DNA of 64,000 nucleotides from Flavobacterium sp. ENC (GTDB taxonomy: Bacteria > Bacteroidota > Bacteroidia > Flavobacteriales > Flavobacteriaceae). The stretch's first letter is position 1; each line of letters starts with the position of its first letter. The notes below the pieces were generated by a model, which was given only the letters and a program-made list of their open reading frames with translations, searched no databases and was not told the origin of the DNA. The stretch spans positions 434,001-498,000 of the forward strand of contig NZ_JAJMOY010000002.1 of assembly GCF_020991415.1 (NCBI RefSeq). The letters run 5' to 3'. The position numbers and the translations under genes were made by a program. Of this stretch, positions 1 through 64,000 are shown one piece after another.

Positions 1-101
1 CATTGGGCCCAAATAGTTGATCTGGATCAATTGAATTTCTTGTTTTAAGTCATCTTCCCGAAGCCTTTTTTGAAAGTAACTTTGTAAAAAATAAAGTACT
101 T

Positions 102-1202
102 ATGAATTCTCAAAAATTACCAATACAGGAAACAGCAGGCAATATCGCGTTGGTGGTAGGGGCAACCGGTATCTCCGGAAGTAATCTTGCAACAAAACTG
201 CTGGAAAAAGGATGGACTGTCTTTGGACTTTCCCGTAATCCGAAAAGTGATACCCAAGGTTTAATTCCGGTTGCCGCTGATTTGCTTAATACCGAATCAT
301 TAACGGCGGCCTTAAAGAATATTGCGCCTACACATGTTTTTTTTACGACCTGGATGCGAAAGGATACCGAAGACGAAAATATCAGGGTCAATAGCGCCAT
401 GGTTCGAAATGTACTGGACGTGTTATCTCCTAAAAAATCCGTACAACATGTTTCTTTGGTAACGGGTTTAAAACATTATTTAGGGCCCTTTGACGCTTAT
501 GCCAAAAGCGGAACTTTACCGGAAACTCCGTTAAGGGAAGAACAGCCGCGATTAGACCTGCCAAATTTTTATTACGCTCAGGAAGATGAAGTGTATGAAG
601 CTGCTGCGCGTGATGGCTTTAGCTGGAATGTACACCGCCCGCATACTTTGATTGGAAAAACGATCGGGAATGCGATGAATCTCGGAACTACATTAGCGGT
701 TTACGCGACGATCTGCAAACAGGAAGGAACTCCGTTTGTATGGCCGGGTTCAGAAGCACAATGGAACGGGGTCTCTGATGTTACGGATGCCAAAATCCTG
801 GCCGATCAGATTATATGGGCTGCAATTACTCCTGAAGCCCACAATCAGGCTTTTAATACCGCTAATGGAGATGTTTTTCGCTGGAAATGGCTTTGGCCAA
901 AGATTGCAGAATGGTTTCAGATTGAATTTGAAGGGTACAGCGGGACGATTCAGCCACTGGAAACAGTACTAAATACCAAACATGAAAGCTGGCGTACCAT
1001 CACAAAAGAAAACCATTTAATTGAAGGAAATCTGGATCAGCTAGCATCGGCATGGCATACGGATCTTGATTTAGGGCGTCCGCTGGAAGTGATGACTGAT
1101 ATGTCAGGAAGCAGAAAATTAGGGTTTACGGGGTATAAGGATACTAGAGATTCGTTTTTTGAATTATTTGAGAGGTTAAGAAACGATAGAATAATTCCCT
1201 GA
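102..1202 (+). CDS. PRISE-like SDR family NAD(P)-dependent reductase
   Basis: A 366-residue Rossmann-fold protein. The nucleotide-binding loop GATGISG lies at residues 20-26. A TGLKHY segment near residue 124 and a NFYYAQED segment near residue 157 match the Lys and Tyr positions of the progesterone 5-beta-reductase/iridoid synthase-like (PRISE) branch of the extended SDRs, which reduce enones with NAD(P)H. The length fits the family. The physiological substrate in bacteria is generally unknown; reduction of an activated alkene is an inference. The gene stands alone, with AT-rich repeats downstream. The ATG at 102 is the first start in frame and precedes the Rossmann strand by about 14 residues. 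Confidence 0.85.
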   Translation: MNSQKLPIQETAGNIALVVGATGISGSNLATKLLEKGWTVFGLSRNPKSDTQGLIPVAADLLNTESLTAALKNIAPTHVFFTTWMRKDTEDENIRVNSAMVRNVLDVLSPKKSVQHVSLVTGLKHYLGPFDAYAKSGTLPETPLREEQPRLDLPNFYYAQEDEVYEAAARDGFSWNVHRPHTLIGKTIGNAMNLGTTLAVYATICKQEGTPFVWPGSEAQWNGVSDVTDAKILADQIIWAAITPEAHNQAFNTANGDVFRWKWLWPKIAEWFQIEFEGYSGTIQPLETVLNTKHESWRTITKENHLIEGNLDQLASAWHTDLDLGRPLEVMTDMSGSRKLGFTGYKDTRDSFFELFERLRNDRIIP

Positions 1203-1350
1203 TTTAATTAGATAATTGGAAAATGAGATAATTTGAAAATGAGATAATTAGATAATTGGAAATGAGATAATTAGAAAATGAGATAATTGGATAATTAGAT
1301 AATTGGAAATGAGATAATTGGAAAGTGAAATAACTAGATAATTAGATCTG
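1203..1350. repeat. AT-rich minisatellite of GATAATT-type units
   Basis: Irregular tandem copies of units such as GAGATAATTAGATAATTGG and GAAAATGAGATAATT fill the DNA directly after the reductase stop codon. Units vary in length, so this is a degenerate low-complexity array and not a regular satellite. No ORF of note runs through it. Confidence 0.8.
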
Positions 1351-1365
1351 GAGTGTAATCAAAAA

Positions 1366-1433
1366 CAGTGTCCGGCTGAGCGGAGTCGAAGCCCTTTATG
1401 TAAAAAATGCCTTTGACTTCGCTCAGGGCAACA
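1366..1433. repeat. Interspersed imperfect palindrome (CTGAGCGGAGTCGAAG family)
   Basis: The left arm reads CTGAGCGGAGTCGAAG and the right arm is a mutated reverse complement (CTTTGACTTCGCTCAG). A second, cleaner copy of the same element lies at 10370-10437. REP/MITE-like small palindromes of this kind are typical of flavobacterial intergenic DNA. Confidence 0.75.
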
Positions 1434-1539
1434 ATCAGCTAATTTAAAGAACTCTGCTATTTGATAATTAGACAACATATATTATTTTGTTATTTGATAA
1501 TTTATAACACTTTGCGATAACATCTTAAATTTAATGAAT

Positions 1540-1577
1540 AAAAAACGGGACAAAGAAGTTTTTCTTTGTCCCGTTTT
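1540..1577 (-). terminator. Strong, bidirectional-looking intrinsic terminator
   Basis: Perfect hairpin with arms AAAAACGGGACAAAGAA and TTCTTTGTCCCGTTTTT around a short loop. It lies just beyond the stop codon of the minus-strand amidoligase-like gene, and the A/T tracts on both sides allow termination in both directions. Confidence 0.9.
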
Positions 1578-1595
1578 TGTATTTTTTGGATAGAT

Positions 1596-3137
1596 TTAAT
1601 TATCGCAGAACGAACCGATTTGCTGTAAATGTCTTTCAGTCTGATATTTATTGAAGTTGTCCCATTTTGGAGGGAAACTTGCTTTTTGTCCGTACATCGC
1701 ATCCACGCAGACATTGTTGTCCTTGTACTTGTCATGTAAAACAGCCAGGATTTTAAAGAAAAATTCATCGAGCATGGTGATGGCTTCAAATTCTGATTGT
1801 AGCGTGCTGTAATTAGAATCTGAGGGATTTAACAGTTGCAGTAAATCCAAAAGCTCTTTCTTTTCCTCTTCATTGATTTCAGTGGCGTAACCCATTTTTA
1901 AGGTTTTAAAAACCAGGTTATTCCACGCTTTGCTGTCGTGTCCCCACTGCACATCAGGCAGGTTTAAGGAATGCTCGCAAATCAGAATAATGGAGAAAAG
2001 AACATCGTTTAAATACTCCGCCGGGAATTCGTCAAAACTTCTGAATTCGAAACCGCTCTGGTACATTTTTTCCTGATTAAAATCAAGTCCCACTTCCGAA
2101 AGCATTTCATATTCCATGTCGGCTTCAATCTGATCGCGCCACCAAATGTTTTCTTCTTTTTCAAATTTCAGCAGTTTTCTGAAATCGTCTACCTTGTAAG
2201 TTAGGATTTTGCCTTTTGGCATTGCCTTATTGTAGGTTCCTACGCCAATGTAACGGGACATGGCATTTCTCATGGAACCCAAAGTGAATTTTTTGTCTAA
2301 GCTGTATTTATCACTGATCACGCCCATAATATCAGGACTTCCGAGCGTGGCTATGAAAAAAGGCTCAAACCATTGTAATAAATAAATGGCGTTGGCATGG
2401 GTTTTTTCAAATTCATTGTAATCCACAATTCTGCTGTCTTCCGTTAATGACGGTAAGGTAATATGAAAATGGTACGTTCCGTTATTGAACAACACCAGGT
2501 TTTCCTGATTCGTCATAAACATATTCAGGCCGTTATTGTAATCCGGAAAATTTAATTTTCCGTTGAGCACAGACGATTCGTTGATTTTATCCAGAAACAG
2601 TTTTTTGGTCGCTTTCAGTTCTTTGCAGGAATCAGCAATGGTTCTGTTTTCAAAATATTTGGTTACAAATTCGATCGAATCACCATCAAAATGTACGGAT
2701 CCCATCGTTTTGTTTCTTTGGGTAATCATGCTCTGAATGTTGTACGGCTGATCTTCCAGGAAAAGTTCCATAATCGATTTGCCCAGGTACTCCGGATTTT
2801 CAAGCGGTTGTGCAATCGTCTCACCACTTTCCGTATCGATTAATGGTTTTATCGGCGATAACGTTTTGTGCTGATAATTGATATCGAGCTTTTCCAGCGA
2901 ATGACTGTTCATCATCCGGCTTACTTTATAGCTTTCCGTCAGGTTAAAAGCTTTTTTCAGCATAGGAGCCAGGCTTTCGGGTTTATAGCATTTTCTGTAG
3001 TCAATACTATATTTCTCAAAGCCAATTTTTTCTTGTATAAATTCACCAGAAACTATCAGGGGTTCTTCAAACTGCATGTAGGTTTCGTTTTCCAATCCTA
3101 TTCCCCAATAATATTTTTTTGTCTGATTGTCTTTCAT
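1596..3137 (-). CDS. Amidoligase-like (glutamine synthetase/GCS-fold) protein
   Basis: A 513-residue soluble protein with no signal peptide. It opens with WGIGLENETY (residues 11-20; E16 and E18), like the metal/ATP-binding G-x-E-x-E strand of glutamate-cysteine ligase and related COOH-NH2 ligases. An HFHITLP segment (H222, H224) follows, then LLQWFEPFFIATLGSPD and an MSRYIGVGTY segment, in the order seen in amidoligase-type proteins. That family makes amide bonds between a carboxylate and an amine using ATP; substrate unknown. Upstream on the same strand are a papain/NlpC-like protein and an acidic repeat protein, which suggests peptide or protein modification. The fold assignment rests on motif memory and the role is inference. 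A strong terminator follows the gene. Confidence 0.6.
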   Translation of the reverse strand: MKDNQTKKYYWGIGLENETYMQFEEPLIVSGEFIQEKIGFEKYSIDYRKCYKPESLAPMLKKAFNLTESYKVSRMMNSHSLEKLDINYQHKTLSPIKPLIDTESGETIAQPLENPEYLGKSIMELFLEDQPYNIQSMITQRNKTMGSVHFDGDSIEFVTKYFENRTIADSCKELKATKKLFLDKINESSVLNGKLNFPDYNNGLNMFMTNQENLVLFNNGTYHFHITLPSLTEDSRIVDYNEFEKTHANAIYLLQWFEPFFIATLGSPDIMGVISDKYSLDKKFTLGSMRNAMSRYIGVGTYNKAMPKGKILTYKVDDFRKLLKFEKEENIWWRDQIEADMEYEMLSEVGLDFNQEKMYQSGFEFRSFDEFPAEYLNDVLFSIILICEHSLNLPDVQWGHDSKAWNNLVFKTLKMGYATEINEEEKKELLDLLQLLNPSDSNYSTLQSEFEAITMLDEFFFKILAVLHDKYKDNNVCVDAMYGQKASFPPKWDNFNKYQTERHLQQIGSFCDN

Positions 3138-3565
3138 TTATACTTACTTTCTTTTTTAAGGTTAATTATAATTTTTAAAGCATTATTTCATTTGAAGATA
3201 CAAATCCGCGTTACCATTAGAGACAGGAAACCTGTAATGGATGAAGCACCTTGCTGCCTCCATTATAAAAGTTTTCGTTTACTTTTAAAAATATAGGAAT
3301 TTGTATTTTAGAAATTTCGCACTTTTTATCGACGGAAAGATCAAATAAGGAGTAAAATTTTATAATAAGGCTATAAAATCACCAGTGTTATTAATCGCTT
3401 TTGTATCAATAATTTAAGCAAGGGAACGGCTAAATCACAACTTTTGCTGTTCTTGTTTTTTCTAAGTTGCAAAAGTAGTTTTTTATTATCGTATTTCCAA
3501 GTAGTTAACTCGTTGATAATCAATATTTTTTTTTGAATGTTGAAACCATCCGGTGAATTGTATTT
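3138..3565. other. 428-base gap between amidoligase-like and papain-like genes
   Basis: AT-rich DNA with no convincing ORF. The part just upstream of the amidoligase-like gene probably carries its own promoter, because the gap is too long for simple translational coupling, but no clean TAnnTTTG element was identified. Confidence 0.4.
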
Positions 3566-4303
3566 TTATTCGTGGTAATAAAACACATAAGAGGAATACA
3601 GTTCATCATTCCACCAGTCTTTTCTGACCTCCGAAAAGTAATTGTAATTCAGTTTTCCCGCCTGCGACTGCAGCGGATACACCACAACACCATTTTCACG
3701 GTACGCCTGATGCAGCTCGGTTTCAGGAACCACGGGAACAATATGTCCGGAGAGTCCTTTTTCCCTTCTTTTGGCGCAGATTATACCAATTCCGCCATGG
3801 GTATTTACCTTCTGCTGAATTTCATCAGCGGTAAACATTCTTTCCCAGCCAAAATTAGGTCCCCATTCTAAAAACCAGTCGTGTATGGCACTGGAATAGA
3901 TTCGGTCTACGGTTTGTTCAAAAACGGCTTCTACATCCTGTCCCTGCAGAATTTTTTCCAGCGATTCGGGCGTCCACCAGACTGTTGGGACATATACTTG
4001 GGTAAAATAACAATAATCATAAGAGTAGACATTGCAATAGGTATCTTCTACAGTTCTTTGATATCTAAGACTGGTTTCCACGTCCAGTTTATCAATAATC
4101 CGGGCAATACTTTCTTTTTTGCTGGCGGTGTCTGTCAGGTTCCGGTAAGGAATGGTCGCATCCATTAGCGGTTTTTCTTTCATTTCCATAGAATCCAGCC
4201 GCGATTCCGGATCCGGCAACAAATCGGCTTTCTTAATTTGAATATTCGATAGTGTATGATCATCTAAGGGTAACGATGCTACTGATACAGTATGTTTTTC
4301 CAT
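3566..4303 (-). CDS. Papain/NlpC-like cysteine hydrolase-type protein
   Basis: A 245-residue protein not recognised by name. After a polar N-terminal 75 residues comes TYCNVYSYDYCYF (C90, N91, C98) and then VPTVWWTPESLE. Further on is WGPNFGW (about 147-153), a GGIGIICAK strand and SGHIVPVVPE (H187, E194). The order Cys-Asn-x-Tyr, Gly-rich strand, Gly-His-Ile is what NlpC/P60 and other papain-fold amidases show, so C90 and H187 are candidate catalytic residues. No signal peptide is visible, so cytoplasmic action is likely. It sits between an acidic repeat protein and an amidoligase-like gene, all co-oriented. It could be a protease, transamidase or amidase acting on the same peptide; this is inference. 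Confidence 0.5.
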   Translation of the reverse strand: MEKHTVSVASLPLDDHTLSNIQIKKADLLPDPESRLDSMEMKEKPLMDATIPYRNLTDTASKKESIARIIDKLDVETSLRYQRTVEDTYCNVYSYDYCYFTQVYVPTVWWTPESLEKILQGQDVEAVFEQTVDRIYSSAIHDWFLEWGPNFGWERMFTADEIQQKVNTHGGIGIICAKRREKGLSGHIVPVVPETELHQAYRENGVVVYPLQSQAGKLNYNYFSEVRKDWWNDELYSSYVFYYHE

Positions 4304-4478
4304 CTTGACTGCTTAAAAATTAATTGGCCTGACGCTGCTGAATTGATTGTTTATACAGCGTAATTTGGTTAGCCAGCAGGTAAATGTAAGGATTTTAAGT
4401 TTCTAAAGAGTTTTAGAAAAAGACAAATTACAGAAAAAAATGTGATTTATGTACTTGTTTTGCCGCGTTTAAATACGA

Positions 4479-4508
4479 AAAAAGGCCTACTGTTACGTAC
4501 GCCTTTTT
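4479..4508 (-). terminator. Intrinsic terminator after the acidic repeat gene
   Basis: Arms AAAAAGGC (4479-4486) and GCCTTTTT (4501-4508) with a 14-base loop that can pair further through TAC/GTA. Read on the minus strand it follows the acidic gene's stop codon and ends in a T tract, so much of the transcription of that gene should stop before the papain-like gene. Confidence 0.75.
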
Positions 4509-4544
4509 GATTTTGAAACTATAATTATTTACGAATCTACTCTT

Positions 4545-4916
4545 TTATACTTCCTCTTCCTCATCTTCATTGTTGATCACATCGTCATCATCATTGGTAA
4601 TCGACTCGTCCCCCGGATCATTTTCTGATCTGACGTCTGAATGGTTTTCAGATTCAGTCGGTGTGATTTCCATCTCTTTGATGAATTCCTCCTGATAGTT
4701 ATACGGATCTTCGTCCTTTGCATAATTATCAGGATCAACGGGTGTATTCTGATCTATATAATCAGGATCACTCGCTCCGAATTCGGGTATTTGTTCTGTA
4801 TTTGTTTTATGTCTGAACTGATCTTCGCTTTCAATTGTATTTCCATCAACCAGCGTATTTTGATCAATAAAATCAGGATCTGTGTGACCGTATTCGTTGC
4901 TGTTTTGCTTTTCCAT
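4545..4916 (-). CDS. Highly acidic small protein with internal duplication
   Basis: A 123-residue, very acidic, low-hydrophobicity protein with no signal peptide. Two copies of a roughly 27-residue unit start at residues 8 and 45, 37 residues apart; both contain D-P-D-[FY]-I-D-Q-N-T-[LP]-V-D. The C-terminal third is almost purely Asp/Glu/Asn (DDDDVINNEDEEEEV). Such a protein is probably unstructured. The adjacent amidoligase-like and papain-like genes make a substrate or peptide-precursor role conceivable, with the conserved DPD-IDQNT unit as the modified core, but nothing in the sequence proves modification. Alternative: an acidic stress or ion-binding protein. It has its own -7 promoter element and terminator. 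Confidence 0.65.
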   Translation of the reverse strand: MEKQNSNEYGHTDPDFIDQNTLVDGNTIESEDQFRHKTNTEQIPEFGASDPDYIDQNTPVDPDNYAKDEDPYNYQEEFIKEMEITPTESENHSDVRSENDPGDESITNDDDDVINNEDEEEEV

Positions 4917-5313
4917 GACGCTGTTTTTTTTAAATTAATTATATTTTTCTTCTGAAATAAGCCGATCCTATTTTTTCCAAAGAAATACGATTCGGAATTA
5001 TTCTTAAAGCTTGTATTACAAATTTACCGAGAGATCTTTCTGATTTATTATAGAAAAATAAATTATAGTTGCATAATTTATAGGTGTTTATGCGAAAAAT
5101 AATCGTAAATTCACGCTATTTCTTCTGTTTGGAAAAACGCATTCCAATTCGAACCGCATACTGCTTATCATTTTAAACCTCAGACCTTTCCGACGAAATG
5201 CTTCACCGTATCTGCAACGGCTGCTGTTGTTAAATTTTAGGGCAGCGTTCGAATTTTCTTATTTTGGAGAGAATAAAACAATAACAATCAACGTTCTTAA
5301 ACAAAACTATATT
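4917..5313. other. Divergent intergenic region before the MreB paralogue
   Basis: Holds the minus-strand promoter at 5019-5026. The plus-strand part (5100-5313) must carry the promoter of the MreB-like gene, but no exact TAnnTTTG was found there. An in-frame ATG-less extension of the MreB frame runs back to 5227 and is judged non-coding. Confidence 0.4.
5019..5026 (-). promoter_or_regulatory. -7 element (TAAATTTG) for the acidic repeat gene
   Basis: On the minus strand this reads TAAATTTG, an exact match to the Bacteroidetes -7 consensus TAnnTTTG, about 100 bases upstream of the acidic gene's ATG. No clear -33 TTTG partner was seen. Confidence 0.5.
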
Positions 5314-6342
5314 ATGGGCTTATTTGATTTTATGATAGTGGAAATAGCTATGGATTTGGGAACCGCGAATACTTTGATCATTTACGATGGAAAAATCGTA
5401 GTAGATAGTCCTTCCATTGTGGCCAGGGACATTAGAAACGGGAAAATTATCGCGGTAGGCCAGGAGGCCAGTTTGATGCAGGGTAAGACACACGAGAATA
5501 TTAAAACCATCCGTCCGCTTAAAGACGGGGTAATTGCAGATTTTGATGCTTCTGAAAAAATGATCAGCTGGTTTATCAAAAATATACCGCAGATCAAGAA
5601 AAACTTTTTTACGCCCGCACTGCGAATGGTCGTTTGTATCCCCAGCGGCATTACCGAGGTGGAAATGCGAGCGGTAAAAGAATCCTGCGAACGCGTAAAC
5701 GGAAAGGAAGTGTTCTTAATTCATGAGCCTATGGCCGCTGCTATCGGAATTGGTCTGGATGTGATGCAGCCGAAAGGAAACATCATCGTGGATATTGGCG
5801 GAGGAACTACGGAAATTGCGGTTATTGCACTTGGAGGAATCATTTGCGATAAATCGATAAAAATTGCCGGTGATGTTTTTACCAACGATATCCTGTATTA
5901 TATGCGAACACACCATAACTTGTATATTGGGGAAGGTTCTGCCGAACGAATAAAAATTGAGGTCGGTGCCGCAACGGAAGACCTCGAGGACGCACCTGAA
6001 GATATAAACGTGCGCGGAAGGGATTTGCTTACCGGAAAACCTAAAGAGGTACGGGTGAGCTTCAGGGAAATTGCAAAAGCACTGGACAAATCCATACAGC
6101 GAATTGAAGATGCCATTATGGTAACGCTTTCCGTAACACCGCCGGAACTGGCTGCCGATATTTACAATACGGGATTGTACCTGGCAGGAGGAGGCGCCAT
6201 GCTGCGTGGTCTTGATAAAAGGCTGTCACAGAAAACGGAATTACCCGTCTATATTGCAGAAGATCCTTTGAGAGCCGTTGTAAGAGGCACAGGTATTGTC
6301 TTAAAAGATATTGTGAAGTATAAAAGTGTACTGGTGAAATAG
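5314..6342 (+). CDS. mreB: MreB/Mbl-family actin-like rod-shape protein (paralogue)
   Basis: A 342-residue actin-fold protein, full family length. It has the phosphate-1 loop DLGTANT (14-20), MQGKTHENIKTIRPLKDG, PSGITEVE, the phosphate-2 loop DIGGGTTE and the adenosine motif YLAGGGAML near residue 290. MreB polymerises on ATP under the inner membrane and guides lateral wall synthesis. The start chosen is MGLFDFM, which matches the usual flavobacterial MreB N-terminus; the frame is open 29 codons further upstream, without family similarity. No mreC, mreD or pbp gene follows, so this is probably a second, stand-alone MreB beside the main operon copy, possibly with an altered role or expression. 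Tandem repeats follow immediately. Confidence 0.9.
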   Translation: MGLFDFMIVEIAMDLGTANTLIIYDGKIVVDSPSIVARDIRNGKIIAVGQEASLMQGKTHENIKTIRPLKDGVIADFDASEKMISWFIKNIPQIKKNFFTPALRMVVCIPSGITEVEMRAVKESCERVNGKEVFLIHEPMAAAIGIGLDVMQPKGNIIVDIGGGTTEIAVIALGGIICDKSIKIAGDVFTNDILYYMRTHHNLYIGEGSAERIKIEVGAATEDLEDAPEDINVRGRDLLTGKPKEVRVSFREIAKALDKSIQRIEDAIMVTLSVTPPELAADIYNTGLYLAGGGAMLRGLDKRLSQKTELPVYIAEDPLRAVVRGTGIVLKDIVKYKSVLVK

Positions 6343-6465
6343 TTTTCAGTCTCAGTTTTCAGTCTCAGTTTTCAGTCTCAGTTTTCAGTCTCAGTCTTAA
6401 GTCTCAGTCTTCAGTCTCAGTATTCAGTCTCAGTATTCAGTCTCAGTTTTACTGGGACTGAATAC
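6343..6465. repeat. Tandem TTTTCAGTCTCAG-type units
   Basis: About nine consecutive copies of a unit close to TTTTCAGTCTCAG with third-position variants (TCTTAAG, TATTCAG), starting four bases after the mreB stop. The array then runs into reverse-complement units (ACTGGGACTG, ACTGAGACTG), so the transcript can fold into a long hairpin. Confidence 0.85.
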
Positions 6466-6690
6466 TGAGACTGCGACTAAACTAACCACAAAGATCGGAA
6501 ACTGGGACTGAAAACTGCGACTGCGACTAAACTAACCACAAAGATCGGAAACTGCGACTGCAAACTGCGACTGCGACTAAACTAACCGCAAAGATCGGAA
6601 ACTGGGACTGAAAACTGCGACTGCGACTAAACTAACCACAAAGATCGGAAACTGCGACTGCAAACTGCGACTGTGACTAAAAACCGGGAC
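6466..6690. repeat. 50-base tandem repeat with a 100-base super-period
   Basis: Four copies of a 50-base unit; the anchor ACTAACC[AG]CAAAGATCGG begins at 6481, 6531, 6581 and 6631. Units alternate between ACTGGGACTGAAAACTG and ACTGCGACTGCAAACTG, giving a higher-order period of 100 bases. The array separates convergent genes (mreB and the dioxygenase). Confidence 0.85.
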
Positions 6691-6696
6691 TAAAAA

Positions 6697-7635
6697 TTAA
6701 TTAATCTTCACCAAATGGGCTTCAATGGCAGCTCTGTCTGATTCATATTGTGCCGGAAGTTTTAAGTTCTGACCTAATTCTTCTAAAGCCTCGTCCACGG
6801 TGAATCCGGGGTTTTCTGTAGCGATTTCGAACAAAACACCGCCCGGTTCTCTAAAATAAAGCGAGTGGAAATACTGTCTGTCAATCTGTGGGGTAATAGA
6901 TAACCCGTAGGCTTCGATTTTTTCACGGAAGTGCATCAGAATTTCATCATTTTGCACGCGGAAAGCAACGTGGTGCACCGATCCGTTGGCCACATGGCCG
7001 CGTTTTTCTTCTGCCAGCTCTACCAGGTCCACAATAGCAGCATTTTCTACGGCGTCTGTTGCGTAGCGGTAACGGTTTACGTCCTGATCAATCAGTTTAT
7101 ATCCAAAGATATCGGTTAGGATCGCAGCAGTAGCTTTGATACTGTTTAAGGTCAAGGTGATATTGTGAAAACCTCTTGTTGCCACATCAGCTTTTACTTC
7201 ATCAGTTTCCCAGGCTTTTCTGTTGTCTTCTTTTTTAGATTCGATTAACTCTAGTTTCAGCCCGTCCGGATCTAAGAAAGTCAGGTATTTTTCCCCGAAT
7301 TTTTCAGCCGGTTTGTTGTAGATTACATTGTATTTTTCAAAACGTGCCTGCCAGAAATCAAGACTTCCTTTTGGAACGGAATAACCAATTTCTGTTGCCA
7401 TTCCGGAGCCCTTTCTTCCTTGCTGGATGCCTTCTCCCCAAGGGAAAAAAGTTAAGATCGTTCCGGCACTTCCCACTTCGTCACCAAAGTAAAAATGGTA
7501 GGTTCCCGGATCGTCAAAATTCACTGTTTTTTTAATGAATCGCAATCCTAATATGTTGGAGTAAAAGTTGAAATTACGTTTGGCGTCACCTGCAATCGCA
7601 GTAATATGGTGTAAGCCTAAAATTTTATTTTCCAT
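6697..7635 (-). CDS. Ring-cleaving dioxygenase-type VOC protein (MhqO/MhqA-like)
   Basis: 312 residues forming two vicinal-oxygen-chelate modules. Module one starts at GLHHITAIAGD (H9/H10); module two starts near RGFHNITL (about 155) and contains VHHVAFRV (about 220) and LFEIATENPGF (about 270), which supply the usual His/His/Glu metal site. This length and the WGEGIQQGRKGSG segment fit the hydroquinone/catechol-type extradiol dioxygenases related to Bacillus MhqO, which act in quinone detoxification. Its promoter is a near copy of that of the chloroperoxidase-like gene at 22529-23347, and it is divergent from a GAF/sigma-54 activator. Substrate not provable from sequence. Confidence 0.88.
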   Translation of the reverse strand: MENKILGLHHITAIAGDAKRNFNFYSNILGLRFIKKTVNFDDPGTYHFYFGDEVGSAGTILTFFPWGEGIQQGRKGSGMATEIGYSVPKGSLDFWQARFEKYNVIYNKPAEKFGEKYLTFLDPDGLKLELIESKKEDNRKAWETDEVKADVATRGFHNITLTLNSIKATAAILTDIFGYKLIDQDVNRYRYATDAVENAAIVDLVELAEEKRGHVANGSVHHVAFRVQNDEILMHFREKIEAYGLSITPQIDRQYFHSLYFREPGGVLFEIATENPGFTVDEALEELGQNLKLPAQYESDRAAIEAHLVKIN

Positions 7636-7673
7636 GGTATTTGATGTATTAAGTTGTTATTGATTTTCTTTTA

Positions 7674-7722
7674 CAAATTTACGGCTGTTATGAATCTGCA
7701 TCGATTAACCTAGATTAAGAAA
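7674..7722 (-). promoter_or_regulatory. Promoter with shared operator, dioxygenase gene
   Basis: Read on the minus strand: TTAATCTAGGTTAATCGA (within 7701-7722), 19 bases, then the -7 element TAAATTTG (7674-7681) followed by TAAAAGAAA. The operator holds a direct repeat TTAATC-TAGG-TTAATC and occupies the -33 position. The same operator, same 19-base spacing and same downstream TAAAAGAAA occur at 23454-23502. Confidence 0.75.
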
Positions 7723-7830
7723 TAAAAAGCCGATACATTTTTTATCGGTAAACAAATAACCAAATAACGTTCCGCTTAGTGTAATGTGTTGTTTATTAGT
7801 ATTTTAAGTGTTCATTGTGGTTTTTGATGA

Positions 7831-7844
7831 TACGATATATCGTA
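7831..7844. promoter_or_regulatory. Palindrome TACGATATATCGTA
   Basis: A perfect 14-base palindrome in the divergent region between the dioxygenase and the sigma-54 activator. Related sites, both followed by AT-rich TAA/TTTA flanks, are at 22097-22110 and 23677-23690. A regulator binding site is an inference. Confidence 0.45.
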
Positions 7845-7953
7845 ATTTTATGCGTCCAAAATGTTATATTTAAAAAATCAATAGTAATTTAATACGGGCT
7901 ATTTCTTAAATTTACGCATTAACCGCATTCAATAGCCCTGCCAATTCGTACTT

Positions 7954-9540
7954 ATGGAAAAACCTGCCGATCAGACTGCAATTATGATGAACAGATTGCA
8001 GGAAAGGGAAAAAGAGCAACTGCTGATCCTGTCGATTTGCAGCGCACTTGCACAGGCTTTGAACAGGGAAGAATTTCATACTGTTGCAGGCGGCCTGCTG
8101 AAAGAACATTTTCAGTTTGATGATTTTATTTTTGCAACGGCGGCTGAAAATGAAACCGTATATCAGGTTTTTTATCACTATTCACAGCAAAAAGCAGCGC
8201 CAAAAAGCTATTCCGTCAACGATGACTTTTTTGCACCCTGTATGGATTCGGCCGATACTGTAGTTTTTGATTTAAAAGCCTCAGCGGACAAAAAGAATCC
8301 TTTTCCGGATTACATCACTACAATAGCAGACAAAGGATTTAAAAACGGAGTAGGGATTTGTCTTCCTTACAGTAAAGGAAATCGCGAAGCCGTTTTTCTG
8401 TTTTTTAAAAATGCGTCGGCTTTCAGCAGAGAAGCAAACCGGATTATTCGCGGTATCGGGATGCAGCTTTCTATTACTGCCCGAAATATTAAGTTGGCAG
8501 AAGAATATAAAGGCCAAATTGCCGAACTGCAGCTTTTGAAAAAGAATTTTACCGAAAAGAAAATACAAACCACTCCTGTAAATACCGAAAGTTTTCACGG
8601 AATTGTCGGCAAAAGTGACGCCATGCAAAAAGTGTATGCCTTAATCAGTCAGGTGGCGGCATCTCCTTCTACTGTCCTGATTTCCGGTGAAACAGGAACT
8701 GGCAAGGAGTTAGTAGCAAGTGCGATTCATATCTTATCGGCAGTTACCAACGAAAAAATGGTTAAAGTCAATTGCGCTTCCATTCCCGCCAATCTGATCG
8801 AAAGTGAATTATTCGGCCATGAAAAAGGGGCTTTTACCGGAGCGACTGATGTAAGAATCGGTAAATTTGAACAGGCAGCTAACGGCACTATTTTTCTGGA
8901 TGAAATAGGAGAGCTGCCCCTGGAATTACAGGGGAAACTGCTTCGGGTTTTGCAGGAAAAAGAAATAGAACGGATCGGTGGTAAAAACACCATCAAAATA
9001 AATGCACGTGTTATCGCTGCAACCAACCGTTCTTTGGAGAAAGAAGTAGCCGAAGGACGCTTCAGAAGTGATTTGTATTACCGCCTCAATGTCTATCCGA
9101 TTCCTTTGCCTGCCTTGCGCGACCGTCCTGAAGATATTGAAATACTGGGAAATTTTTTCCTTGAAAAACATTCCGGTAAAATCGGAAAAAAGATAAAAGG
9201 TTTCTCTAAAAAAGTCCTCAACAGCATGAAGGCCAATGCGTGGCCGGGAAATGTCAGGGAACTGGAAAATATGGTCGAAAGAAGTATTTTGTTTGCCAAA
9301 GAGGACGTTATCAAAGAAATGACTTTTCCGGCAGTTTTTATACCTGAAACAGAGACTCCCGGAAACAATTTTTATCCCAAAACATTACAGGAAGTAGAGA
9401 AAGAGCATATTTTAAAAGTTGTAAAAAAATGCAACGGAAGAATTTCCGGCCCACAGGGAGCTGCTGTTTTATTAGGACTTCCGGGCACCACGCTGATTTC
9501 AAAAATGCAGAAACTGGGGATTAAAAAGAAATATTTCTAA
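7954..9540 (+). CDS. GAF-domain sigma-54-dependent transcriptional activator
   Basis: 528 residues: an N-terminal GAF-like sensor (about 20-175), a linker, an AAA+ sigma-54 interaction domain (about 210-440) with Walker A GETGTGKE (246-253), the sigma-54 loop GAFTGA (292-297), Walker B FLDEIGELPL, and a Fis-type helix-turn-helix at the end. Such enhancer-binding proteins remodel RNA polymerase-sigma-54 in response to a ligand bound by the sensor. The N-terminal sensor lacks a receiver domain, so it should sense a small molecule. It is divergent from the dioxygenase gene and could regulate it, though that promoter looks sigma-A type. A TAaaTTTA near-match to the -7 consensus lies about 40 bases upstream. 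Confidence 0.92.
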   Translation: MEKPADQTAIMMNRLQEREKEQLLILSICSALAQALNREEFHTVAGGLLKEHFQFDDFIFATAAENETVYQVFYHYSQQKAAPKSYSVNDDFFAPCMDSADTVVFDLKASADKKNPFPDYITTIADKGFKNGVGICLPYSKGNREAVFLFFKNASAFSREANRIIRGIGMQLSITARNIKLAEEYKGQIAELQLLKKNFTEKKIQTTPVNTESFHGIVGKSDAMQKVYALISQVAASPSTVLISGETGTGKELVASAIHILSAVTNEKMVKVNCASIPANLIESELFGHEKGAFTGATDVRIGKFEQAANGTIFLDEIGELPLELQGKLLRVLQEKEIERIGGKNTIKINARVIAATNRSLEKEVAEGRFRSDLYYRLNVYPIPLPALRDRPEDIEILGNFFLEKHSGKIGKKIKGFSKKVLNSMKANAWPGNVRELENMVERSILFAKEDVIKEMTFPAVFIPETETPGNNFYPKTLQEVEKEHILKVVKKCNGRISGPQGAAVLLGLPGTTLISKMQKLGIKKKYF

Positions 9541-9548
9541 GCTGATTT

Positions 9549-10166
9549 CTATTCCTGTGGCAGCTTTATTTTTCCCGAAGAAATAGCCCAGAAAACCAAT
9601 AGAAGCATACTGATGGCCAAAGCAATTACAGGAAACCGGAAGGAAATGCCAAACGCAATTATATACGTGGGCAGTCCGTACAAATAATTATTCCTGATTT
9701 TTCTGATGGCTGAATCTGTAATTCCGGGACGTAACAGCTTTTTGTTACGGCTTGCAATGCACCACAACAGATTGTATGAAATATTGATCAGCACAAAGAT
9801 TCCGGTGTAAACCGCAACCGCAATCGAAGCCGCTTCCCCGTTGAAAAAACGTGCGAGTAAAGCAGTCGGATACGATACTGTGGTCACTAGAAAAAGAATC
9901 AGGCCGTTGGCAAACATGATGGCTGTATTGCGGCTGTAAATCTGCTTGAAGATTTTGTGATGATTGACCCACATGATAAAAATACTGAAAAAAGAAAGTG
10001 TAAAAGCAAGATATGTCGTCCATTCACCTTTTAAAAAAGCAAGCAGTTCAGCACCGTTTTTGACCGCAGTGATTTCCGGAGCGTGAAGATCCAACACCAG
10101 AAGCGTAATGGCGATGGCGAAGACGGCATCACTGAAATTCTCTATTCGTACGGTTTCTTTTTCCAT
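9549..10166 (-). CDS. TMEM175-family (DUF1211) potassium channel-like membrane protein
   Basis: 205 residues with about six membrane helices. The first helix carries RIENFSDAVFAIAITLLVLD, containing the FSD filter motif of the TMEM175/DUF1211 family, bacterial members of which are potassium-selective channels. WVNHHKIFKQI follows helix three, as usual. Convergent with the sigma-54 activator (eight bases apart), with no room for a terminator. Full length for a bacterial single-repeat member. Confidence 0.85.
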   Translation of the reverse strand: MEKETVRIENFSDAVFAIAITLLVLDLHAPEITAVKNGAELLAFLKGEWTTYLAFTLSFFSIFIMWVNHHKIFKQIYSRNTAIMFANGLILFLVTTVSYPTALLARFFNGEAASIAVAVYTGIFVLINISYNLLWCIASRNKKLLRPGITDSAIRKIRNNYLYGLPTYIIAFGISFRFPVIALAISMLLLVFWAISSGKIKLPQE

Positions 10167-10177
10167 TTTATAATCAT

Positions 10178-10328
10178 TTTTTTACCGCAAAGTGCGCAAA
10201 GATTTTTTCTGATGGTAATCGTCAGAAACGCAACGTTCGCAAAGCCAGATCAGCACATAGCTTAGCGAACTTTGCTTTTTTAAAACAGATACTAAAAGCT
10301 TTGCGTGCTTTGCGGTTAAATTTTTTTC
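10178..10328. repeat. Nested palindromic element, ACCGCAAAG family (copy 1)
   Basis: Outer arms TTTTTTTACCGCAAAG and CTTTGCGGTTAAATTTTTT, next arms GCGCAAAG and CTTTGCGTGC, with an inner pair ACGTTCGCAAAG / GCGAACTTTGC. A second copy with the same nested design is at 32191-32352. MITE-like in size and symmetry; no ORF inside. Confidence 0.8.
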
Positions 10329-10369
10329 CAGATCTAAAAAATCTATATTTTTATTCTTTTAGAAATCAG

Positions 10370-10437
10370 TGTCACCCTGAGCGGAGTCGAAGGCTTTTTA
10401 CACCAAAAATGGCTTCGACTCCGCTCAGCCTGACAGC
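10370..10437. repeat. Interspersed palindrome, CTGAGCGGAGTCGAAG family (copy 2)
   Basis: Near-perfect arms CTGAGCGGAGTCGAAG and CTTCGACTCCGCTCAG flanked by GTCA/TGAC. It is the better-preserved relative of the element at 1366-1433. Sits 34 bases past the cupin gene stop (minus strand), where it could also act as a transcript-stabilising hairpin. Confidence 0.8.
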
Positions 10438-10470
10438 AGTTTTTCAATTAAACCTAAGGAGTCATTTAAA

Positions 10471-10821
10471 TTAGAGTTTTATAAATATCGATTTTCGTAG
10501 TTTCGGTTCGAGATTTTTTGTCTTGTGGCCTTTTCCGGTAGTATCTTCCACTAATAAAATGGATCCGGTTTCAAATTTTCTTTTTTCTCCCAGAGAAGTT
10601 TCGATTTCTACACCGCCTTCGAGTAAAACAATATATTGTCGGTCCGGCGCATTATGAAAATCGTAATCATAAGCCGGTTTTACTTCCCTGAAAACAATCG
10701 ATTTTACAGGTTCATCATCCGATAAAAAACCGATATCGCCGTTGTTTTTCAATGGAACTTCGAAATCTTCAAAATGACTTTCACCATTTTCATCGCTGTA
10801 AACTCTCGTAATTTGTATCAT
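10471..10821 (-). CDS. Small cupin-domain protein
   Basis: 116 residues with a single cupin fold: FHNAPDRQYIVLLEGGVEIE (start of the first cupin motif) and FETGSILLVEDTTGKGHKTK (second motif). The family includes sensors, dioxygenases and isomerases, so activity is open. The ATG overlaps the stop codon of the upstream esterase by one base (TAATG), so the two are translationally coupled. The product is likely cytoplasmic, with a possible function in the same detoxification or sugar step as the esterase. Confidence 0.75.
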   Translation of the reverse strand: MIQITRVYSDENGESHFEDFEVPLKNNGDIGFLSDDEPVKSIVFREVKPAYDYDFHNAPDRQYIVLLEGGVEIETSLGEKRKFETGSILLVEDTTGKGHKTKNLEPKLRKSIFIKL

Positions 10822-11441
10822 TATTTCTTAGAGAATACGAGTTCGTTGGCCAGATCAATTTCATCCTGACTGATGGTATGTCCCATATCAGGATAGATTT
10901 TTTTGGTCACCGAAGCCCCTAATTTTTCAAAAAGCGCTTCAGATGCATTGACTCTTTCCACCGGAACATGAAAGTCGGGATCGCTGGTTCCGATAAAAAC
11001 CGGAGTATTTTCGAAGTTTCCTTTATAATGCTCTTCGTATACTTTATCGCCTATCAGTCCGCCTGTAAAAGCTACAACTCCTCCGTACTTCGCGGCATTC
11101 CGGGCTGTGAATTCCAGGGCAAGACAGGCACCCTGCGAAAATCCAAGAAAGTAAATGTTTTCCTTTTCAATTCCGTTTTGCTGAACCGCGACAACTACCT
11201 GGTGAATAGTGTCCAGTGATTTTGAAAACGAAGGTTCATTCTCTTCCAGCGGTACTAAAAAAGAATAGGGGTACCAGGTCCTGTTTTCTGCCTGAGGAGC
11301 GATCAGGGCAAAACCTTCCACATTCAGGTATTTTGCAACGGAAAGGATATCATGAGCACCCGCACCACGACCATGGATCATGATCAGGGCTTTTTTGGCC
11401 TCCGCTAAGGGAACTCCGGCTGTTATAATTTCTGTATTCAT
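10821..11441 (-). CDS. Phospholipase/carboxylesterase-type alpha/beta hydrolase
   Basis: 206 residues, a compact alpha/beta hydrolase of the carboxylesterase/thioesterase (YpfH-like) family. HGRGAGAHDI forms the oxyanion region, GFSQGACLAL the nucleophile elbow (Ser about 101), GTSDPDFHVP supplies the Asp and MGHTISQDE the His. No signal peptide, so cytoplasmic. Forms a two-gene operon with the downstream cupin. Confidence 0.85.
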   Translation of the reverse strand: MNTEIITAGVPLAEAKKALIMIHGRGAGAHDILSVAKYLNVEGFALIAPQAENRTWYPYSFLVPLEENEPSFSKSLDTIHQVVVAVQQNGIEKENIYFLGFSQGACLALEFTARNAAKYGGVVAFTGGLIGDKVYEEHYKGNFENTPVFIGTSDPDFHVPVERVNASEALFEKLGASVTKKIYPDMGHTISQDEIDLANELVFSKK

Positions 11442-11510
11442 GCTTTTTATTTTTTAATTAATAAGTGGGAATGAATTTTTTTTCCCGCAGATTTGGCAGA
11501 TTAAGCAGAT

Positions 11511-11577
11511 TTACTCTTTACTCTTTACTCTATATTCTATATTCTTGACTCTTTACTCTTCAACTCTCTAACTCTTC
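11511..11577. repeat. TTTACTCTTTACTC microsatellite-like tract
   Basis: Irregular repeats of TTTACTC, TATATTC and CAACTC units lie between the esterase and acetyltransferase genes. The tract runs into the end of the acetyltransferase gene and supplies its last codons and stop. Confidence 0.7.
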
Positions 11578-11861
11578 ACCCAGATATCCTCATATTCATC
11601 CGGATGCTTTTTGAATTGCGCGTGTACGTAAGGACAAAGGGGCAAAACTTTTAAATGATTGGCACGTACATACGAAACCATTTCTTCCAGAAGTTTTTTG
11701 GCGTATCCTTTTCCTTCGGCTTCGGGCTCTACTCCGGTATGGTAAACCGTTAGTACGTCTTCTTTGAGGCTTACGGTCATTTCGCCGAGTTTTTTGTCAT
11801 CGACATAGAGATTGAAAGCACCGTGTTTTTTTTCGTTTAATTCCAGTTGTATTGTTTCCAT
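11568..11861 (-). CDS. Small GNAT-type acetyltransferase (YjdJ-like)
   Basis: 97 residues, the minimal GCN5-related fold of the YjdJ/GTLF3A type. VLTVYHTGVEPEAEGKGYAK contains the acetyl-CoA loop (E-x-x-G-K-G), and LPLCPYVHAQFKKHPDEY is the typical C-terminal signature. Substrate unknown in the family. It starts six bases before the stop of the sigma-54 response regulator gene ends, co-oriented with it, so it may be read from the same transcript. Confidence 0.85.
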   Translation of the reverse strand: METIQLELNEKKHGAFNLYVDDKKLGEMTVSLKEDVLTVYHTGVEPEAEGKGYAKKLLEEMVSYVRANHLKVLPLCPYVHAQFKKHPDEYEDIWVKS

Positions 11862-11867
11862 AATCTT

Positions 11868-13226
11868 TTAATTATATCCTTGTTTTATACCTAATTTTTT
11901 CATTTTTGAATACAAAGTCTGTGGCTGCATTTTTAGTAATTCCGCAGCACCGCCCGTTCCGGACACTTTTCCGTCGCAGGTTTGCAGGGCATTCATGATA
12001 TGTTCTTTTTCCATTTCCTCCATCGATTTGATTTTTCCGGAAGGCATTTGTACCGGATTCGAAGCAGGGGACGGAAGATCAAATTTTTCGATTTCAGTGG
12101 TTTTGGCCAGCAGTACATTTCTTTCGATCAGGTGTTCTAATTCGCGAATATTTCCGGGCCAGTCGTACTGCAGCAGTTGTTCTAAAGCTGAAGCACTGAT
12201 AGCGCTGACGTTTTTTCTGGCACTTGCCGCATATTTCTTTAGAAAGTAAAGGGACAACGATTCAATATCTTCCCGGCGTTCTTTTAAGGCCGGCAATTGA
12301 ATTGGAAATACATTCAGCCTGTAATATAAATCCAGCCTGAAACGTCCTTCAGCGACTTCTTTTTCTAAAGAACGGTTGGTTGCTGCGACGATACGGACAT
12401 TGATTTTAATGGTTTTATTTCCACCAAGCCGCTGGATTTCCTTTTCCTGCAGCACGCGTAATAACTTCACCTGGGAATCTAGGGGCAATTCGCCAATTTC
12501 ATCCAGAAAAATGGTTCCGTTATCGGCCTGCTCAAACTTTCCGATCCGTAACGCATTGGCTCCCGTGAAGGCTCCTTTTTCATGTCCGAAAAGCTCCGAT
12601 TCGATAAGGGAATGTGGCAAAGCAGCACAATTGACCACTACAATCGGATTGGATTTATGAACCGAGAGATCGTGTATGGCATGCGCGACTCTTTCTTTTC
12701 CGGTACCGCTTTCGCCCAAAATCAATACGGAAGTTTCGGCAGGTGCCACTATTTTTATTTTTTCAATCACGTCCTGTAAAAGCGGACTTGTTCCGATAAT
12801 GCCTTCAATTTCCTGATTTTCGGTTGCTGTTGGAAGTGCTGTAAATGCTCCTTTTTCCTGGTCAAATCGGTATCGTGCAATGTCCAGCATGACAATAAGA
12901 TCCCGTTCGCGGAAAGGTTTTACCATAAATCCGTACGGATGTGTTGCTTTTACCGCTTCAAGAGTGGTCTGATTGGTATTTGCTGAAATGTACAGAAAAG
13001 GCAATTGCAATTCACGCAGTTCCCAGGCGAGGTCAATTCCGGTGAGATCTCCTTTTAGCATGATATCGAGTAATACCCAGTCCGGTCTTTTTTCGCTAAT
13101 TAATTTTCGGGCCTGTACCACGGAAGAAGCGATACCGGTTACCTGATAACCTGCTTTGACCAGCATGATTTTTAAATCATTTGCGACAATAAATTCATCT
13201 TCAACAATTAAAATTTTCTCCTTCAT
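11868..13226 (-). CDS. NtrC-type sigma-54 response regulator
   Basis: 452 residues: receiver domain with D10, phospho-acceptor D54 (WVLLDIML) and K104-type KPF; AAA+ domain with GESGTGKE, GAFTGA and FLDEIGELPL; C-terminal Fis-like helix-turn-helix ending LYSKMKKLGIKQGYN. Its AAA+ domain is strikingly like that of the GAF-type activator at 7954-9540, so the two share recent ancestry with different sensors. The histidine kinase gene ends nine bases upstream, forming a two-component operon; phosphorylated RR would activate sigma-54 promoters not identified here. Confidence 0.93.
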   Translation of the reverse strand: MKEKILIVEDEFIVANDLKIMLVKAGYQVTGIASSVVQARKLISEKRPDWVLLDIMLKGDLTGIDLAWELRELQLPFLYISANTNQTTLEAVKATHPYGFMVKPFRERDLIVMLDIARYRFDQEKGAFTALPTATENQEIEGIIGTSPLLQDVIEKIKIVAPAETSVLILGESGTGKERVAHAIHDLSVHKSNPIVVVNCAALPHSLIESELFGHEKGAFTGANALRIGKFEQADNGTIFLDEIGELPLDSQVKLLRVLQEKEIQRLGGNKTIKINVRIVAATNRSLEKEVAEGRFRLDLYYRLNVFPIQLPALKERREDIESLSLYFLKKYAASARKNVSAISASALEQLLQYDWPGNIRELEHLIERNVLLAKTTEIEKFDLPSPASNPVQMPSGKIKSMEEMEKEHIMNALQTCDGKVSGTGGAAELLKMQPQTLYSKMKKLGIKQGYN

Positions 13227-13235
13227 TACCTAAAT

Positions 13236-15512
13236 TTATATTATTTCCGAATTTTCAGAAGATTCTTCAAATTCGGTGTTTCTTGTAAATGCAATTGTAA
13301 TCGTAAGCCCGTTACTATTTTCCATGTTGAAAGTCCCGTCAATCTGATCGCTTAAACCAATCATCAGATTCATGCCCAGGGAATTTCTTTCAAGGGTTTC
13401 AAAATGATCGGGAAGCCCAACTCCGTTATCCGTAATGATCAGCTGATAGTTGTTTTCTCCGATATTTTTGAGAGAGATCATCACTTCACCCATACTGTCT
13501 GACGGAAAAGCATATTTAATCGCGTTGTTTATCGCTTCATTTATAATTAAACCAAGCGGAACTGCCTGGGCAACATCAAGATATACTTTTTCGGTATCTA
13601 AAATAAAAGTAATGTTTTTATCGGTATTAAAACATTCTTTCATGTAACTGATCAGCTCATAAATGTACCAGGACATATCGATATTGGCCAGATTATCAGA
13701 CTGATATAATTTTTGATGGATCAGTGACATGGCGTGCATACGGTGCTGGCTGTTTTGTATGGCCATCAAAGCATCTTCGTTATCCAGATAAGCGGATTGT
13801 GTGTTTAATAAACTAATGACAATCTGAAGGTTATTTTTAACACGATGGTGAATTTCCTTTAAAAGCCATTCCTTCTCGATCAGCATTTTTTTGTTCAGCT
13901 CATTCTGTTCATTAATCTGTTGCCGCTGAATTTCCAGTTCTTCGTTCTTTTTATTTTTGGACCTGAAACTGTTGTACAAAAATGCCAGGAAAAGTACCAA
14001 AACCAGTACGCTTCCTATAAAAACATAGCGTACGACAGTGTCGTTCTGAATTTGTATTTTCTGCAATTTGGCTTCCTGCGTCAGCAAATCGATATTTTTA
14101 TCCTTTTTTTCGCTTTCAAATTCCACCTGAAGGCTGTTAATCTGTTTGCTTTTTTCGCCTTTAAAAACAGAATCTGAAAGGCTTTTATACAGCTGGTAAT
14201 GTTTTATGGCACCCAGATAATCACCCGTTGAAGAGTCTGCCTTGAACCATATCAAATGACTCTCGGATCTGATATTGTTATTACCGGAGGCTGCCGCAAG
14301 GGCATCTAAATGTTTAATGGTCCTGTAGAAATCATCATATTTTTTTATTTGATACTGGTAAGAGGCAAAGCTTCTTAAAATTGCGACGCTGTTACCGTTT
14401 CTGTCGGCATTTTCGCCATAGTAATCCTTCAGTATTTTATAGTAAACTGTTGCTTTTGGAATGTTTTCCTGTATTCTGTAAATATTAAACAAAAGGTAAT
14501 TTTCAACCATTTTTCGTTCTACATTCGAGGTTGGAAACCTGAGCTGCATTTCTTTAATCAGTTTCAGGGCATCATTTTCTTTTTTCTGGCGAATAAGCAA
14601 CGAACACAGATTCTCGGCAATTGTTCTGACATACTCGGTATCCTTGTAATATTTGGCAATTTCTAATGCTTTATACCAATATTCTTCTGCTTTGTCATTT
14701 TGGCGTAAGTAATAGTAAACTACGGCAGCATGATTGTAAACAGAACTCAGCTGTAGCGAATTATCGTGCAGGGCTAAGGCCGTTTTTTCGGCCAAAAGGG
14801 CGTATTTCAGTGCTTCGGAGTAATTTCCTTTTTGGGTGTTCACTTCACAAAGTATATTGTAAACGCCTTGCAATTCCGTAAAATGGATGGCTTTATAAAT
14901 TGCCAGCGATTCCTGTAAGATCAGATCTGCTTTATCAGGATCTTCGTTACTGCTGTATAATTCTCCAAGTTCTTTTAATGTGGTGGCCTGCTTTTCTTTT
15001 GCCCCGGATTTTTTAAACAGCTGTATTGCCTTTTCCTTGAGCCCGGCTTTTTTGTTAACATCGTTTTCATAAACAGCAAGTTCATTATAGCTTTCCCCTT
15101 GCTGTTCCGTTAAATTGTTTTTTTGAAAATAGGCGAGTGCTTCCTTTGTTTTTTTCAATGCCTTTTCAGAATCACCTTTTTCCCTGCAAATCTGTGCCTC
15201 TAAAAGAATTGTTTTTCCTTTTCCGGGTTTATAATTTAAGTCATTGCTTAGGTTTTTGGCCTGAATATTCAGGATATAGGCACTCTCAAGATCTGTTTTA
15301 AATTCACCGGGCTTCATAAGATAATAATTGCTTAAAGCCAAAAGCAATTCGACTTTTTGGCTGTCATTTTCAGCGGAAGCTATTTTCTTTTTTAACTGTT
15401 CCGGATCTTCCTTTGACTGTGCAATTGCGGAAATGCCCGTACCTAAAAATAATACAGCTGTACATAAGATTCTTATGTGTTTTTTGGCAGAAATAAAAAG
15501 GATAAAATTCAT
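13236..15512 (-). CDS. TPR-containing sensor histidine kinase (HisKA_2 type)
   Basis: 758 residues. Signal peptide at the N-terminus (cleaved near ISAIAQ), then a periplasmic array of tetratricopeptide repeats (about 40-450), one membrane helix (about 495-517), a coiled coil, and a cytoplasmic HisKA_2 segment EIHHRVKNNLQIVISLL (His near 555) followed by an HATPase domain with INEAINNAIKYAF and DNGVGLP. This architecture is common in Bacteroidetes. The paired regulator is the NtrC-type protein directly downstream. Unusual pairing: HisKA_2 kinases mostly work with LytTR, NarL-type or single receivers, less with NtrC-type. Confidence 0.9.
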   Translation of the reverse strand: MNFILFISAKKHIRILCTAVLFLGTGISAIAQSKEDPEQLKKKIASAENDSQKVELLLALSNYYLMKPGEFKTDLESAYILNIQAKNLSNDLNYKPGKGKTILLEAQICREKGDSEKALKKTKEALAYFQKNNLTEQQGESYNELAVYENDVNKKAGLKEKAIQLFKKSGAKEKQATTLKELGELYSSNEDPDKADLILQESLAIYKAIHFTELQGVYNILCEVNTQKGNYSEALKYALLAEKTALALHDNSLQLSSVYNHAAVVYYYLRQNDKAEEYWYKALEIAKYYKDTEYVRTIAENLCSLLIRQKKENDALKLIKEMQLRFPTSNVERKMVENYLLFNIYRIQENIPKATVYYKILKDYYGENADRNGNSVAILRSFASYQYQIKKYDDFYRTIKHLDALAAASGNNNIRSESHLIWFKADSSTGDYLGAIKHYQLYKSLSDSVFKGEKSKQINSLQVEFESEKKDKNIDLLTQEAKLQKIQIQNDTVVRYVFIGSVLVLVLFLAFLYNSFRSKNKKNEELEIQRQQINEQNELNKKMLIEKEWLLKEIHHRVKNNLQIVISLLNTQSAYLDNEDALMAIQNSQHRMHAMSLIHQKLYQSDNLANIDMSWYIYELISYMKECFNTDKNITFILDTEKVYLDVAQAVPLGLIINEAINNAIKYAFPSDSMGEVMISLKNIGENNYQLIITDNGVGLPDHFETLERNSLGMNLMIGLSDQIDGTFNMENSNGLTITIAFTRNTEFEESSENSEII

Positions 15513-15566
15513 TTTTTAAAGATACTATATTATCAGAAATCCGCAACTCCATGCCGGTTTTGTTTA

Positions 15567-16229
15567 CTATTCACGGTGGTATAGGTAACATATAATCATG
15601 GCTGCTCCGGGTAAAACCAATGTTCCCAAACCGAAAAATTTTCCGGCAATTGCCCCCAGAAAACACCCGACAAGAAAGCCGGTTATGGTAACCAGTTGTT
15701 TCTTAAAACTTAGCAGCACTTCAGCATCTTTTAAGCCATTTTTTAAGAGGTTCCCAAGATCAAGAGAGGCTTGTGTTACATTTCCCGTCATCATGGTGGT
15801 CGGCCCGTGTGTTTCTTTAGCATACAATTTTCCAAAAGCATTCTGAAGTCCCATAGCGAATACGGTTGTCATAGCGACGGCATAGATCGTCCATTCGGAG
15901 AAAATTTCCAGATAACCAAAAACATACGTTGCTATACCGCTTAAAACCAAAAGAATCCCTTCCCAAAATAAGATGGTGTAATGATTGACACTTTTTAAAG
16001 CAATTCTTCCTCCCGCAATCACGGCCAGAATAAAAACAGGAAAAGTGAGCAGTTTCACCCACGCATGCAGGTCTGAGCCTTTGATAATCTGATAGGCAAA
16101 GACAATAAAGTTACCCGTAACATGCGCCGAAAAGATCGAATCTGCGGCCACAAACGTTACGGTATCGCAATACCCTGCTATCATGGTGAGCAGCAGGGTA
16201 ACGTACCAAATATTTTTCTGAATTTCCAT
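15567..16229 (-). CDS. YoaK/DUF1275-family membrane protein
   Basis: 220 residues with about six membrane helices. The first segment, LLLTMIAGYCDTVTFVA, and HVTGNFIVFAYQ are family hallmarks, and THGPTTMMTGNVTQ is the second-repeat counterpart. The family has no established transport substrate. The start is the ATG of MEIQKN at 16229, seven bases after the Dps stop; an in-frame extension back to 16337 overlaps dps and is rejected. Last gene of the stress-type run that begins near 21992. Confidence 0.8.
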   Translation of the reverse strand: MEIQKNIWYVTLLLTMIAGYCDTVTFVAADSIFSAHVTGNFIVFAYQIIKGSDLHAWVKLLTFPVFILAVIAGGRIALKSVNHYTILFWEGILLVLSGIATYVFGYLEIFSEWTIYAVAMTTVFAMGLQNAFGKLYAKETHGPTTMMTGNVTQASLDLGNLLKNGLKDAEVLLSFKKQLVTITGFLVGCFLGAIAGKFFGLGTLVLPGAAMIICYLYHRE

Positions 16230-16236
16230 AATTTGA

Positions 16237-16710
16237 TTATTTAAGGTGGGCGCGAAGCATCCAGGCCATTTTTTCATGATTTTCCAATAGTCCCGTGATA
16301 TAGTCGCTGGTTCCGGCATCGTGTAATTCAGCAGCAAAATTGTTGATGTTCTCCCGTAAGTGAATTAGAATGCTTTCGTGGTCCGCCAGTAATTCTTTGA
16401 TGTAACCGGTGCTGTCGTTTTTCTCTCTGGTTTCTTCGGTAAGATGGGTTAAAGCCAGATATTCTTTCAGTGTTCCCGGAGCATAATGACCTAAAGTTCT
16501 GATTCGTTCTGCAACAGTATCTACAATTTCATCCAATGCTTCGTATTGTTGTTCGAAGAAAAGGTGCTTGTTGTAAAAATCAGGGCCTTCAACATTCCAG
16601 TGTGCTTTTTTTGTTTTCGTATACAGTACAAATTCGTCAGCCAGAACGGTTGTCAGTACAGCTGCTACTTTTGTGATGCTTTCTTGTTTAATTCCGATGT
16701 TTGCTTTCAT
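16237..16710 (-). CDS. dps: Dps-family ferritin-like DNA-protection protein
   Basis: 157 residues, normal for Dps. The first helix carries KKAHWNVEGPDFYNKHLFFEQQYE, which supplies the His/Asp/Glu residues of the inter-subunit ferroxidase site, followed by DTVAERIRTLGHYAPGTLKEY, a Dps signature. Twelve-subunit cages oxidise iron with hydrogen peroxide and shield DNA. It lies in a co-oriented run with DoxX and YoaK, which points to oxidative or starvation stress induction. One base separates it from doxX. Confidence 0.92.
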   Translation of the reverse strand: MKANIGIKQESITKVAAVLTTVLADEFVLYTKTKKAHWNVEGPDFYNKHLFFEQQYEALDEIVDTVAERIRTLGHYAPGTLKEYLALTHLTEETREKNDSTGYIKELLADHESILIHLRENINNFAAELHDAGTSDYITGLLENHEKMAWMLRAHLK

Positions 16711-16711
16711 T

Positions 16712-17140
16712 TTAAAGGAGGTTTAATAAATAATAATCAAGTGAATATTTTCCGGCACCAAGTGCGAGAATTAATAACAGGGAAAGAGTGTACATGTACG
16801 GAACGTCACGCACTTCGAGCGAATCTTTTCTGTGTACGACAAAATACCCTACGGCTGTAACGCCAATTGTTGGTAAAATGGCAAGTCGGGTTCCGATTCC
16901 TAAAATAATCAGAAACGGGACAACGGTATCCGAGAAAGTGGCGACTAAACCGTTTAGTTTTTCAGGAAGATGCAACGGATTCGGAACATGTTCCCTTTGT
17001 CCGTTTTCCACGCGGAATTTTTTCATTCCGTGAACCCTGAAAAGTTCAACGGCAAGTAAAACCCTAAAAACTAAAAGTGCTGCATTATTGAATGACGTTC
17101 CTAAATCGGAATAAAGGATTTGTTTTATAGTTTCAATCAT
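16712..17140 (-). CDS. DoxX-family membrane protein
   Basis: 142 residues, four membrane helices. FRVLLAVELFRVHGMKKFR and LGIGTRLAILPTIGV fit the DoxX family, members of which occur in quinol oxidation and oxidative-stress complexes. The start used is the ATG of MIETIK at 17140, 11 bases past the amidohydrolase stop; a longer frame overlapping that gene is rejected. Co-transcribed with dps is likely. Confidence 0.82.
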   Translation of the reverse strand: MIETIKQILYSDLGTSFNNAALLVFRVLLAVELFRVHGMKKFRVENGQREHVPNPLHLPEKLNGLVATFSDTVVPFLIILGIGTRLAILPTIGVTAVGYFVVHRKDSLEVRDVPYMYTLSLLLILALGAGKYSLDYYLLNLL

Positions 17141-17151
17141 TTCTTTAAAAT

Positions 17152-19038
17152 TTAAAAAGCAAAGCAGGAACAGCCCAAAGCGCCCCAAAATGCAGTATAG
17201 TTATTCACCGGAACATTGCTCATTCGGGCCACATCGTGACTGTGAGCGTGAACATCGCAGCTTCCGCTGCAGCTGTGTATCTGAGAAGTCAGGCCTGGTT
17301 TGGCGTTTGCTTTTACATTCTTTTCAATGGTGCCCTGCAAATTGCTTCTGACGGGATATCCGTTGTAAATATTAGTAGGGGACCAGTCCGGCAGGATCGG
17401 GATGTGCGGTGGTGAAAACGAGGAGAAATCTCCGTTGGCATACACAATTTTTCCGTCGACAATGGTCAGGTCCGCTTCGATTTTTTTAATCTCTTCATCG
17501 TCGATCGTGAAATAGTCACGGTCTAAAACCACTAAATCGGCAAACATTCCGGTTCTGATATCGCCTTTTTTGGCCTGTTCCTGCGAAAACCACGCACTTC
17601 CTCTGGTGTACAGTTCCAGGGCAGTTGCTCGGTTCAAACGGGTTTCATTGTACAATTGCAAACCTCCAACGGTTTTTCCGACGGTCATCCAGTACATGGA
17701 AACCCACGGATTGTAACTGCTGACTCTTGTAGCATCAGAACCCGCACCAACAGGCACTTCCATCTCGATCATTTTTTTGATCGGGGGTGTATTTTCGGCT
17801 GCCTTGGCTCCGTAGCGGTCGGTGAAATATTCGCCCTGATACGCCATTCTGCTTTGTACGGCGATACCGCCGCCCAGCACTTTTACACGTTCGATGTTTC
17901 TTTCATCAATGGTTTCGGCATGGTCAAATATCCACGGAAGCCCGTTAAACGGAATATCCTGATTGACTTTTTCGAAGACATTTAGAAATCTCGAAATGCT
18001 TTCGTTGTACGTCGCATGCAGTCTGAACGGCCAGCGGTTTTCTACCAGAAGACGCACTACTTTTTCGAGTTCTGCTTCCATCGTTTCAGGAAGATCAGGT
18101 CTTGGCTGAAGGAAATCTTCAAAATCGGCAGCAGAAAAAACCAGCATTTCACCCGCACCATTATGGCGGTACATGTCGTCTCCCTGATATAATTTTACAG
18201 TATCAATCCAGTCTTCGAAATCTTCAAACTCGTGTTTTGGTTTTTGTGTGAACAAATTATAGGCAATTCTTACCGTAAGCTGTTTTTTTTCATTCAGTTC
18301 ATTAACTACTTTGTAATCGTCCGGAAAGTTCTGAAATCCACCGCCTGCATCAATAACACTGGTGATTCCGAAACGGTTCAGTTCTTTCATGAAATGGCGC
18401 GTCGAATTGATTTGATGTTCGTAAGAAAGCGTCGGACCTTTGGCCAGAGTCGAATACAAAATCATCGCGTTTGGCGTCGCAATAATAAGTCCGGTCGGTT
18501 CTCCGTTTGAATCACGTTCGATTTGTCCCCCGGGAGGTGCCGGTGTATTTTTAGTATAACCAACGGCTTTTAAGGCAGCCCTGTTCATAATCGCCCTGTC
18601 GTATAAATGCAGGATAAAAACCGGAGTTTCTGGAGCAATCGCATTGATTTCTTCCAAAGTCGGCATTCTGCGTTCTGCAAACTGAAATTCAGACCAGCCG
18701 CCAACCACACGAACCCATTGCGGATTCGGAGTGCGGTCTACCTGTTCCTTCAGCATTCTGAGGGCATCTGCCAGAGACGGAACACCATCCCAGCGCAGTT
18801 CGAGATTATAGTTTAATCCGCCACGGATCAGGTGAATGTGCGAATCATTGATTCCCGGAACCACTCTTCTGTTCCGGAGGTCGATTATTTTGGTTTCCGC
18901 TGCTGCAAATTCCATTATATTGCTGTCACTTCCTACGGCAATAAACTTTCCGTCCTTGATGGCTACCGCTGTAACATTTGGCGTTTCCGAATTGAAACTG
19001 TGAATTTTACCGTTGAATAAAATCAGATCTGCTTTCAT
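17152..19038 (-). CDS. YtcJ-like metal-dependent amidohydrolase with Cys/His-rich tail
   Basis: 628 residues. The N-terminal strand MKADLILFNGKI and GINDSHIHL (H67, H69) are the amidohydrolase_3/YtcJ start; later come DHAETID and GAGSDATR, the second metal His region and the conserved Asp. Substrates of YtcJ-like enzymes are mostly unknown (N-acyl or imide hydrolysis). No signal peptide. The last 50 residues contain CSGSCDVHAHSHD and GALGCSCF, a Cys/His cluster outside the normal fold that may bind metal. The gene lies seven bases past the M17-like gene and 11 bases before doxX, so it is inside the operon. Confidence 0.85.
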   Translation of the reverse strand: MKADLILFNGKIHSFNSETPNVTAVAIKDGKFIAVGSDSNIMEFAAAETKIIDLRNRRVVPGINDSHIHLIRGGLNYNLELRWDGVPSLADALRMLKEQVDRTPNPQWVRVVGGWSEFQFAERRMPTLEEINAIAPETPVFILHLYDRAIMNRAALKAVGYTKNTPAPPGGQIERDSNGEPTGLIIATPNAMILYSTLAKGPTLSYEHQINSTRHFMKELNRFGITSVIDAGGGFQNFPDDYKVVNELNEKKQLTVRIAYNLFTQKPKHEFEDFEDWIDTVKLYQGDDMYRHNGAGEMLVFSAADFEDFLQPRPDLPETMEAELEKVVRLLVENRWPFRLHATYNESISRFLNVFEKVNQDIPFNGLPWIFDHAETIDERNIERVKVLGGGIAVQSRMAYQGEYFTDRYGAKAAENTPPIKKMIEMEVPVGAGSDATRVSSYNPWVSMYWMTVGKTVGGLQLYNETRLNRATALELYTRGSAWFSQEQAKKGDIRTGMFADLVVLDRDYFTIDDEEIKKIEADLTIVDGKIVYANGDFSSFSPPHIPILPDWSPTNIYNGYPVRSNLQGTIEKNVKANAKPGLTSQIHSCSGSCDVHAHSHDVARMSNVPVNNYTAFWGALGCSCFAF

Positions 19039-19045
19039 AATTCAG

Positions 19046-19795
19046 TTATTTAGCGTTAAGCTTTGTAATGGCTTCTTTGATTCCTTCCCCGGCAACAGTA
19101 TAAAATGCCGGTCCTGCCAGCAAAATGATTTTGCTTAAAGGTTTGTGATCGGATAATTTTTTATCTTTCAGAAAGGTTTGGGTTCTATAGGCTTCAAAAG
19201 AGCCTAAGACTACGTTGGTCGCAATTAAAGCTGTTGGAGAATCGATTCCCGCATCTTTAATATCGCTTGCAAAAGCATAATTACTTACCCCCAGACGCAA
19301 TGCTTCTCTCATGGCCACACTTCCCACACTGATCATTAATTCCGGCGTGAATTTGTTACGGTCACCCAGGCCAATAAGCAATAGTTTTTTGGCGGCCAGC
19401 GTTCCTTTTGGAGGCGTGATCAATAAGGTTTCCAAAGAATGTCCTGTAAATTTGCCGCTTTTACGCAATTCGGTAATAATCCCTTTCAGGGCATTGTCTA
19501 AATGTACCATTCCGTTTAGGTTGGCAGGAAGGGCGGGAGGGTTGAAGATGTCTCCTTCTGTGTATTCAAAAACACAGGCCACCTGTAATTCTGCTTCAGC
19601 CGAAGAGGGACCCTGAACCAATCCGTTTATGGCAACGCCGTCTACTTTTCCCCAGGTAACGGTAGAGCCAAGTGCAGCCATTTTGGTTTCAGGAGCCGTT
19701 TGGGCAAAAGACAGGGGAGCAGCAAATAAAAATGTCAAAAGAAATACAGAAAAATATCTAAGTCTGTAGTGGTTGAAAATTGCTATGTTTTTCAT
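19046..19795 (-). CDS. Secreted stand-alone M17 aminopeptidase N-terminal-domain protein
   Basis: 249 residues. A signal peptide (FLLTFLFAAPLSFAQ, cut near residue 32) is followed by a region matching only the N-terminal domain of M17 leucyl aminopeptidases: VACVFEYTEG, then LLITPPKGTLAAKKLLLIGLG. The catalytic C-terminal domain with the two-zinc site is absent, so peptidase activity is not expected. A macro-domain-like ligand or regulatory role is inference. Between the alginate-export porin and the amidohydrolase, with short gaps on both sides. Confidence 0.75.
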   Translation of the reverse strand: MKNIAIFNHYRLRYFSVFLLTFLFAAPLSFAQTAPETKMAALGSTVTWGKVDGVAINGLVQGPSSAEAELQVACVFEYTEGDIFNPPALPANLNGMVHLDNALKGIITELRKSGKFTGHSLETLLITPPKGTLAAKKLLLIGLGDRNKFTPELMISVGSVAMREALRLGVSNYAFASDIKDAGIDSPTALIATNVVLGSFEAYRTQTFLKDKKLSDHKPLSKIILLAGPAFYTVAGEGIKEAITKLNAK

Positions 19796-19812
19796 AGTTA
19801 TAAATTTAGTTG

Positions 19813-21237
19813 TTAAAATTTAAATCCGAGTCTGGCGTTAAAGAACACACCGTCTTTGGAATTGGGTATTATGTCGTTGATAAAAGCACCGGTTTTAAAA
19901 TACTGAATCCCGCTGACGACCGAAATATATTTGTTGACGCTGTAGGAAAAATTGGCAAGATAGGCGGTCCCGATATACCGTTCTGCCGAAGCACTTCCGG
20001 GAAGATTTAGGCTTCCGCTTGGTCTGTAAACACCGTCGTCCAGTGAATACCTCCAGTTAAAAACCACATCGACCTGCATCTTTAACTGTGGCAGTAAATC
20101 CATAGTAGCATAGGGATGAATATCGATAAGGTTTACCGGACCCACCTGCGGACTGAAACCAAAATAACCTCCTTTTGGGTACAACGGATTGAACGTTTGC
20201 AAGGAGCCGTCGTTTTTGTTTTTGTCTCCGGAGATGTAATCGTTTCGAAGGTTTATGGTGGGTTTGAATTTTATATTTTCGAAAGAATAGCCTACATCAA
20301 CAGAACCTGTCCAGGCGTTGATATTTCCGGAACCAAAATGTCCAAACTGATAGGCAGCTTCCAGATTGTAAATAAAGCCACCGCCGTATTTCCAAAATCT
20401 GGTACCTAACGTATGTCGTTTTTCAGACGCCATTCCTTCTTCAAACACTGATTCGTTTCTTTTAATTCCGAGATAATACAGGTCCAGATTTCCGGCTTTT
20501 GGGAATATTATTTTCGAATAAGCACCCCAAAGATTGAGCTGTTTCGATATTTTATTGTCAAAAACTCCAGTGTTTATGGTGTCTGCCATCATCGCAAATC
20601 CGTCAATCGAAAATCGGGCGGAAGTGTACATTATTTTTCCTCCGGTAAAATAAAGCCTCGCATTCGGACCTTCCCTTACCGAGATCAATCTTCCGGAACC
20701 ATAATCCAGTTCCTGTCTTCCGGCACGAATGATTAGTTTTTGGTCTTCTTTCTGCCATAAACTTGCATCCAGAAAAAGATTCTGCACATTCAGCTGATCT
20801 TCGTCAATACCACGCGGGCCGTTTGTTCTTCCATCCTGCAAGGCACTTCTTAGTTGTGCAAATACCCGGAAGGTTTTTCCTAAATGAATATCGGCATGAA
20901 GATCGTATCGCTGCAACAGGAAATTGTTATGACCAATATTGAGCCTTCCCCAGTCTTCATTGTTGAAATCCACATATTCATATCGCGCTTCACCACCAAA
21001 AGAAATATAAACGTCTTTCTGTTTGTTTAAGGGAACGAATTTTAAATTCTCATAAAAATTTCGGGCTGAATCTTTTAGGAATTCATAATTTTCATCATAA
21101 CGCAACAGCTTAAAATTCTGAGCAGAAGCCATGCTTCCCATCAATAGAAAAGACAGTATAATTATCGTGATTTTGGGCGATATGGATTTTATTGAAGTCA
21201 AAATGGTTTTTGGTTTGTAGTTTGCAGTCTCAGTCAC
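19813..21237 (-). CDS. Alginate-export-family outer-membrane porin
   Basis: About 474 residues. A signal peptide (IIILSFLLMGSMASAQ) precedes a beta-barrel of the alginate_exp type: FGGEARYEYVDF, LLQRYDLHADIH, FRVFAQLRSALQDGRTNGPRGIDEDQL, LIIRAGRQELDYGSGRLI. Members are porins for anionic small molecules; the presence of real alginate genes is not seen here. Start uncertain: no ATG precedes the signal peptide. The frame begins with GTG at 21237 inside a CAGTCTCAG repeat; a TTG at about 21204 is the alternative. Confidence 0.85.
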   Translation of the reverse strand: MTETANYKPKTILTSIKSISPKITIIILSFLLMGSMASAQNFKLLRYDENYEFLKDSARNFYENLKFVPLNKQKDVYISFGGEARYEYVDFNNEDWGRLNIGHNNFLLQRYDLHADIHLGKTFRVFAQLRSALQDGRTNGPRGIDEDQLNVQNLFLDASLWQKEDQKLIIRAGRQELDYGSGRLISVREGPNARLYFTGGKIMYTSARFSIDGFAMMADTINTGVFDNKISKQLNLWGAYSKIIFPKAGNLDLYYLGIKRNESVFEEGMASEKRHTLGTRFWKYGGGFIYNLEAAYQFGHFGSGNINAWTGSVDVGYSFENIKFKPTINLRNDYISGDKNKNDGSLQTFNPLYPKGGYFGFSPQVGPVNLIDIHPYATMDLLPQLKMQVDVVFNWRYSLDDGVYRPSGSLNLPGSASAERYIGTAYLANFSYSVNKYISVVSGIQYFKTGAFINDIIPNSKDGVFFNARLGFKF

Positions 21238-21356
21238 GGTCTCAGTCTCAGTCTCAGTCTCAGTTTACAGTCACAGTCACAGTCTCAGTCACAGTCTCAG
21301 TCTCAGTTTGCGGTTCACTTACTACTGCTTACTGTGACTGTAAACTGTAAACTTTT
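21225..21356. repeat. Palindromic CAGTCTCAG/ACAGTCACAG repeat (relative of 6343-6465)
   Basis: About a dozen CAGTCTCAG or CAGTCACAG units followed by reverse-complement units (ACTGTGACTGTAAACTG), giving a hairpin between the isochorismatase stop and the porin start. The putative GTG start of the porin is within it. Confidence 0.8.
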
Positions 21357-21359
21357 CAA

Positions 21360-21992
21360 TTAGTGCTTAAGCATGTTGTGTGCATAATGAATTCCTAAAC
21401 CGTACGAACCGCCGTATTTTTTCATTAGGTTCGTTACCGGAACATAAGTTTCCTGACGTCCCCAGTCTCTTTGAAGTTCTAATAAATACTGAATAGAAGT
21501 GATAGGCTGTGCACCTGCCTGAATCATTCTCTGAACCGCACGTTCATGGGCTTCTTTGCTTACATCACCGCAGGCATCTGTAATGACATAGACTTCGTAA
21601 CCTTCATCGATAGCAGACAAGGCTGGCCCGACGATACAAACGCCAGTCCATAATCCGGCAAGGACTATTTTCTTTTTGTTTTTACCTGTAATGGCTTTAT
21701 AGGCATTTTCGTCTTCCCAGGTATTCATAGTCGTACGGTCAATATATCCCGAAGTGGCAATAGGATAAAATTCTTCTACTTCCGGAAAAACAGGACCCGA
21801 AAAACTTTCTTCGGCTACTGTGGTAACAACCGTGGGAACATTAAAGATTTTTGATGCGCCGGAAATGATGGCAACATTCGTGCGTAATTCGCTTAACGCA
21901 ATATTGGTTGTAGCGAAAGCCATTTGCCCTTCAAAGTCAATTAATACTAAGGCGTGATTGTCAGGTGACAATAAGTGAAGTGATGGTTTCAT
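21360..21992 (-). CDS. Isochorismatase-like cysteine hydrolase (YcaC-type)
   Basis: 210 residues. ALVLIDFEGQMAF places the catalytic Asp at D19, a Lys precedes IVLAGLWTGVCIVGPALSA (nucleophile C118), and AEESFSGPVFPE fits YcaC-like enzymes that hydrolyse amides or related substrates. Active-site triad Asp-Lys-Cys is complete. First gene of the stress-type operon going leftward. Two candidate operators lie upstream (22044-22064 and 22097-22110). Substrate unknown. Confidence 0.88.
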   Translation of the reverse strand: MKPSLHLLSPDNHALVLIDFEGQMAFATTNIALSELRTNVAIISGASKIFNVPTVVTTVAEESFSGPVFPEVEEFYPIATSGYIDRTTMNTWEDENAYKAITGKNKKKIVLAGLWTGVCIVGPALSAIDEGYEVYVITDACGDVSKEAHERAVQRMIQAGAQPITSIQYLLELQRDWGRQETYVPVTNLMKKYGGSYGLGIHYAHNMLKH

Positions 21993-22043
21993 AATATTTT
22001 GATTTATAGTTATTTAGTGTAATGAGGCTAATAATATGCCAGA

Positions 22044-22064
22044 TGTATAACTTGTTGTTATACA
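22044..22064. promoter_or_regulatory. Perfect inverted repeat TGTATAAC-N5-GTTATACA
   Basis: Eight-base arms with a five-base spacer, 52 bases upstream of the isochorismatase-like gene. The size fits a dimeric helix-turn-helix operator (for example MarR/HxlR type). No TAnnTTTG element was found beside it, and the regulator is unknown. Confidence 0.65.
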
Positions 22065-22096
22065 CTAATTTGTGTTTTTTGATAAAATAAAGTACT

Positions 22097-22110
22097 TGTG
22101 ATATATCGTA
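22097..22110. promoter_or_regulatory. TGTGATATATCGTA, partial copy of the TACGATATATCGTA site
   Basis: Twelve of 14 bases match the palindrome at 7831-7844, including the ATATCGTAA right half and AT-rich flank. It is 105 bases upstream of the isochorismatase-like gene. Confidence 0.35.
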
Positions 22111-22142
22111 AAATTATTAACGATAAAGCAGAATTTAGGCTG

Positions 22143-22460
22143 TTAATGTGTAGACAGCTTTCGGATCATTTCGGCAGAAACGGTATCCGCATAGATTCCG
22201 AAGGCACTTGTCAGGACACCTTTTATATTATAGAGCTCCGACAGAATTCCGTAAACGATATCTTCATCTCCGGGATCAGTATCTCCTTCAAAACGAAACA
22301 GGTATTCAATTTTGAACTCTTCAGGAGACATGGTTTGTGTGTTATTGTTGTAGCGGATGCAGTTGGTGTCAAGATTAAAGTTTTCTGTATAACCTTGCTG
22401 ATTCAGCCATTGCAAAGCTTCAGTAACCGTATCAAAAGAGGGCTGTTGTAATGAAGTCAT
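22143..22460 (-). CDS. Small conserved protein, often mis-named phosphoribosylpyrophosphate synthetase
   Basis: 105 residues. TVTEALQWLNQQGYTENFNL, then EEFKIEYLFRFEGDTDPGDE, then GVLTSAFGIYAD, the order seen in a small Bacteroidetes family that carries an unsupported name from annotation transfer. It has no PRPP-binding loop and is far too short for a real PRPP synthetase. Function unknown, cytoplasmic. Convergently isolated: 68 bases from the hydrolase stop and 150 bases from the isochorismatase-like start, same strand. Confidence 0.7.
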   Translation of the reverse strand: MTSLQQPSFDTVTEALQWLNQQGYTENFNLDTNCIRYNNNTQTMSPEEFKIEYLFRFEGDTDPGDEDIVYGILSELYNIKGVLTSAFGIYADTVSAEMIRKLSTH

Positions 22461-22474
22461 AATTTAAAAATTTT

Positions 22475-22513
22475 AAAACTGCCTGAAAAATTGAACCTTT
22501 GCAGGCAGTTTTG
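22475..22513 (-). terminator. Intrinsic terminator after the chloroperoxidase-like gene
   Basis: Arms AAAACTGCCTG and CAGGCAGTTTT, 11 pairs, on the downstream side of the minus-strand hydrolase stop, followed on that strand by AAAATTTTT. Confidence 0.8.
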
Positions 22514-22528
22514 GTTGATTAGATTTGC

Positions 22529-23347
22529 TTATGCTTTAATAAAAGCCAGAATATCGGCATTGATTGTTTCTGCTTCTGTAGTTGGCATACCATGAGGAAA
22601 ACCGGGATATGAAATTAATTTTCCGTTTTTCAAAAGTTTTGCCGCTCTCGGTGCCTGACCATAAGGCACGATCTGATCGTCTTCTCCGTGCAAAACCAGA
22701 ACAGGAATATCTAAACTCTTAAGATCTTCCGTAAAGTCAGATTCAGAGAAAGCTTTAATTCCGTCATAATGTGCCAAAACAGAACCCATCATTCCCTGAC
22801 GCCACCAGTTATGTTTTATACCTTCCTGAACTGTTTTCCCTTCGCGGTTCCATCCGTAAAACGGAATCGGGAAATCATAAAAATATTGTGCTCTGTTAAA
22901 TCCGGTACCTTGTCTGATTTCATCAAAAATAGCTAAGGGTACACCTTCAGGATTGGATTCGTTTTGAATCATGATTGGTGTAACGGCACTAATAATTACA
23001 GCTTTTGCCACTCTTTCCTTACCGTATTTTGCAGCGTAACGAATCACTTCACCACCACCGGTTGAATGACCTACGTGAATAGCATTTTTTAAATCAAGAG
23101 CCGCTGTTAATTCGGCTACATCTGAAGCATAGGTTTCCATATTGTTTCCTTCTGAACTCTGACCGGAGCGACCATGCCCGCGTCTGTCATGTGCAATAAC
23201 TCTGTATCCCTGTTTCAGGAAAAACATCATTTGTGCATCCCAGTCATCACTGGATAAAGGCCATCCGTGGTGAAAAACGATTGGTTGTCCTGTTCCCCAG
23301 TCTTTGTAAAAAATTTCTGTTCCGTCTTGTGTTTTAAATGTGCTCAT
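22529..23347 (-). CDS. Non-haem chloroperoxidase/arylesterase-like alpha/beta hydrolase
   Basis: 272 residues. HHGWPLSSDDW forms the oxyanion hole, GHSTGGGEVIRY the nucleophile elbow (Ser about 96), LHGEDDQIVPY the acid and GFPHGMPTTEAE the His. This is the perhydrolase/chloroperoxidase branch, enzymes that act on esters and, with peroxide, form peracids. Cytoplasmic. Its promoter and operator are shared with the dioxygenase at 6697-7635, so both probably answer the same signal. Confidence 0.9.
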   Translation of the reverse strand: MSTFKTQDGTEIFYKDWGTGQPIVFHHGWPLSSDDWDAQMMFFLKQGYRVIAHDRRGHGRSGQSSEGNNMETYASDVAELTAALDLKNAIHVGHSTGGGEVIRYAAKYGKERVAKAVIISAVTPIMIQNESNPEGVPLAIFDEIRQGTGFNRAQYFYDFPIPFYGWNREGKTVQEGIKHNWWRQGMMGSVLAHYDGIKAFSESDFTEDLKSLDIPVLVLHGEDDQIVPYGQAPRAAKLLKNGKLISYPGFPHGMPTTEAETINADILAFIKA

Positions 23348-23453
23348 TTTTTTAGTGGTTTTAGATTATTAAATTTTTTAGGGTTGATGATCAAAAAGTA
23401 GGATTGCGATGCATCTGCGTTTTTGATTTATTTTATGTTGTTAATTTCTTTTA

Positions 23454-23502
23454 CAAACTTACAGCAGGTCCGGACGACTGTCGATTAACCTAGATTAAGA
23501 AA
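23454..23502 (-). promoter_or_regulatory. Promoter with shared operator, hydrolase gene
   Basis: Minus strand: TTAATCTAGGTTAATCGA (in 23481-23502), 19 bases, then -7 element TAAGTTTG (23454-23461) and TAAAAGAAA. Identical organisation to 7674-7722, although the 19-base spacers differ in sequence, which argues for selection on the operator and spacing. Confidence 0.75.
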
Positions 23503-23918
23503 GAAAATAATTGCATTTTTCCGGGGAAAGAGAATTTTCAGTTTTTCTTTTAAGTGCTGTTTTCATGTTCTGCATATTTTAATTTATAGTGATGCAGAAC
23601 AATAGCCAAAAAATATGCCCTAACTCCAAAAGTGAATAAATTCAGGGGTTTACGGTTTTAAGTACTAATTTTTAATTACGATATTTCGTAAATTTATAGA
23701 AGTGTAAGATGAATTTTATGTAATTCTTTGAAAAAGTCATTTAGGGTTTTCCTGAATTTATGGAGTTCAAAACAACTAAAAGGTATTGTTGTTATAAAAC
23801 AGGATTTTTAAACAACGGAAAAACAATAATTTTCCATGCTGTACTACCCGGAGAAGTATATTTATTTAAAAAAAGAAAATAAAAAACTCAAATTCAGCGA
23901 GTTCTCATTTTAAAGTAT
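23503..23918. other. Long intergenic region before the cold-shock gene
   Basis: No convincing ORF. It contains the ATGCGATATT-type palindromic site at 23677-23690 and AT-rich DNA. A long structured leader for the cold-shock gene is possible, but the best promoter (23919-23926) would exclude it. Confidence 0.4.
23677..23690. promoter_or_regulatory. TACGATATTTCGTA, near-copy of the 7831 palindrome
   Basis: One mismatch from the perfect palindrome at 7831-7844; followed by AATTTATA as at the first site. Lies between the hydrolase and cold-shock genes, so either could be the target. Confidence 0.4.
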
Positions 23919-23926
23919 TACATTTG
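23919..23926 (+). promoter_or_regulatory. -7 element TACATTTG for the cold-shock gene
   Basis: Exact TAnnTTTG match 20 bases before the ATG. It implies a leader of about 13 bases, short for a cold-shock gene; an upstream promoter may exist as well. Confidence 0.5.
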
Positions 23927-23945
23927 GCCAATTAAATACATTAAA

Positions 23946-24137
23946 ATGCAAGAAGGTACAGTAAAATTCTTCAATGAAGAAAAAGGTTTTGGATTTATAA
24001 CTCCTAATGATGGAGGAAACGAAATTTTCGTTCACGTTTCAGGTCTGTCAGAAAACATTCGTGAAAACGATCAAGTTCGTTTTGACGTAGAAGAAGGTCG
24101 TAAAGGTCCAAACGCAGTAAACGTAGTCATAGCATAA
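23946..24137 (+). CDS. CspA-family cold-shock protein
   Basis: 63 residues, slightly short of the usual 65-70. GTVKFFNEEKGFGFI carries RNP1 (KGFGFI) and EIFVHVSGL carries RNP2 (FVHV). Single OB fold that binds single-stranded RNA/DNA and melts RNA structure in the cold or under stress. Isolated gene with its own promoter and terminator. Confidence 0.95.
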   Translation: MQEGTVKFFNEEKGFGFITPNDGGNEIFVHVSGLSENIRENDQVRFDVEEGRKGPNAVNVVIA

Positions 24138-24160
24138 TTATACTATAACAGTGAACTTAT

Positions 24161-24192
24161 AAAGGCACCCGCATTTGCAGGTGCCTTTTTTA
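24161..24192 (+). terminator. Terminator after the cold-shock gene
   Basis: Arms AAAGGCACC and GGTGCCTTT separated by ten bases, followed by a T-rich run, 23 bases past the stop codon. Confidence 0.9.
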
Positions 24193-24228
24193 TTTGCATT
24201 TTGTGCTTTGTTTCAATTTGCACCTTCA

Positions 24229-24855
24229 CTAATTAGTAAGGGTCAAAAATTGCATTAGATAACGTTTGTTTTCGGCTTCATTCACTAAAAAATGAGCTAC
24301 AGCTGCTCTTGAAATTTTCCCCACTTTCATTCCTTTTTCAAGTGCAGGCAATGATTTACAGGATGTAATCAGCGGTCCGTTGGTAAGCATTCCCGGTCGG
24401 ACGATTTCCCAATTGATAGCGCTGTTTACAATAATTTCTTCCATCAAAGTTTTGTCAATGTACTGCTCTTTCAGGAAAAGTTTGATGACAGTCCGCATAA
24501 AAAAGTTCAGGTATTTTTTGCTTTCCCCGGATCCAAAACCTGTAATGATGAGTACCGGAGACAAGAACTTTAATTCTGCTGTCGCCGTTACCAGTGCTTT
24601 TGCAATGTCTGAAAATAAAGTAGTCGCTTTTTTGTTTTTTGTCCCTACAGTGATCAAAACGGCATCTGAATCTTTTATGGCTTTTTTTAAATCTGATATA
24701 GTAGTGGCGCTTCCGTTTATTTTGGTCAGCAATTCATGATCCGGCATTGCCGATGTATTTGTTGAAAGGGCCGTTACCGTATGTCCTTTTTGTAATGCCT
24801 GAATGACGGTCTGCAAGCCAATACCTGCACCAGCTCCTATGACTGCTATTTTCAT
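24229..24855 (-). CDS. NAD(P)-binding Rossmann protein (NAD(P)H-binding/NmrA-like)
   Basis: 208 residues. GAGAGIGLQTV at residues 7-17 is the dinucleotide loop; ITGFGSGESKK and NWEIVRPGMLTNGP match the atypical SDR NAD(P)H-binding family, whose members are reductases or redox sensors. No Tyr-x3-Lys in the usual place, so the catalytic role is uncertain. One base separates it from the inositol-phosphatase-like gene upstream, so they form one operon. Confidence 0.8.
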   Translation of the reverse strand: MKIAVIGAGAGIGLQTVIQALQKGHTVTALSTNTSAMPDHELLTKINGSATTISDLKKAIKDSDAVLITVGTKNKKATTLFSDIAKALVTATAELKFLSPVLIITGFGSGESKKYLNFFMRTVIKLFLKEQYIDKTLMEEIIVNSAINWEIVRPGMLTNGPLITSCKSLPALEKGMKVGKISRAAVAHFLVNEAENKRYLMQFLTLTN

Positions 24856-24856
24856 G

Positions 24857-25669
24857 TTAGGATTGTTTAGTGTTTAAGTGTATAAATTTCTGAGCCGTTT
24901 CCTTTTTGGCTACTAACAAACTTTCGCTTCCCCATTTCCAGAGCGTTCCGTCAGTGCTTAAAATTGCAGCGCCCGCTTCTTGGGCAATGAGTATGCCTGC
25001 CATCCAGTTATAGGTGTCCAGATCTTCCTGAACAAACAAATCAATTCTGCCGGCACCCACATAAGCCAATTGCAGACCATGCGGCCCATAATTTCGAACA
25101 ATACCAAAATTCCGAATCAGGCTGGTTATTGTCGGGCCTATTTTTTGATAAAAAGCAGTACTGGATTTGTCCTGGTGGCCGTATTCAAAAACAGACAGCA
25201 TCACTGCAGGATCGGTTTTGCTGCTAAGCTGCAAGGGCGTATTATTCATAAAAGCACCTTCGTTCTCTTTTGCCCAGAATAGTTCATCTGAAAGCGGGTC
25301 AAAAATCACGGAAAAACAGGGCTTGCCATTTCGAACCAGTACCAGATTTATTGTCCATCCCGGAATGTGCTGCAGGTATTGAATCGCTCCGTCCATGGCA
25401 TCACAAAGCCAATAGTCAGCTTGCTGTGCAGGATTTCGCTGGGCTTCGGTATCAAATTCATCCCCGATATGCCAGGGAATATTTGGAAATTCCGGCGATA
25501 AATCTTCTTTTAAGGAAGTCAGGCAAAGGGTGTCTATGTTTTCTAATTCCGCTACAAGTTCATCCATTGTTTGTGGTATGGCTTTTTGCTTGTAGTCCTT
25601 TAAAAAGAGATGTCCGGCTTTTTTTACTGCTTCGAGTACGATTGGGATATTCAGTTCTTTTTGCATCAT
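24857..25669 (-). CDS. Inositol monophosphatase-family protein
   Basis: 270 residues. The metal motifs are variant: DAMDGAIQYLQHIPGW stands where DPIDGT is usual, and DTYNWMAGILIAQEAGA stands for WDxAAG. GDEFDTEA may supply the first acidic pair. The Asp and Gly ligands are kept, but the changed residues leave open whether it still hydrolyses inositol or 3'-phosphoadenosine phosphates. Upstream gene of the pair with the SDR-like protein; an AraC regulator gene lies just upstream on the same strand. Confidence 0.82.
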   Translation of the reverse strand: MMQKELNIPIVLEAVKKAGHLFLKDYKQKAIPQTMDELVAELENIDTLCLTSLKEDLSPEFPNIPWHIGDEFDTEAQRNPAQQADYWLCDAMDGAIQYLQHIPGWTINLVLVRNGKPCFSVIFDPLSDELFWAKENEGAFMNNTPLQLSSKTDPAVMLSVFEYGHQDKSSTAFYQKIGPTITSLIRNFGIVRNYGPHGLQLAYVGAGRIDLFVQEDLDTYNWMAGILIAQEAGAAILSTDGTLWKWGSESLLVAKKETAQKFIHLNTKQS

Positions 25670-25690
25670 AATTGTTTTTAATTAACAATG

Positions 25691-25698
25691 CAAAGCTA
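25691..25698 (-). promoter_or_regulatory. -7 element TAGCTTTG for the phosphatase/SDR operon
   Basis: Minus-strand TAGCTTTG, an exact TAnnTTTG match, about 22 bases upstream of the phosphatase ATG. Confidence 0.55.
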
Positions 25699-25745
25699 GA
25701 AGACAGGGGAGACTTAAAGTAGAACGAATGGTTGGAAGTATAGTC

Positions 25746-26606
25746 CTAATCGCGGAATTGTTTCCGAAATTCAAGAGGAGTCATCTGAGTAACCTTTTTG
25801 AAAAGCTTTCCAAAATAAACCGGTTCCTCATATCCGACTGCATGGGCAATTTCTTTTACGCTGTTATCCGTAAAATATAAAAGTCTTTTGGCTTCGAGAA
25901 TAGAAGCTTCCTGTATGTGAACGGATACCGGATTTCCGGTTAACGCTTTTACCGTATCGTTTAAATGAGCCACCGTAACAGCAAGCGCGGCGGCATATTT
26001 TGCAGGCTGTTTCCAGGTCTTATAATGCTGTTTGACCAATTGGCTGAAGGTATCTTTGATAATAACACCGCGGCTCGTTTTTTGGTTTTGAGGAGATAAA
26101 CTGTCAATAATTTCTCCGGCGATCAGGTTAAGGAGGCCATTTAATAAACTGTGAATAGCTTTATGGATGAATTTATTGGTATTTTCGGACTGTGATTTTT
26201 CGATCAAAGCCATTAGGGAAGTGGTCTGGTAAAACAAAATGGAGTCGGGCTCTAAAGACAGTGGCGTATTCATTTTGTTTTGCATTAACTGAAGCAGTTC
26301 CTGATCTGCCAGTGAAGGGTCAAAATTAAGGATCCATCCTTTGGGAGCATCTACTTCAATGCTGTAATGAACCTGCTCCGGAAAGACACAAATTAAAGCA
26401 GGCGTACTGAATTCCACATTTTCAAAATCAATATTCAGTTGAAACCGGCCTTCGGTAGCCAGCATCAACTGACAATGGTTATCCCGGTGCGGTTTCGAAA
26501 TATCGTGTTCTTCAACAGTTTTACCCTGCATATTGCGAATAAAAACCCCTGCCTTTGCATTGGGCGTCAGTGGGAATTGTTCGATATGCTGGTTTTTGTT
26601 CTTCAA
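25746..26606 (-). CDS. AraC-family transcriptional regulator
   Basis: 286 residues. N-terminal cupin-like ligand region (HRDNHCQLMLATEGRFQLNID), C-terminal double helix-turn-helix: AAALAVTVAHLNDTVKALTG, then NSVKEIAHAVGYEEPVYFGKLFKKVTQMTPLEFRKQ. The frame begins at TTG 26606; the first ATG would be residue 25 and would cut the N-terminal strand, so the TTG start is kept with caution. Sits 76 bases upstream of the phosphatase/SDR operon in the same orientation and is its likely regulator. Confidence 0.88.
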   Translation of the reverse strand: MKNKNQHIEQFPLTPNAKAGVFIRNMQGKTVEEHDISKPHRDNHCQLMLATEGRFQLNIDFENVEFSTPALICVFPEQVHYSIEVDAPKGWILNFDPSLADQELLQLMQNKMNTPLSLEPDSILFYQTTSLMALIEKSQSENTNKFIHKAIHSLLNGLLNLIAGEIIDSLSPQNQKTSRGVIIKDTFSQLVKQHYKTWKQPAKYAAALAVTVAHLNDTVKALTGNPVSVHIQEASILEAKRLLYFTDNSVKEIAHAVGYEEPVYFGKLFKKVTQMTPLEFRKQFRD

Positions 26607-26967
26607 AGTGTAAAAAGATAGTTTATTTTAGGTTCTGTGTTTTAAGAAACAGCCAAAATTCCGCAATGCTATAATGACCGGATAATTCCTTTTCCGTTTT
26701 CGGCTGACGGTATTTTTTTTTCTGTTTTTTCGTTTATAATGGGCTAGTTTTCTGCAAATCTAACCAATATGTTATTACGCAACCTAATAAATAGAAACAG
26801 GTTTTAATGATGAAGCAGGCAATAGATAATACAGCGACTATTTTAAACATTTTAGCTGTTATTAAACAAAAATAACAGCCCGGATTTCAGTCTTTAATTA
26901 ATACATTTGGCTTACCAAATCTGTAACAGAAAGTCAAATCAAATGGCGCTGTTTAAAAAAAAAGAAA
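26607..26967. other. Divergent intergenic region: AraC gene and beta-helix gene
   Basis: 361 bases. Contains an inverted repeat GCTGTTATT-N7-AATAACAGC (26855-26879) and the -7 element TACATTTG at 26902-26909 for the beta-helix gene. The rest is AT-rich without ORFs. Confidence 0.6.
26855..26909 (+). promoter_or_regulatory. Inverted repeat plus TACATTTG promoter of the beta-helix gene
   Basis: Nine-base perfect arms (GCTGTTATT / AATAACAGC) end 22 bases before the exact -7 consensus TACATTTG, so a bound protein would cover the -33 position. The ATG is about 59 bases downstream of the -7 element. Confidence 0.5.
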
Positions 26968-28665
26968 ATGAACAGAAAAAAAATAATTTTACTCTTTTGC
27001 ATTTTGTCAAATTTTTGTTTTGCACAAACCAATTATTATGTAGCGCCTACAGGTAATAATGCGAATTCGGGTTCTGTTGCCTCACCCTGGAAAACAATAC
27101 AATACGGGTTAAATCAGTTGCCTGCCAATGGTATTCTAAATGTTTTTCCGGGAACGTACAGCGAAAAAATCACAATTCCGAACAACGCCATTACCCTTAA
27201 AAATTACTCGGCGACGCTGCCCGTTATTGATGCAACAGGGATAAAAACTCAAAATGCAGTTATTGCTGTCAACAATAAAAGCAATGTAACGATTGACGGG
27301 ATGGAGCTGCAAAATAACATTCAAAATGATGCGCAGGGTATCTTAATTGAAGGAACTGGAGCCAATATTACCATTAAAAACTGCAAAATACACGATATTC
27401 ATTTCTCTTCTAATGCGAATGCAGCGGTAAATGAAACCGTCAATGCACAGGGCATTATCGTATTTGGCACCAACGCCACAACAGCCATTACAAACCTTAA
27501 AATACAAGATAATGAATTGTATAATTGCAGGTTAGGGTACAGCGAAGGAATTGCGGTCAACGGAAATGTCAACGGGTTTGAAGTCACCAGCAACAATGTC
27601 CATGATCTGACCAATATTGGTATCGATATTATCGGCCACGAAGGAACCTGCCCAAATCCTGCAAATGATCAGGCAAGGAACGGATTAGTTAAAAACAACA
27701 CCGCGCATCATTGTATTGCTGCCTACTCCACATCGGGTGGAATTTATATCGACGGCGGGAAAAACATAACCGTTGAAAACAACACCTCCTATCATAATGG
27801 TTACGGAATAGAAGTTGGCTGTGAAAAAACGGGTCAGACTACCGATGGAATTATAATCCGGAATAATGTTTTTTACGATAATGAGATTTGCGCGCTGGCG
27901 ATGGGAGGATTTGCTTATCCTTCGGGTTCCGGAAAGGTAATCAACTCGTCTTTTAGAAACAATACCTGCCTGATGAATGATTACAGCAGTTCGGGAAATG
28001 GTGAATTGTATCTTTCGTATAGTGAAAACAGTACTATTGAAAACAATATTTTTTATACCGGAACACAAAATATCCTGGCTTACGCAGAACTGACACAGCC
28101 CAGTCTAAAATTCAATTACAACACCTTTTTCTGCCAGGCGGGAGCGGCCAGTTTAACAACCGACTGGAACGGCAACGGATACGAAGGCTACAATGCTTTT
28201 TCAACAGGAACAGCCACAAATGCCAATTCGATATTTGCCAACCCGCAATTGACTGCTGCCAATAGTACAAATCCCGATTTTCATCTTCTAACTGGTTCTC
28301 CGGCTAAAAATGCAGGAAATCCGGCTTATGTAGCTGCAAATACCGAAACAGATTTTTACAATCAGGTAAGAATTGAAGGTGGTAGAATTGATTGTGGAGC
28401 GGATGAATTTGGGACTGACATCCTTGGAATTGATAAAATGGAAATTTCGAAATACAGTATTTATCCCAATCCGGCAACCAATTTTATCACGATTGATACT
28501 GAAGTACCGGTAGAGAAATACCAAATCTTTACGATCAGCGGACAAAAACTTATGGAAGGGACTGACAAGAATAAAATTAATATTGCAGAACTAAATCCGG
28601 GAATGTACTTTATAAAGTTTCAGATTGAAAGTAAAAGTTACGTCTCTAAAATAATAAAAAGATAA
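26968..28665 (+). CDS. Secreted right-handed parallel beta-helix protein, T9SS-sorted
   Basis: 565 residues. Signal peptide (IILLFCILSNFCFAQ) then YYVAPTGNNANSGSVASPWKT, the entry motif of many parallel beta-helix proteins, and a long run of NNxx-rich rungs (DGMELQNN, NVTIDG, IIIRNNVFYDN). The last 70 residues (YSIYPNPATNFITID ... GMYFIKFQIESKSYVSKIIKR) are a type A T9SS sorting domain. It is therefore predicted to reach the cell surface or medium. Beta-helix folds occur in polysaccharide lyases and epimerases, but no catalytic motif is clear, so activity is open. Confidence 0.85.
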   Translation: MNRKKIILLFCILSNFCFAQTNYYVAPTGNNANSGSVASPWKTIQYGLNQLPANGILNVFPGTYSEKITIPNNAITLKNYSATLPVIDATGIKTQNAVIAVNNKSNVTIDGMELQNNIQNDAQGILIEGTGANITIKNCKIHDIHFSSNANAAVNETVNAQGIIVFGTNATTAITNLKIQDNELYNCRLGYSEGIAVNGNVNGFEVTSNNVHDLTNIGIDIIGHEGTCPNPANDQARNGLVKNNTAHHCIAAYSTSGGIYIDGGKNITVENNTSYHNGYGIEVGCEKTGQTTDGIIIRNNVFYDNEICALAMGGFAYPSGSGKVINSSFRNNTCLMNDYSSSGNGELYLSYSENSTIENNIFYTGTQNILAYAELTQPSLKFNYNTFFCQAGAASLTTDWNGNGYEGYNAFSTGTATNANSIFANPQLTAANSTNPDFHLLTGSPAKNAGNPAYVAANTETDFYNQVRIEGGRIDCGADEFGTDILGIDKMEISKYSIYPNPATNFITIDTEVPVEKYQIFTISGQKLMEGTDKNKINIAELNPGMYFIKFQIESKSYVSKIIKR

Positions 28666-28749
28666 ATTTGCAGACACCTGAATGTTATACCAAACAGGAA
28701 TTTTGATGCGTTTACATATCTTCTGTCCTGCAGAGGATAAAAATAAATT

Positions 28750-29319
28750 ATGGAAAAACTAAGAAAACATATTGAAGAGATTATACCTATCAGTGACGAG
28801 GAGTTTGAGTCAATCAAACCATTTTTCACCATAAGAAGGGTATTAAAAAATCAATATCTGATTCAGCAGGGTGATGATGCCAAATATGAATACATCATTA
28901 TGAGCGGTATTTTCAGGGTTTTTTATCTGGATGAAGACGGAAAAGAACACATTGTACAATTTGCAACAGAAAACTGGTGGATGTCTGATTATATCGCATA
29001 TTTCAATCAGAAGCAGGCCAATATGTATGTAGTCTGTATGGAAGCAGGAGAGGTATTATGCCTGACCCTGGACGGACGGGAGAAACTCTCGGTCACACTA
29101 CACAAAATGGAGCATTTTTTCAGGGTGAAACTTACCAAGGGCTATATCGCCCTGCAGCAAAGGGTAATCTCCTTACTTTCCAATAATCCGCAGCAGCGCT
29201 ATAAAGAATTTGCGGATCTCTATCCCAATCTGATGCAAAAAATTCCAAAAAAATACATTGCGGAATATCTGGGGGTGAGCCGCGAAACCCTGAGCAGGCT
29301 GTACTCTAACAATAAATAA
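28750..29319 (+). CDS. Crp/Fnr-family transcriptional regulator
   Basis: 189 residues, typical Bacteroidetes short form. Cyclic-nucleotide-binding-like beta barrel (LIQQGDDAKYEYIIMSGIFRVFY) and a C-terminal winged helix ending in AEYLGVSRETLSRLYSNNK. No FNR-type Cys cluster. Starts 84 bases after the beta-helix gene. It precedes the DJ-1/monooxygenase/ALDH group and may control it. Confidence 0.88.
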   Translation: MEKLRKHIEEIIPISDEEFESIKPFFTIRRVLKNQYLIQQGDDAKYEYIIMSGIFRVFYLDEDGKEHIVQFATENWWMSDYIAYFNQKQANMYVVCMEAGEVLCLTLDGREKLSVTLHKMEHFFRVKLTKGYIALQQRVISLLSNNPQQRYKEFADLYPNLMQKIPKKYIAEYLGVSRETLSRLYSNNK

Positions 29320-29337
29320 GATACCTATTAAACTTTC

Positions 29338-29366
29338 AAGTGTGATTTTCATCACACTTTTTTTGT
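29338..29366 (+). terminator. Terminator after the Crp-like gene
   Basis: Arms AAGTGTGAT and ATCACACTT around TTTC, followed by a run of T, 18 bases past the stop. Confidence 0.9.
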
Positions 29367-29401
29367 GACTTTTCTCCTCGTTCTGAGGGGGGTGACTGCT
29401 A

Positions 29402-29409
29402 TAAATTTG
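29402..29409 (+). promoter_or_regulatory. -7 element TAAATTTG for the DJ-1-like gene
   Basis: Exact TAnnTTTG match 40 bases upstream of the ATG, just after the preceding terminator. Confidence 0.6.
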
Positions 29410-29449
29410 CCTTATAAATAATTCATAACAACTTTAAAAAATTATAGCA

Positions 29450-30244
29450 ATGAAAAAACTTATGATGGTAACAGCGGCATTTGCCTTTTTTTCTTCTTAT
29501 GCACAAAATCAAAAAGAAAACACCTCAGTAAAACAAAAAACAACCCTTAAAAACGAAACAAAAATGAACAAGAAAATTTTAATTATCGTATCGAATGCCA
29601 ATGCAATTGGACCAAACAACAGAAGAACCGGAATTTTTCTTCCGGAAGTAGCACATCCTTATGCCGAATTCGACAAAGCAAATTATCAAATTGATTTTGC
29701 GAGCTTAACCGGAGATACCCCTTATTTAGACGCGCTTAATCTGGCCAATGATCCTGACAATCTTGCGTTTCTGACAGGAAAAGGTTGGGAAGCGATGCAG
29801 AAAGCCGTTAAACTCTCTGATGTTAATGTGAGTCAGTATGATGCTGTTTTTGTACCGGGCGGTCTGGCACCAATGGTCGATATGCCTGACAATGTACTTC
29901 TTAAAAAAGTAATCAAAGAAACGTACGAAAGAAACGCTGTTGTTGGAGCGGTCTGTCACGGTCCCGTATCTTTATTAAATGTAAAACTAAGCGACGGATC
30001 TTACCTGGTTAACGGTAAAAACATCACTTCTTTTACAGATGAGGAAGAAAAAGGGTATGCCATCGCCGATGTACCTTTCTTACTGGAAAGTGCCTTAACC
30101 AAACAGGGAGCCAAATTTCATGCTGCGGCCATATGGTCAGCGCATAGTATTGCCGATGGTAATCTGGTAACCGGACAAAATCCTGCTTCTGCTAAAGGAG
30201 TGGCTGAAAAAATGATTTCGATTCTGGAATCAGCAAAAAAATAA
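29450..30244 (+). CDS. Exported DJ-1/PfpI-family glutamine-amidotransferase-like protein
   Basis: 264 residues. Signal peptide (MVTAAFAFFSSYAQ), then an Hsp31/YajL-type domain from about residue 38 (KKILIIVSNAN ... VFVPGGLAPMVDMPDN) with the nucleophile elbow GAVCHGPVSLL (Cys about 168). The family contains glyoxalase III and deglycase-like enzymes. Export to the periplasm is unusual for this branch. An internal ATG at 29564 would give a cytoplasmic form lacking the signal. Probably co-regulated with the following monooxygenase and aldehyde dehydrogenase, all reactive-carbonyl enzymes. Confidence 0.85.
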   Translation: MKKLMMVTAAFAFFSSYAQNQKENTSVKQKTTLKNETKMNKKILIIVSNANAIGPNNRRTGIFLPEVAHPYAEFDKANYQIDFASLTGDTPYLDALNLANDPDNLAFLTGKGWEAMQKAVKLSDVNVSQYDAVFVPGGLAPMVDMPDNVLLKKVIKETYERNAVVGAVCHGPVSLLNVKLSDGSYLVNGKNITSFTDEEEKGYAIADVPFLLESALTKQGAKFHAAAIWSAHSIADGNLVTGQNPASAKGVAEKMISILESAKK

Positions 30245-30354
30245 TGATGTAATACTATTGGCCTCTTTCAAATTAAGGGTAGAGGTCAATATGTTTTTAG
30301 TATCATGACATCAAAAATGGGTAATCATAAACGAAAATTTTAAAAATAAATAAA

Positions 30355-30663
30355 ATGGAAAATCAAAATCCGGTTCATGTTTTTGCGACATGGAAAGTTA
30401 AAGAAGGCGAAATCGAAACTGTTTTGAATTTGCTGGAAACAGTACAAAAAGAAAGCGAAAAAGAAAAAGGCAATCTGTTCTATAAAATTCATCAGAGTAA
30501 TTCAGATGTAAATACACTGGTTTTATTTGAAGGATATACGAATGAAGCAGCCGTCGCAGCACATCGAAATTCAGCTCATTTTCAGGAATTTGTTCTGGGG
30601 AAAATTGTTCCTTTATTAGAAAACAGGGAGATTGTTTTAACGACACCTGTACATTATTTATAG
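30355..30663 (+). CDS. Small ABM-family (YgiN-like) quinol monooxygenase
   Basis: 102 residues, one ferredoxin-like antibiotic-biosynthesis-monooxygenase domain: ATWKVKEGEIETVLNLLETV, NLFYKIHQSN, LVLFEGYTNEAAVAAHRNSAHFQEF. Members oxidise quinols without cofactors or act as heme-degrading enzymes; here a quinol role is the best guess from the nearby enzymes. No metal motif is expected. Confidence 0.85.
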   Translation: MENQNPVHVFATWKVKEGEIETVLNLLETVQKESEKEKGNLFYKIHQSNSDVNTLVLFEGYTNEAAVAAHRNSAHFQEFVLGKIVPLLENREIVLTTPVHYL

Positions 30664-30794
30664 ACCTCAAATGTTAAATAGTACAAAATAAGACATTGAA
30701 GCCATTGATAATTTGATTAAATTTAGAAAACAAACCAGAAGACAAATTTTAATTCAAAAGGAAGCCTGGTTTTAAGTTCAACTAAAAAAGCATT

Positions 30795-32189
30795 ATGGAA
30801 AAGACAACAAAAATAATATTCCCCTACGATCAGAGTGTAGTAAAAGAACTGCCCCTTATCGACAAAAACGAGGTTGAGAAAGTACTGACTATTGCCCAAA
30901 ATTTATTTGAGGACCAATCGAACTGGCTTCCGGCTTACAAAAGAATTGAAATACTGGAAAAGGCTGCTTTCCTAATGAAGGAAAGGAGTGAGGAATTAAT
31001 CCATCTGGCGATCAGCGAAGGAGGAAAACCGTATAAAGACTCAAAAGCAGAAATAGTAAGAGCGATCAAAGGCGTAAAATTAGCCGCTGAGCATATTTCA
31101 CAAATAAAAGGAGAGCAAATTCCAATGGGACTTACCGAAGCTGCCTTAAACAGGATTGCCTTTACAACAAAAGAACCTATTGGTATCGTAGCTGCTGTTA
31201 GCGCCTTCAATCATCCTTTAAATTTAGCAGTTCATCAGATTGCCACTGCTATTGCTGCCGGTTGTCCGGTTGTATTTAAACCAGCGGGCACTACGCCATT
31301 ATCCGGTCTGGCGCTTGCCGATATTTTAAAAGAGGCAGGTTTACCTGAAGGATGGCTGCAAGTGGTTTTATGTGACAATGAAACAGCAGAATTACTGGTG
31401 ACAGATCCGAGAGTTCATTTTTTATCTTTTATTGGTTCAGCGAAAGTAGGGTGGTACCTGAAAAGTAAATTAGCGCCGGGTACCCGAAGTGCTTTAGAAC
31501 ATGGCGGAGCAGCGCCGGTTATTGTTGAAAGTGATGCCGATTTTACAGAAATGATTCCGGATCTGATAAAAGGAGGTTTTTATCATGCAGGACAGGTTTG
31601 CGTATCCGTTCAGAAAGTATATGTGAATGCGCAAATTTGTGATCGTTTTACAGCACAGTTTTCGGAGGCGACTAAAAAATTGATTGTTGGAAATCCGTTT
31701 GATGAAACGACCGATGTAGGTTCGCTTATAACACCAAAAGAAGTCGATCGTGTAGAAGAATGGGTTAATGAAGCTGTTGCTAAAGGCGCCAAAGTAATTA
31801 CGGGCGGGAAAAGAATTTCCGACACTTGTTTTGAGCCTACCGTTTTGTTTAACCCTTCAGAAGATTCGAAAGTGTCAACCCATGAAATCTTTGGTCCTGT
31901 AGTTTGTATCTATCCTTTTACAGACAGGGATGAAGCCATACGAAAAGCAAATGCCCTTGATGTTCATTTTCAGGCAGCTGTCTTTACAAAAAACCTGGAT
32001 ATTGCGCTGGATACCGTCAAAAAATTAAACGCCACCGCCGTGATGGTGAATGACCATACAGCCTTTCGTGTAGACTGGATGCCTTTTGGCGGACGGGATA
32101 CTTCCGGTATTGGAATGGGAGGGATCTCGTATACAATCAATGAAATGACCAGAGAAAAAATGACTGTTTTTAAAAGTAAATTCCTTTAA
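30795..32189 (+). CDS. NAD(P)-dependent aldehyde dehydrogenase
   Basis: 464 residues. Cofactor segment FKPAGTTPLSG, catalytic Glu in SALEHGGAAP (Glu about 233; LEHGG rather than LELGG), catalytic Cys in HAGQVCVSVQK (Cys about 268), and EIFGPVVCIYPF near the end. Oxidises an aldehyde to an acid. The variant LEHGG loop occurs in lactaldehyde-type members. Third gene of a reactive-carbonyl group. Confidence 0.9.
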   Translation: MEKTTKIIFPYDQSVVKELPLIDKNEVEKVLTIAQNLFEDQSNWLPAYKRIEILEKAAFLMKERSEELIHLAISEGGKPYKDSKAEIVRAIKGVKLAAEHISQIKGEQIPMGLTEAALNRIAFTTKEPIGIVAAVSAFNHPLNLAVHQIATAIAAGCPVVFKPAGTTPLSGLALADILKEAGLPEGWLQVVLCDNETAELLVTDPRVHFLSFIGSAKVGWYLKSKLAPGTRSALEHGGAAPVIVESDADFTEMIPDLIKGGFYHAGQVCVSVQKVYVNAQICDRFTAQFSEATKKLIVGNPFDETTDVGSLITPKEVDRVEEWVNEAVAKGAKVITGGKRISDTCFEPTVLFNPSEDSKVSTHEIFGPVVCIYPFTDRDEAIRKANALDVHFQAAVFTKNLDIALDTVKKLNATAVMVNDHTAFRVDWMPFGGRDTSGIGMGGISYTINEMTREKMTVFKSKFL

Positions 32190-32190
32190 T

Positions 32191-32352
32191 TTTTTTACCG
32201 CAAAGAGCGCAAAGATTTTTTTAAACTCTTACCTATTATTAGACGCAAAGTTCGCAAAGCTCCATCTATACAGCCTTTGCGAACTTTGCGTTTAATAAGG
32301 TAACTTAGATAAAAATCTTTGCGTTTTCTTTGCGGTAAACTTTTTTTTTTGC
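32191..32352. repeat. Nested palindromic element, ACCGCAAAG family (copy 2)
   Basis: Outer arms TTTTTTACCGCAAAGAGCG and TTTTCTTTGCGGTAAAC; inner arms GACGCAAAGTTCGCAAAG and CCTTTGCGAACTTTGCGTT. Same design and size as 10178-10328, but with different loops, and between convergent genes. Confidence 0.85.
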
Positions 32353-32401
32353 TCTCCAATTTTTTTAGGATTGATCCGCTAAGAAAAACCGGATACTGTG
32401 G

Positions 32402-32812
32402 CTAATTTTTCCCTTCAAATTTTTCGATGGCTTCGGGGGTAACAGGGGTAAATAAATTTACTAAGTTACCATCAGGGTCCCGAAATAAAAGCGATTTGTT
32501 GCCCCAGGGCATTGTGGTAGGTTTTTGAACGATGCTGTTTTGAAGAAAATCCGCTAATCTTTCATACTCTTTTTCTACATCATCTACCCTGAATTCGATG
32601 ATAACACTACTATTTTGGGCTGGTTTTGCCACGTCATCACCTCCGAAAAAAACTAATGTTTTCGTACTTCCAATGGCTAAAGTAGTGGTGGGTGTTTTTA
32701 ATTCGGCAAAGTCGGCGGTGTATTGCACTGCGGATAAACCCGTTACCTGCTCATAAAAATTCACTAATTGCGCGACATCAGCAGTAATAATTCGAATGGA
32801 CACTAAATTCAT
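32402..32812 (-). CDS. VOC-family (glyoxalase-like) protein
   Basis: 136 residues, one VOC module (LVSIRIITADVAQLVNFYEQVTG ... GNKSLLFRDPDGNLVNLFTP). LFRDPDGN is the usual metal-Glu strand region. Function in the superfamily ranges from dioxygenase to fosfomycin-resistance and cannot be fixed here. The start is the ATG at 32812; an upstream ATG nine codons earlier is possible. Confidence 0.8.
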   Translation of the reverse strand: MNLVSIRIITADVAQLVNFYEQVTGLSAVQYTADFAELKTPTTTLAIGSTKTLVFFGGDDVAKPAQNSSVIIEFRVDDVEKEYERLADFLQNSIVQKPTTMPWGNKSLLFRDPDGNLVNLFTPVTPEAIEKFEGKN

Positions 32813-33070
32813 TTGTCTGTTTTTTAAGTTATAGGACAAATGTACCGGAGCGCTATGACAACAGTTTGTCAGCAGTACCGAATTTTTTTTGAAAGCCGCA
32901 GGGGAGAAATTCGGCAGTATACTGTGTTTTTACCATTATATTTATTTCATGATAAGTAGCGTTACACCTCAAACATAAAAATTATTGATTTAATTTTGTG
33001 GTGCGTAATGCAGAATCATATCTATAAAACCTAATCGTGATATCTGGCAGGATCGTTTTAAAAAAAAGCT

Positions 33071-33928
33071 ATGGTAAACGACTATAAAAAGCACGATTTG
33101 TACGGTAAGACCTTAATTCAAAAAATTGAATTGACACCACCGTTTAAATTCGATTTTCCGGTGACGGAGCAGGCCTGTTTTTTATATGTACTGCAAGGGG
33201 AAATCCAGTATGAGGCTGATGATGAGCCGGTAAACATTCCGACCAATTATTCCCTGTTTCTGAATTGTATCCAGTCCGGAAAACAAATGTACAATTCAAA
33301 TCCAAAAAGTAATTGTGAGATTGTGATTGTGACTTTTTATCCGGAGATATTAAAGAAAATTTACGACAGGGAACTGCCGGCATTGCTGCAGACACCGAAA
33401 AATATAATCTCAAACAAGTCAAGTGAAAAAATAAACAACGACTTCCTGATCCAAAAGTATATCGAGGGATTATTGTTTTATTTTGAGAATCCATCCCTGA
33501 TCAACGAAGACATTCTAATCCTGAAATTAAAGGAAATCCTGCTTTTACTGTCCCAGACACAAAATTCGGAAGCGATACAATTGATCATTTCGCAGCTTTT
33601 TTCTCCTGCCGCCTATACCTTTAAACAAATAATAGAAGCCCATTTGTTTTCGCAGCTAACCATTGAAGAACTGGCCACGAAGAACAACCTGAGTGTATCT
33701 TCATTCAAACGTGAATTTGCTAAAATCTACGACGATACGCCTGCGAATTACATTAAAGCGAAAAAGCTTGAAAAAGCAGCTGAATTACTCCTGCGTTCCA
33801 ATCAGCGTATTACGGAAATTGCCTTTGACTGCGGTTTTAATGACCTGGCGAATTTTACCAAAAGCTTTACCGGAAAATACGGTGTTACACCTACAAATTA
33901 CCGCCAAAATCTAAATAGTAAAGCATAA
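33071..33928 (+). CDS. AraC-family transcriptional regulator
   Basis: 285 residues. N-terminal cupin-like sensor (TEQACFLYVLQGEIQYEADD), C-terminal HTH pair: LTIEELATKNNLSVSSFKREF and RITEIAFDCGFNDLANFTKSFTGKYGVTP. Effector unknown. Precedes the four-helix membrane protein gene. Confidence 0.9.
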   Translation: MVNDYKKHDLYGKTLIQKIELTPPFKFDFPVTEQACFLYVLQGEIQYEADDEPVNIPTNYSLFLNCIQSGKQMYNSNPKSNCEIVIVTFYPEILKKIYDRELPALLQTPKNIISNKSSEKINNDFLIQKYIEGLLFYFENPSLINEDILILKLKEILLLLSQTQNSEAIQLIISQLFSPAAYTFKQIIEAHLFSQLTIEELATKNNLSVSSFKREFAKIYDDTPANYIKAKKLEKAAELLLRSNQRITEIAFDCGFNDLANFTKSFTGKYGVTPTNYRQNLNSKA

Positions 33929-33951
33929 TTAAATTATTGTCCTGCATTAGT

Positions 33952-33988
33952 CATCCCTAAAACTCTTTAAAATTTAAGGATGTTTTTT
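33952..33988 (+). terminator. Terminator after the AraC-like gene
   Basis: Arms CATCC-c-TAAA and TTTA-a-GGATG around an 11-base loop, followed by six T. Confidence 0.7.
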
Positions 33989-34176
33989 GGCGTGAACCAG
34001 ATTGCCAAACAATTGAACTTATTGACAAAACCATTCTCTTCGTTCTGTCGCACATTTGCACAGCTGCTTTAAGGGACACAAGCCTGCAAACGGATCTCCA
34101 TAATACTGATTTCCTGCAGAAATTGTTCTTTTAGCAGATAAAACTTTAAAAAAAAACTAATTTAAACGATCAGAAA

Positions 34177-34668
34177 ATGGGATTATCAATTTTAGGAATT
34201 TTTCATACAATTATTGGTGTGGTTGCCATTGGAGCAGCTTTAACAGGATTTATCAAATATGGTAAAATCAATCTGGGCACCGTATCAGGTAAAATCTACT
34301 TTTACCTCACCATCATTACTTCACTTACGTCACTTGGCATCTCAAAGCATGGCGGATTGAATGCGGGACATGCTTTTTCAGTATTTATTGTGCTGCTTGT
34401 TGCAGAGGCTTATTTCCTCTACTCCAAACGGCCAGCCAGTAACAGGGCACGTTATTTTGAAAATTTTTGCCTGTCCTTCAGTTTTTTCCTGTCACTTGTT
34501 CCAACCGTTAATGAGACTTTTACCCGTGTTCCGGTAGGGCATCCTTTGGCTAAAAATATCGGCGATCCTGCTATTGGGAATACGCTTCTTGTTTTACTGG
34601 TACTTTTTGTTGCCGGTTCGGTTTATCAGTTTAAGAAACAACAGAAAGAGAATAAAAAAGTAGCTTAA
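34177..34668 (+). CDS. Four-helix membrane protein, DUF2306-like
   Basis: 163 residues with about four membrane helices (IGVVAIGAALTGFI, KIYFYLTIITSLTSLG, FSVFIVLLVAEAYFLY, LLVLLVLFVAGSVYQF). HGGLNAGHAFSV and RVPVGHPLA hold conserved His residues between helices, reminiscent of DUF2306 cytochrome-like membrane proteins. Not recognised with certainty. Follows an AraC regulator gene. Confidence 0.6.
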   Translation: MGLSILGIFHTIIGVVAIGAALTGFIKYGKINLGTVSGKIYFYLTIITSLTSLGISKHGGLNAGHAFSVFIVLLVAEAYFLYSKRPASNRARYFENFCLSFSFFLSLVPTVNETFTRVPVGHPLAKNIGDPAIGNTLLVLLVLFVAGSVYQFKKQQKENKKVA

Positions 34669-34984
34669 AATCAGTTTCGTTTTTTTTTGCCGGCTGTAAG
34701 AACTGCCTGCTGTTTCAGACCACAACAGAAAGTAATGCCGTTGACCCCAAACAGGGGAACGGCAACGGTCTGTTTGCTTTAAATCAGAAACTTCTGACCT
34801 GTATTTTTTCTTGATTTTTTATTTTTTATAAAAATTTATAGTGTTGATTATCAATAATTTGTGCAAACGAAATCGTTGTATAAATCTTGATTTTTACTGT
34901 ATCTTTTCGTTAATTTTCTTTTTAAGTCTAGTTTCGTTGTATCCTTTTTTTAGGAACAAACTTACTAATTAAAAAACCAAAATT
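34669..34984. other. AT-rich intergenic region before the glucanase-like gene
   Basis: 316 bases without ORF. Near-matches to TAnnTTTG (for example TATCTTTT) occur but none is exact; the glucanase promoter is presumed to lie here. Confidence 0.35.
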
Positions 34985-37930
34985 ATGAAGAATCGATTAC
35001 TTGCTATTTTTTTTAAAAGAGAAAAATATGGCCTTTTCATTGGGCTCTTTTTTACGCTCTTAAGCTCCAGTTTACAGGCGCAGCGTGGTTATTATGATGC
35101 GCCTTATAAGAGATACGAAGCCAACGTAGGCCAGTTGTCCAATGGCGCTGCCACTACTTCAAAATCGTATGTGCAGTCTGATCTGCAGTCGGAAGCTACA
35201 GATCAGCAATGTGTAAATCTGTCTGCCGCCAATGCTACTGTTCAATGGACACTGACTGAGGCTGCGGACGGGCTTGTCATTCGATACAGTGTTCCCGATG
35301 GACAAACAGGCACTTTGGGTGTCTATAACGGCAACACAAAAATTACGACCCTGACCTTAACCTCCACCTGGTCCTGGGAATATCTGTGGAGTAACGGAAA
35401 TCCAAATAATGGCGGCATTACCAATCAAAACCCAAGAATGCGATTTGATGAAGTCCGTTATAAACTTCCTGCCAAAATCGCGGTATCCGGAACTTTAAAA
35501 CTAGTAAGGGAAACAGGTAATATCCATTTGGATTTTGCAGAGATGGAACCCGTTCCGGCTGCTGTTACCGCTCCATCCGGTTCAGTGACCTATACCGGAA
35601 ACGGAAGCGATCTTCAGACTTTTATTGATGCAAACGGCGGAAAAAAAATATTTGTCCCGGCTGGTGTTTTCAACGTTAACAGGGAATTGTATTTCGGTTC
35701 CGCCAATACTTCATTAGTAGGTGCCGGAATGTGGTATACCCAAATTAATTTTACGAATACGAGCAGCGGTAATGGCGGATTGCGTGCCAATGCAGGCAAT
35801 ATTTCATTTTCGGATTTGTATTTAACGACAAATTCCGCTTCAAGAAGCAATTCTTATAAAGCTATAAATGGGGTATTTACGTCCACTTCAACAGTAAAAA
35901 ATATATGGGCAGAACATTTTGAATGTGGAGCCTGGATTGCACAGTACAATGTGGGAGGCCCTGCAATTGCTGATGGATTTACACTGTCTCATTGTCGTTT
36001 CAGAAATAATTATGCCGACGGAATTAATCTTTGCAAAGGAACTGCCAATTCCGTTGTAGAACACTGTAATTTTAGGAATAATGGCGATGACGATCAGGCG
36101 ATCTGGTCGGCGGACGGACTGGAATGTATCAATAATACGTTTAGGTACAATACTTCGGAAAATTGCTGGCGTGCCTGCGGTCTGGCGATTTACGGCGGTA
36201 AAAATAACAAAGCTTACAATTTAATTATAAAAGACAATCTGGAAGCGGGTATAAGAGTTAGTAATAATTTTCCCGGCGCGCCATTCAACAATGACGGAAT
36301 GCACGAAATTCATGATATTACCGTAACCACCTGCGGAACTTTTAATGATACGTATAACAATCCGGTAGCGGCAGTAGATATTTTCAGTGCCACTAATGCC
36401 GGCTCTCAGGTTAAAAATGTTCAGCTTTATAATCTCGATATTATTGATTCGAGAAATGATGCTATTTCGATCAGCAAAAGATCAGGGGACGGAATTTATA
36501 ATCTTTCTTTTAAAGACATAACGGTTAACGGAACGGGTAAAGAATTCCCCAACAATAACGCCCTTAACAGAAATTGGGGCAGAGGTTTTTTTGTACTTAT
36601 AGCAGGTTCGCCCGCTGGAAATGGTACGTATTGCAATATGAATTACTCCAACAGAGGCGGAAATGCTACAGTTAATGAAGAAATCAGCGCAATTGGCTCA
36701 TTTTCGTGGGCGCAAAGCAGTACTTGTTCCAGCACATCAGTTGCAGTTACAGGTGTAACGGTGACACCGGCAACAGCCACTTTAAGCGTTGGTACCACAC
36801 AACAATTAACACCAACCGTTGCTCCGGTCAATGCGACAAACAAAACAGTGAGCTACAATTCTAATAATACCGGTGTTGCAACTGTAAATTCGACAGGTTT
36901 AATTACTGCAATTGCCTCGGGCACAACCACGATTACAGTCACTACGCAGGACGGTTCTAAAACAGCGACTGCTGTAATTACGGTAAATTCATCAAATGTG
37001 GCCGTTACCAGTGTAAGTCTTAGCCCCGGATCGGCAACATTGGCTGTAGGCGGAACACAACAATTGACAGCGACAGTGCTGCCTTCCAATGCAACCAATA
37101 AGTCGGTTAGTTATGCTTCAAACAATACTGGTGTAGCAACGGTCAATGCCTCCGGTTTAGTGACCGCAATTGCGAATGGAACAGCAACCATTACCGTAAC
37201 CACTTCAGACGGGAACAAAACAAGCACAGCAGCCATTACGGTCAGTACTGCCACAGGAAGTTATTTTACCATTAAAAACAAGTGGACCAACAATTATTTA
37301 TACGATGCAGGCGCCAATGTAGGGTATGGTGCAACAGTGGCCAATAACAATTACAAATGGGAAAAAGTTGCCGTAGATGCCACTTATTTTATATTGAAAA
37401 ATGTAGGTACGGGAGATATAATGCATATTGAAAACTTAACAGGAGCAGTGCAATGTACTGCAGGCTCATCAGGCTGGTGGAGTGCCCAATGGTCAAACGA
37501 AAATGTAGATGGCACCTGGGTAAGAATCAAAAACAGATGGCAGACCGGGAGCATGATCCATATTGAAAACCTTACGGGTTCTGCTCAATATGCAGGAGGC
37601 CAGAACAATTGGGAAAGCGCACAATGGCAATTTCAAAGTACGGCCACAGCTAAAATGAGCAGCGAAAAAGCAGCATTAAGTATCGAAAATAATGCGTTTA
37701 TCGGAATTTATCCAAACCCGGCGACTAACAATGAATTTAATATTGTATTCCCGGAATTAAAACCAGGCGATTTGGCAACAGTAACCGTTACTGATTTAGT
37801 GGGAAGAAAGGTGTTGGTAAGCAAGCTTAGCGCGTCTGCTAAAATCGACCACAATTTAGCTAAAGGAATGTATCTGGTTACCATCAGTTCCGGTGATTTT
37901 ACTGTTTCTAAAAAACTGATCGTTAAATAA
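34985..37930 (+). CDS. T9SS-secreted GH87-like glucanase with BIG2 and ricin-type modules
   Basis: 981 residues. Signal peptide (LFFTLLSSSLQAQ); CBM-like jelly roll (about 35-195); parallel beta-helix catalytic region (about 200-580) with the acidic cluster NNGDDDQAIW (about 365-374) and ADGINL, resembling GH87 alpha-1,3-glucanases/mycodextranases; two BIG2 domains (about 588-665 and 671-752); a ricin-like trefoil module (about 757-885) and a type A T9SS sorting domain (IYPNPATNNEFN ... KKLIVK). Predicted role: breakdown of alpha-glucan such as fungal cell wall or dental/plant alpha-1,3-glucan. The family call is from motif memory, so the substrate needs testing. Confidence 0.72.
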   Translation: MKNRLLAIFFKREKYGLFIGLFFTLLSSSLQAQRGYYDAPYKRYEANVGQLSNGAATTSKSYVQSDLQSEATDQQCVNLSAANATVQWTLTEAADGLVIRYSVPDGQTGTLGVYNGNTKITTLTLTSTWSWEYLWSNGNPNNGGITNQNPRMRFDEVRYKLPAKIAVSGTLKLVRETGNIHLDFAEMEPVPAAVTAPSGSVTYTGNGSDLQTFIDANGGKKIFVPAGVFNVNRELYFGSANTSLVGAGMWYTQINFTNTSSGNGGLRANAGNISFSDLYLTTNSASRSNSYKAINGVFTSTSTVKNIWAEHFECGAWIAQYNVGGPAIADGFTLSHCRFRNNYADGINLCKGTANSVVEHCNFRNNGDDDQAIWSADGLECINNTFRYNTSENCWRACGLAIYGGKNNKAYNLIIKDNLEAGIRVSNNFPGAPFNNDGMHEIHDITVTTCGTFNDTYNNPVAAVDIFSATNAGSQVKNVQLYNLDIIDSRNDAISISKRSGDGIYNLSFKDITVNGTGKEFPNNNALNRNWGRGFFVLIAGSPAGNGTYCNMNYSNRGGNATVNEEISAIGSFSWAQSSTCSSTSVAVTGVTVTPATATLSVGTTQQLTPTVAPVNATNKTVSYNSNNTGVATVNSTGLITAIASGTTTITVTTQDGSKTATAVITVNSSNVAVTSVSLSPGSATLAVGGTQQLTATVLPSNATNKSVSYASNNTGVATVNASGLVTAIANGTATITVTTSDGNKTSTAAITVSTATGSYFTIKNKWTNNYLYDAGANVGYGATVANNNYKWEKVAVDATYFILKNVGTGDIMHIENLTGAVQCTAGSSGWWSAQWSNENVDGTWVRIKNRWQTGSMIHIENLTGSAQYAGGQNNWESAQWQFQSTATAKMSSEKAALSIENNAFIGIYPNPATNNEFNIVFPELKPGDLATVTVTDLVGRKVLVSKLSASAKIDHNLAKGMYLVTISSGDFTVSKKLIVK

Positions 37931-38241
37931 TTGGGTTGAAATAACATTCCGAAAAGACTCATTCTGAAATAAAGGGAACGATTTTAGAATACCTTAAAGT
38001 AAAACCAGTGGTAAATCACTGGTTTTTTTATGGGCTAAAATAATTTTTGTGCCGTTTTTACCCTCAGCGAATCAACTAAAATACATTAAAATTCATCCTG
38101 GCAAAAACAAGTTATGCTAAATATCAGACCAGTTATTACATGAATAATAGGGTTTGTATATTTCTGATGGTTGCTCTGCTTTATTACGTATAGTTTTAAG
38201 TGATGTTTTAATAGAGTAATTAACCTTAATTTCTGTAAATT
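37931..38241. other. Gap between the glucanase-like gene and the JAMM-type lipoprotein gene
   Basis: 311 bases. Holds the terminator at 38001-38029; the remaining DNA is AT-rich with no ORF, and the promoter of the lipoprotein/array transcript should be here. Confidence 0.5.
38001..38029 (+). terminator. Terminator after the glucanase-like gene
   Basis: Arms AAAACCAGTG and CACTGGTTTT around GTAAAT, ending in TTTTTTT, 70 bases past the stop. Confidence 0.92.
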
Positions 38242-39588
38242 ATGGACGGTAAACTAAAAAAGGCAGCTTCTATCTTTATCTTAATAAGTGTAGGAGTTTT
38301 TCTGTCACGATGCCAGCAAGATGAAAATGAGGCACCCGGCATTCAAAAAAGGGAGCAAAACAAAGCTGTAACTGCTGCAAAAAAATGGTTTGAGAACAGC
38401 AGGCTGCAGCTCGAAGGATTAGCCTTCACTGAAACGATTGACTGGAACCATGCCATTGTAACGGATGGGGAAAAAGGGCAGGCCATAGAAGTTCCTCTGA
38501 TACTGAAACCCAACACTACTACCAATGTGGTGGCAGATGAAAAGTACAAAACCTATATGAGATTATTATTTGTTCCCGACATAGGAGATACGTACAAAGT
38601 GTATGACATTATTTACACCACAAAAGATGATGCTTTTGACAATACTAATAAAGAACAAAATTTTTATCATATTAGTTCCCGATTTTCGGGTTATATTACC
38701 ATCCAGGACAGTCAGAACAAAATTGTATATTCAGGGGAATTTGTAAACGGAATGGTGACAGCCCTGCACAATTTAAGTAGGGAATCAAACGAAACTTCGC
38801 GAACATACTGCAGATATTGGGTTTATGTAGGCCCTACCATTACGTGTAGCAGCTGGGTTTGGGAACCTGATTATGGAAGCGGATACAATTGGGGACCTCC
38901 GGGTCTATCAGGTAGTATTCCCGGGATTTTTTTTCCATCTCTTAAACTAGATCCCTGTGGTGCCGCTAAAACAACAACAGGAATTTCAGCGAAAGCTGGT
39001 TATTTAAACGCTAAATCCGATATTATGCAGGCGAGTGCCGACGGAAAGGAACACAGTATTACTTTGGGGAATGGTGCAGGAGGCGCTTTAACCCAGGCAC
39101 CTATGAACAACGGAGGCACAAACGGAGTAGTGGTCAACCAGAATTGGCCCGGAGCTTTTGCCGCGATGCACAATCACCCCAATAATTCTCAGGTATCTGC
39201 AGGAGATATCTATGCTGCGGTAACGCTGAATACAAAAAACAGTAATTTCACAACTTCTTTTATTTTAACAGGAGGAGAAACCTATGCCATTGTAATTACG
39301 AATTTAACAGCGGCAAAAGCTTTTGTGGCGGCTTATCCGGCGGATATATCTCCTATATATCCGCCTGAATTTCCTGATATTATTTTTAGCCAATTACTAG
39401 CGCTCGTAAATGTCATGGGATCAAGTGTAGAAGGAAAAACTAATGCAATAGCTTTTACTTTAGATAAATTTAAATCAGGAATAACACTATTGAAACAAGA
39501 ACATTCAGGAGACTTTAAACCTATTAATTTTAAAGAGATTACTCAGGCTAATGGCAGTAAATCATACAATTCAATACCTTGTAATTAA
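38242..39588 (+). CDS. Lipoprotein with C-terminal JAMM/JAB-like (HNHP) domain, toxin candidate
   Basis: 448 residues, not recognised by name. N-terminal signal ends LSRC (Cys24; Arg at -1 is atypical). The mature start CQQDENE is acidic and resembles the lipoprotein export signal of Bacteroidetes surface lipoproteins. Residues about 40-190 (AKKWFE, WNHAIV, EVPLIL) form a conserved-looking N-terminal region; Cys190, Cys202 and Cys239 follow. The C-terminal third has a candidate metalloprotease motif H310-N-H312-P-x5-S319-x2-D322 (Glu270 possible), one residue shorter in spacing than canonical JAMM. Eight paralogous small lipoproteins follow at once, as in polymorphic toxin/immunity loci. Toxin function is inference. 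Confidence 0.55.
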   Translation: MDGKLKKAASIFILISVGVFLSRCQQDENEAPGIQKREQNKAVTAAKKWFENSRLQLEGLAFTETIDWNHAIVTDGEKGQAIEVPLILKPNTTTNVVADEKYKTYMRLLFVPDIGDTYKVYDIIYTTKDDAFDNTNKEQNFYHISSRFSGYITIQDSQNKIVYSGEFVNGMVTALHNLSRESNETSRTYCRYWVYVGPTITCSSWVWEPDYGSGYNWGPPGLSGSIPGIFFPSLKLDPCGAAKTTTGISAKAGYLNAKSDIMQASADGKEHSITLGNGAGGALTQAPMNNGGTNGVVVNQNWPGAFAAMHNHPNNSQVSAGDIYAAVTLNTKNSNFTTSFILTGGETYAIVITNLTAAKAFVAAYPADISPIYPPEFPDIIFSQLLALVNVMGSSVEGKTNAIAFTLDKFKSGITLLKQEHSGDFKPINFKEITQANGSKSYNSIPCN

Positions 39589-39607
39589 TTTATAAAATGA
39601 AAAACAA

Positions 39608-40039
39608 ATGAAAAACATATCAAAAATATCCGCGCTTATAGTTCTATTTATAAACATTAGCTGCAAAGCACAACAAATGGTTCAAACGCCTAATGATGTC
39701 TATAAATTAAAGAAAAACGAGCAGCAATTTCTTAACAAGCCTTTAAAAAATCTTCTGAAAGAAATAAAACCAGAGATAAAATCAGCCTTTGGAACGTTGA
39801 GTTCAGTAGGTTATCCATCGTATTTTTCATTTTCATTTATTAATTCACACGAATTAAAACAAAAAAAGGAAGGTAGAAAACTTATAGGATTATACGTTTA
39901 TGTAAAAGAGCCTGTTGATGAATGGGATTATGGTACCAGACCAAAAGAAATAGAATTCTCCTGGCGAAAAGAAGATGTGGAGAAGTATGGTAATTTTACT
40001 GTAGTGAGGATTAAAGTAATTGAACGAATAGAAGACTAA
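39608..40039 (+). CDS. Small lipoprotein array member A, immunity candidate
   Basis: 143 residues. Lipobox ISC, mature start CKAQQMVQTPND, then KxNEQQFLNKPLKNLLKEIKPEIK and a C-terminal LYVYVKEPVDEW ... RIKV core. No acidic export signal, so probably faces the periplasm. First of seven intact paralogues; its first 174 bases differ from array member E at only two positions. Family function unknown. Confidence 0.65.
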   Translation: MKNISKISALIVLFINISCKAQQMVQTPNDVYKLKKNEQQFLNKPLKNLLKEIKPEIKSAFGTLSSVGYPSYFSFSFINSHELKQKKEGRKLIGLYVYVKEPVDEWDYGTRPKEIEFSWRKEDVEKYGNFTVVRIKVIERIED

Positions 40040-40042
40040 AGT

Positions 40043-40459
40043 ATGGAAAGTACTATAAAAATATTAGCAATATTATTTGTTATAAATTCTAACTGCAAAG
40101 CACAACAAATGATACAAACACCTGATGACATTTATAAATTAAAAGCAAATGAACAGCAATTTATCAACAAGCCATTAAAAAATGTTCTGAAAGAAATAAA
40201 ACCTGAGATTAAGATGGCTTTCGGAATAGTAGATTATCCATCATTTTTTGCTTTCAAATTTTTTACTCCCACTGAAATTAATCGAAGGGTTATTGGGAGA
40301 AAACATAATAGTATTTATATATATGTAGAGGAACCAATTGACTGGAATTTTGATAAAAGAGTTAAAGGAAAAGAATACCAATGGACAAAGGAAGATTTAG
40401 AAAAGTATGGTAATCTTACTGTAACTAGGATCAAGGTAGTTCAACGAATAGAAGACTAA
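40043..40459 (+). CDS. Small lipoprotein array member B, immunity candidate
   Basis: 138 residues, lipobox SNC, mature start CKAQQMIQTPDD, same core (NEQQFINKPLKNVLKEIKPEIK, EEPIDWNFDKR, TVTRIKV). Three bases from A. No obvious partner in the second half of the array, so either it arose after the block duplication or its copy was lost. Confidence 0.65.
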   Translation: MESTIKILAILFVINSNCKAQQMIQTPDDIYKLKANEQQFINKPLKNVLKEIKPEIKMAFGIVDYPSFFAFKFFTPTEINRRVIGRKHNSIYIYVEEPIDWNFDKRVKGKEYQWTKEDLEKYGNLTVTRIKVVQRIED

Positions 40460-40464
40460 AAAGT

Positions 40465-40872
40465 ATGAAAAATACATTGAAACTCGTACTGTTGTTTTCT
40501 GTGATACACTGTAGCTGCAAAGCACAGCAAATGGTTCAAGTGCCAATGGATGCCTATAAGTTAAAAACGAATGAGCAGCAATTCATAAACAAACCTTTGA
40601 AAAATTTATTAAATGAGATAAAACCGGAAATTAAACTTGTACTAGGTACAGTAGACTACCCACCTTTTTTTTCTTTCTATTTTATAAGTCGAGAAGAATT
40701 GAACAAAAAAATACTTGGAAGTACTTTAAGATTTTATGTATATGTAAAAGAACCTTTAGACTGGAATTTTGATAAAAGACCAAATAGTACAGCATACAAT
40801 TGGACAAAAGAGGATTTGGAAAAGTACGGAAATCTTACTGTAGAACGAATTAAAGTTAGTGGTAAAGAATAA
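40465..40872 (+). CDS. Small lipoprotein array member C, immunity candidate
   Basis: 135 residues, lipobox CSC, mature start CKAQQMVQVPMDAYKLKTNEQQF, C-terminus ends KVSGKE. Closest to array member F (VPMDAYKLKTNE, KEPLDW.FDKRP, GKE ending). Five bases from B. Confidence 0.65.
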   Translation: MKNTLKLVLLFSVIHCSCKAQQMVQVPMDAYKLKTNEQQFINKPLKNLLNEIKPEIKLVLGTVDYPPFFSFYFISREELNKKILGSTLRFYVYVKEPLDWNFDKRPNSTAYNWTKEDLEKYGNLTVERIKVSGKE

Positions 40873-40912
40873 TTTTGTTAATCTTCAAATCCTTAAAATA
40901 AGACTAAGTACC

Positions 40913-41338
40913 ATGAAAATCATATTAAAAACATTTATAATTCTATTCGTATTTGCAAACATTAGCTGCAAAGCACAACAAATGGTACAAACTACCAAAG
41001 ATGTGTATCTTTTAAAAACGAATGAACAGCAATTTCTCAATAAACCTTTAAAAAATCTTCTCAAAGAAATAAAACCGGAAATCAAAACTGCAGATGCTAC
41101 TAACGAAAATAATCCCTATTATTTTAGCTTTAAATTTAGAACACTGGAACATCGAAGAAAAAATATAGGAAGCAAGGAAGATCGTGTATCGCTATACGTC
41201 TATGTAAAAACTCCTATTGACTGGAAATATGAGGAAAGACCTAAAGGTCAGGAATTAAGGTGGGCCAAAGAAGAAGTAGAGAAATATGGTGATCTAATTG
41301 TAGTTCGAATCAAAGTAATTCAACCCGTAGAGGAATAG
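40913..41338 (+). CDS. Small lipoprotein array member D, immunity candidate
   Basis: 141 residues from the ATG of MKIILKTFII; the frame is open 18 codons upstream but those overlap member C and have no homology in the siblings. Lipobox ISC, mature start CKAQQMVQTTKD. Pairs with member G by its N-terminus (MKII.KTFIILF.FANISCKAQQ) and by similar sequence in the leader before the ATG (ATCTTCAAAT). Confidence 0.65.
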   Translation: MKIILKTFIILFVFANISCKAQQMVQTTKDVYLLKTNEQQFLNKPLKNLLKEIKPEIKTADATNENNPYYFSFKFRTLEHRRKNIGSKEDRVSLYVYVKTPIDWKYEERPKGQELRWAKEEVEKYGDLIVVRIKVIQPVEE

Positions 41339-41343
41339 ATGCT

Positions 41344-41760
41344 ATGAAAAACATATTAAAAATATCCGCGCTTATAGTTCTATTTATAAACATTAGCTGC
41401 AAAGCACAACAAATGGTTCAAACTCCTAATGATGTCTATAAATTAAAGAAAAACGAGCAGCAATTTCTTAACAAGCCTTTAAAAAATCTTCTGAAAGAAA
41501 TAAAACCAGAGATAAAAATGGCTTATGGATCACTAGATAATCCATGTTATTTTGCTTTTAGATTTATTAGTCCTAAAGAAATAGAAAGCAAACCTGCCAG
41601 TTCGAATATATTAGGCTTGTATGTATATGTGAAAGAAATTGTTGACGAATGGGGGCTTGGAAAAAGACCTAAAGAAATAGAATTTACATGGACAAAAGAA
41701 GATCTGGAAAAATACGGTAACTGTACTGTAATTCGAATAAAAGTATTAGGTAAAGATTAA
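41344..41760 (+). CDS. Small lipoprotein array member E, immunity candidate
   Basis: 138 residues. The first 174 bases match member A at all but two positions, then the genes diverge, which points to a recent duplication or gene conversion of the 5' half. Five bases from D. Ends KVLGKD. Confidence 0.65.
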   Translation: MKNILKISALIVLFINISCKAQQMVQTPNDVYKLKKNEQQFLNKPLKNLLKEIKPEIKMAYGSLDNPCYFAFRFISPKEIESKPASSNILGLYVYVKEIVDEWGLGKRPKEIEFTWTKEDLEKYGNCTVIRIKVLGKD

Positions 41761-41763
41761 GAT

Positions 41764-42177
41764 ATGAAAAATAAATTGAAACTCTTCGTACTTCTGTTTT
41801 CTCTGATGCAATATAGCTGCCAAGCACAACAAATGGTTCAAGTGCCAATGGATGCCTATAAGTTAAAAACGAATGAACATCAATTCATAAACAAGCCTCT
41901 TAAAGATTTATTAAAAGAGATAAAACCGGAGATCAAACTTGTATCAGGTACGGTAGAATATCCGCCTTTTTTTTCTTTTCGATTTATAAGCCGGGAAGAA
42001 TTAATTAAGAGACCATTAGGTGGAAATATATTAGGTCTATATGTATATGTAAAAGAACCTTTAGACTGGGATTTTGATAAAAGACCAAAAGATACAGCCT
42101 CTAAATGGACAAAAGAGGATCTGGAAAAGTACGGAAACCTTACTGTAGAGCGAATTAAAGTTATTGGCAAAGAATAA
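41764..42177 (+). CDS. Small lipoprotein array member F, immunity candidate
   Basis: 137 residues, lipobox YSC with CQAQQ instead of CKAQQ. Closest to C in both the N-terminal part and the GKE end. Three bases from E. Confidence 0.65.
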   Translation: MKNKLKLFVLLFSLMQYSCQAQQMVQVPMDAYKLKTNEHQFINKPLKDLLKEIKPEIKLVSGTVEYPPFFSFRFISREELIKRPLGGNILGLYVYVKEPLDWDFDKRPKDTASKWTKEDLEKYGNLTVERIKVIGKE

Positions 42178-42221
42178 TCTAATAATGATAATCTTCAAAT
42201 CATAATGATAAAACTAAGCAT

Positions 42222-42653
42222 ATGAAAATCATATTTAAAACATTCATAATTCTATTCCTGTTTGCAAACATTAGCTGCAAAGCACAACAAATGGTACAAA
42301 CACCTAATGATATTTATAAATTAAAAGCAAATGAAGAGCAATTTCTCGACAAGCCTTTAAAAAATCTTCTGAAAGAAATAAAACCAGAGATACAATCAGC
42401 TTTTGGAGTTAAAACTCCCAAAGATTATCCATGCTATTTTATGTTTTCATTTAGTAGTTCAAACGAATTAAAACAAAGAATGATAGAGGGAAAATTTAAG
42501 GGATTATATGTGTATGTAAAAGAGCCTGTCGATGAATGGGATAATGGTAAGAGATCACAAGAAACAGAGCTTGAATGGACCAAAAAAGATGTTGAAAAAT
42601 ACGGCAGTTTCACTGTAATTAAAATTCAGGTAATTGATCAGACAAAAGATTAA
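42222..42653 (+). CDS. Small lipoprotein array member G, immunity candidate
   Basis: 143 residues, lipobox ISC, CKAQQMVQTPND. Shares its N-terminal signal with D, and KEPVDEWDNGKR with A. A 44-base gap separates it from F, like the 40-base gap before D. Confidence 0.65.
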   Translation: MKIIFKTFIILFLFANISCKAQQMVQTPNDIYKLKANEEQFLDKPLKNLLKEIKPEIQSAFGVKTPKDYPCYFMFSFSSSNELKQRMIEGKFKGLYVYVKEPVDEWDNGKRSQETELEWTKKDVEKYGSFTVIKIQVIDQTKD

Positions 42654-42657
42654 TAAC

Positions 42658-42838
42658 ATGAAAAATATAGTAAAAACTCTTCTTATTATTGTTTTCTCTG
42701 AAGCACTACAACTGCAAAGCACAACAAATGGTTCAGGTACCAAATGATGCACATAAATTAAAACTGAACGAACAACAATTCATTTATAAACCGCTAAAAA
42801 GATCTCCTAAAAGAGATAAAACCGAAAATCAAAAAAAA
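42658..42838 (+). pseudogene. Truncated, frameshifted eighth array member (H)
   Basis: Begins ATGAAAAATATAG as the siblings do. Reading the siblings' protein needs at least two frame changes: one before CKAQQMVQVPNDAHKLKLNEQQF and one at an extra A in CTAAAAAGAT before DLLKEIKPKIK. It stops at the terminator and lacks the C-terminal half. A short in-frame ORF at 42689-42886 is this remnant read in one frame. Confidence 0.8.
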
Positions 42839-42880
42839 TCCCCCAGTTTCCATTTTAATGAAACCGGGGGATTAATAAAA
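42839..42880 (-). terminator. Terminator shared by the array and the TonB receptor gene
   Basis: Arms CCCCCAGTTTC and GAAACCGGGGG (one mismatch). On the minus strand it is followed by ATTTTTTTT, fitting the end of the receptor gene 17 bases away; on the plus strand the tail is only AT-rich. Confidence 0.75.
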
Positions 42881-42896
42881 AAATAAAACACAATCT

Positions 42897-45800
42897 TTAG
42901 AACGAATACCTAACTCCAAATTGTCCCTGGAAACGTGAGGCTAGCTGATCTACAGTATAAGGTGCAGCCGTAGGTTTCTGGAAAGTATACGTTGGATCGC
43001 CAGTAGCCACTCCGCCTAAATTTCCTGATTTGGTTAACCCAAGATTTGCTGTTGAATTGTATGTATTTGGAACGAAATAACTTCTTCCCCAATCTTTATT
43101 GATAAGGTTTCCAATGTTCGCCATGCTGAATGAAATCTGGAAGGTACCCACTTTTGAAACTTTGATTTCATCCATTAATTTTAAGTCAGCCTGAATATTC
43201 CATGGGGTAGTGTCGCCATTTCTTTGTGTGAACGTTCCTCTTCTGCTTTTCAGATAATCATTTCCATTGATGAAAGCTTCGTAATCTGCCACTTGTTGTG
43301 CAGCTGTAGCCGATGGTACTCCTGCAGCACTCACACCAATATATTTAGCCGCTTCTGTTGCATCTTTAAAGATATAAGCCAATCCGGCAGCCTGTCCTGT
43401 TCCTGCAATAGTTGAGTTTACAAATCCCCATGAAAACGGATTTCCTGATTGCGCATTAAAATACACATTCGCAGAAAAAGTATTGTTATCAGCCACTTTT
43501 ACGGCATATCCTACATTAGAAACAATTCTGTGTTTGATATTAAAGTTAGAGGTTGCCAATTGCGGATCGTTTGGTGTTAAGGACTGGTTCATCTGGAAGT
43601 TACTTTCCATAGAATTACGAATTCCGTTGGTAACATCACGGGAATTCCCGTACGTATAAGCAGCCATAAAATTAAGGCCAAAATCATACGTTTTAGAAAT
43701 CATTTCGGTAATGCTGTATCGGTATCCTTTGTTTGTATTGGAAAGCAAGTAAGCATTTGAAAAAGCCGGATTGATATTGGATGCATAAATAGGCATCTGA
43801 TGATTGGTATCATAAGAGAAATAAGTCGGGTTATCCGTTTTATTTACTTGTTGAAATTCCAAATCACGAATCACTTTTGTATAAATAGCTTCCGTTGTAA
43901 ATTTATAGCCGTCTATAATTTTATCAATAGCCAGTGAGTTTCTCAAAACAGACGGCATTTTGAATTTATTATCTACTAAATCTGCCTGAACTTTAGGGGT
44001 TGCATCGTGATATCCATTTAGTCCGTTAGTGGCCAAAGGATCACCTGCTGCTGCAACCTGAGCCGGAGTAAGGTTATTTTTGTCGTAACTTCCGTATCCA
44101 ACACCATCATTATAATAGGCATATCCTAACCATGCAAACGGAATTCTGCCCGTAAATACTCCCGATCCGCCTCTTATAACAAGCGTTTTATCTTCGTCTA
44201 CGTTGTAGGTAAATCCTATTCTTGGCGAAACCAATGCCGTACTGAAAAAGTTATTTTTAATCTGATTTAATGGTGTGTAACTGTAAGTAGTACCATAATT
44301 TGGATCAGCCGGCGAATTTTGTACTTGTGAACTCAGGTTTGGTTTCGTTGGTAAATCGGTATAATCAACTCTCACACCCGGCGTCACTTTTAGTTTGTTG
44401 CCAATTCTAATTTCATCCTGTACATAAAAACTGTAAAGGTTTACTTTGAATTTCGCATAAGGATCATTAAAAATCTCGTCTCTGGAAGAGCCGTCAAACG
44501 GGTACGTTCCACGAACACGGGTAGGAAGTTTATTATAGAAATCTGCAAGCGATTTATAAGAAACCCTTCCGTTAAGCGCATTTACAAATCCGTAATTAAT
44601 GTCATAGAATTCATTGTGCGTACCAAACAATAAAGTATGGTTTCCGGTTTTATACGTAAGGTTGTCCGTGATTTCGGCAGTATTTTGCTTCATGTTGAAA
44701 ACAGTTGCTTCACGATCATTTCCTAAGAAAATAGTTCCTCCGTTATAGCCAATTTCTGTCTGTGGAAACATAACATTGCCTGATTTTGGATCACGATAAT
44801 CCTTAATGGCGGAATAACTGGCAATAAATGAATTCGACCACTGGCTGTTAAAATGACTTTTTAGTTCTAAAACCGTACTGATGGATTGGTTTTTCTGTGT
44901 AAAATCCATACTTGAAAACCTGAAGTTTGCTGCATCACGCTCTAAGTTGGAGGCTTCAGATATAACCGTATTGTTTCTTAAGGAAAGGGAATTTTTGTCA
45001 TTAATTTTCCAGTCCAATTTATTGAAGAATTTCTGGCTTTTTGCAAAGTTATTGTATGCATCATAACTTCCCGGGTCAAATCCGTAGTTTGTTTTAACGA
45101 AATTGGAAATTTGTTCTGCTGTAGTGTTATCGACTAACGAAGTTAATTTTCCTGCAGAATTGGTCTGTCCGGCATTGTAAAATAAAGGATCAGTTCGCTC
45201 GGCATATTCCATATTGGTAAAGAAGAATAATTTGTCTTTTACAATTGGCAATCCTAGTCTGAAACCAACCTGATAATCGCCAAACGAATTTGGCATTTTA
45301 GAACCGTCACCGGCGTTATTTGGACCAGTAATAGCGGCCATTCTGCCATAACTGTAAATAGATCCGCTTACGGTATTGGTCCCGCTGCGGGTAACCGCAT
45401 TTACACTTCCTCCAAGAAAATTCCCCAGTTTAATATCATAAGGAGCAATATATACCTGGATATCCTGTATCGCATCAAGACTTATAGAGTTAGAACGTGT
45501 ACTGCTTCCCGGCATTCCTGAAGTTCCGGACTGACCGCCTAGAGAAGGACTGAAACCAATCGCATCATTATTTATAGAACCGTCAATAGTCACGTTGTTG
45601 TATCTGAAATTAGTTCCGGCAAAGGAGTTGTTAGAACTCTGCGGAACCAGTTTCGTAACATCCTGAATCCCTCTGTTGATTAACGGAAGACCGTTAACCT
45701 GCTTTTCACTGATATTGGTTCCGTTATTTTTAGAAGAAGGCTTAGAACTTGTGATGACAACTTCTTCCAATACATTATTATCCGCTTTGCTAACCACGAT

Positions 45801-46112
45801 TGTTGGCAAATCATTATCACCAAGGGCTAAAAATATCTGTGCGTTAGAGTAGTCTTTGGTGTCACTACTTTTGATTTGCAGTTCGTAAGGACCACCGGCA
45901 TTTAAATTTTCGAAACTAAATCTGCCCTGTTTATCCGTTGTTGCGTTGTAAACGGCGTTGGTCGGTAAATGAGTTAGGGTAACCTCAGCGCCAATTAGCG
46001 CACTTGTGCCATCATTAACTTTTGCAGATAAGGATGAGGTGGTAATTTGGGCAAAAATGTTTCCCATAGTGAGGAGCATTAATGCCGAAAAAAAGAGTCT
46101 GAGTTTTGTCAT
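42897..46112 (-). CDS. Oar-like TonB-dependent outer-membrane receptor
   Basis: 1071 residues. Signal peptide (ALMLLTMGNIFAQ), a carboxypeptidase-regulatory-like domain (about 28-100), plug (NGLPLINRGIQDVTKL ... DIQVYIAPYDIKLGNFLGGSVNAVTRSGTN) and a barrel ending FGVRYSF with C-terminal aromatic. This is the Oar/OmpA-like TonB-receptor type; such receptors lack a SusD partner. No SusD gene is adjacent. Ligand unknown; the adjacent two-component system may control it. Confidence 0.9.
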   Translation of the reverse strand: MTKLRLFFSALMLLTMGNIFAQITTSSLSAKVNDGTSALIGAEVTLTHLPTNAVYNATTDKQGRFSFENLNAGGPYELQIKSSDTKDYSNAQIFLALGDNDLPTIVVSKADNNVLEEVVITSSKPSSKNNGTNISEKQVNGLPLINRGIQDVTKLVPQSSNNSFAGTNFRYNNVTIDGSINNDAIGFSPSLGGQSGTSGMPGSSTRSNSISLDAIQDIQVYIAPYDIKLGNFLGGSVNAVTRSGTNTVSGSIYSYGRMAAITGPNNAGDGSKMPNSFGDYQVGFRLGLPIVKDKLFFFTNMEYAERTDPLFYNAGQTNSAGKLTSLVDNTTAEQISNFVKTNYGFDPGSYDAYNNFAKSQKFFNKLDWKINDKNSLSLRNNTVISEASNLERDAANFRFSSMDFTQKNQSISTVLELKSHFNSQWSNSFIASYSAIKDYRDPKSGNVMFPQTEIGYNGGTIFLGNDREATVFNMKQNTAEITDNLTYKTGNHTLLFGTHNEFYDINYGFVNALNGRVSYKSLADFYNKLPTRVRGTYPFDGSSRDEIFNDPYAKFKVNLYSFYVQDEIRIGNKLKVTPGVRVDYTDLPTKPNLSSQVQNSPADPNYGTTYSYTPLNQIKNNFFSTALVSPRIGFTYNVDEDKTLVIRGGSGVFTGRIPFAWLGYAYYNDGVGYGSYDKNNLTPAQVAAAGDPLATNGLNGYHDATPKVQADLVDNKFKMPSVLRNSLAIDKIIDGYKFTTEAIYTKVIRDLEFQQVNKTDNPTYFSYDTNHQMPIYASNINPAFSNAYLLSNTNKGYRYSITEMISKTYDFGLNFMAAYTYGNSRDVTNGIRNSMESNFQMNQSLTPNDPQLATSNFNIKHRIVSNVGYAVKVADNNTFSANVYFNAQSGNPFSWGFVNSTIAGTGQAAGLAYIFKDATEAAKYIGVSAAGVPSATAAQQVADYEAFINGNDYLKSRRGTFTQRNGDTTPWNIQADLKLMDEIKVSKVGTFQISFSMANIGNLINKDWGRSYFVPNTYNSTANLGLTKSGNLGGVATGDPTYTFQKPTAAPYTVDQLASRFQGQFGVRYSF

Positions 46113-46406
46113 GTTGTTTTTAGTTTTTATTTGACAAAGAAACTCCCTTTGTTTTGATCGGATTTAATGCTTTTGTTAACTTAAAATGATAAAACGATGT
46201 AGGGTTAAGAAAGGATTATGAAGCTGTTATTGTTGTGCAAATGATTGAACTCTTTAAAATCAATCACTTGCGTAAAATTCTAAAAATAAGTGGATTAGAG
46301 TTGTATTTAAACCAGATTAGAAAAAGATTAGAGTGTTAAGCCAGTGTTACTAACTTCAAAAACAGGCATTTCCAAAGGGAAGTTTTTAATTGAAAAGACA
46401 ATATTT
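46113..46406. other. Gap before the TonB receptor gene
   Basis: 294 bases between the receptor start and the end of the histidine kinase gene (both minus). AT-rich; only weak promoter-like elements were noticed, no ORF. Confidence 0.35.
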
Positions 46407-47774
46407 TTAGGGAAATACCAATGTAAATGAAGCTCCTTTTTCAAGTTCGGACTCTACCACCAAAGTAATGTTATGAAGCTTAAGGATCTGAATGGTTATA
46501 AAGAGCCCTAATCCCTGTCCCTGAATATGGCGTGTATGATCACTTCGGAAAAAAAGATCAAAAATAGATTCCTGATCACTTTTTGAAATACCGGGTCCCT
46601 GATCGGTAACCTTTACCCGAAGTTTTCCTTCTTGTGAAAAGGCAACAACAGCAACCTGCTCCGGAAAAGAGAATTTAATTGCATTGTCTAAAACATTGTA
46701 CAACGCTATAAAAAGCAGGTGTTTATTGGCGTAAACAGCAAGTAAATCTTCCTGATCGGCTATAGCATCCAGATTCACAAAAACCTTGGCTTCCGGATAT
46801 TCAATGGCTTTCTTTTCGAGAACATTCCACAATATTTCGTCTATCCTGACAGTTTCCATTTGCTGAGGCTCGGAAAGTTCAAGTCCCGATAATACCAAAA
46901 GCCCCTCTAAAATAGCTTTAAGATGCAAAGTATCTTTTCTCAGGGATTTTAATACTTTTTCGTATTGCTGATTGGTTCTTGGCTGCTGCAACGATACATC
47001 TATATCACCGATAATAATAGTAAGCGGTGTTTTTAGTTCGTGTGAGGCATTTTTAAGGAAATTGCTTTGGATCATTATACCGCTTTCAAGCCGTTCTAAA
47101 AGATAATTGAAAGTATTGACCAGTTCTTTAATTTCGTCTTTTCCGCTGGATTGCGGAACTTCGAGCCTTGAATGAAGGTTTTCGGTCGTGATTGTATTTA
47201 CTTTTGCAATGACCTGTCCGAAAGGCCGGAAAGTTTGTTTGGCTAAAAATCTTCCTAACAAATAGTTTATTGGGATACCGGCCAGGTAAAAAAGAAGAAA
47301 CATAAACCCCAGTATTTGAAGCTGGTGGTTTCCGGCGCGGTCAATTCCTGAGACAACGATTATGAAATCCCCCTGATTGTCCTTATAAAAAAGTCCCACA
47401 AATTGGCGGTCACCTCTTGTAAAAGTTCTTAGTTTTCCTTTTGTGATGGCTTTTAAATCTGTATCACTTAGATCAAAATCAATAGTGTCCTGCAAATAAA
47501 GTGCGTTTGTCCTGGCATCATACACCCTTATCGATTCATTGTTTATTCGTTTGTACTGAAGTTCAATTTGTTGGTAACGGGCGCTGTTGAATTCTTTTAT
47601 TTCATCTTTTTCAAAATAAAAAAGTGCTGTCGTCATGGCATGATCTTCAAGATTGTCAAAATAAAGATCTTTCATATGACTTCTGAAAAGGAGGAAAGAT
47701 CCGGTCATAACAAGACCGACGGTAAAAGCAAAAAGAAGCGTTGAATTGGCAGCTAACTTATTCTTAAGATTCAT
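46407..47774 (-). CDS. Sensor histidine kinase (HAMP, HisKA)
   Basis: 455 residues. Two membrane helices (about 13-30 and 152-172) flank a periplasmic sensor; HAMP to about 235; HisKA with ASHELKTPLTIIIGD (His about 244); HATPase with NVLDNAIKFSF and DQGPGIS, GQGLGLFI. It overlaps the regulator gene by 11 bases, so the pair is translationally coupled. Confidence 0.93.
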   Translation of the reverse strand: MNLKNKLAANSTLLFAFTVGLVMTGSFLLFRSHMKDLYFDNLEDHAMTTALFYFEKDEIKEFNSARYQQIELQYKRINNESIRVYDARTNALYLQDTIDFDLSDTDLKAITKGKLRTFTRGDRQFVGLFYKDNQGDFIIVVSGIDRAGNHQLQILGFMFLLFYLAGIPINYLLGRFLAKQTFRPFGQVIAKVNTITTENLHSRLEVPQSSGKDEIKELVNTFNYLLERLESGIMIQSNFLKNASHELKTPLTIIIGDIDVSLQQPRTNQQYEKVLKSLRKDTLHLKAILEGLLVLSGLELSEPQQMETVRIDEILWNVLEKKAIEYPEAKVFVNLDAIADQEDLLAVYANKHLLFIALYNVLDNAIKFSFPEQVAVVAFSQEGKLRVKVTDQGPGISKSDQESIFDLFFRSDHTRHIQGQGLGLFITIQILKLHNITLVVESELEKGASFTLVFP

Positions 47775-48456
47775 GACTCTTTTGTTTGAGCATATATCCG
47801 GTTCCTTTTATAGTATGAATTAGAGGAGTAGGGAAGTTCTTGTCTATTTTATTACGCAAATAGTTAATGTAAACATCTACGGTATTGGATGTCGTTTCAA
47901 AATCAATATTCCAGACTGCCTGTGCAATTGCAATCCGGGATAAGGCTTTCTCGCGGTTTTTCATAAAAAAGATCAGAAGTTTTAATTCTCTTGACGAAAG
48001 GTTGAGTTCTTTTCCGTCTCTGGATGCACTTTGCTCTTTCATGTTAATTTCCACTCCGGCATAAGACTGAAAATCGAGAATTCCGTTGCTGAATTCCGTG
48101 CGTCGAAGCTGAGCGTTTATGCGGGCTAAAAGTTCTTCAAACAAAAAAGGCTTGGCTAAATAATCGTCGGCTCCGGCTTGTAATCCTTTTACTTTTTCCT
48201 GTGGCGTATCGAGTGCGCTCAGGATCAGTATAGGTACTATTATTTTTCTGCTTCTTAAAACTTCGCAGACTTCAAATCCGGTTACATCAGGAAGCATGAT
48301 ATCGAGAATAATAAGGTTATATTCATTCTCCATTACTTCTTTTATGGCATCAAATCCTTTTGTAATCGTTTTGACCTCATATAAATGTTCTTCAAGTCCC
48401 CTCGTGATAAAGGAAGCAACCCTTGGGTCATCTTCTACTAATAGTACTTTATTCAT
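47764..48456 (-). CDS. OmpR-family response regulator
   Basis: 230 residues. Receiver with D8-D10, phospho-acceptor D52 (LIILDIMLP), K at KPF about residue 101; winged-helix DNA-binding domain with LSSRELKLLIFFMKNREKALSR and SNTVDVYINYLRNKID. Partner of the downstream kinase. Candidate targets are the nearby PAP2 phosphatase and TonB receptor. Confidence 0.95.
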   Translation of the reverse strand: MNKVLLVEDDPRVASFITRGLEEHLYEVKTITKGFDAIKEVMENEYNLIILDIMLPDVTGFEVCEVLRSRKIIVPILILSALDTPQEKVKGLQAGADDYLAKPFLFEELLARINAQLRRTEFSNGILDFQSYAGVEINMKEQSASRDGKELNLSSRELKLLIFFMKNREKALSRIAIAQAVWNIDFETTSNTVDVYINYLRNKIDKNFPTPLIHTIKGTGYMLKQKSHES

Positions 48457-48581
48457 GCCTTTCTAGCCATTTTTTTAGGAGCAGATTAATGTTATAAAAG
48501 TAATTAAAAGTATGGCTCCGCCAATGAATCACAAAAAATATATTTAAGGACTTAATTCTTCAGCCTGTCGGATGGTTTGTA

Positions 48582-49343
48582 TTAAAATGTTTTAAAATAA
48601 CAGAGGCTAAACTGTTTTCCATCATAGGAAGGCATAAGAAGAGAAGTTGATTTGTTTTCTTTGGCGCCGAATAATTTTCGGGAAAGGTAAGGATTGAGCC
48701 AGTAGGCTGCTTTCGTGCTGAGTATTCCGATTCCGGCTCCGGCAGCCACATCAGTTAACCAGTGCCTGTTGTTGTACATTCTGAAAACTCCCGTTCCTGT
48801 CGCGATGGCATAACCCGCAACCCCATACCAAACCGACTGATCTTTGTATTCCTGGTATAGAAATTCGGCACCTGCAAAAGCAATAGCCGTATGTCCGGAT
48901 GGGAAGGAATCATTTGAAGTCCCGTCAGGCCGCTCGACATTCGTGATTGATTTTAAGCCAAAAACGGTACCCACGCAAATAAGGGTAGAAGTAGCCAGGA
49001 TCACAGAACGATCCCTCATGTTGTTTTTGCCTTTAACCCCAAAAGCGTTTAGTGCGTATACCGAAACAGCAGGAACATATCGCGAAAAATCATCGATAGT
49101 TACTTTTGTATCTATGCTTTCTTTGACTTCATCGCGAATCTGAAAGTTAAAGCTTTTGATCTGCCCGCTTTCAGCTCCCCAAAGACCGTAACCAATTAAG
49201 ATTCCCGGAATGATGAGCTGTTTGTAATGGAAGCGTATATCTTTGACAGTATCGGCAACGATACTGTCCGTTTTCCTGTAATCCTGCGCAATTGCGTTAA
49301 AGGACAGCGAAAGTAAAAGCAGAAACAGACTAATTTTTCTCAT
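48582..49343 (-). CDS. Secreted PAP2-family phosphatase
   Basis: 253 residues. Signal peptide (LLLLSLSFNAIAQ), then the three PAP2 motifs: KSITNVERPDG, SFPSGHTAIA, and RMYNNRHWLTDVAAG (His/Arg of motif 3). Likely a periplasmic lipid or undecaprenyl-type phosphatase or acid phosphatase. Upstream gene of the OmpR/HK pair on the same strand, with a TAATTTTG promoter element at 49386-49393. Confidence 0.88.
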   Translation of the reverse strand: MRKISLFLLLLSLSFNAIAQDYRKTDSIVADTVKDIRFHYKQLIIPGILIGYGLWGAESGQIKSFNFQIRDEVKESIDTKVTIDDFSRYVPAVSVYALNAFGVKGKNNMRDRSVILATSTLICVGTVFGLKSITNVERPDGTSNDSFPSGHTAIAFAGAEFLYQEYKDQSVWYGVAGYAIATGTGVFRMYNNRHWLTDVAAGAGIGILSTKAAYWLNPYLSRKLFGAKENKSTSLLMPSYDGKQFSLCYFKTF

Positions 49344-49385
49344 TTAAATCTCATAAATTAATATACAATACTATAATTTCACGTT

Positions 49386-49393
49386 CAAAATTA
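49386..49393 (-). promoter_or_regulatory. -7 element TAATTTTG for the PAP2 gene
   Basis: Minus-strand exact match to TAnnTTTG, about 43 bases upstream of the PAP2 ATG. Confidence 0.5.
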
Positions 49394-49476
49394 TATTTTG
49401 GAATATTTCCTCTTAAGTCTCAACTTTAAAGATATTAATTTTATGGGAGTCTGCCACAGGTTACGGTTTCAATTTG

Positions 49477-49800
49477 CCTTAATTTCTTCTTAAGTTTTGA
49501 ATGCACCTTTAAGTAATCCATCGAAAAAGGGTTTGCCATATAAGCGTCAGCCCCGACTTAGAAACCTTCAATTTGTGATTTAAGGGAGTTTTTTGCTGTT
49601 AATAAAATCACCGGAATATGACTGGTTTCCAAATTGGATTTGACCTCTTTACACATCGTAATTCCATCCATAAGCGTAGTATAGACCTCACTGATTACGA
49701 GCTGGATATTTTCGTTATGAATTATTTTCAGCGTTTCTTCGCCGTTTTCGGCTTTTGAAATGGTAAAAGCAGTTCCCGGTAGTTTTAATTTTTTGAAGAA
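49477..49800 (-). pseudogene. Receiver-domain fragment with in-frame stop
   Basis: Minus-strand translation gives a receiver domain: FTISKAENGEETLKIIHNEN, IQLVISEVYTTLMDGITMC (phospho-acceptor Asp position is Glu), SHIPVILLTAKNSLKSQIEGF, a TAA stop, then VGADAYMANPFSMDYL (K of KPF is now N). The pattern is that of the receiver of a Bacteroidetes hybrid two-component protein. It lacks the N-terminus and DNA-binding part, and three signature residues are lost, so it is a relic. Confidence 0.8.
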
Positions 49801-49912
49801 TTAAGGAAATGCTTTAACAGTATTCCGGCTTTTCTGATTGGTAAAGTTATTATTTTTTGCTCCCAAGCTTTTTTATATGGAATGGAATTTTGAGTGAGTA
49901 AGAGAATACAGA

Positions 49913-49962
49913 AAAACACAGCAAAAGGTATATTCCTGCGAATATACCTTTTGCTGTGTTTT
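49913..49962 (-). terminator. Long perfect terminator hairpin after the sulfatase gene
   Basis: Arms of about 22 bases (CACAGCAAAAGGTATATTC / GAATATACCTTTTGCTGTG plus A/T pairs) around CTGC, 40 bases past the sulfatase stop. Confidence 0.9.
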
Positions 49963-50002
49963 GGAAATAGAGAACAGGTGAATTTAATTAAACGCTTTGG
50001 TT

Positions 50003-51517
50003 TTAAAAAACATCCTGAGGTGCATTTACCCAAAGTTTTTCTATCTCAAGCTGGTGCAATTGTGCTTCTAAATCTTTTCTAATTTCGCTGTAGGCCGGAT
50101 CATAAGCAAGATTCGTAATTTCCAATGGATCATTGATCAGGTCATACAGTTCATATTGGTTGAAATAAGCTGTTGCCGCATCGAAATAATAATCATACTT
50201 CCACTTTTCTGTTCGAATGCAGCGAATGCGATTGGCGGCCTTTATAATATTCCAATTGCTATTGGAACCAGCCTTTATGTCATCATAAGTAAACAAAATA
50301 CTGTGCTGGACTGGTGTATCATTTTCCATGATCGGCAGCAAACTTGTACCTGCAAGTCCTTTCGGCGGATTTGATACATTTGCTATATCAATAAAAGTAG
50401 GCAGGATATCAGCCAGTGTTGCTAATGCCATTGACTGCTTTATGTCGTGATCTTTAAATATAACCGGATTTGAAATTACAAGAGGAACCCGTAAAGCCTC
50501 TTCATATGCAACAAAAGTTTTCTGACGCAATCCACCGTGAGCGAGACCCATTTCGCCATGATCTGACGTTAACGTGACAAGAGCAGAATCTGCCAGTCGC
50601 TTTCCATTTTCATCTTCCTGGTATAATTCTTTGATTAGGTATCCAATTTCCTTATCAACATGACTCAGTAAATAACCATAAAAATTAATATAATCCAGTT
50701 GCTGTTCGGGAGAAGCGACAGGACCCAGGCTAAGGGCCATATTGATTAAGATTTGTTCCTGAGCCATGGGTTTTTTATTTTCAAGCAAATTTTCATTTAC
50801 TGTCGCCGGAAGTCCAATTTCCCGACCCGACCAGGTATCGGTATGGTAGCCTGAGGTACCGGCTGATTTTGGATAAGCCAGAACATCATGCGGGTTCACA
50901 AGCGAAAGAATAAGACAATAAGGTTGATGATCTCCTGCCGCTCTTTTTGCCTTCACTTCTTTTAGATATTGTATGGCTTCCGCAGTGTATTTGGCATCAT
51001 GATTTGCATAACCTCCGCCAAAGTTAAGAGGATTGACATCTTCACCGGCATCCGGAGCAACCCAGCCCATTGCTCCATACAGTGAAATATCGGCAGCGGT
51101 CAGGTCTTCGTAATTCGTTTTAGTACCGTTGGGAGCGACTCCTTTACTCATATGCCACTTGCCCCGATATTGCACATCATAGCCATCTGCCCAAAGTACG
51201 TTCATTATATTGGGTAAGGAGTTGTCAAGTGTTGGCTCCTGCGGGGATAAAAGCCCTCCTTCGGTTAACGTTTGGCTTACCCCATGTTTGGCCGGATAGG
51301 TTCCCGTAAATAAGGTTGCCCGACTAGGGGAGCACATGCAGGTATTGCAAAAAGCCCGGTCGAAACTAAATCCATTCTGCTTAAGAAATGTCAGGGTAGG
51401 AAGATTTTTTTCTTCCCATCCCGGTGGAAAATGTTGTGTAGCACGTTGTTCATCCGTAATAATCAGGATCAGGTCCGGCTGTTGGCCAATTTGATTCAGT
51501 TTTTCTTTTAGGTCCAT
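50003..51517 (-). CDS. Sulfatase-family hydrolase
   Basis: 504 residues from the ATG of MDLKEK (an upstream ATG 14 codons earlier is less likely). Type I sulfatase signature CMCSPSRATLFTGTYPAKHG, in which the Cys (about residue 62) of C-x-P-S-R is converted to formylglycine. Metal residues: IITDEQR and LTSDHGEMGLAHG. No signal peptide, so cytoplasmic, related to choline/phosphonate-type sulfatases rather than to the exported polysaccharide sulfatases. The maturase (FGE or anSME) is not in the window. Substrate unknown. Confidence 0.88.
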   Translation of the reverse strand: MDLKEKLNQIGQQPDLILIITDEQRATQHFPPGWEEKNLPTLTFLKQNGFSFDRAFCNTCMCSPSRATLFTGTYPAKHGVSQTLTEGGLLSPQEPTLDNSLPNIMNVLWADGYDVQYRGKWHMSKGVAPNGTKTNYEDLTAADISLYGAMGWVAPDAGEDVNPLNFGGGYANHDAKYTAEAIQYLKEVKAKRAAGDHQPYCLILSLVNPHDVLAYPKSAGTSGYHTDTWSGREIGLPATVNENLLENKKPMAQEQILINMALSLGPVASPEQQLDYINFYGYLLSHVDKEIGYLIKELYQEDENGKRLADSALVTLTSDHGEMGLAHGGLRQKTFVAYEEALRVPLVISNPVIFKDHDIKQSMALATLADILPTFIDIANVSNPPKGLAGTSLLPIMENDTPVQHSILFTYDDIKAGSNSNWNIIKAANRIRCIRTEKWKYDYYFDAATAYFNQYELYDLINDPLEITNLAYDPAYSEIRKDLEAQLHQLEIEKLWVNAPQDVF

Positions 51518-51997
51518 TGTTTTTGGGTTTAACTTATTAATAAAAAATACAATTATCAATTTAAGTGGCCTAAAATCAGTTGTTTGAATTCTTTCCCCGG
51601 AAAATAAATTCAGGTGACAGAATGCCCTAACATTTTTAATAGGTCTGAATTAATAAGAATAAAATTACAGTAATAAAACATGCCGGAAGAACGTATAAAT
51701 ACCTGTTTATGTATGGGTAGTTAAATGGATTGTAAAAGATGGTGAGAGAAGCCTGATTTTTTTCTAAGAATTTAAATCGGAATAAAATTTTCTGATTATG
51801 GTTTTAAATTCCGCACCACGAATATTTCCTAAAGAAGAAAAAATTTGATTGTAATCCAGGCATAAATAAAAAAATATTCCTGATAGTATTAACAGTAACA
51901 ATTGATCTTAAAAGTAATTTTGTATGATAATCTAAATGGCTTTGAATTTAAAAATGGCCATAAGATCGGCTTTATTATACTCCCCAATTGAATTTTT
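51518..51997. other. Intergenic region between sulfatase and PAS kinase genes
   Basis: 480 bases of AT-rich DNA. No ORF, hairpin or exact TAnnTTTG promoter was recognised. Confidence 0.4.
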
Positions 51998-53518
51998 TTA
52001 ATAGATTGCATCATTTAATATGGCAGCCTGCTTTAAAGGCAGCGTTACGATAAATTCTGCACCATTATCTTTTTCTCCGGTGGCGGTAATTGTTCCGTTA
52101 TGGCGTTTGGCAATTTTTCGGCAAAGGGCAAGGCCAAGACCATTTCCCTCATACTCATCTTTTGAATGCAGTCTTTCAAAGGCTGTAAAAATCCTTTCGG
52201 CAAAAGCAACGTCAATCCCGATACCATTATCTTTAATGGTTATTGCCACTGCATCAACTCCGTTCAGTGTAGTGAAAGAAGCGTTTATAATCACTCGCGG
52301 AGGCTGATCTGCTTTTGAAAATTTAAGGGCATTTTGCATCAGGTTATAGAAAAGCTGACTGATAAGAATTGGGGCTCCTTCTATTTCGGGAAGATCACTG
52401 CTAACAAAAATGGCACCTTTTTCTTTTATAATAAGCTCAAGATCTATTTTTATATTTTCCACTACTTCATTGAGATCTACAGGTTCAATAGGCTGTGTAT
52501 TCTTGCCTAAAGTCGAATAGGACAGTATACCCTCAATAATATTCTGCATTCTTTGTGTAGACTGATCAATTTTGTTGAGATACTTTTTGCAAATTTCATT
52601 AAACTCCATTTCCTTTTCATTGCGTAGAAGCGTATTGAAAATTTTAATTTTCCGAACAGGCTCGCGAAGATCATGGCTCACGACATTAGCAAAATGCAGA
52701 AGATCATCATTGGATCTCCTTAATTCTTCTGTACTGTTGGCAACCTGTCTTTTTAATTCGTCTTCAAATTGCCGCTGCTCATTGATATCCTGAATGATTC
52801 CGATAATGGTCGTTGGAACGCCATTTTCGTCTTTTACAATTTCACCCTTGATTTTAGCCCACTTTACAGATTGGTCCTCATTTACGATACGGGTTTCATA
52901 AGATATTTTACCCGTAAGCAATGCCTCTTCATGGGCTTTTTCGCGTATGGCAAAGTCGTCAGGATGCATCTTTGCAATGAACTCTTCATTCGAAATCTCC
53001 CTGTCTATAGACCAGATGGAATTAAAATTTCCGGAAGTTTTTATTTTTTTTGTAGCCAGATCTATTTCGTAGGTGCCCAGGTCTGAAGTGTCAATGGCCA
53101 TTCTGAGTCTTTCCTCTGAGCTTTTGATCTGTTGTTGTGCCAGATGGAGATCCGTGACGTCTGTACCGGTATTCATTACTCCGTAAATACTGCCTTCAGC
53201 ATCTTTGAGGGGTATAAAACTATAGTTGAAATAATAAGTTGTCATTGTACCGTCAACAATCAGATCGACTCTTTTATTCTTCCCGTGAAAAGGTATACCG
53301 GTTCTAAGTACGCCGGTGGCCTCTTTAAAGAAATCCTCTTCTTTTATTTCAGGCAGCACCTCCAGATAATTTTTTCCTATTACCTGATCGCCTTTACCCC
53401 AGGTTTTAATCATGGCACTATTGGCGAGTTCAATTTTGAGCTCACTTCCTGAGTATACTGCAATGGGAAGGGGTGTATTATCCACTATATCATTTAAGAG
53501 TTCAATATTTCGGTACAT
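51998..53518 (-). CDS. PAS-domain sensor histidine kinase
   Basis: 506 residues, soluble: PAS domain 1 (about 8-125), PAS domain 2 with PAC (about 135-260), HisKA with ANVVSHDLREPVRKI (His about 281) and HATPase with NLMQNALKFS, DNGIGID and GNGLGLALCRKI. No membrane helix, so a cytosolic signal. No cognate regulator adjacent. Confidence 0.93.
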   Translation of the reverse strand: MYRNIELLNDIVDNTPLPIAVYSGSELKIELANSAMIKTWGKGDQVIGKNYLEVLPEIKEEDFFKEATGVLRTGIPFHGKNKRVDLIVDGTMTTYYFNYSFIPLKDAEGSIYGVMNTGTDVTDLHLAQQQIKSSEERLRMAIDTSDLGTYEIDLATKKIKTSGNFNSIWSIDREISNEEFIAKMHPDDFAIREKAHEEALLTGKISYETRIVNEDQSVKWAKIKGEIVKDENGVPTTIIGIIQDINEQRQFEDELKRQVANSTEELRRSNDDLLHFANVVSHDLREPVRKIKIFNTLLRNEKEMEFNEICKKYLNKIDQSTQRMQNIIEGILSYSTLGKNTQPIEPVDLNEVVENIKIDLELIIKEKGAIFVSSDLPEIEGAPILISQLFYNLMQNALKFSKADQPPRVIINASFTTLNGVDAVAITIKDNGIGIDVAFAERIFTAFERLHSKDEYEGNGLGLALCRKIAKRHNGTITATGEKDNGAEFIVTLPLKQAAILNDAIY

Positions 53519-53618
53519 GGCAGGGTATTTATTTTTTAGCGAATCTATAATATAACTTATTTTTTTTGTTACATTACTTCATCAAACTGTTTCATAATTT
53601 TATGCAATTGGGTTTATA

Positions 53619-53924
53619 TTAATGAATTGACCTGTATTTTCGTTTCGATAATTTATTATTCGAAATAGAACGTTGTTGCTTTGATTTAAACCGGTCTATT
53701 CCGGTTATCCGTTTTGCTTCATGTTTGGTAGCGCAGTGCTCCACGCGTTTACGCCATAACTTATAACTGCTGAATTTCAGTTCTTTCTTCATAAGCGCCT
53801 TGACATCGGCTTCAGACAAATTAAATTGATATTGAATAGCCTCAAATGTAGTACGGTCTTCCCAGGCCATTTCAATAATACGGTCAAGTTCTACAGGAGA
53901 AAAATCAGGATTCTTTGGTTTCAT
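53619..53924 (-). CDS. TIGR03643/DUF2805-family protein
   Basis: 101 residues. FSPVELDRIIEMAWEDRTTFEAIQ, FNLSEADVKALMKKEL, SYKLWRKRVEHC are the family signature, a small HTH-like protein often found next to photolyase/cryptochrome and SDR genes. Here an SDR pair follows on the opposite strand, but no photolyase is in view. Confidence 0.85.
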   Translation of the reverse strand: MKPKNPDFSPVELDRIIEMAWEDRTTFEAIQYQFNLSEADVKALMKKELKFSSYKLWRKRVEHCATKHEAKRITGIDRFKSKQQRSISNNKLSKRKYRSIH

Positions 53925-54229
53925 ATATTTAATTTCATTTTAAAAACATAATTTGGATAGTTTCAATGCAAAAACAATCTAACGAAGTACTTATCAAATA
54001 GCTTTATTCATGCATTACTAAGGTAAGCAATTGTAAATAATTTTGTTTAATGTTTTTACAAAATAGTTAAACATTTTTGTATCTTTAACAATGTTATGCC
54101 GGAAAAAATGAGTTTGTCTCTAATTTTATGTGAATTTAAGTGAAAAATTAGTAATTAAAATCTCACTACAGTATTTACCAAAAATTCATTTACGATAGAA
54201 GCAAGTACAGTTAATTAAACTTAAAAAAA
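53925..54229. other. Divergent promoter region, DUF2805 gene and SDR pair
   Basis: 305 bases. TATCTTTA at 54080-54087 is a near-match to the -7 consensus for the plus-strand SDR. No ORF. Confidence 0.45.
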
Positions 54230-54913
54230 ATGAACAAAATTGTAATTATTGGGGGAAGTAAGGGGATAGGCAGTGCTATTTTGCTTCAGCAGCTCGAAAA
54301 CCAAATGGTGTATAATATCAGCAGGACCGCACCTCCTGTTTCCCATCCCAATTTAGTGCATTTTCAGGTAGATGTGCTTCATGAGGAGCTGCCCGATATA
54401 GAAAATATCGATTCCCTGATTTATTGCCCGGGATCTATTAATCTCAAACCCATTTCAAATTTGAGTATTACTGATTTCAGGGATGATTTTGAAATTAATG
54501 TCATTGGTGCCGTTCGGGTTATTCAGAAATACCTGCCTGTTTTAAAAATGGGAAACAATCCCTCAATTGTATTATTCAGTACCGTGGCCGCAAAACTAGG
54601 CATGCCCTTTCACGCCAGTATTGCTGCTGCAAAATCAGGAGTTGAAGGACTGGTGAGGTCACTTGGCGCGGAACTGGCTCCGACAGTCCGAATAAATGCG
54701 ATAGCACCCACAATTACAGAGACATCGCTTTCAGCTTCAATTTTGCGAAACGATCGTATGAAAGAAAACATGAAAGAACGCCATCCACTGAAAAATTACC
54801 TGAAAGCAGAGGAGGTTGCCCAGCTGGCGGATTATCTTATTTCGGAAAAAGCAGCTTCGATTTCGGGACAGGTTTTTCAGATGGATTATGGCCTGGTGAG
54901 TTTTAAATTATAA
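54230..54913 (+). CDS. SDR-family protein lacking the catalytic tyrosine
   Basis: 227 residues. Dinucleotide loop GGSKGIGSA (about 8-16); PGSI strand; FSTVAAKLGMPFHASIAAAKSGVEGL at the active site; GQVFQMDYG near the end. The expected Y-x-x-x-K is I-A-A-A-K, with Lys but not Tyr, and Ser stands in the neighbouring slot. It may be a binding protein or use another acid. First gene of a pair with the SDR/DUF2867 gene 15 bases downstream. Confidence 0.85.
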   Translation: MNKIVIIGGSKGIGSAILLQQLENQMVYNISRTAPPVSHPNLVHFQVDVLHEELPDIENIDSLIYCPGSINLKPISNLSITDFRDDFEINVIGAVRVIQKYLPVLKMGNNPSIVLFSTVAAKLGMPFHASIAAAKSGVEGLVRSLGAELAPTVRINAIAPTITETSLSASILRNDRMKENMKERHPLKNYLKAEEVAQLADYLISEKAASISGQVFQMDYGLVSFKL

Positions 54914-54928
54914 CGAAAAAAATAAAAA

Positions 54929-56362
54929 ATGAAAATTCTTCTCACCGGTGCTACAGGTTATATCGGAAAACGTCTTTTGCCTTTGCTACTGGATCAGGGG
55001 CATGAGGTGATTTGTTGTGTACGCGACAGCAACAGGTTTTACTATCCCGAAGAATTCACCAAAAACATAAAGGTTATCGAAGTTGATTTTCTAAATCAGC
55101 AGAGCCTGAAAAACATTCCGGCTGCTATTGACGCAGCCTATTATCTCATTCATTCCATGTCCGGAGCCGCTTCGAATTACGATGAACTGGAAAGTATCTC
55201 GGCACGCAATTTTATACAACAATTAAATCATACAAGTGCCAGACAGATTATTTACCTGAGCGGGATTGTAAATGATACGTCATTATCCAAACATTTGTCC
55301 TCGAGAAAGGCAGTAGAGGATATTTTAAAGAGCGGACCAATTCCGGCTACTACCTTAAGGGCGGGAATTATAGTAGGCTCCGGCAGTGCCTCATTTGAAA
55401 TTATAAGAGACCTGGTGAATAAACTGCCGGTGATGATCACACCCAAATGGCTCAATACCAAATGCCAGCCTATTGCCATTAGTGATGTTTTGGAATTCCT
55501 GATAAAATCACTCCTCAATCCAGTCACCTATCAGCAGAGTTTTGATATAGGAGGGCCCGATATTCTTACTTATAAACAAATGCTGCTGCAGTTTGCCAGG
55601 GCAAAAAAACTCAAACGATATATTTATACCGTACCCGTGATGACGCCAAAATTATCCTCTTACTGGCTCTATTTTGTAACGTCTACCTCCTTTAAATTAG
55701 CGGCTGCCCTCGTGAGCAGCATGAAAGTAGAAGTAATATGCCGGGATAACCGTATCAATACACTGTTGGGCGTATCACCGATGACTTACGAAAAAGCGCT
55801 GGCAAGGGCTCTGGTAAAAATCGAAGAAGATGACATCCTGTCCAGTTGGAAAGATTCCATGATTAGCGGACGATTTAGCGGGAGTGTGGCACAATACCTC
55901 AAAGTACCTAAAAAAGATTGTTTTATTGATCGAAGAAAAAGAACCATCATAGACAGGGCGTATACTATTGAAAAAATATGGGCTATAGGTGGTGAAACGG
56001 GATGGTATTACGGAGACTGGCTTTGGAGCCTCCGGGGAGTGATTGACAAGATTTTTGGAGGTGTCGGATTAAGAAGGGGCAGAACCCATAAAAAGAATAT
56101 TAACGCAGGAGACGTGATCGATTTTTGGCGTGTGGTGTACGCAAACAAAAAAGAAGGAAAATTGATTTTGTATGCCGAAATGAAATTACCGGGAGAGGCA
56201 TGGCTGGAATTTAAAATAATCAACAGTACCTTATATCAGGCCGCTACTTTCAGGCCAAAAGGAATTTTAGGTAAACTATACTGGTATTCTGTTTTGCCCT
56301 TTCACGGTTTTATTTTTGACGGTATGATTCAGAAATTAATTGAAACAGTCCGAAATAATTAA
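54929..56362 (+). CDS. SDR with C-terminal DUF2867 domain
   Basis: 477 residues. N-terminal atypical SDR (GATGYIGKRLLPLLL, SGIVNDTSLSKHLSSRK, RAGIIVGSGSASFE), C-terminal DUF2867 region (GETGWYYGDWLWSLRGVID, INAGDVIDFWRV, EMKLPGEAWLEF). Redox substrate unknown. Operon with the upstream SDR. Confidence 0.88.
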   Translation: MKILLTGATGYIGKRLLPLLLDQGHEVICCVRDSNRFYYPEEFTKNIKVIEVDFLNQQSLKNIPAAIDAAYYLIHSMSGAASNYDELESISARNFIQQLNHTSARQIIYLSGIVNDTSLSKHLSSRKAVEDILKSGPIPATTLRAGIIVGSGSASFEIIRDLVNKLPVMITPKWLNTKCQPIAISDVLEFLIKSLLNPVTYQQSFDIGGPDILTYKQMLLQFARAKKLKRYIYTVPVMTPKLSSYWLYFVTSTSFKLAAALVSSMKVEVICRDNRINTLLGVSPMTYEKALARALVKIEEDDILSSWKDSMISGRFSGSVAQYLKVPKKDCFIDRRKRTIIDRAYTIEKIWAIGGETGWYYGDWLWSLRGVIDKIFGGVGLRRGRTHKKNINAGDVIDFWRVVYANKKEGKLILYAEMKLPGEAWLEFKIINSTLYQAATFRPKGILGKLYWYSVLPFHGFIFDGMIQKLIETVRNN

Positions 56363-56681
56363 ATCAATATAAAGAGGAACGAGTAAGTATAGAAAAATAA
56401 ATATCCTTTTTTATTTTCAACTTAAAATTTAAAATGCCATAATTAAAACAGGTCATCCTTTTACTGAATTTCTAAGTCCGGACCATGATCGAAAATGAGC
56501 CGGGTAATTATCCCTTACACTTGTAGATCCTATTGTACTTTATCAGGGAATTTCATTCGATATTCCTCTTTTATTTGTTAATTTATTTGTTTTTTTATAA
56601 GTAATTTAATTACTACATTTGAGAAGCAGAATACATTATTGGCCGATATGGTCAGTAATGGTGTGCGCTAACCAAAGTAAG
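56363..56681. other. Intergenic region before the receiver/kinase cluster
   Basis: 319 bases with no convincing ORF. An in-frame extension of the receiver gene back to 56619 has no family similarity. No exact promoter element recognised. Confidence 0.4.
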
Positions 56682-57062
56682 ATGACCTATAAAAATATTC
56701 TTCAGATTGATGATGACTCAGATGACTGCGAATTGTTTATGGAAGCGTTACGGGCTGTTTCTTCAGCATTTTGTACGTCACTTAATGATCCGTTGGAGGC
56801 GTTGAGAAGACTTGTTGAAAAAGAAATTCAGCCGGATGTTATTTTTCTTGATCTGAATATGCCCATTATGTCGGGTATGGAATTGCTGGGAGAGTTAAAA
56901 AAGAAGGAACTTTTAAAAGATATTCCCGTTATTATTTTTTCTACCTCTGAGCTTGATAGTATTAAAAGGGAAGCCAAAGATTCGGGTGCGTTCGATTTTA
57001 TTTCAAAACCCAATAATTTTACCGAGCTAAAAGGAATTCTTAGAAAATATGCGGTGGATTAG
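56682..57062 (+). CDS. Single-domain response regulator (Rcp1-like)
   Basis: 126 residues, receiver only. Acidic pocket near D10-D12, phospho-acceptor D57 (VIFLDLNMP), T/S at IIFSTSE, Lys at SKPNNF. Start is the ATG in AAGATGACC at 56682. Such stand-alone receivers relay phosphate, often from bacteriophytochrome or hybrid kinases. Followed by a kinase gene 119 bases on. Confidence 0.93.
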   Translation: MTYKNILQIDDDSDDCELFMEALRAVSSAFCTSLNDPLEALRRLVEKEIQPDVIFLDLNMPIMSGMELLGELKKKELLKDIPVIIFSTSELDSIKREAKDSGAFDFISKPNNFTELKGILRKYAVD

Positions 57063-57181
57063 CAAAGAGCTTTACGGAATAGGCTTGTTCACTATAATTT
57101 AGTAGTGAAACAGGAAGCACTTTTTTAGTGTTTATTGATGATTATTAACGGTTTTAAATATCTCGCTTTTACTTTTTGAGA

Positions 57182-58624
57182 ATGAAGTTATCGACCCAGA
57201 TTCTTTTAGCGTTTACCCTGATAATTTTGCTGTCCGTTGCGGACTCATATACGAATTATATGTTGTCAAAGAAGGTGCAGCGCAATTCCTTATTTCTGGC
57301 CAGGTCAGAAGAAATCATTCGTAATTCCAATAAAACCCATAAAACAATTATCGAAATGCAGAGTGCGTTTCGGGGTTACCTGCTGACCGATGACCGGACT
57401 TTTCTGCATGCTTATTTTAAGGGAATAAAGATGGTTCCTCTTTTAATAAAAGAACAGCAGCTGCGAGTAGGAAACACGAGTAATCAGCGGATCATATTGG
57501 ATTCTATCAATATACTTCATGCCAATTGGCTCAGCTATTCAGAAGAACTGGTTCAGGCAAGAACAGCGAAATCGGAATCCTATAAAAACCTTTTCGAGCA
57601 TTCCCTGAAAAAACACGTGGGAAAAAAAATAAACGACGCCATTGCCGAAAAGTTCTTAAGGTTTGATAAGATAGAATATAAAAAAAGAAAATATCACACC
57701 GATATGTTGTTCGATTCTATGCGATACGCACGTTCTTTTTCCCTTATTTTTCTGACCCTGACAGTTATAGTAGGTGTATTAAGTACGTTGTTCATCATGT
57801 ATGTAACCCACAGGAGAATTAATTCCATGGTACGTCTTGCCGAAAATATCTCAAAAGGAAATTTTACCATAATGAAGGATACGCGAAACGATGAGCTGAC
57901 CCAGCTTGCCACTTCCCTGAACAGTATGTCATCAAAACTGGATAAAAATATTCGGGAGCTAAAAAACAGAAACACCGAGCTCAATAAGTTTGCGTATGTA
58001 GTGTCGCATGATCTAAAAGCGCCTATTCGCGGAATCCATAATGTCGTCAGCTGGATTGAAGAAGATCATGACCGGGAGCTTTCTCCCGAACTGAAAAAAT
58101 ATCTTCAGATCATTCCGCAGAAAACCCAACGTATGGAGGCTCTGATTAATGGTTTATTGGATTATGCGCGACTTAATATAAAAGCAGCTCCGGAAAAAAT
58201 CAATACCAATGCACTGGTTCATGAAATTACCGATTCGATAATCACCAGAAATATAATTCTGGAAATCGAGGACCTTCCCGATTTGTACACCGAAAGGATT
58301 AAACTGGAGCAGGTATTTTCGAATTTAATCAGCAATGCCGTAAAATATACGCCACAGGAGGGAGGAAAAATTAAAATAAGCTGCAGGATATTTTCGGAAT
58401 TTTATGAATTCTCGGTAAAGGACAATGGTATTGGAATTGCACGGGAATATCATCAGAAAATATTTGAAATTTTTCAGACGCTTCGGGAACAAAATGAGCA
58501 GGAAAGCACCGGTGTTGGCCTCGCAATTGTGAAAAAAATAATCGATGACCACCAGGAAGATATTATGGTTAAATCGGAATTGGGAAAAGGAGCCGAATTT
58601 ATCTTTACCTGGAGAAATAATTAA
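57182..58624 (+). CDS. CHASE3 sensor histidine kinase
   Basis: 480 residues. Membrane helix 1 (ILLAFTLIILLSVADS), CHASE3 extracellular domain (about 30-175; HKTIIEMQSAFRGYLLTDDRTFLHAY), helix 2 (about 182-205), HAMP, HisKA with VVSHDLKAPIRGIHNVVSW (His about 275), HATPase with NLISNAVKYTP, DNGIGIA and GVGLAIVKKI. Start is ATG 57182; a TTG two codons earlier is not needed. Three bases before the next receiver gene. Confidence 0.94.
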   Translation: MKLSTQILLAFTLIILLSVADSYTNYMLSKKVQRNSLFLARSEEIIRNSNKTHKTIIEMQSAFRGYLLTDDRTFLHAYFKGIKMVPLLIKEQQLRVGNTSNQRIILDSINILHANWLSYSEELVQARTAKSESYKNLFEHSLKKHVGKKINDAIAEKFLRFDKIEYKKRKYHTDMLFDSMRYARSFSLIFLTLTVIVGVLSTLFIMYVTHRRINSMVRLAENISKGNFTIMKDTRNDELTQLATSLNSMSSKLDKNIRELKNRNTELNKFAYVVSHDLKAPIRGIHNVVSWIEEDHDRELSPELKKYLQIIPQKTQRMEALINGLLDYARLNIKAAPEKINTNALVHEITDSIITRNIILEIEDLPDLYTERIKLEQVFSNLISNAVKYTPQEGGKIKISCRIFSEFYEFSVKDNGIGIAREYHQKIFEIFQTLREQNEQESTGVGLAIVKKIIDDHQEDIMVKSELGKGAEFIFTWRNN

Positions 58625-58627
58625 ATT

Positions 58628-59059
58628 ATGAAAAAACCAACCATCTTATTAATTGAAGACGACGAACTCGATATCATTAGCGTCGAGCGATCGTTAAAGA
58701 AATTGGACAGTGATTATGTGCTTCATTCGGCGTACAATGGCATAGAAGCCTTAAAAATGCTTAGGGATGTCAATTTGGGATTGGTTCCCGATGTGATACT
58801 TTTAGATATCAATATGCCCAGAATGAACGGAATAGAATTTCTGAAAGTAATCAGGGAAGATGAAAAACTTACTGATTTAAAGGTTTTTATCATGACCACT
58901 TCTTCAGAAGGAGATGACCGGCTGGAAGCTGAAAAACTTGGAATATCAGGGTATATCATAAAGCCGCTTAATTATACAGACAATACAAAAAGATCAGATT
59001 CTATGGATGCCTTCGTACAATTTCACTTAAGGAAAATATTGCTTGACGAAAGTATTTAG
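58628..59059 (+). CDS. Single-domain response regulator (Rcp1-like)
   Basis: 143 residues, receiver plus a C-terminal tail. Acidic residues E10-D11-D12, phospho-acceptor D60 (DVILLDINMP), IMTTSS, Lys at IKPLNYTD. Probable phosphate partner of the CHASE3 kinase just upstream or of the poly-HAMP kinase downstream. Confidence 0.94.
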   Translation: MKKPTILLIEDDELDIISVERSLKKLDSDYVLHSAYNGIEALKMLRDVNLGLVPDVILLDINMPRMNGIEFLKVIREDEKLTDLKVFIMTTSSEGDDRLEAEKLGISGYIIKPLNYTDNTKRSDSMDAFVQFHLRKILLDESI

Positions 59060-59104
59060 GATTAGCTTGTAATTTTTTAATCATTCTATAAAAGAATTGA
59101 GAAC

Positions 59105-62100
59105 ATGAAAAAAGTAAAAGAAAATAAGAAGGAGGCTGCAGAAATGGTACTGGCTCTTCCGATTGTTTCCGGTGAAAAACCAGTAAAAAATAAAGCAAAA
59201 AAGGCAGATACAGAAGAATCTGTCTTAAGCGATGCAGAGTTTTTAAAGATTTTGCTGAAAGTCAAAAATGGTAATTTTACGCAACGTTTCCCAACCGACC
59301 AGAACGGAATTAAAAGATCAATCTGCGATACTTTAAATGAAATCATAGATCTCAACGAAAGAATGGTTTTTGAATTTCAGAAAGTAGGGAAAAGCATTGG
59401 AAAACAAGGAAAATTAACCAACAGGGTAGCCCTCGATGGTGCAAGGGGTTCGTGGAGTTCCTGTGTTGATTCGGTAAACACGCTGATTTCGGATCTGGTG
59501 CATCCTACGATCGAAATTGCGCACGTAATCACCTCGGTGGCAAAAGGAAACTTATCCCAGGAGATGCCGCTGTCTATTGAAGGAAATCCGCTTCAGGGAG
59601 AATTCTTAAGGATTGCCAAAGAGGTAAACGGAATGGTAAAACAGCTGAACCTGTTTTCTATGGAGGTGACCCGTGTGGCACGTGAGGTAGGTACAGAAGG
59701 TAAATTGGGAGGTCAGGCCAAAGTAAGGGGAGTTGGAGGAGTGTGGAAAGATCTTACCGATTCGGTAAATAAGATGGCCTCTAACTTAACCGGACAGGTA
59801 CGTAATATTGCCGATGTAACCACGGCGGTAGCCAAAGGAGATTTATCCAAAAAGATTACCGTTGACGTAAAAGGAGAAATTTTAGAATTAAAAAATACCA
59901 TCAATACCATGGTGGATCAGCTGAACTCGTTCTCCTCTGAGGTAACGCGTGTGGCACGTGAGGTAGGTACTGAGGGAAAACTGGGCGGACAGGCACAGGT
60001 AAAAGGAGTTGGGGGAACCTGGAAAGATTTAACGGATTCCGTAAATCAGATGGCCTCCAACTTAACCGGACAGGTACGTAATATTGCCGATGTAACCACG
60101 GCGGTAGCAAAAGGAGATTTATCGAAAAAAATTACCGTGGACGTAAAAGGAGAAATCCTCGAACTTAAAAATACCATCAACACCATGGTGGATCAGCTGA
60201 ATTCCTTTTCTTCCGAGGTGACACGTGTGGCCGTAGAGGTAGGATCGGAAGGAAAACTCGGAGGTCAGGCGAGAGTGCGTGGTGTCGGTGGGGTTTGGAA
60301 AGATTTAACGGATTCGGTAAATCAGATGGCGTCCAATTTAACGGGGCAGGTACGTAATATTGCCGAGGTAACCACAGCGGTAGCAAAAGGAGATTTATCC
60401 AAGAAAATTACCGTAAACGTTGCAGGGGAAATCCTGGAACTTAAAAATACCATTAATACGATGGTGGACCAGCTGAACTCTTTTGGAGCCGAGGTAACGC
60501 GTGTGGCGCGTGAGGTAGGTTCAGAAGGAAAGCTGGGAGGCCAGGCAAAAGTAAAAGGAGTTGGGGGAACCTGGAAAGATTTAACGGACTCGGTGAATCA
60601 GATGGCTTCTAACCTAACCGGTCAGGTACGAAACATTGCCGAGGTAACCACAGCGGTAGCAAATGGTGACCTTTCGAAAAAAATTACGGCTGTAGCCGAA
60701 GGAGAAATCCTGGAACTGAAGAAAACCATTAATACGATGGTGGATCAGCTGAACTCCTTTTCTTCCGAGGTAACGCGTGTGGCACTTGAGGTAGGAACCG
60801 AAGGAAAACTGGGCGGCCAGGCAAAAGTAAAAGGAGTTGGGGGAACCTGGAAAGATTTAACGGACTCGGTAAATCAGATGGCGTCCAACTTAACCGGTCA
60901 GGTGCGTAATATCGCCGAGGTAACCACAGCGGTAGCCAAAGGCGATTTATCACGTCAGATTACCGTAGATACAAAAGGAGAAATTCTCGAGCTTAAAAAT
61001 ACGATTAATACCATGGTAGGCCAGCTGAACTCGTTCGCCTCGGAAGTAACCCGTGTGGCGCGTGAGGTAGGTACCGAAGGAAAACTGGGAGGTCAGGCGC
61101 AGGTGGAAGGTGTTGGTGGAACCTGGAAAGATTTAACCGATTCGGTAAACCAGATGGCATCGAATCTTACCGGACAAGTACGTAACATTGCCGAGGTAAC
61201 CACAGCGGTAGCCAAAGGCGATTTATCGCTCCAGATTACCGTTGACGTAAAAGGAGAAATCTTAGAGTTAAAAAATACAATTAACACGATGGTGGATCAG
61301 CTGCGGGGCTTTGCTTCTGAAGTAACCCGTGTATCGAGAGAGGTAGGAACCGAAGGAAAACTAGGAGGTCAGGCGAATGTGCCGGGAGTTGCCGGAACCT
61401 GGAAAGATTTAACCGATTCGGTGAATCAGATGGCGGGTAACTTAACCGCCCAGGTTCGTAATATTGCCGATGTGGCGATTGCGGTGGCCAATGGGGATAT
61501 GTCCCGAAAAATTACGGTGGACGTTCGCGGGGAAATTCTTCAATTGAAAGAAACCCTGAATACGATGGTGGATCAGCTTCGTGAATTTGCCTCCGAGGTA
61601 ACCCGTGTGGCGCGTGAGGTAGGTACCGAAGGAAAACTGGGAGGCCAGGCGAATGTGCCGGGAGTTGCGGGAACCTGGAAAGATTTAACCGATTCAGTGA
61701 ATCAGATGGCAGGTAACTTAACGACTCAGGTGCGTAACATTGCCGAGGTAACGATTGCCGTGGCCAACGGGGATATGTCGAAAAAAATTACCGCAGACGT
61801 TCGTGGAGAAATCCTGCAATTGAAAGAAACCGTAAATACGATGGTGGATCAGCTGCGTGCCTTCGCCTCTGAGGTAACCCGTGTGGCGCGTGAGGTAGGA
61901 ACGGACGGAAAACTGGGCGGACAGGCATTCGTACCGGGAGTTGCCGGAACCTGGAAAGATTTAACGGATTCGGTGAATCAGATGGCATCGAACTTAACCG
62001 ATCAGGTGCGTAATATTGCCGAGGTGACCAAAGCCGTAGCCAATGGCGACCTTTCGAAACCGATTACGGTTGACGTAAAAGGGGAAATCCTCGATTTGAA

Positions 62101-64000
62101 AAACACCTTCAATACGATGGTGGAACAGCTGAACTCTTTTGCCTCAGAGGTAACGCGTGTGGCGCGTGAGGTAGGTACCGAAGGAAAACTGGGAGGACAG
62201 TCCGAAGTGAAAGGGGTTGCCGGAACCTGGAAAGATTTAACAGATTCGGTTAACTTAATGGCTTCCAACTTAACCTCACAGGTTCGTGGAATCGCCAAAG
62301 TAGTAACTTCTGTAGCCAAAGGAAACTTAAAACAAAAATTATCCATTGATGCCAAAGGGGAGGTGGCCCAATTAACCGATACCATCAACGAAATGATTGA
62401 TACGCTCGCAACCTTCTCCGATCAGGTAACTACCGTGGCGAGAGAGGTGGGAGCCGAAGGAAAACTGGGAGGCCAGGCCAACGTGCCGGGAGCATCGGGA
62501 ACATGGAAAAACTTGACAGAAAACGTAAATCAGCTGGCGGCGAATCTTACGACTCAGGTACGTGCGATTTCTGAGGTGGCTTCTGCGGTAACACAGGGAG
62601 ATTTAACGCGAACCATTGGTGTGGAAGCGAAAGGAGAGGTTGAGGCCCTGAAAGATACCATCAACCAGATGATTTCGAACCTGAAAGCCACCACTTTGAG
62701 AAATCAGGAACAGGACTGGTTAAAATCGAATCTGGCGAAATTTACGCAAATGCTTCAGGGGCAAAAAGAATTGAATTCGGTGACCAAAAAAATCCTGTCA
62801 GAGCTGGCAACGGTGGTGACCGCCCAACACGGATTGTTTTATATCCTGCAGGAAGACGAACAATTCATGGATTCCAAATTAAACCTGATTGCTTCTTATG
62901 CCTATATTAAAAGAAAAAATTCCCCGACGCAGTATGCCATGGGCGAAGGACTGATTGGACAGGTTGCTGTAGAAAAAGAAAGAATTATTCTGAGCAATGT
63001 GCCCAAAGATTATATCAGAATCAATTCGGGCCTTGGAGATGCCAAACCCAAAGACGTTATTATCCTGCCCGTATTATTTGAAGGCCAGTTAAAAGCGGTT
63101 ATCGAACTGGCATCGCTGGATACGTTCAGTGAAACGCATCTCGATTTCCTGGAAGGTTTAACAGAAAGTATTGGTATTGTATTAAATACAATCGAATCGA
63201 ACTCCAGAACCGAAGAATTACTGGTACAGTCACAATCGCTGGCAGGAGAGCTGAAAAGCCAGCAGGAAGTATTGAAAAATACGAACGAGGAACTGGAAGA
63301 AAAAGCCTTTTTATTAGCGAACCAGAAAGAAGAGGTAGAACTTAAAAACCAGGAAGTTGAGGTAGCGAGAAAAGCACTGGAAGAAAAAGCCGACCAGCTG
63401 ACTTTAACCTCCAAATACAAATCGGAATTCCTTGCGAATATGTCGCACGAGTTAAGAACACCGCTAAACAGTTTGCAGATCTTAGCGAATGAGCTGATTG
63501 CGAATCGTGACGGAAATTTATCTGAAAAACAAATTCAGTTTGCGAAAACAATCAATTCGTGCGGGGATGACCTTATCCAGCTGATTAACGATATTCTTGA
63601 CTTATCTAAAATTGAATCCGGATACATTTCCGTGGATTACAATCCGATTAGTTTTGAAGAAATCAGCCGATTCGTAGCTTCTACTTTCAATCCGATTTCA
63701 GAAGCCAAACACCTTCGTTTTAATATTATAATGGACGACAATCTTCCGGAACTGATGGAAACCGATTCACAACGATTGAATCAAATCCTGAAAAACCTGC
63801 TTTCCAACTCCTTCAAGTTTACCGAAAAAGGAGAAGTTAAACTTAAAATATACAAAGCCAACAACAATTGGAAAACCAATAACATCAGCCTTGAAAATGC
63901 AGAAGCGGTGGTCGCCTTTGAAATTTCAGATACCGGAATTGGTATTTCGAAAGAAAAGCAAAACATCATTTTTGAAGCCTTCCAGCAGGCGGAAGGTTCG
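59105..64000 (+). CDS. Giant poly-HAMP hybrid-type sensor histidine kinase (cut at window end)
   Basis: At least 1632 residues, open to the last base. It has no signal peptide or membrane helix. After a basic N-terminal about 85 residues come 12 consecutive HAMP-type units of about 92 residues (first divergent, then 11; see the repeat entry), a GAF domain ([20 protein letters not shown] ... about 1225-1345), a coiled coil, HisKA with [19 protein letters not shown] (His about 1445) and the start of the HATPase ([15 protein letters not shown]). The layout is that of fungal Nik1/group III kinases and their bacterial relatives. Receiver or Hpt domains may follow beyond 64000. The DNA repeats are near identical, so the copy number could vary. 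Confidence 0.93.
59368..62688 (+). repeat. 276-base tandem repeat coding HAMP units
   Basis: Eleven units of about 276 bases start at 59653, 59929, 60205, 60481, 60757, 61033, 61309, 61585, 61861, 62137 and 62413, after a divergent unit at 59368. Each codes for [18 protein letters not shown] ... MVDQLNS. The central units are highly similar at the DNA level. Confidence 0.9.

Follow-up and report, generated by a model that had tools for sequence, protein, structure and literature searches.

A conserved gene pair in Bacteroidota encoding a predicted GCS-fold amidoligase and a papain-like peptidase of wall-lysin type

The genes termed here gene 1 and gene 2 form a strictly linked, conserved two-gene module, found here in Bacteroidota and carried by the window, that is the whole 64,000-nucleotide stretch of DNA analysed, which stems from a Flavobacterium-like genome. 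With a probability of about 0.4, it is tentatively proposed that their products act as a cytoplasmic ligase/hydrolase pair on the gamma-glutamyl bonds of cell-wall peptides, a substrate suggested solely by the two enzyme classes. This strictly conserved pair of many Flavobacterium species has gone unnamed so far, since neither protein matches the family models in the libraries searched, and no published report of it was found in literature searches.

Linkage of the two genes and layout of the locus

Gene 1 and gene 2 were present in the identical 17 of 150 related genomes (P about 1e-22, uncorrected for phylogeny), all 17 from the genus of the window, and were adjacent in 16 of them, the distribution of the pair among these relatives being patchy. 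Gene 1 was never found without gene 2, either in this survey (0/17) or in a further set (0/5). In 79 of 80 named records, the best 80 of 143 found, gene 2 lies upstream of gene 1 on the same strand, the remaining record showing a contig end, and 9 of 78 records have gaps of as little as 41-62 nt between the two, counting the stop codon. Among ORFs of at least 80 aa around the pair in the best 80 of the 143 records, no other gene family was comparably conserved, the next commonest reaching 19/80, and no murein-recycling genes were prominent.

The three co-oriented ORFs of the preliminary description were recovered exactly in coordinates and lengths, all on the minus strand, with gaps of 428 and 241 bases as claimed (Table 1). 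The terminator placed after the acidic gene was discernible by eye as an inverted repeat near 4478-4509 but was absent from the list of the terminator scan, which returned 4 sites against 3.0 expected from shuffles, i.e. near chance, the 17-pair repeat 3' of gene 1 being one of them. A TTG-N17..22-TAnnTTTG site, which we take to be the Bacteroidetes promoter consensus, was contained in 61 of 78 gaps between gene 2 and gene 1, with 1.3 expected from mononucleotide shuffles. The leader of gene 1 has a mean column identity of 77% over 13 sequences. A conserved RNA in this leader was considered but is not put forward, double changes occurring in just 3 of 40 predicted pairs with no covariation support, and Rfam gave no match to the stretch up to E 1. 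No phage genes were recognised by eye near gene 2 of the window among the ORFs of positions 1-10000.

Table 1. Features of the locus, in positions of the window
Feature	Position	Strand	Description and basis
Gene 1	1596..3137	-	513 aa; predicted GCS-fold amidoligase (ORF, four-motif signature, invariant residues, weak structure match)
Gene 2	3566..4303	-	245 aa; predicted papain-like cysteine peptidase, Tse1/Tae1-like fold, wall-lysin type (ORF, model, fused and phage relatives)
Gene 3	4545..4916	-	123 aa; acidic, duplicated DPD-[FY]-IDQNT unit; neighbour outside the pair
Promoter-like site, Bacteroidetes-type (TTG-N20-TACTTTTG)	3470..3500	-	3' of gene 2, aimed at gene 1 (consensus match)
Gene 1 leader	3138..3469	-	AT-rich, non-coding, conserved (alignment of 13 sequences)
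Terminator-like inverted repeat	1541..1578		downstream of gene 1 (terminator scan)

One record, CP034120 (L118; 75% identity), is titled Glaciecola and was considered as a case of horizontal transfer to a gammaproteobacterium, which was not accepted. Its flank has an aldehyde-dehydrogenase-like gene, named by eye, in common with a Flavobacteriales MAG (L119) and a Fluviicola (L131), and because of this shared gene the title is probably wrong.

The predicted amidoligase and its peptidase partner

Gene 1 probably encodes a very diverged GCS-fold amidoligase, as predicted from its motifs and a weak model match, the profile comparison being negative. The motifs GLENE (residues 14-18), IEFVT (155-159), HFH (223-225) and EFRSFD (364-369) correspond to the ordered pattern G-x-E-x-E, E-x-x-T, H-x-[HN], E-x-R-x-x-D, found in 87/87 gene 1 homologues, and the residues invariant in the homologue alignment were counted toward the same assignment. 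The pattern, written after gene 1 had been seen and using residues common to GCS2 and GshA, was present in 14/14 GCS2 and 2/2 GshA proteins and in none of 696 background ORFs; in 200,000 shuffles its strict form never occurred and its lax form occurred 10 times. None of 8 proteins of the phage Amidoligase_2 and COOH-NH2 ligase families contained it. When the de novo model, of poor quality (mean pLDDT 50.9), was compared with 171 preselected chains, just 5 PDB entries reached Z 2, headed by YbdK (1tt4 and 1r8g, Z 6.9, 5.0 A over 201 and 198 residues) and then GshA (2d33, Z 5.9, 6.2 A over 232 residues), and no family besides this fold exceeded Z 2.2. The fold match spans residues 146-511, outside which the first motif falls.

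Profile searches of Pfam and NCBIfam with gene 1, the amidoligase_2/GCS families included, gave nothing significant, and Amidoligase_2, GCS2, Glu_cys_ligase and COOH-NH2_lig of Pfam had zero matches in 13 members. Comparison by hhalign with GCS2, GshA, Amidoligase_2 and COOH-NH2_lig, made with a gene 1 profile of little depth (Neff 2), yielded no signal above 47 control alignments, of which 18 outscored GCS2 and the best, beta-lactamase-like by eye, attained 49% probability. A search for Amidoligase_2 in 60 genomes found no matches, likewise none for its controls, and is hence uninformative. The gene 1 profile gave 8 pattern matches and no relatives in viral contigs, and gene 1 had no match in phages and plasmids. 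PADLOC gave no matches, and PHROGs returned weak matches alone, the best (E 0.011) pairing a relative of gene 1 with a family of unknown function. The preliminary description had named as refuting its model either a missing amidoligase profile match or acidic homologues that mostly lack the enzymes; both were observed, the former reflecting the reach of the profiles. Compared with GshA (PF04262) and YbdK/GCS2 (PF04107), gene 1 has the same four active-site motifs in the same order and weak model matches to their structures, and differs in having no detectable sequence profile similarity, in a spacing of motifs 1 and 2 that is about 100 residues longer than in GshA, and in occurring together with gene 2. 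If it is indeed a ligase, gene 1 would represent a new branch of GCS-fold amidoligases. A mutual exclusion of gene 1 and GCS2, hinted at in 37 genomes of the same genus (9 and 11 holders, no overlap), was lost in the 150 genomes, where 3 of the 17 gene 1 holders carried GCS2 against 3.5 expected.

The product of gene 2 is assigned to the papain-like (clan CA) peptidases by its modelled fold and its invariant Cys and His. The model (pLDDT 62.6; Foldseek's own best E 0.014) matched Tse1 (4fgi) with Z 11.7 and 2.7 A over 126 residues, the next families following at Z about 7, and it placed Cys90 at a helix start and His187 on a following strand, both invariant in 11 diverse members. No significant match was obtained in Pfam and NCBIfam, NlpC/P60 included, the sole appearance among the papain-like families of Pfam being Peptidase_C39_2 (E 0.11, 2/12 members). 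The terms amidoligase-like and papain-like of the preliminary description are upheld by structure and motifs but not by family profiles.

Gene 2 belongs to a wall-lysin domain family, in which relatives lacking a ligase neighbour are SH3b/GH19 fusions or lie near a phage holin. One such relative (L172) is a fusion with GH19 and SH3_3, and another, on a viral contig (L176), lies two genes after a holin (PF05105, phrog_199), neither having an adjoining ligase gene; with the gene 2 profile, viral contigs gave 30 pattern matches and no relatives. In contrast to these lysins, gene 2 of the window is a stand-alone chromosomal protein adjoining a ligase-like gene, and it may have been recruited from a lysin, the tree being unrooted. 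With the Tse1/Tae1 type VI amidase effectors it shares the papain-like fold, the Cys at a helix start, the His on a strand and the missing signal peptide, and it differs from them by about 20% identity and about 60 extra N-terminal residues. The SH3b-NlpC/P60 endopeptidases YkfC and AvPCP resemble the variant forms of gene 2 in combining SH3b with a papain-like peptidase, and gene 2 in their probable cytoplasmic site; the window form is without SH3b, and the gene partner is another. For YkfC, PMC2954226 describes recognition of gamma-D-Glu by Tyr226, Trp228, Asp237 and Ser239 around Cys238. This NlpC/P60 signature, with Asp and Ser flanking the Cys, is absent from gene 2, where the cysteine context is T-Y-C-N.

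Candidate substrates of the pair

The N-terminal 45 residues were free of long hydrophobic stretches in 80 proteins of gene 1 and 78 of gene 2, suggesting that both products are cytoplasmic. Under the interpretation put forward above, both enzymes would act on gamma-glutamyl amide bonds, most likely those of murein stem peptides or of products of their degradation. Cleavage between gamma-D-Glu and the diamino acid would fall to gene 2 and the ATP-dependent formation of a gamma-glutamyl amide to gene 1, and the two would jointly recycle or edit the wall peptide, the acidic protein taking no part. To our knowledge no wall-peptide editing route of this kind has been described, and we know of no GCS-fold ligase class acting on murein. 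A carboxylate-amine ligase is by the same logic coupled to a papain-like amidase in glutathionylspermidine synthetase/amidase, the gene families of which differ, and Iyer et al. in 2009 reportedly surveyed amidoligase-peptidase pairs. Tse1 is described as cleaving gamma-D-glutamyl-mDAP (PMC3391265), and SH3b-NlpC/P60 peptidases as being involved in murein-peptide recycling (PMC2954226; PMC9928106). The more specific version, a lysin-type peptidase moved to the cytoplasm and joined by a new GCS-fold ligase family so that wall-peptide gamma-glutamyl bonds are broken and then formed anew to another partner, is rather doubtful. Action on murein would mean that a phage lysin domain had turned into the metabolic partner of a ligase. 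Counting against such action are the Asp and Ser missing beside the cysteine of gene 2, the poor model and negative profile comparison of gene 1, the fact that no murein-recycling neighbour stands out, and the patchy distribution.

The substrate might instead be a soluble gamma-glutamyl compound of small size, or a conjugate resembling glutathionylspermidine or phytochelatin, an explanation held to be unlikely. GCS enzymes make gamma-glutamyl dipeptides and gene 1 bears their active-site signature, neither protein has a hydrophobic N-terminus, and the gene 2 model also matches glutathionylspermidine amidase (2io7, Z 5.8, 3.9 A over 115 residues) and phytochelatin synthase (2bu3, Z 4.6, 4.9 A over 138). 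These two matches, however, score far under Tse1 and do not surpass those of unspecific papain-fold entries; gene 2 relatives show the architectures of wall lysins, and a conserved biosynthetic neighbour was absent among ORFs of at least 80 aa in the best 80 of 143 records.

That gene 2 is an antibacterial effector whose export needs no signal peptide, and gene 1 an immunity factor modifying the producer's own wall peptides, appears improbable. It would agree with the closest fold being that of a type VI effector, Tse1, which according to PMC3391265 needs nothing but its secretion system to leave the cytosol, as well as with gene 1 never occurring alone and with the patchy distribution. The known immunity protein of Tse1 is described there as a periplasmic binding protein, from which gene 1 differs by its length, its catalytic motif set and its missing leader; the partner of gene 2 is ligase-like and not a small immunity protein. 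The TssC family PF17541, the sole marker family searched, was not found in the window's genome or in 11 of the 16 other pair genomes (12/17 overall); its presence in 5/17 against 2.0 expected (P 0.03) is a mild over-representation that falls short of the requirement of a type VI amidase effector.

A protein-modification pair comparable to PafA/Dop, attaching an amino acid or a peptide to a host protein and taking it off again, would fit the GCS-like fold of PafA and Dop, and is held to be quite improbable. Deconjugases are included among papain-like enzymes as described in PMC10318531; the relatives of gene 2, on the other hand, are wall lysins, and no conserved tag protein of at least 80 aa was seen near the pair in the best 80 of 143 records.

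The acidic repeat protein

The preliminary description had tentatively joined all three genes in a peptide or protein tag system (RiPP-like) with the acidic side chains of gene 3 as the enzymes' substrate, which is very improbable and is rejected as a general rule because the acidic gene and the enzyme pair mostly occur apart: the acidic gene was found in 17/150 genomes, 13 of them without the enzymes, 13 of the 17 pair genomes lack it, and no other conserved ORF of at least 80 aa that might be a precursor or tag accompanies the pair in the best 80 of 143 records. The 4 genomes shared compare with 1.9 expected by chance (P = 0.11). The acidic protein is thus independent of the pair and an occasional neighbour of it, adjoining it in 3 genomes only (the window and 2 others of the 150); in flanks of up to 5 kb in the best 80 of 143 records it was counted 12 times by clustering and 13 times by tblastn, including a broken match in L082. 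With 40 D/E and 6 K/R in 123 residues, the protein does carry the duplicated unit attributed to it, with cores at residues 13 (DPDFIDQNTLVD) and 50 (DPDYIDQNTPVD), 37 residues apart, and the DPD-IDQNT duplication is kept in its homologues and so is no chance feature.

Organization of the locus and linkage of its genes

The ORFs of gene 1 (predicted amidoligase), gene 2 (papain-like protein) and gene 3 (acidic repeat protein) lie exactly where the preliminary description had placed them. The genome they belong to (G000; 5.32 Mb assembly, 44 contigs) is Flavobacterium-like, and a Flavobacterium cupreum contig carries a gene 1 homologue of 99% identity.

Features of the locus, with positions in the window
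Feature	Position	Strand	Remarks
Gene 1, 513 aa	1596-3137	minus	ORF
Gene 2, 245 aa	3566-4303	minus	ORF
Gene 3, 123 aa	4545-4916	minus	ORF; acidic
TTG-N20-TACTTTTG site	3500-3470	minus	Past gene 2 stop; Bacteroidetes-type TTG-N20-TAnnTTTG
Conserved AT-rich non-coding stretch	3138-3500	minus	Promoter-like site near its start
MreB-like gene	5227-6342		Immediately past gene 3; recognised by eye from sequence
Short-period repeat arrays	6343-6690 and 1204-1345		Intergenic; units like TTTTCAGTCTCAG and GATAATTAGATAATTGGAAA (by eye)
tpke11 (Rfam), sub-threshold match	1533-1603		31.8 bits vs gathering 43, E 0.0005; overlaps terminator-like repeat; probably the hairpin alone

Among 150 related genomes, gene 1 was found in 17 and gene 2 in the identical 17, all of the window's genus, the two being neighbours in 16; in the other (G036), about 335 kb of the same contig separates them. 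Three of the adjacent cases (G017, G045, G070) are convergent, with a gene 1 of 36-38% identity and a gene 2 bearing an additional N-terminal SH3b domain (SH3_3, best E 2.5e-9). Named genomes gave 143 relatives, of which the best 80 were used. In 79 of these records gene 2 precedes gene 1 in the same orientation, including L122 where gene 2 is truncated by the contig end, and the remaining record (L075) has just 246 bases upstream of gene 1. No other neighbouring gene family approaches this conservation, the one ranking next occurring in 19 of these 80 records (ORFs of at least 80 aa). In a class-wide sample of 395 genomes, five had gene 1 and seven had gene 2, the extra two (G284 and G319) indicating that gene 2 can exist without a recognisable gene 1; gene 1 without gene 2 was seen in neither survey. 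One flank gene common to Flavobacteriales records is also found in L118 (CP034120.1), titled as a Glaciecola amylolytica chromosome, a title that is probably wrong.

The spacing between gene 2 and gene 1 is near-constant, at about 430 nt, in many Flavobacterium records. Of 78 gaps, 61 contain a TTG/TAnnTTTG-type site, which corresponds to the Bacteroidetes promoter consensus, in most cases at much the same distance from gene 2; 1.3 are expected from mononucleotide shuffles. Beyond the site comes a conserved leader, AT-rich and about 330 nt long, with a mean column identity of 77% over 13 sequences. In nine records the gap, counting the stop codon, measures 41-62 nt and holds no promoter-like site, so that genes 1 and 2 may form a single transcription unit in them.

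The proposal that the three genes form one group holds for genes 1 and 2 and not for gene 3. Homologues of the latter also occur in 17 of the 150 genomes, overlapping with the pair in four (G000, G008, G054 and G075) compared to 1.9 expected (P = 0.11), and in G008 gene 3 lies on a different contig from the pair. Gene 3 was recovered in the flanks of 12 of the 80 named records by clustering, or 13 by tblastn including a broken match in L082. Consequently, its proposed role as tag or precursor substrate fails as a general rule. The repeat itself was confirmed, with cores at residues 13 and 50 and the duplication kept in homologues; 40 of the 123 residues are acidic. Together with records L036-L051, the protein belongs to an acidic Flavobacterium family marked by duplication of a DPD-[FY]-I-[DE]-QNT-like unit. 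By a count made by eye, 12 of 17 homologues also end in a conserved DFDAEHYPENHPRE-like motif at the C-terminal side, which is missing in the window's copy and four others.

A GCS-type signature linked to a lysin-type papain fold

The linked genes encode, for one, a protein with a glutamate-cysteine ligase (GCS) type active-site signature and, for the other, a lysin-type papain fold; neither is covered by a family model in the libraries searched. Gene 1 gave no significant match in Pfam, NCBIfam, PADLOC or PHROGs, and a sequence search of the PDB found nothing up to E 1. The invariant blocks of its alignment (GLENE, IEFVT, HFH, EFRSFD) resemble the GCS active site, and a four-motif pattern built from residues common to GCS2 and GshA was found in 87/87 gene 1 homologues, 14/14 GCS2 and 2/2 GshA proteins, a post hoc though strong test as the pattern was written after gene 1 had been seen. 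It was absent from eight LUZ24-like phage proteins (five Amidoligase_2, three COOH-NH2 ligase) and from 696 background ORFs; among 200,000 shuffles of gene 1, none met its strict form and 10 its lax form. Matches start at residues 14, 156, 221 and 364 of gene 1 and at 25, 67, 148 and 328 of E. coli GshA, where the residues are metal- and phosphate-binding.

The predicted structure of gene 1, made from an alignment of 31 close sequences, is poor, with a mean pLDDT of 50.9. Among 171 chains compared with it, nothing exceeded Z 2.2 except two YbdK entries, both at Z 6.9 and 5.0 A (1tt4, 201 residues; 1r8g, 198 residues), and one GshA entry (2d33, 232 residues at 6.2 A, Z 5.9). These matches span residues 146-511, the first motif falling outside. 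Profile alignment by hhalign with GCS2, GshA and two phage ligase families was negative, 18 of 47 control alignments outscoring GCS2 and one control reaching 49% probability. Gene 1 is very probably a GCS-fold amidoligase.

The window's gene 2 protein had no significant profile match in Pfam or NCBIfam. Its model (pLDDT 62.6, below 50 for residues 1-44) aligns with the papain-like peptidoglycan amidase Tse1/Tae1 at Z 11.7, with 126 residues superposed at 2.7 A and 20% identity, ahead of lysins and Tae3, whose Z is near 7; Foldseek alone returned nothing below 0.001, with Tse1 the best at 0.014. Eleven diverse members all keep Cys90, which sits at the start of a helix, and His187, which lies on a strand; L211 and the block S213-Q214-A215-G216 are likewise invariant among them.

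Candidate substrates of the pair

An amidoligase coupled to a papain-like amidase is a logic already known from glutathionylspermidine synthetase/amidase and reportedly covered in a survey by Iyer and co-workers. The literature search, with thin coverage of subscription journals, found no report of this pair. GCS enzymes produce gamma-glutamyl amides, and this product type, together with the cleavage and murein-peptide roles described next, leads us to prefer, with a probability of roughly 0.4, a reading in which gene 1 as ligase and gene 2 as hydrolase would act on gamma-glutamyl bonds of murein peptides. The gamma-D-glutamyl-diamino acid amide is cut by Tse1 (PMC3391265) and YkfC (PMC2954226), YkfC-type SH3b-NlpC/P60 enzymes target murein peptides, probably in the B. 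subtilis cytoplasm (PMC2954226), and a Chlamydia homologue has a role in peptidoglycan recycling (PMC9928106). A hydropathy test on 80 proteins of gene 1 and 78 of gene 2 detected no hydrophobic N-terminus; the best 15-residue means were 1.05 and 1.15, against the 2.0 attained by 74 of 776 ORFs. A single 19-residue stretch of at least 1.6 is present in each of five gene 1 proteins.

The weak points of the murein reading are the gene 2 cysteine context, Y-C-N instead of the Asp-Cys-Ser of gamma-D-Glu-specific NlpC/P60 enzymes, the patchy distribution of the pair and its neighbours, among which no recycling gene stands out. A small molecule as substrate is unlikely, if still a serious contender. 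Gene 2 as effector with gene 1 as immunity is improbable: the type VI secretion marker TssC is mildly over-represented in pair genomes (5/17 compared to 2.0 expected), but searches of the other 12, the window's own included, found no TssC, which weakens this reading. Modification of a protein by the pair is slightly more improbable still.

Relatives of gene 2 without a ligase neighbour

Relatives without a neighbouring gene-1-like ORF suggest where the gene 2 domain belongs, namely with the lysin type. In another Bacteroidota family, the 519-aa protein of L172 (556-2112) fuses GH19 (1e-8), resembling phage endolysins, SH3_3 (1.3e-5, slightly below the Pfam cut-off) and a gene-2-like domain in an apparent three-domain wall lysin, and L173, L174 and L175 combine SH3_3 with the gene-2-like domain. 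Gene 1 was not found across the whole genomes of L174 and L175 (G284 and G319), nor was a gene-1-like ORF within the 3.6 kb examined beside the L172 and L173 genes. In the viral contig L176 (1924-3615), a holin gene (PF05105 3.1e-12; phrog_199 2.3e-10) is followed by an unassigned gene and then by one for a gene-2-like lysin, a 220-aa protein with no Pfam or PHROGs match. The domain also occurs on two plasmid records, of Hymenobacter and Azospirillum. An unrooted tree was built from 27 sequences: seven lone forms, four SH3b forms with gene 1, and 16 chosen among the 78 tandem forms. A branch with support 1.000 splits the gene-1-linked from the lone forms. We infer recruitment of gene 2 from a lysin.
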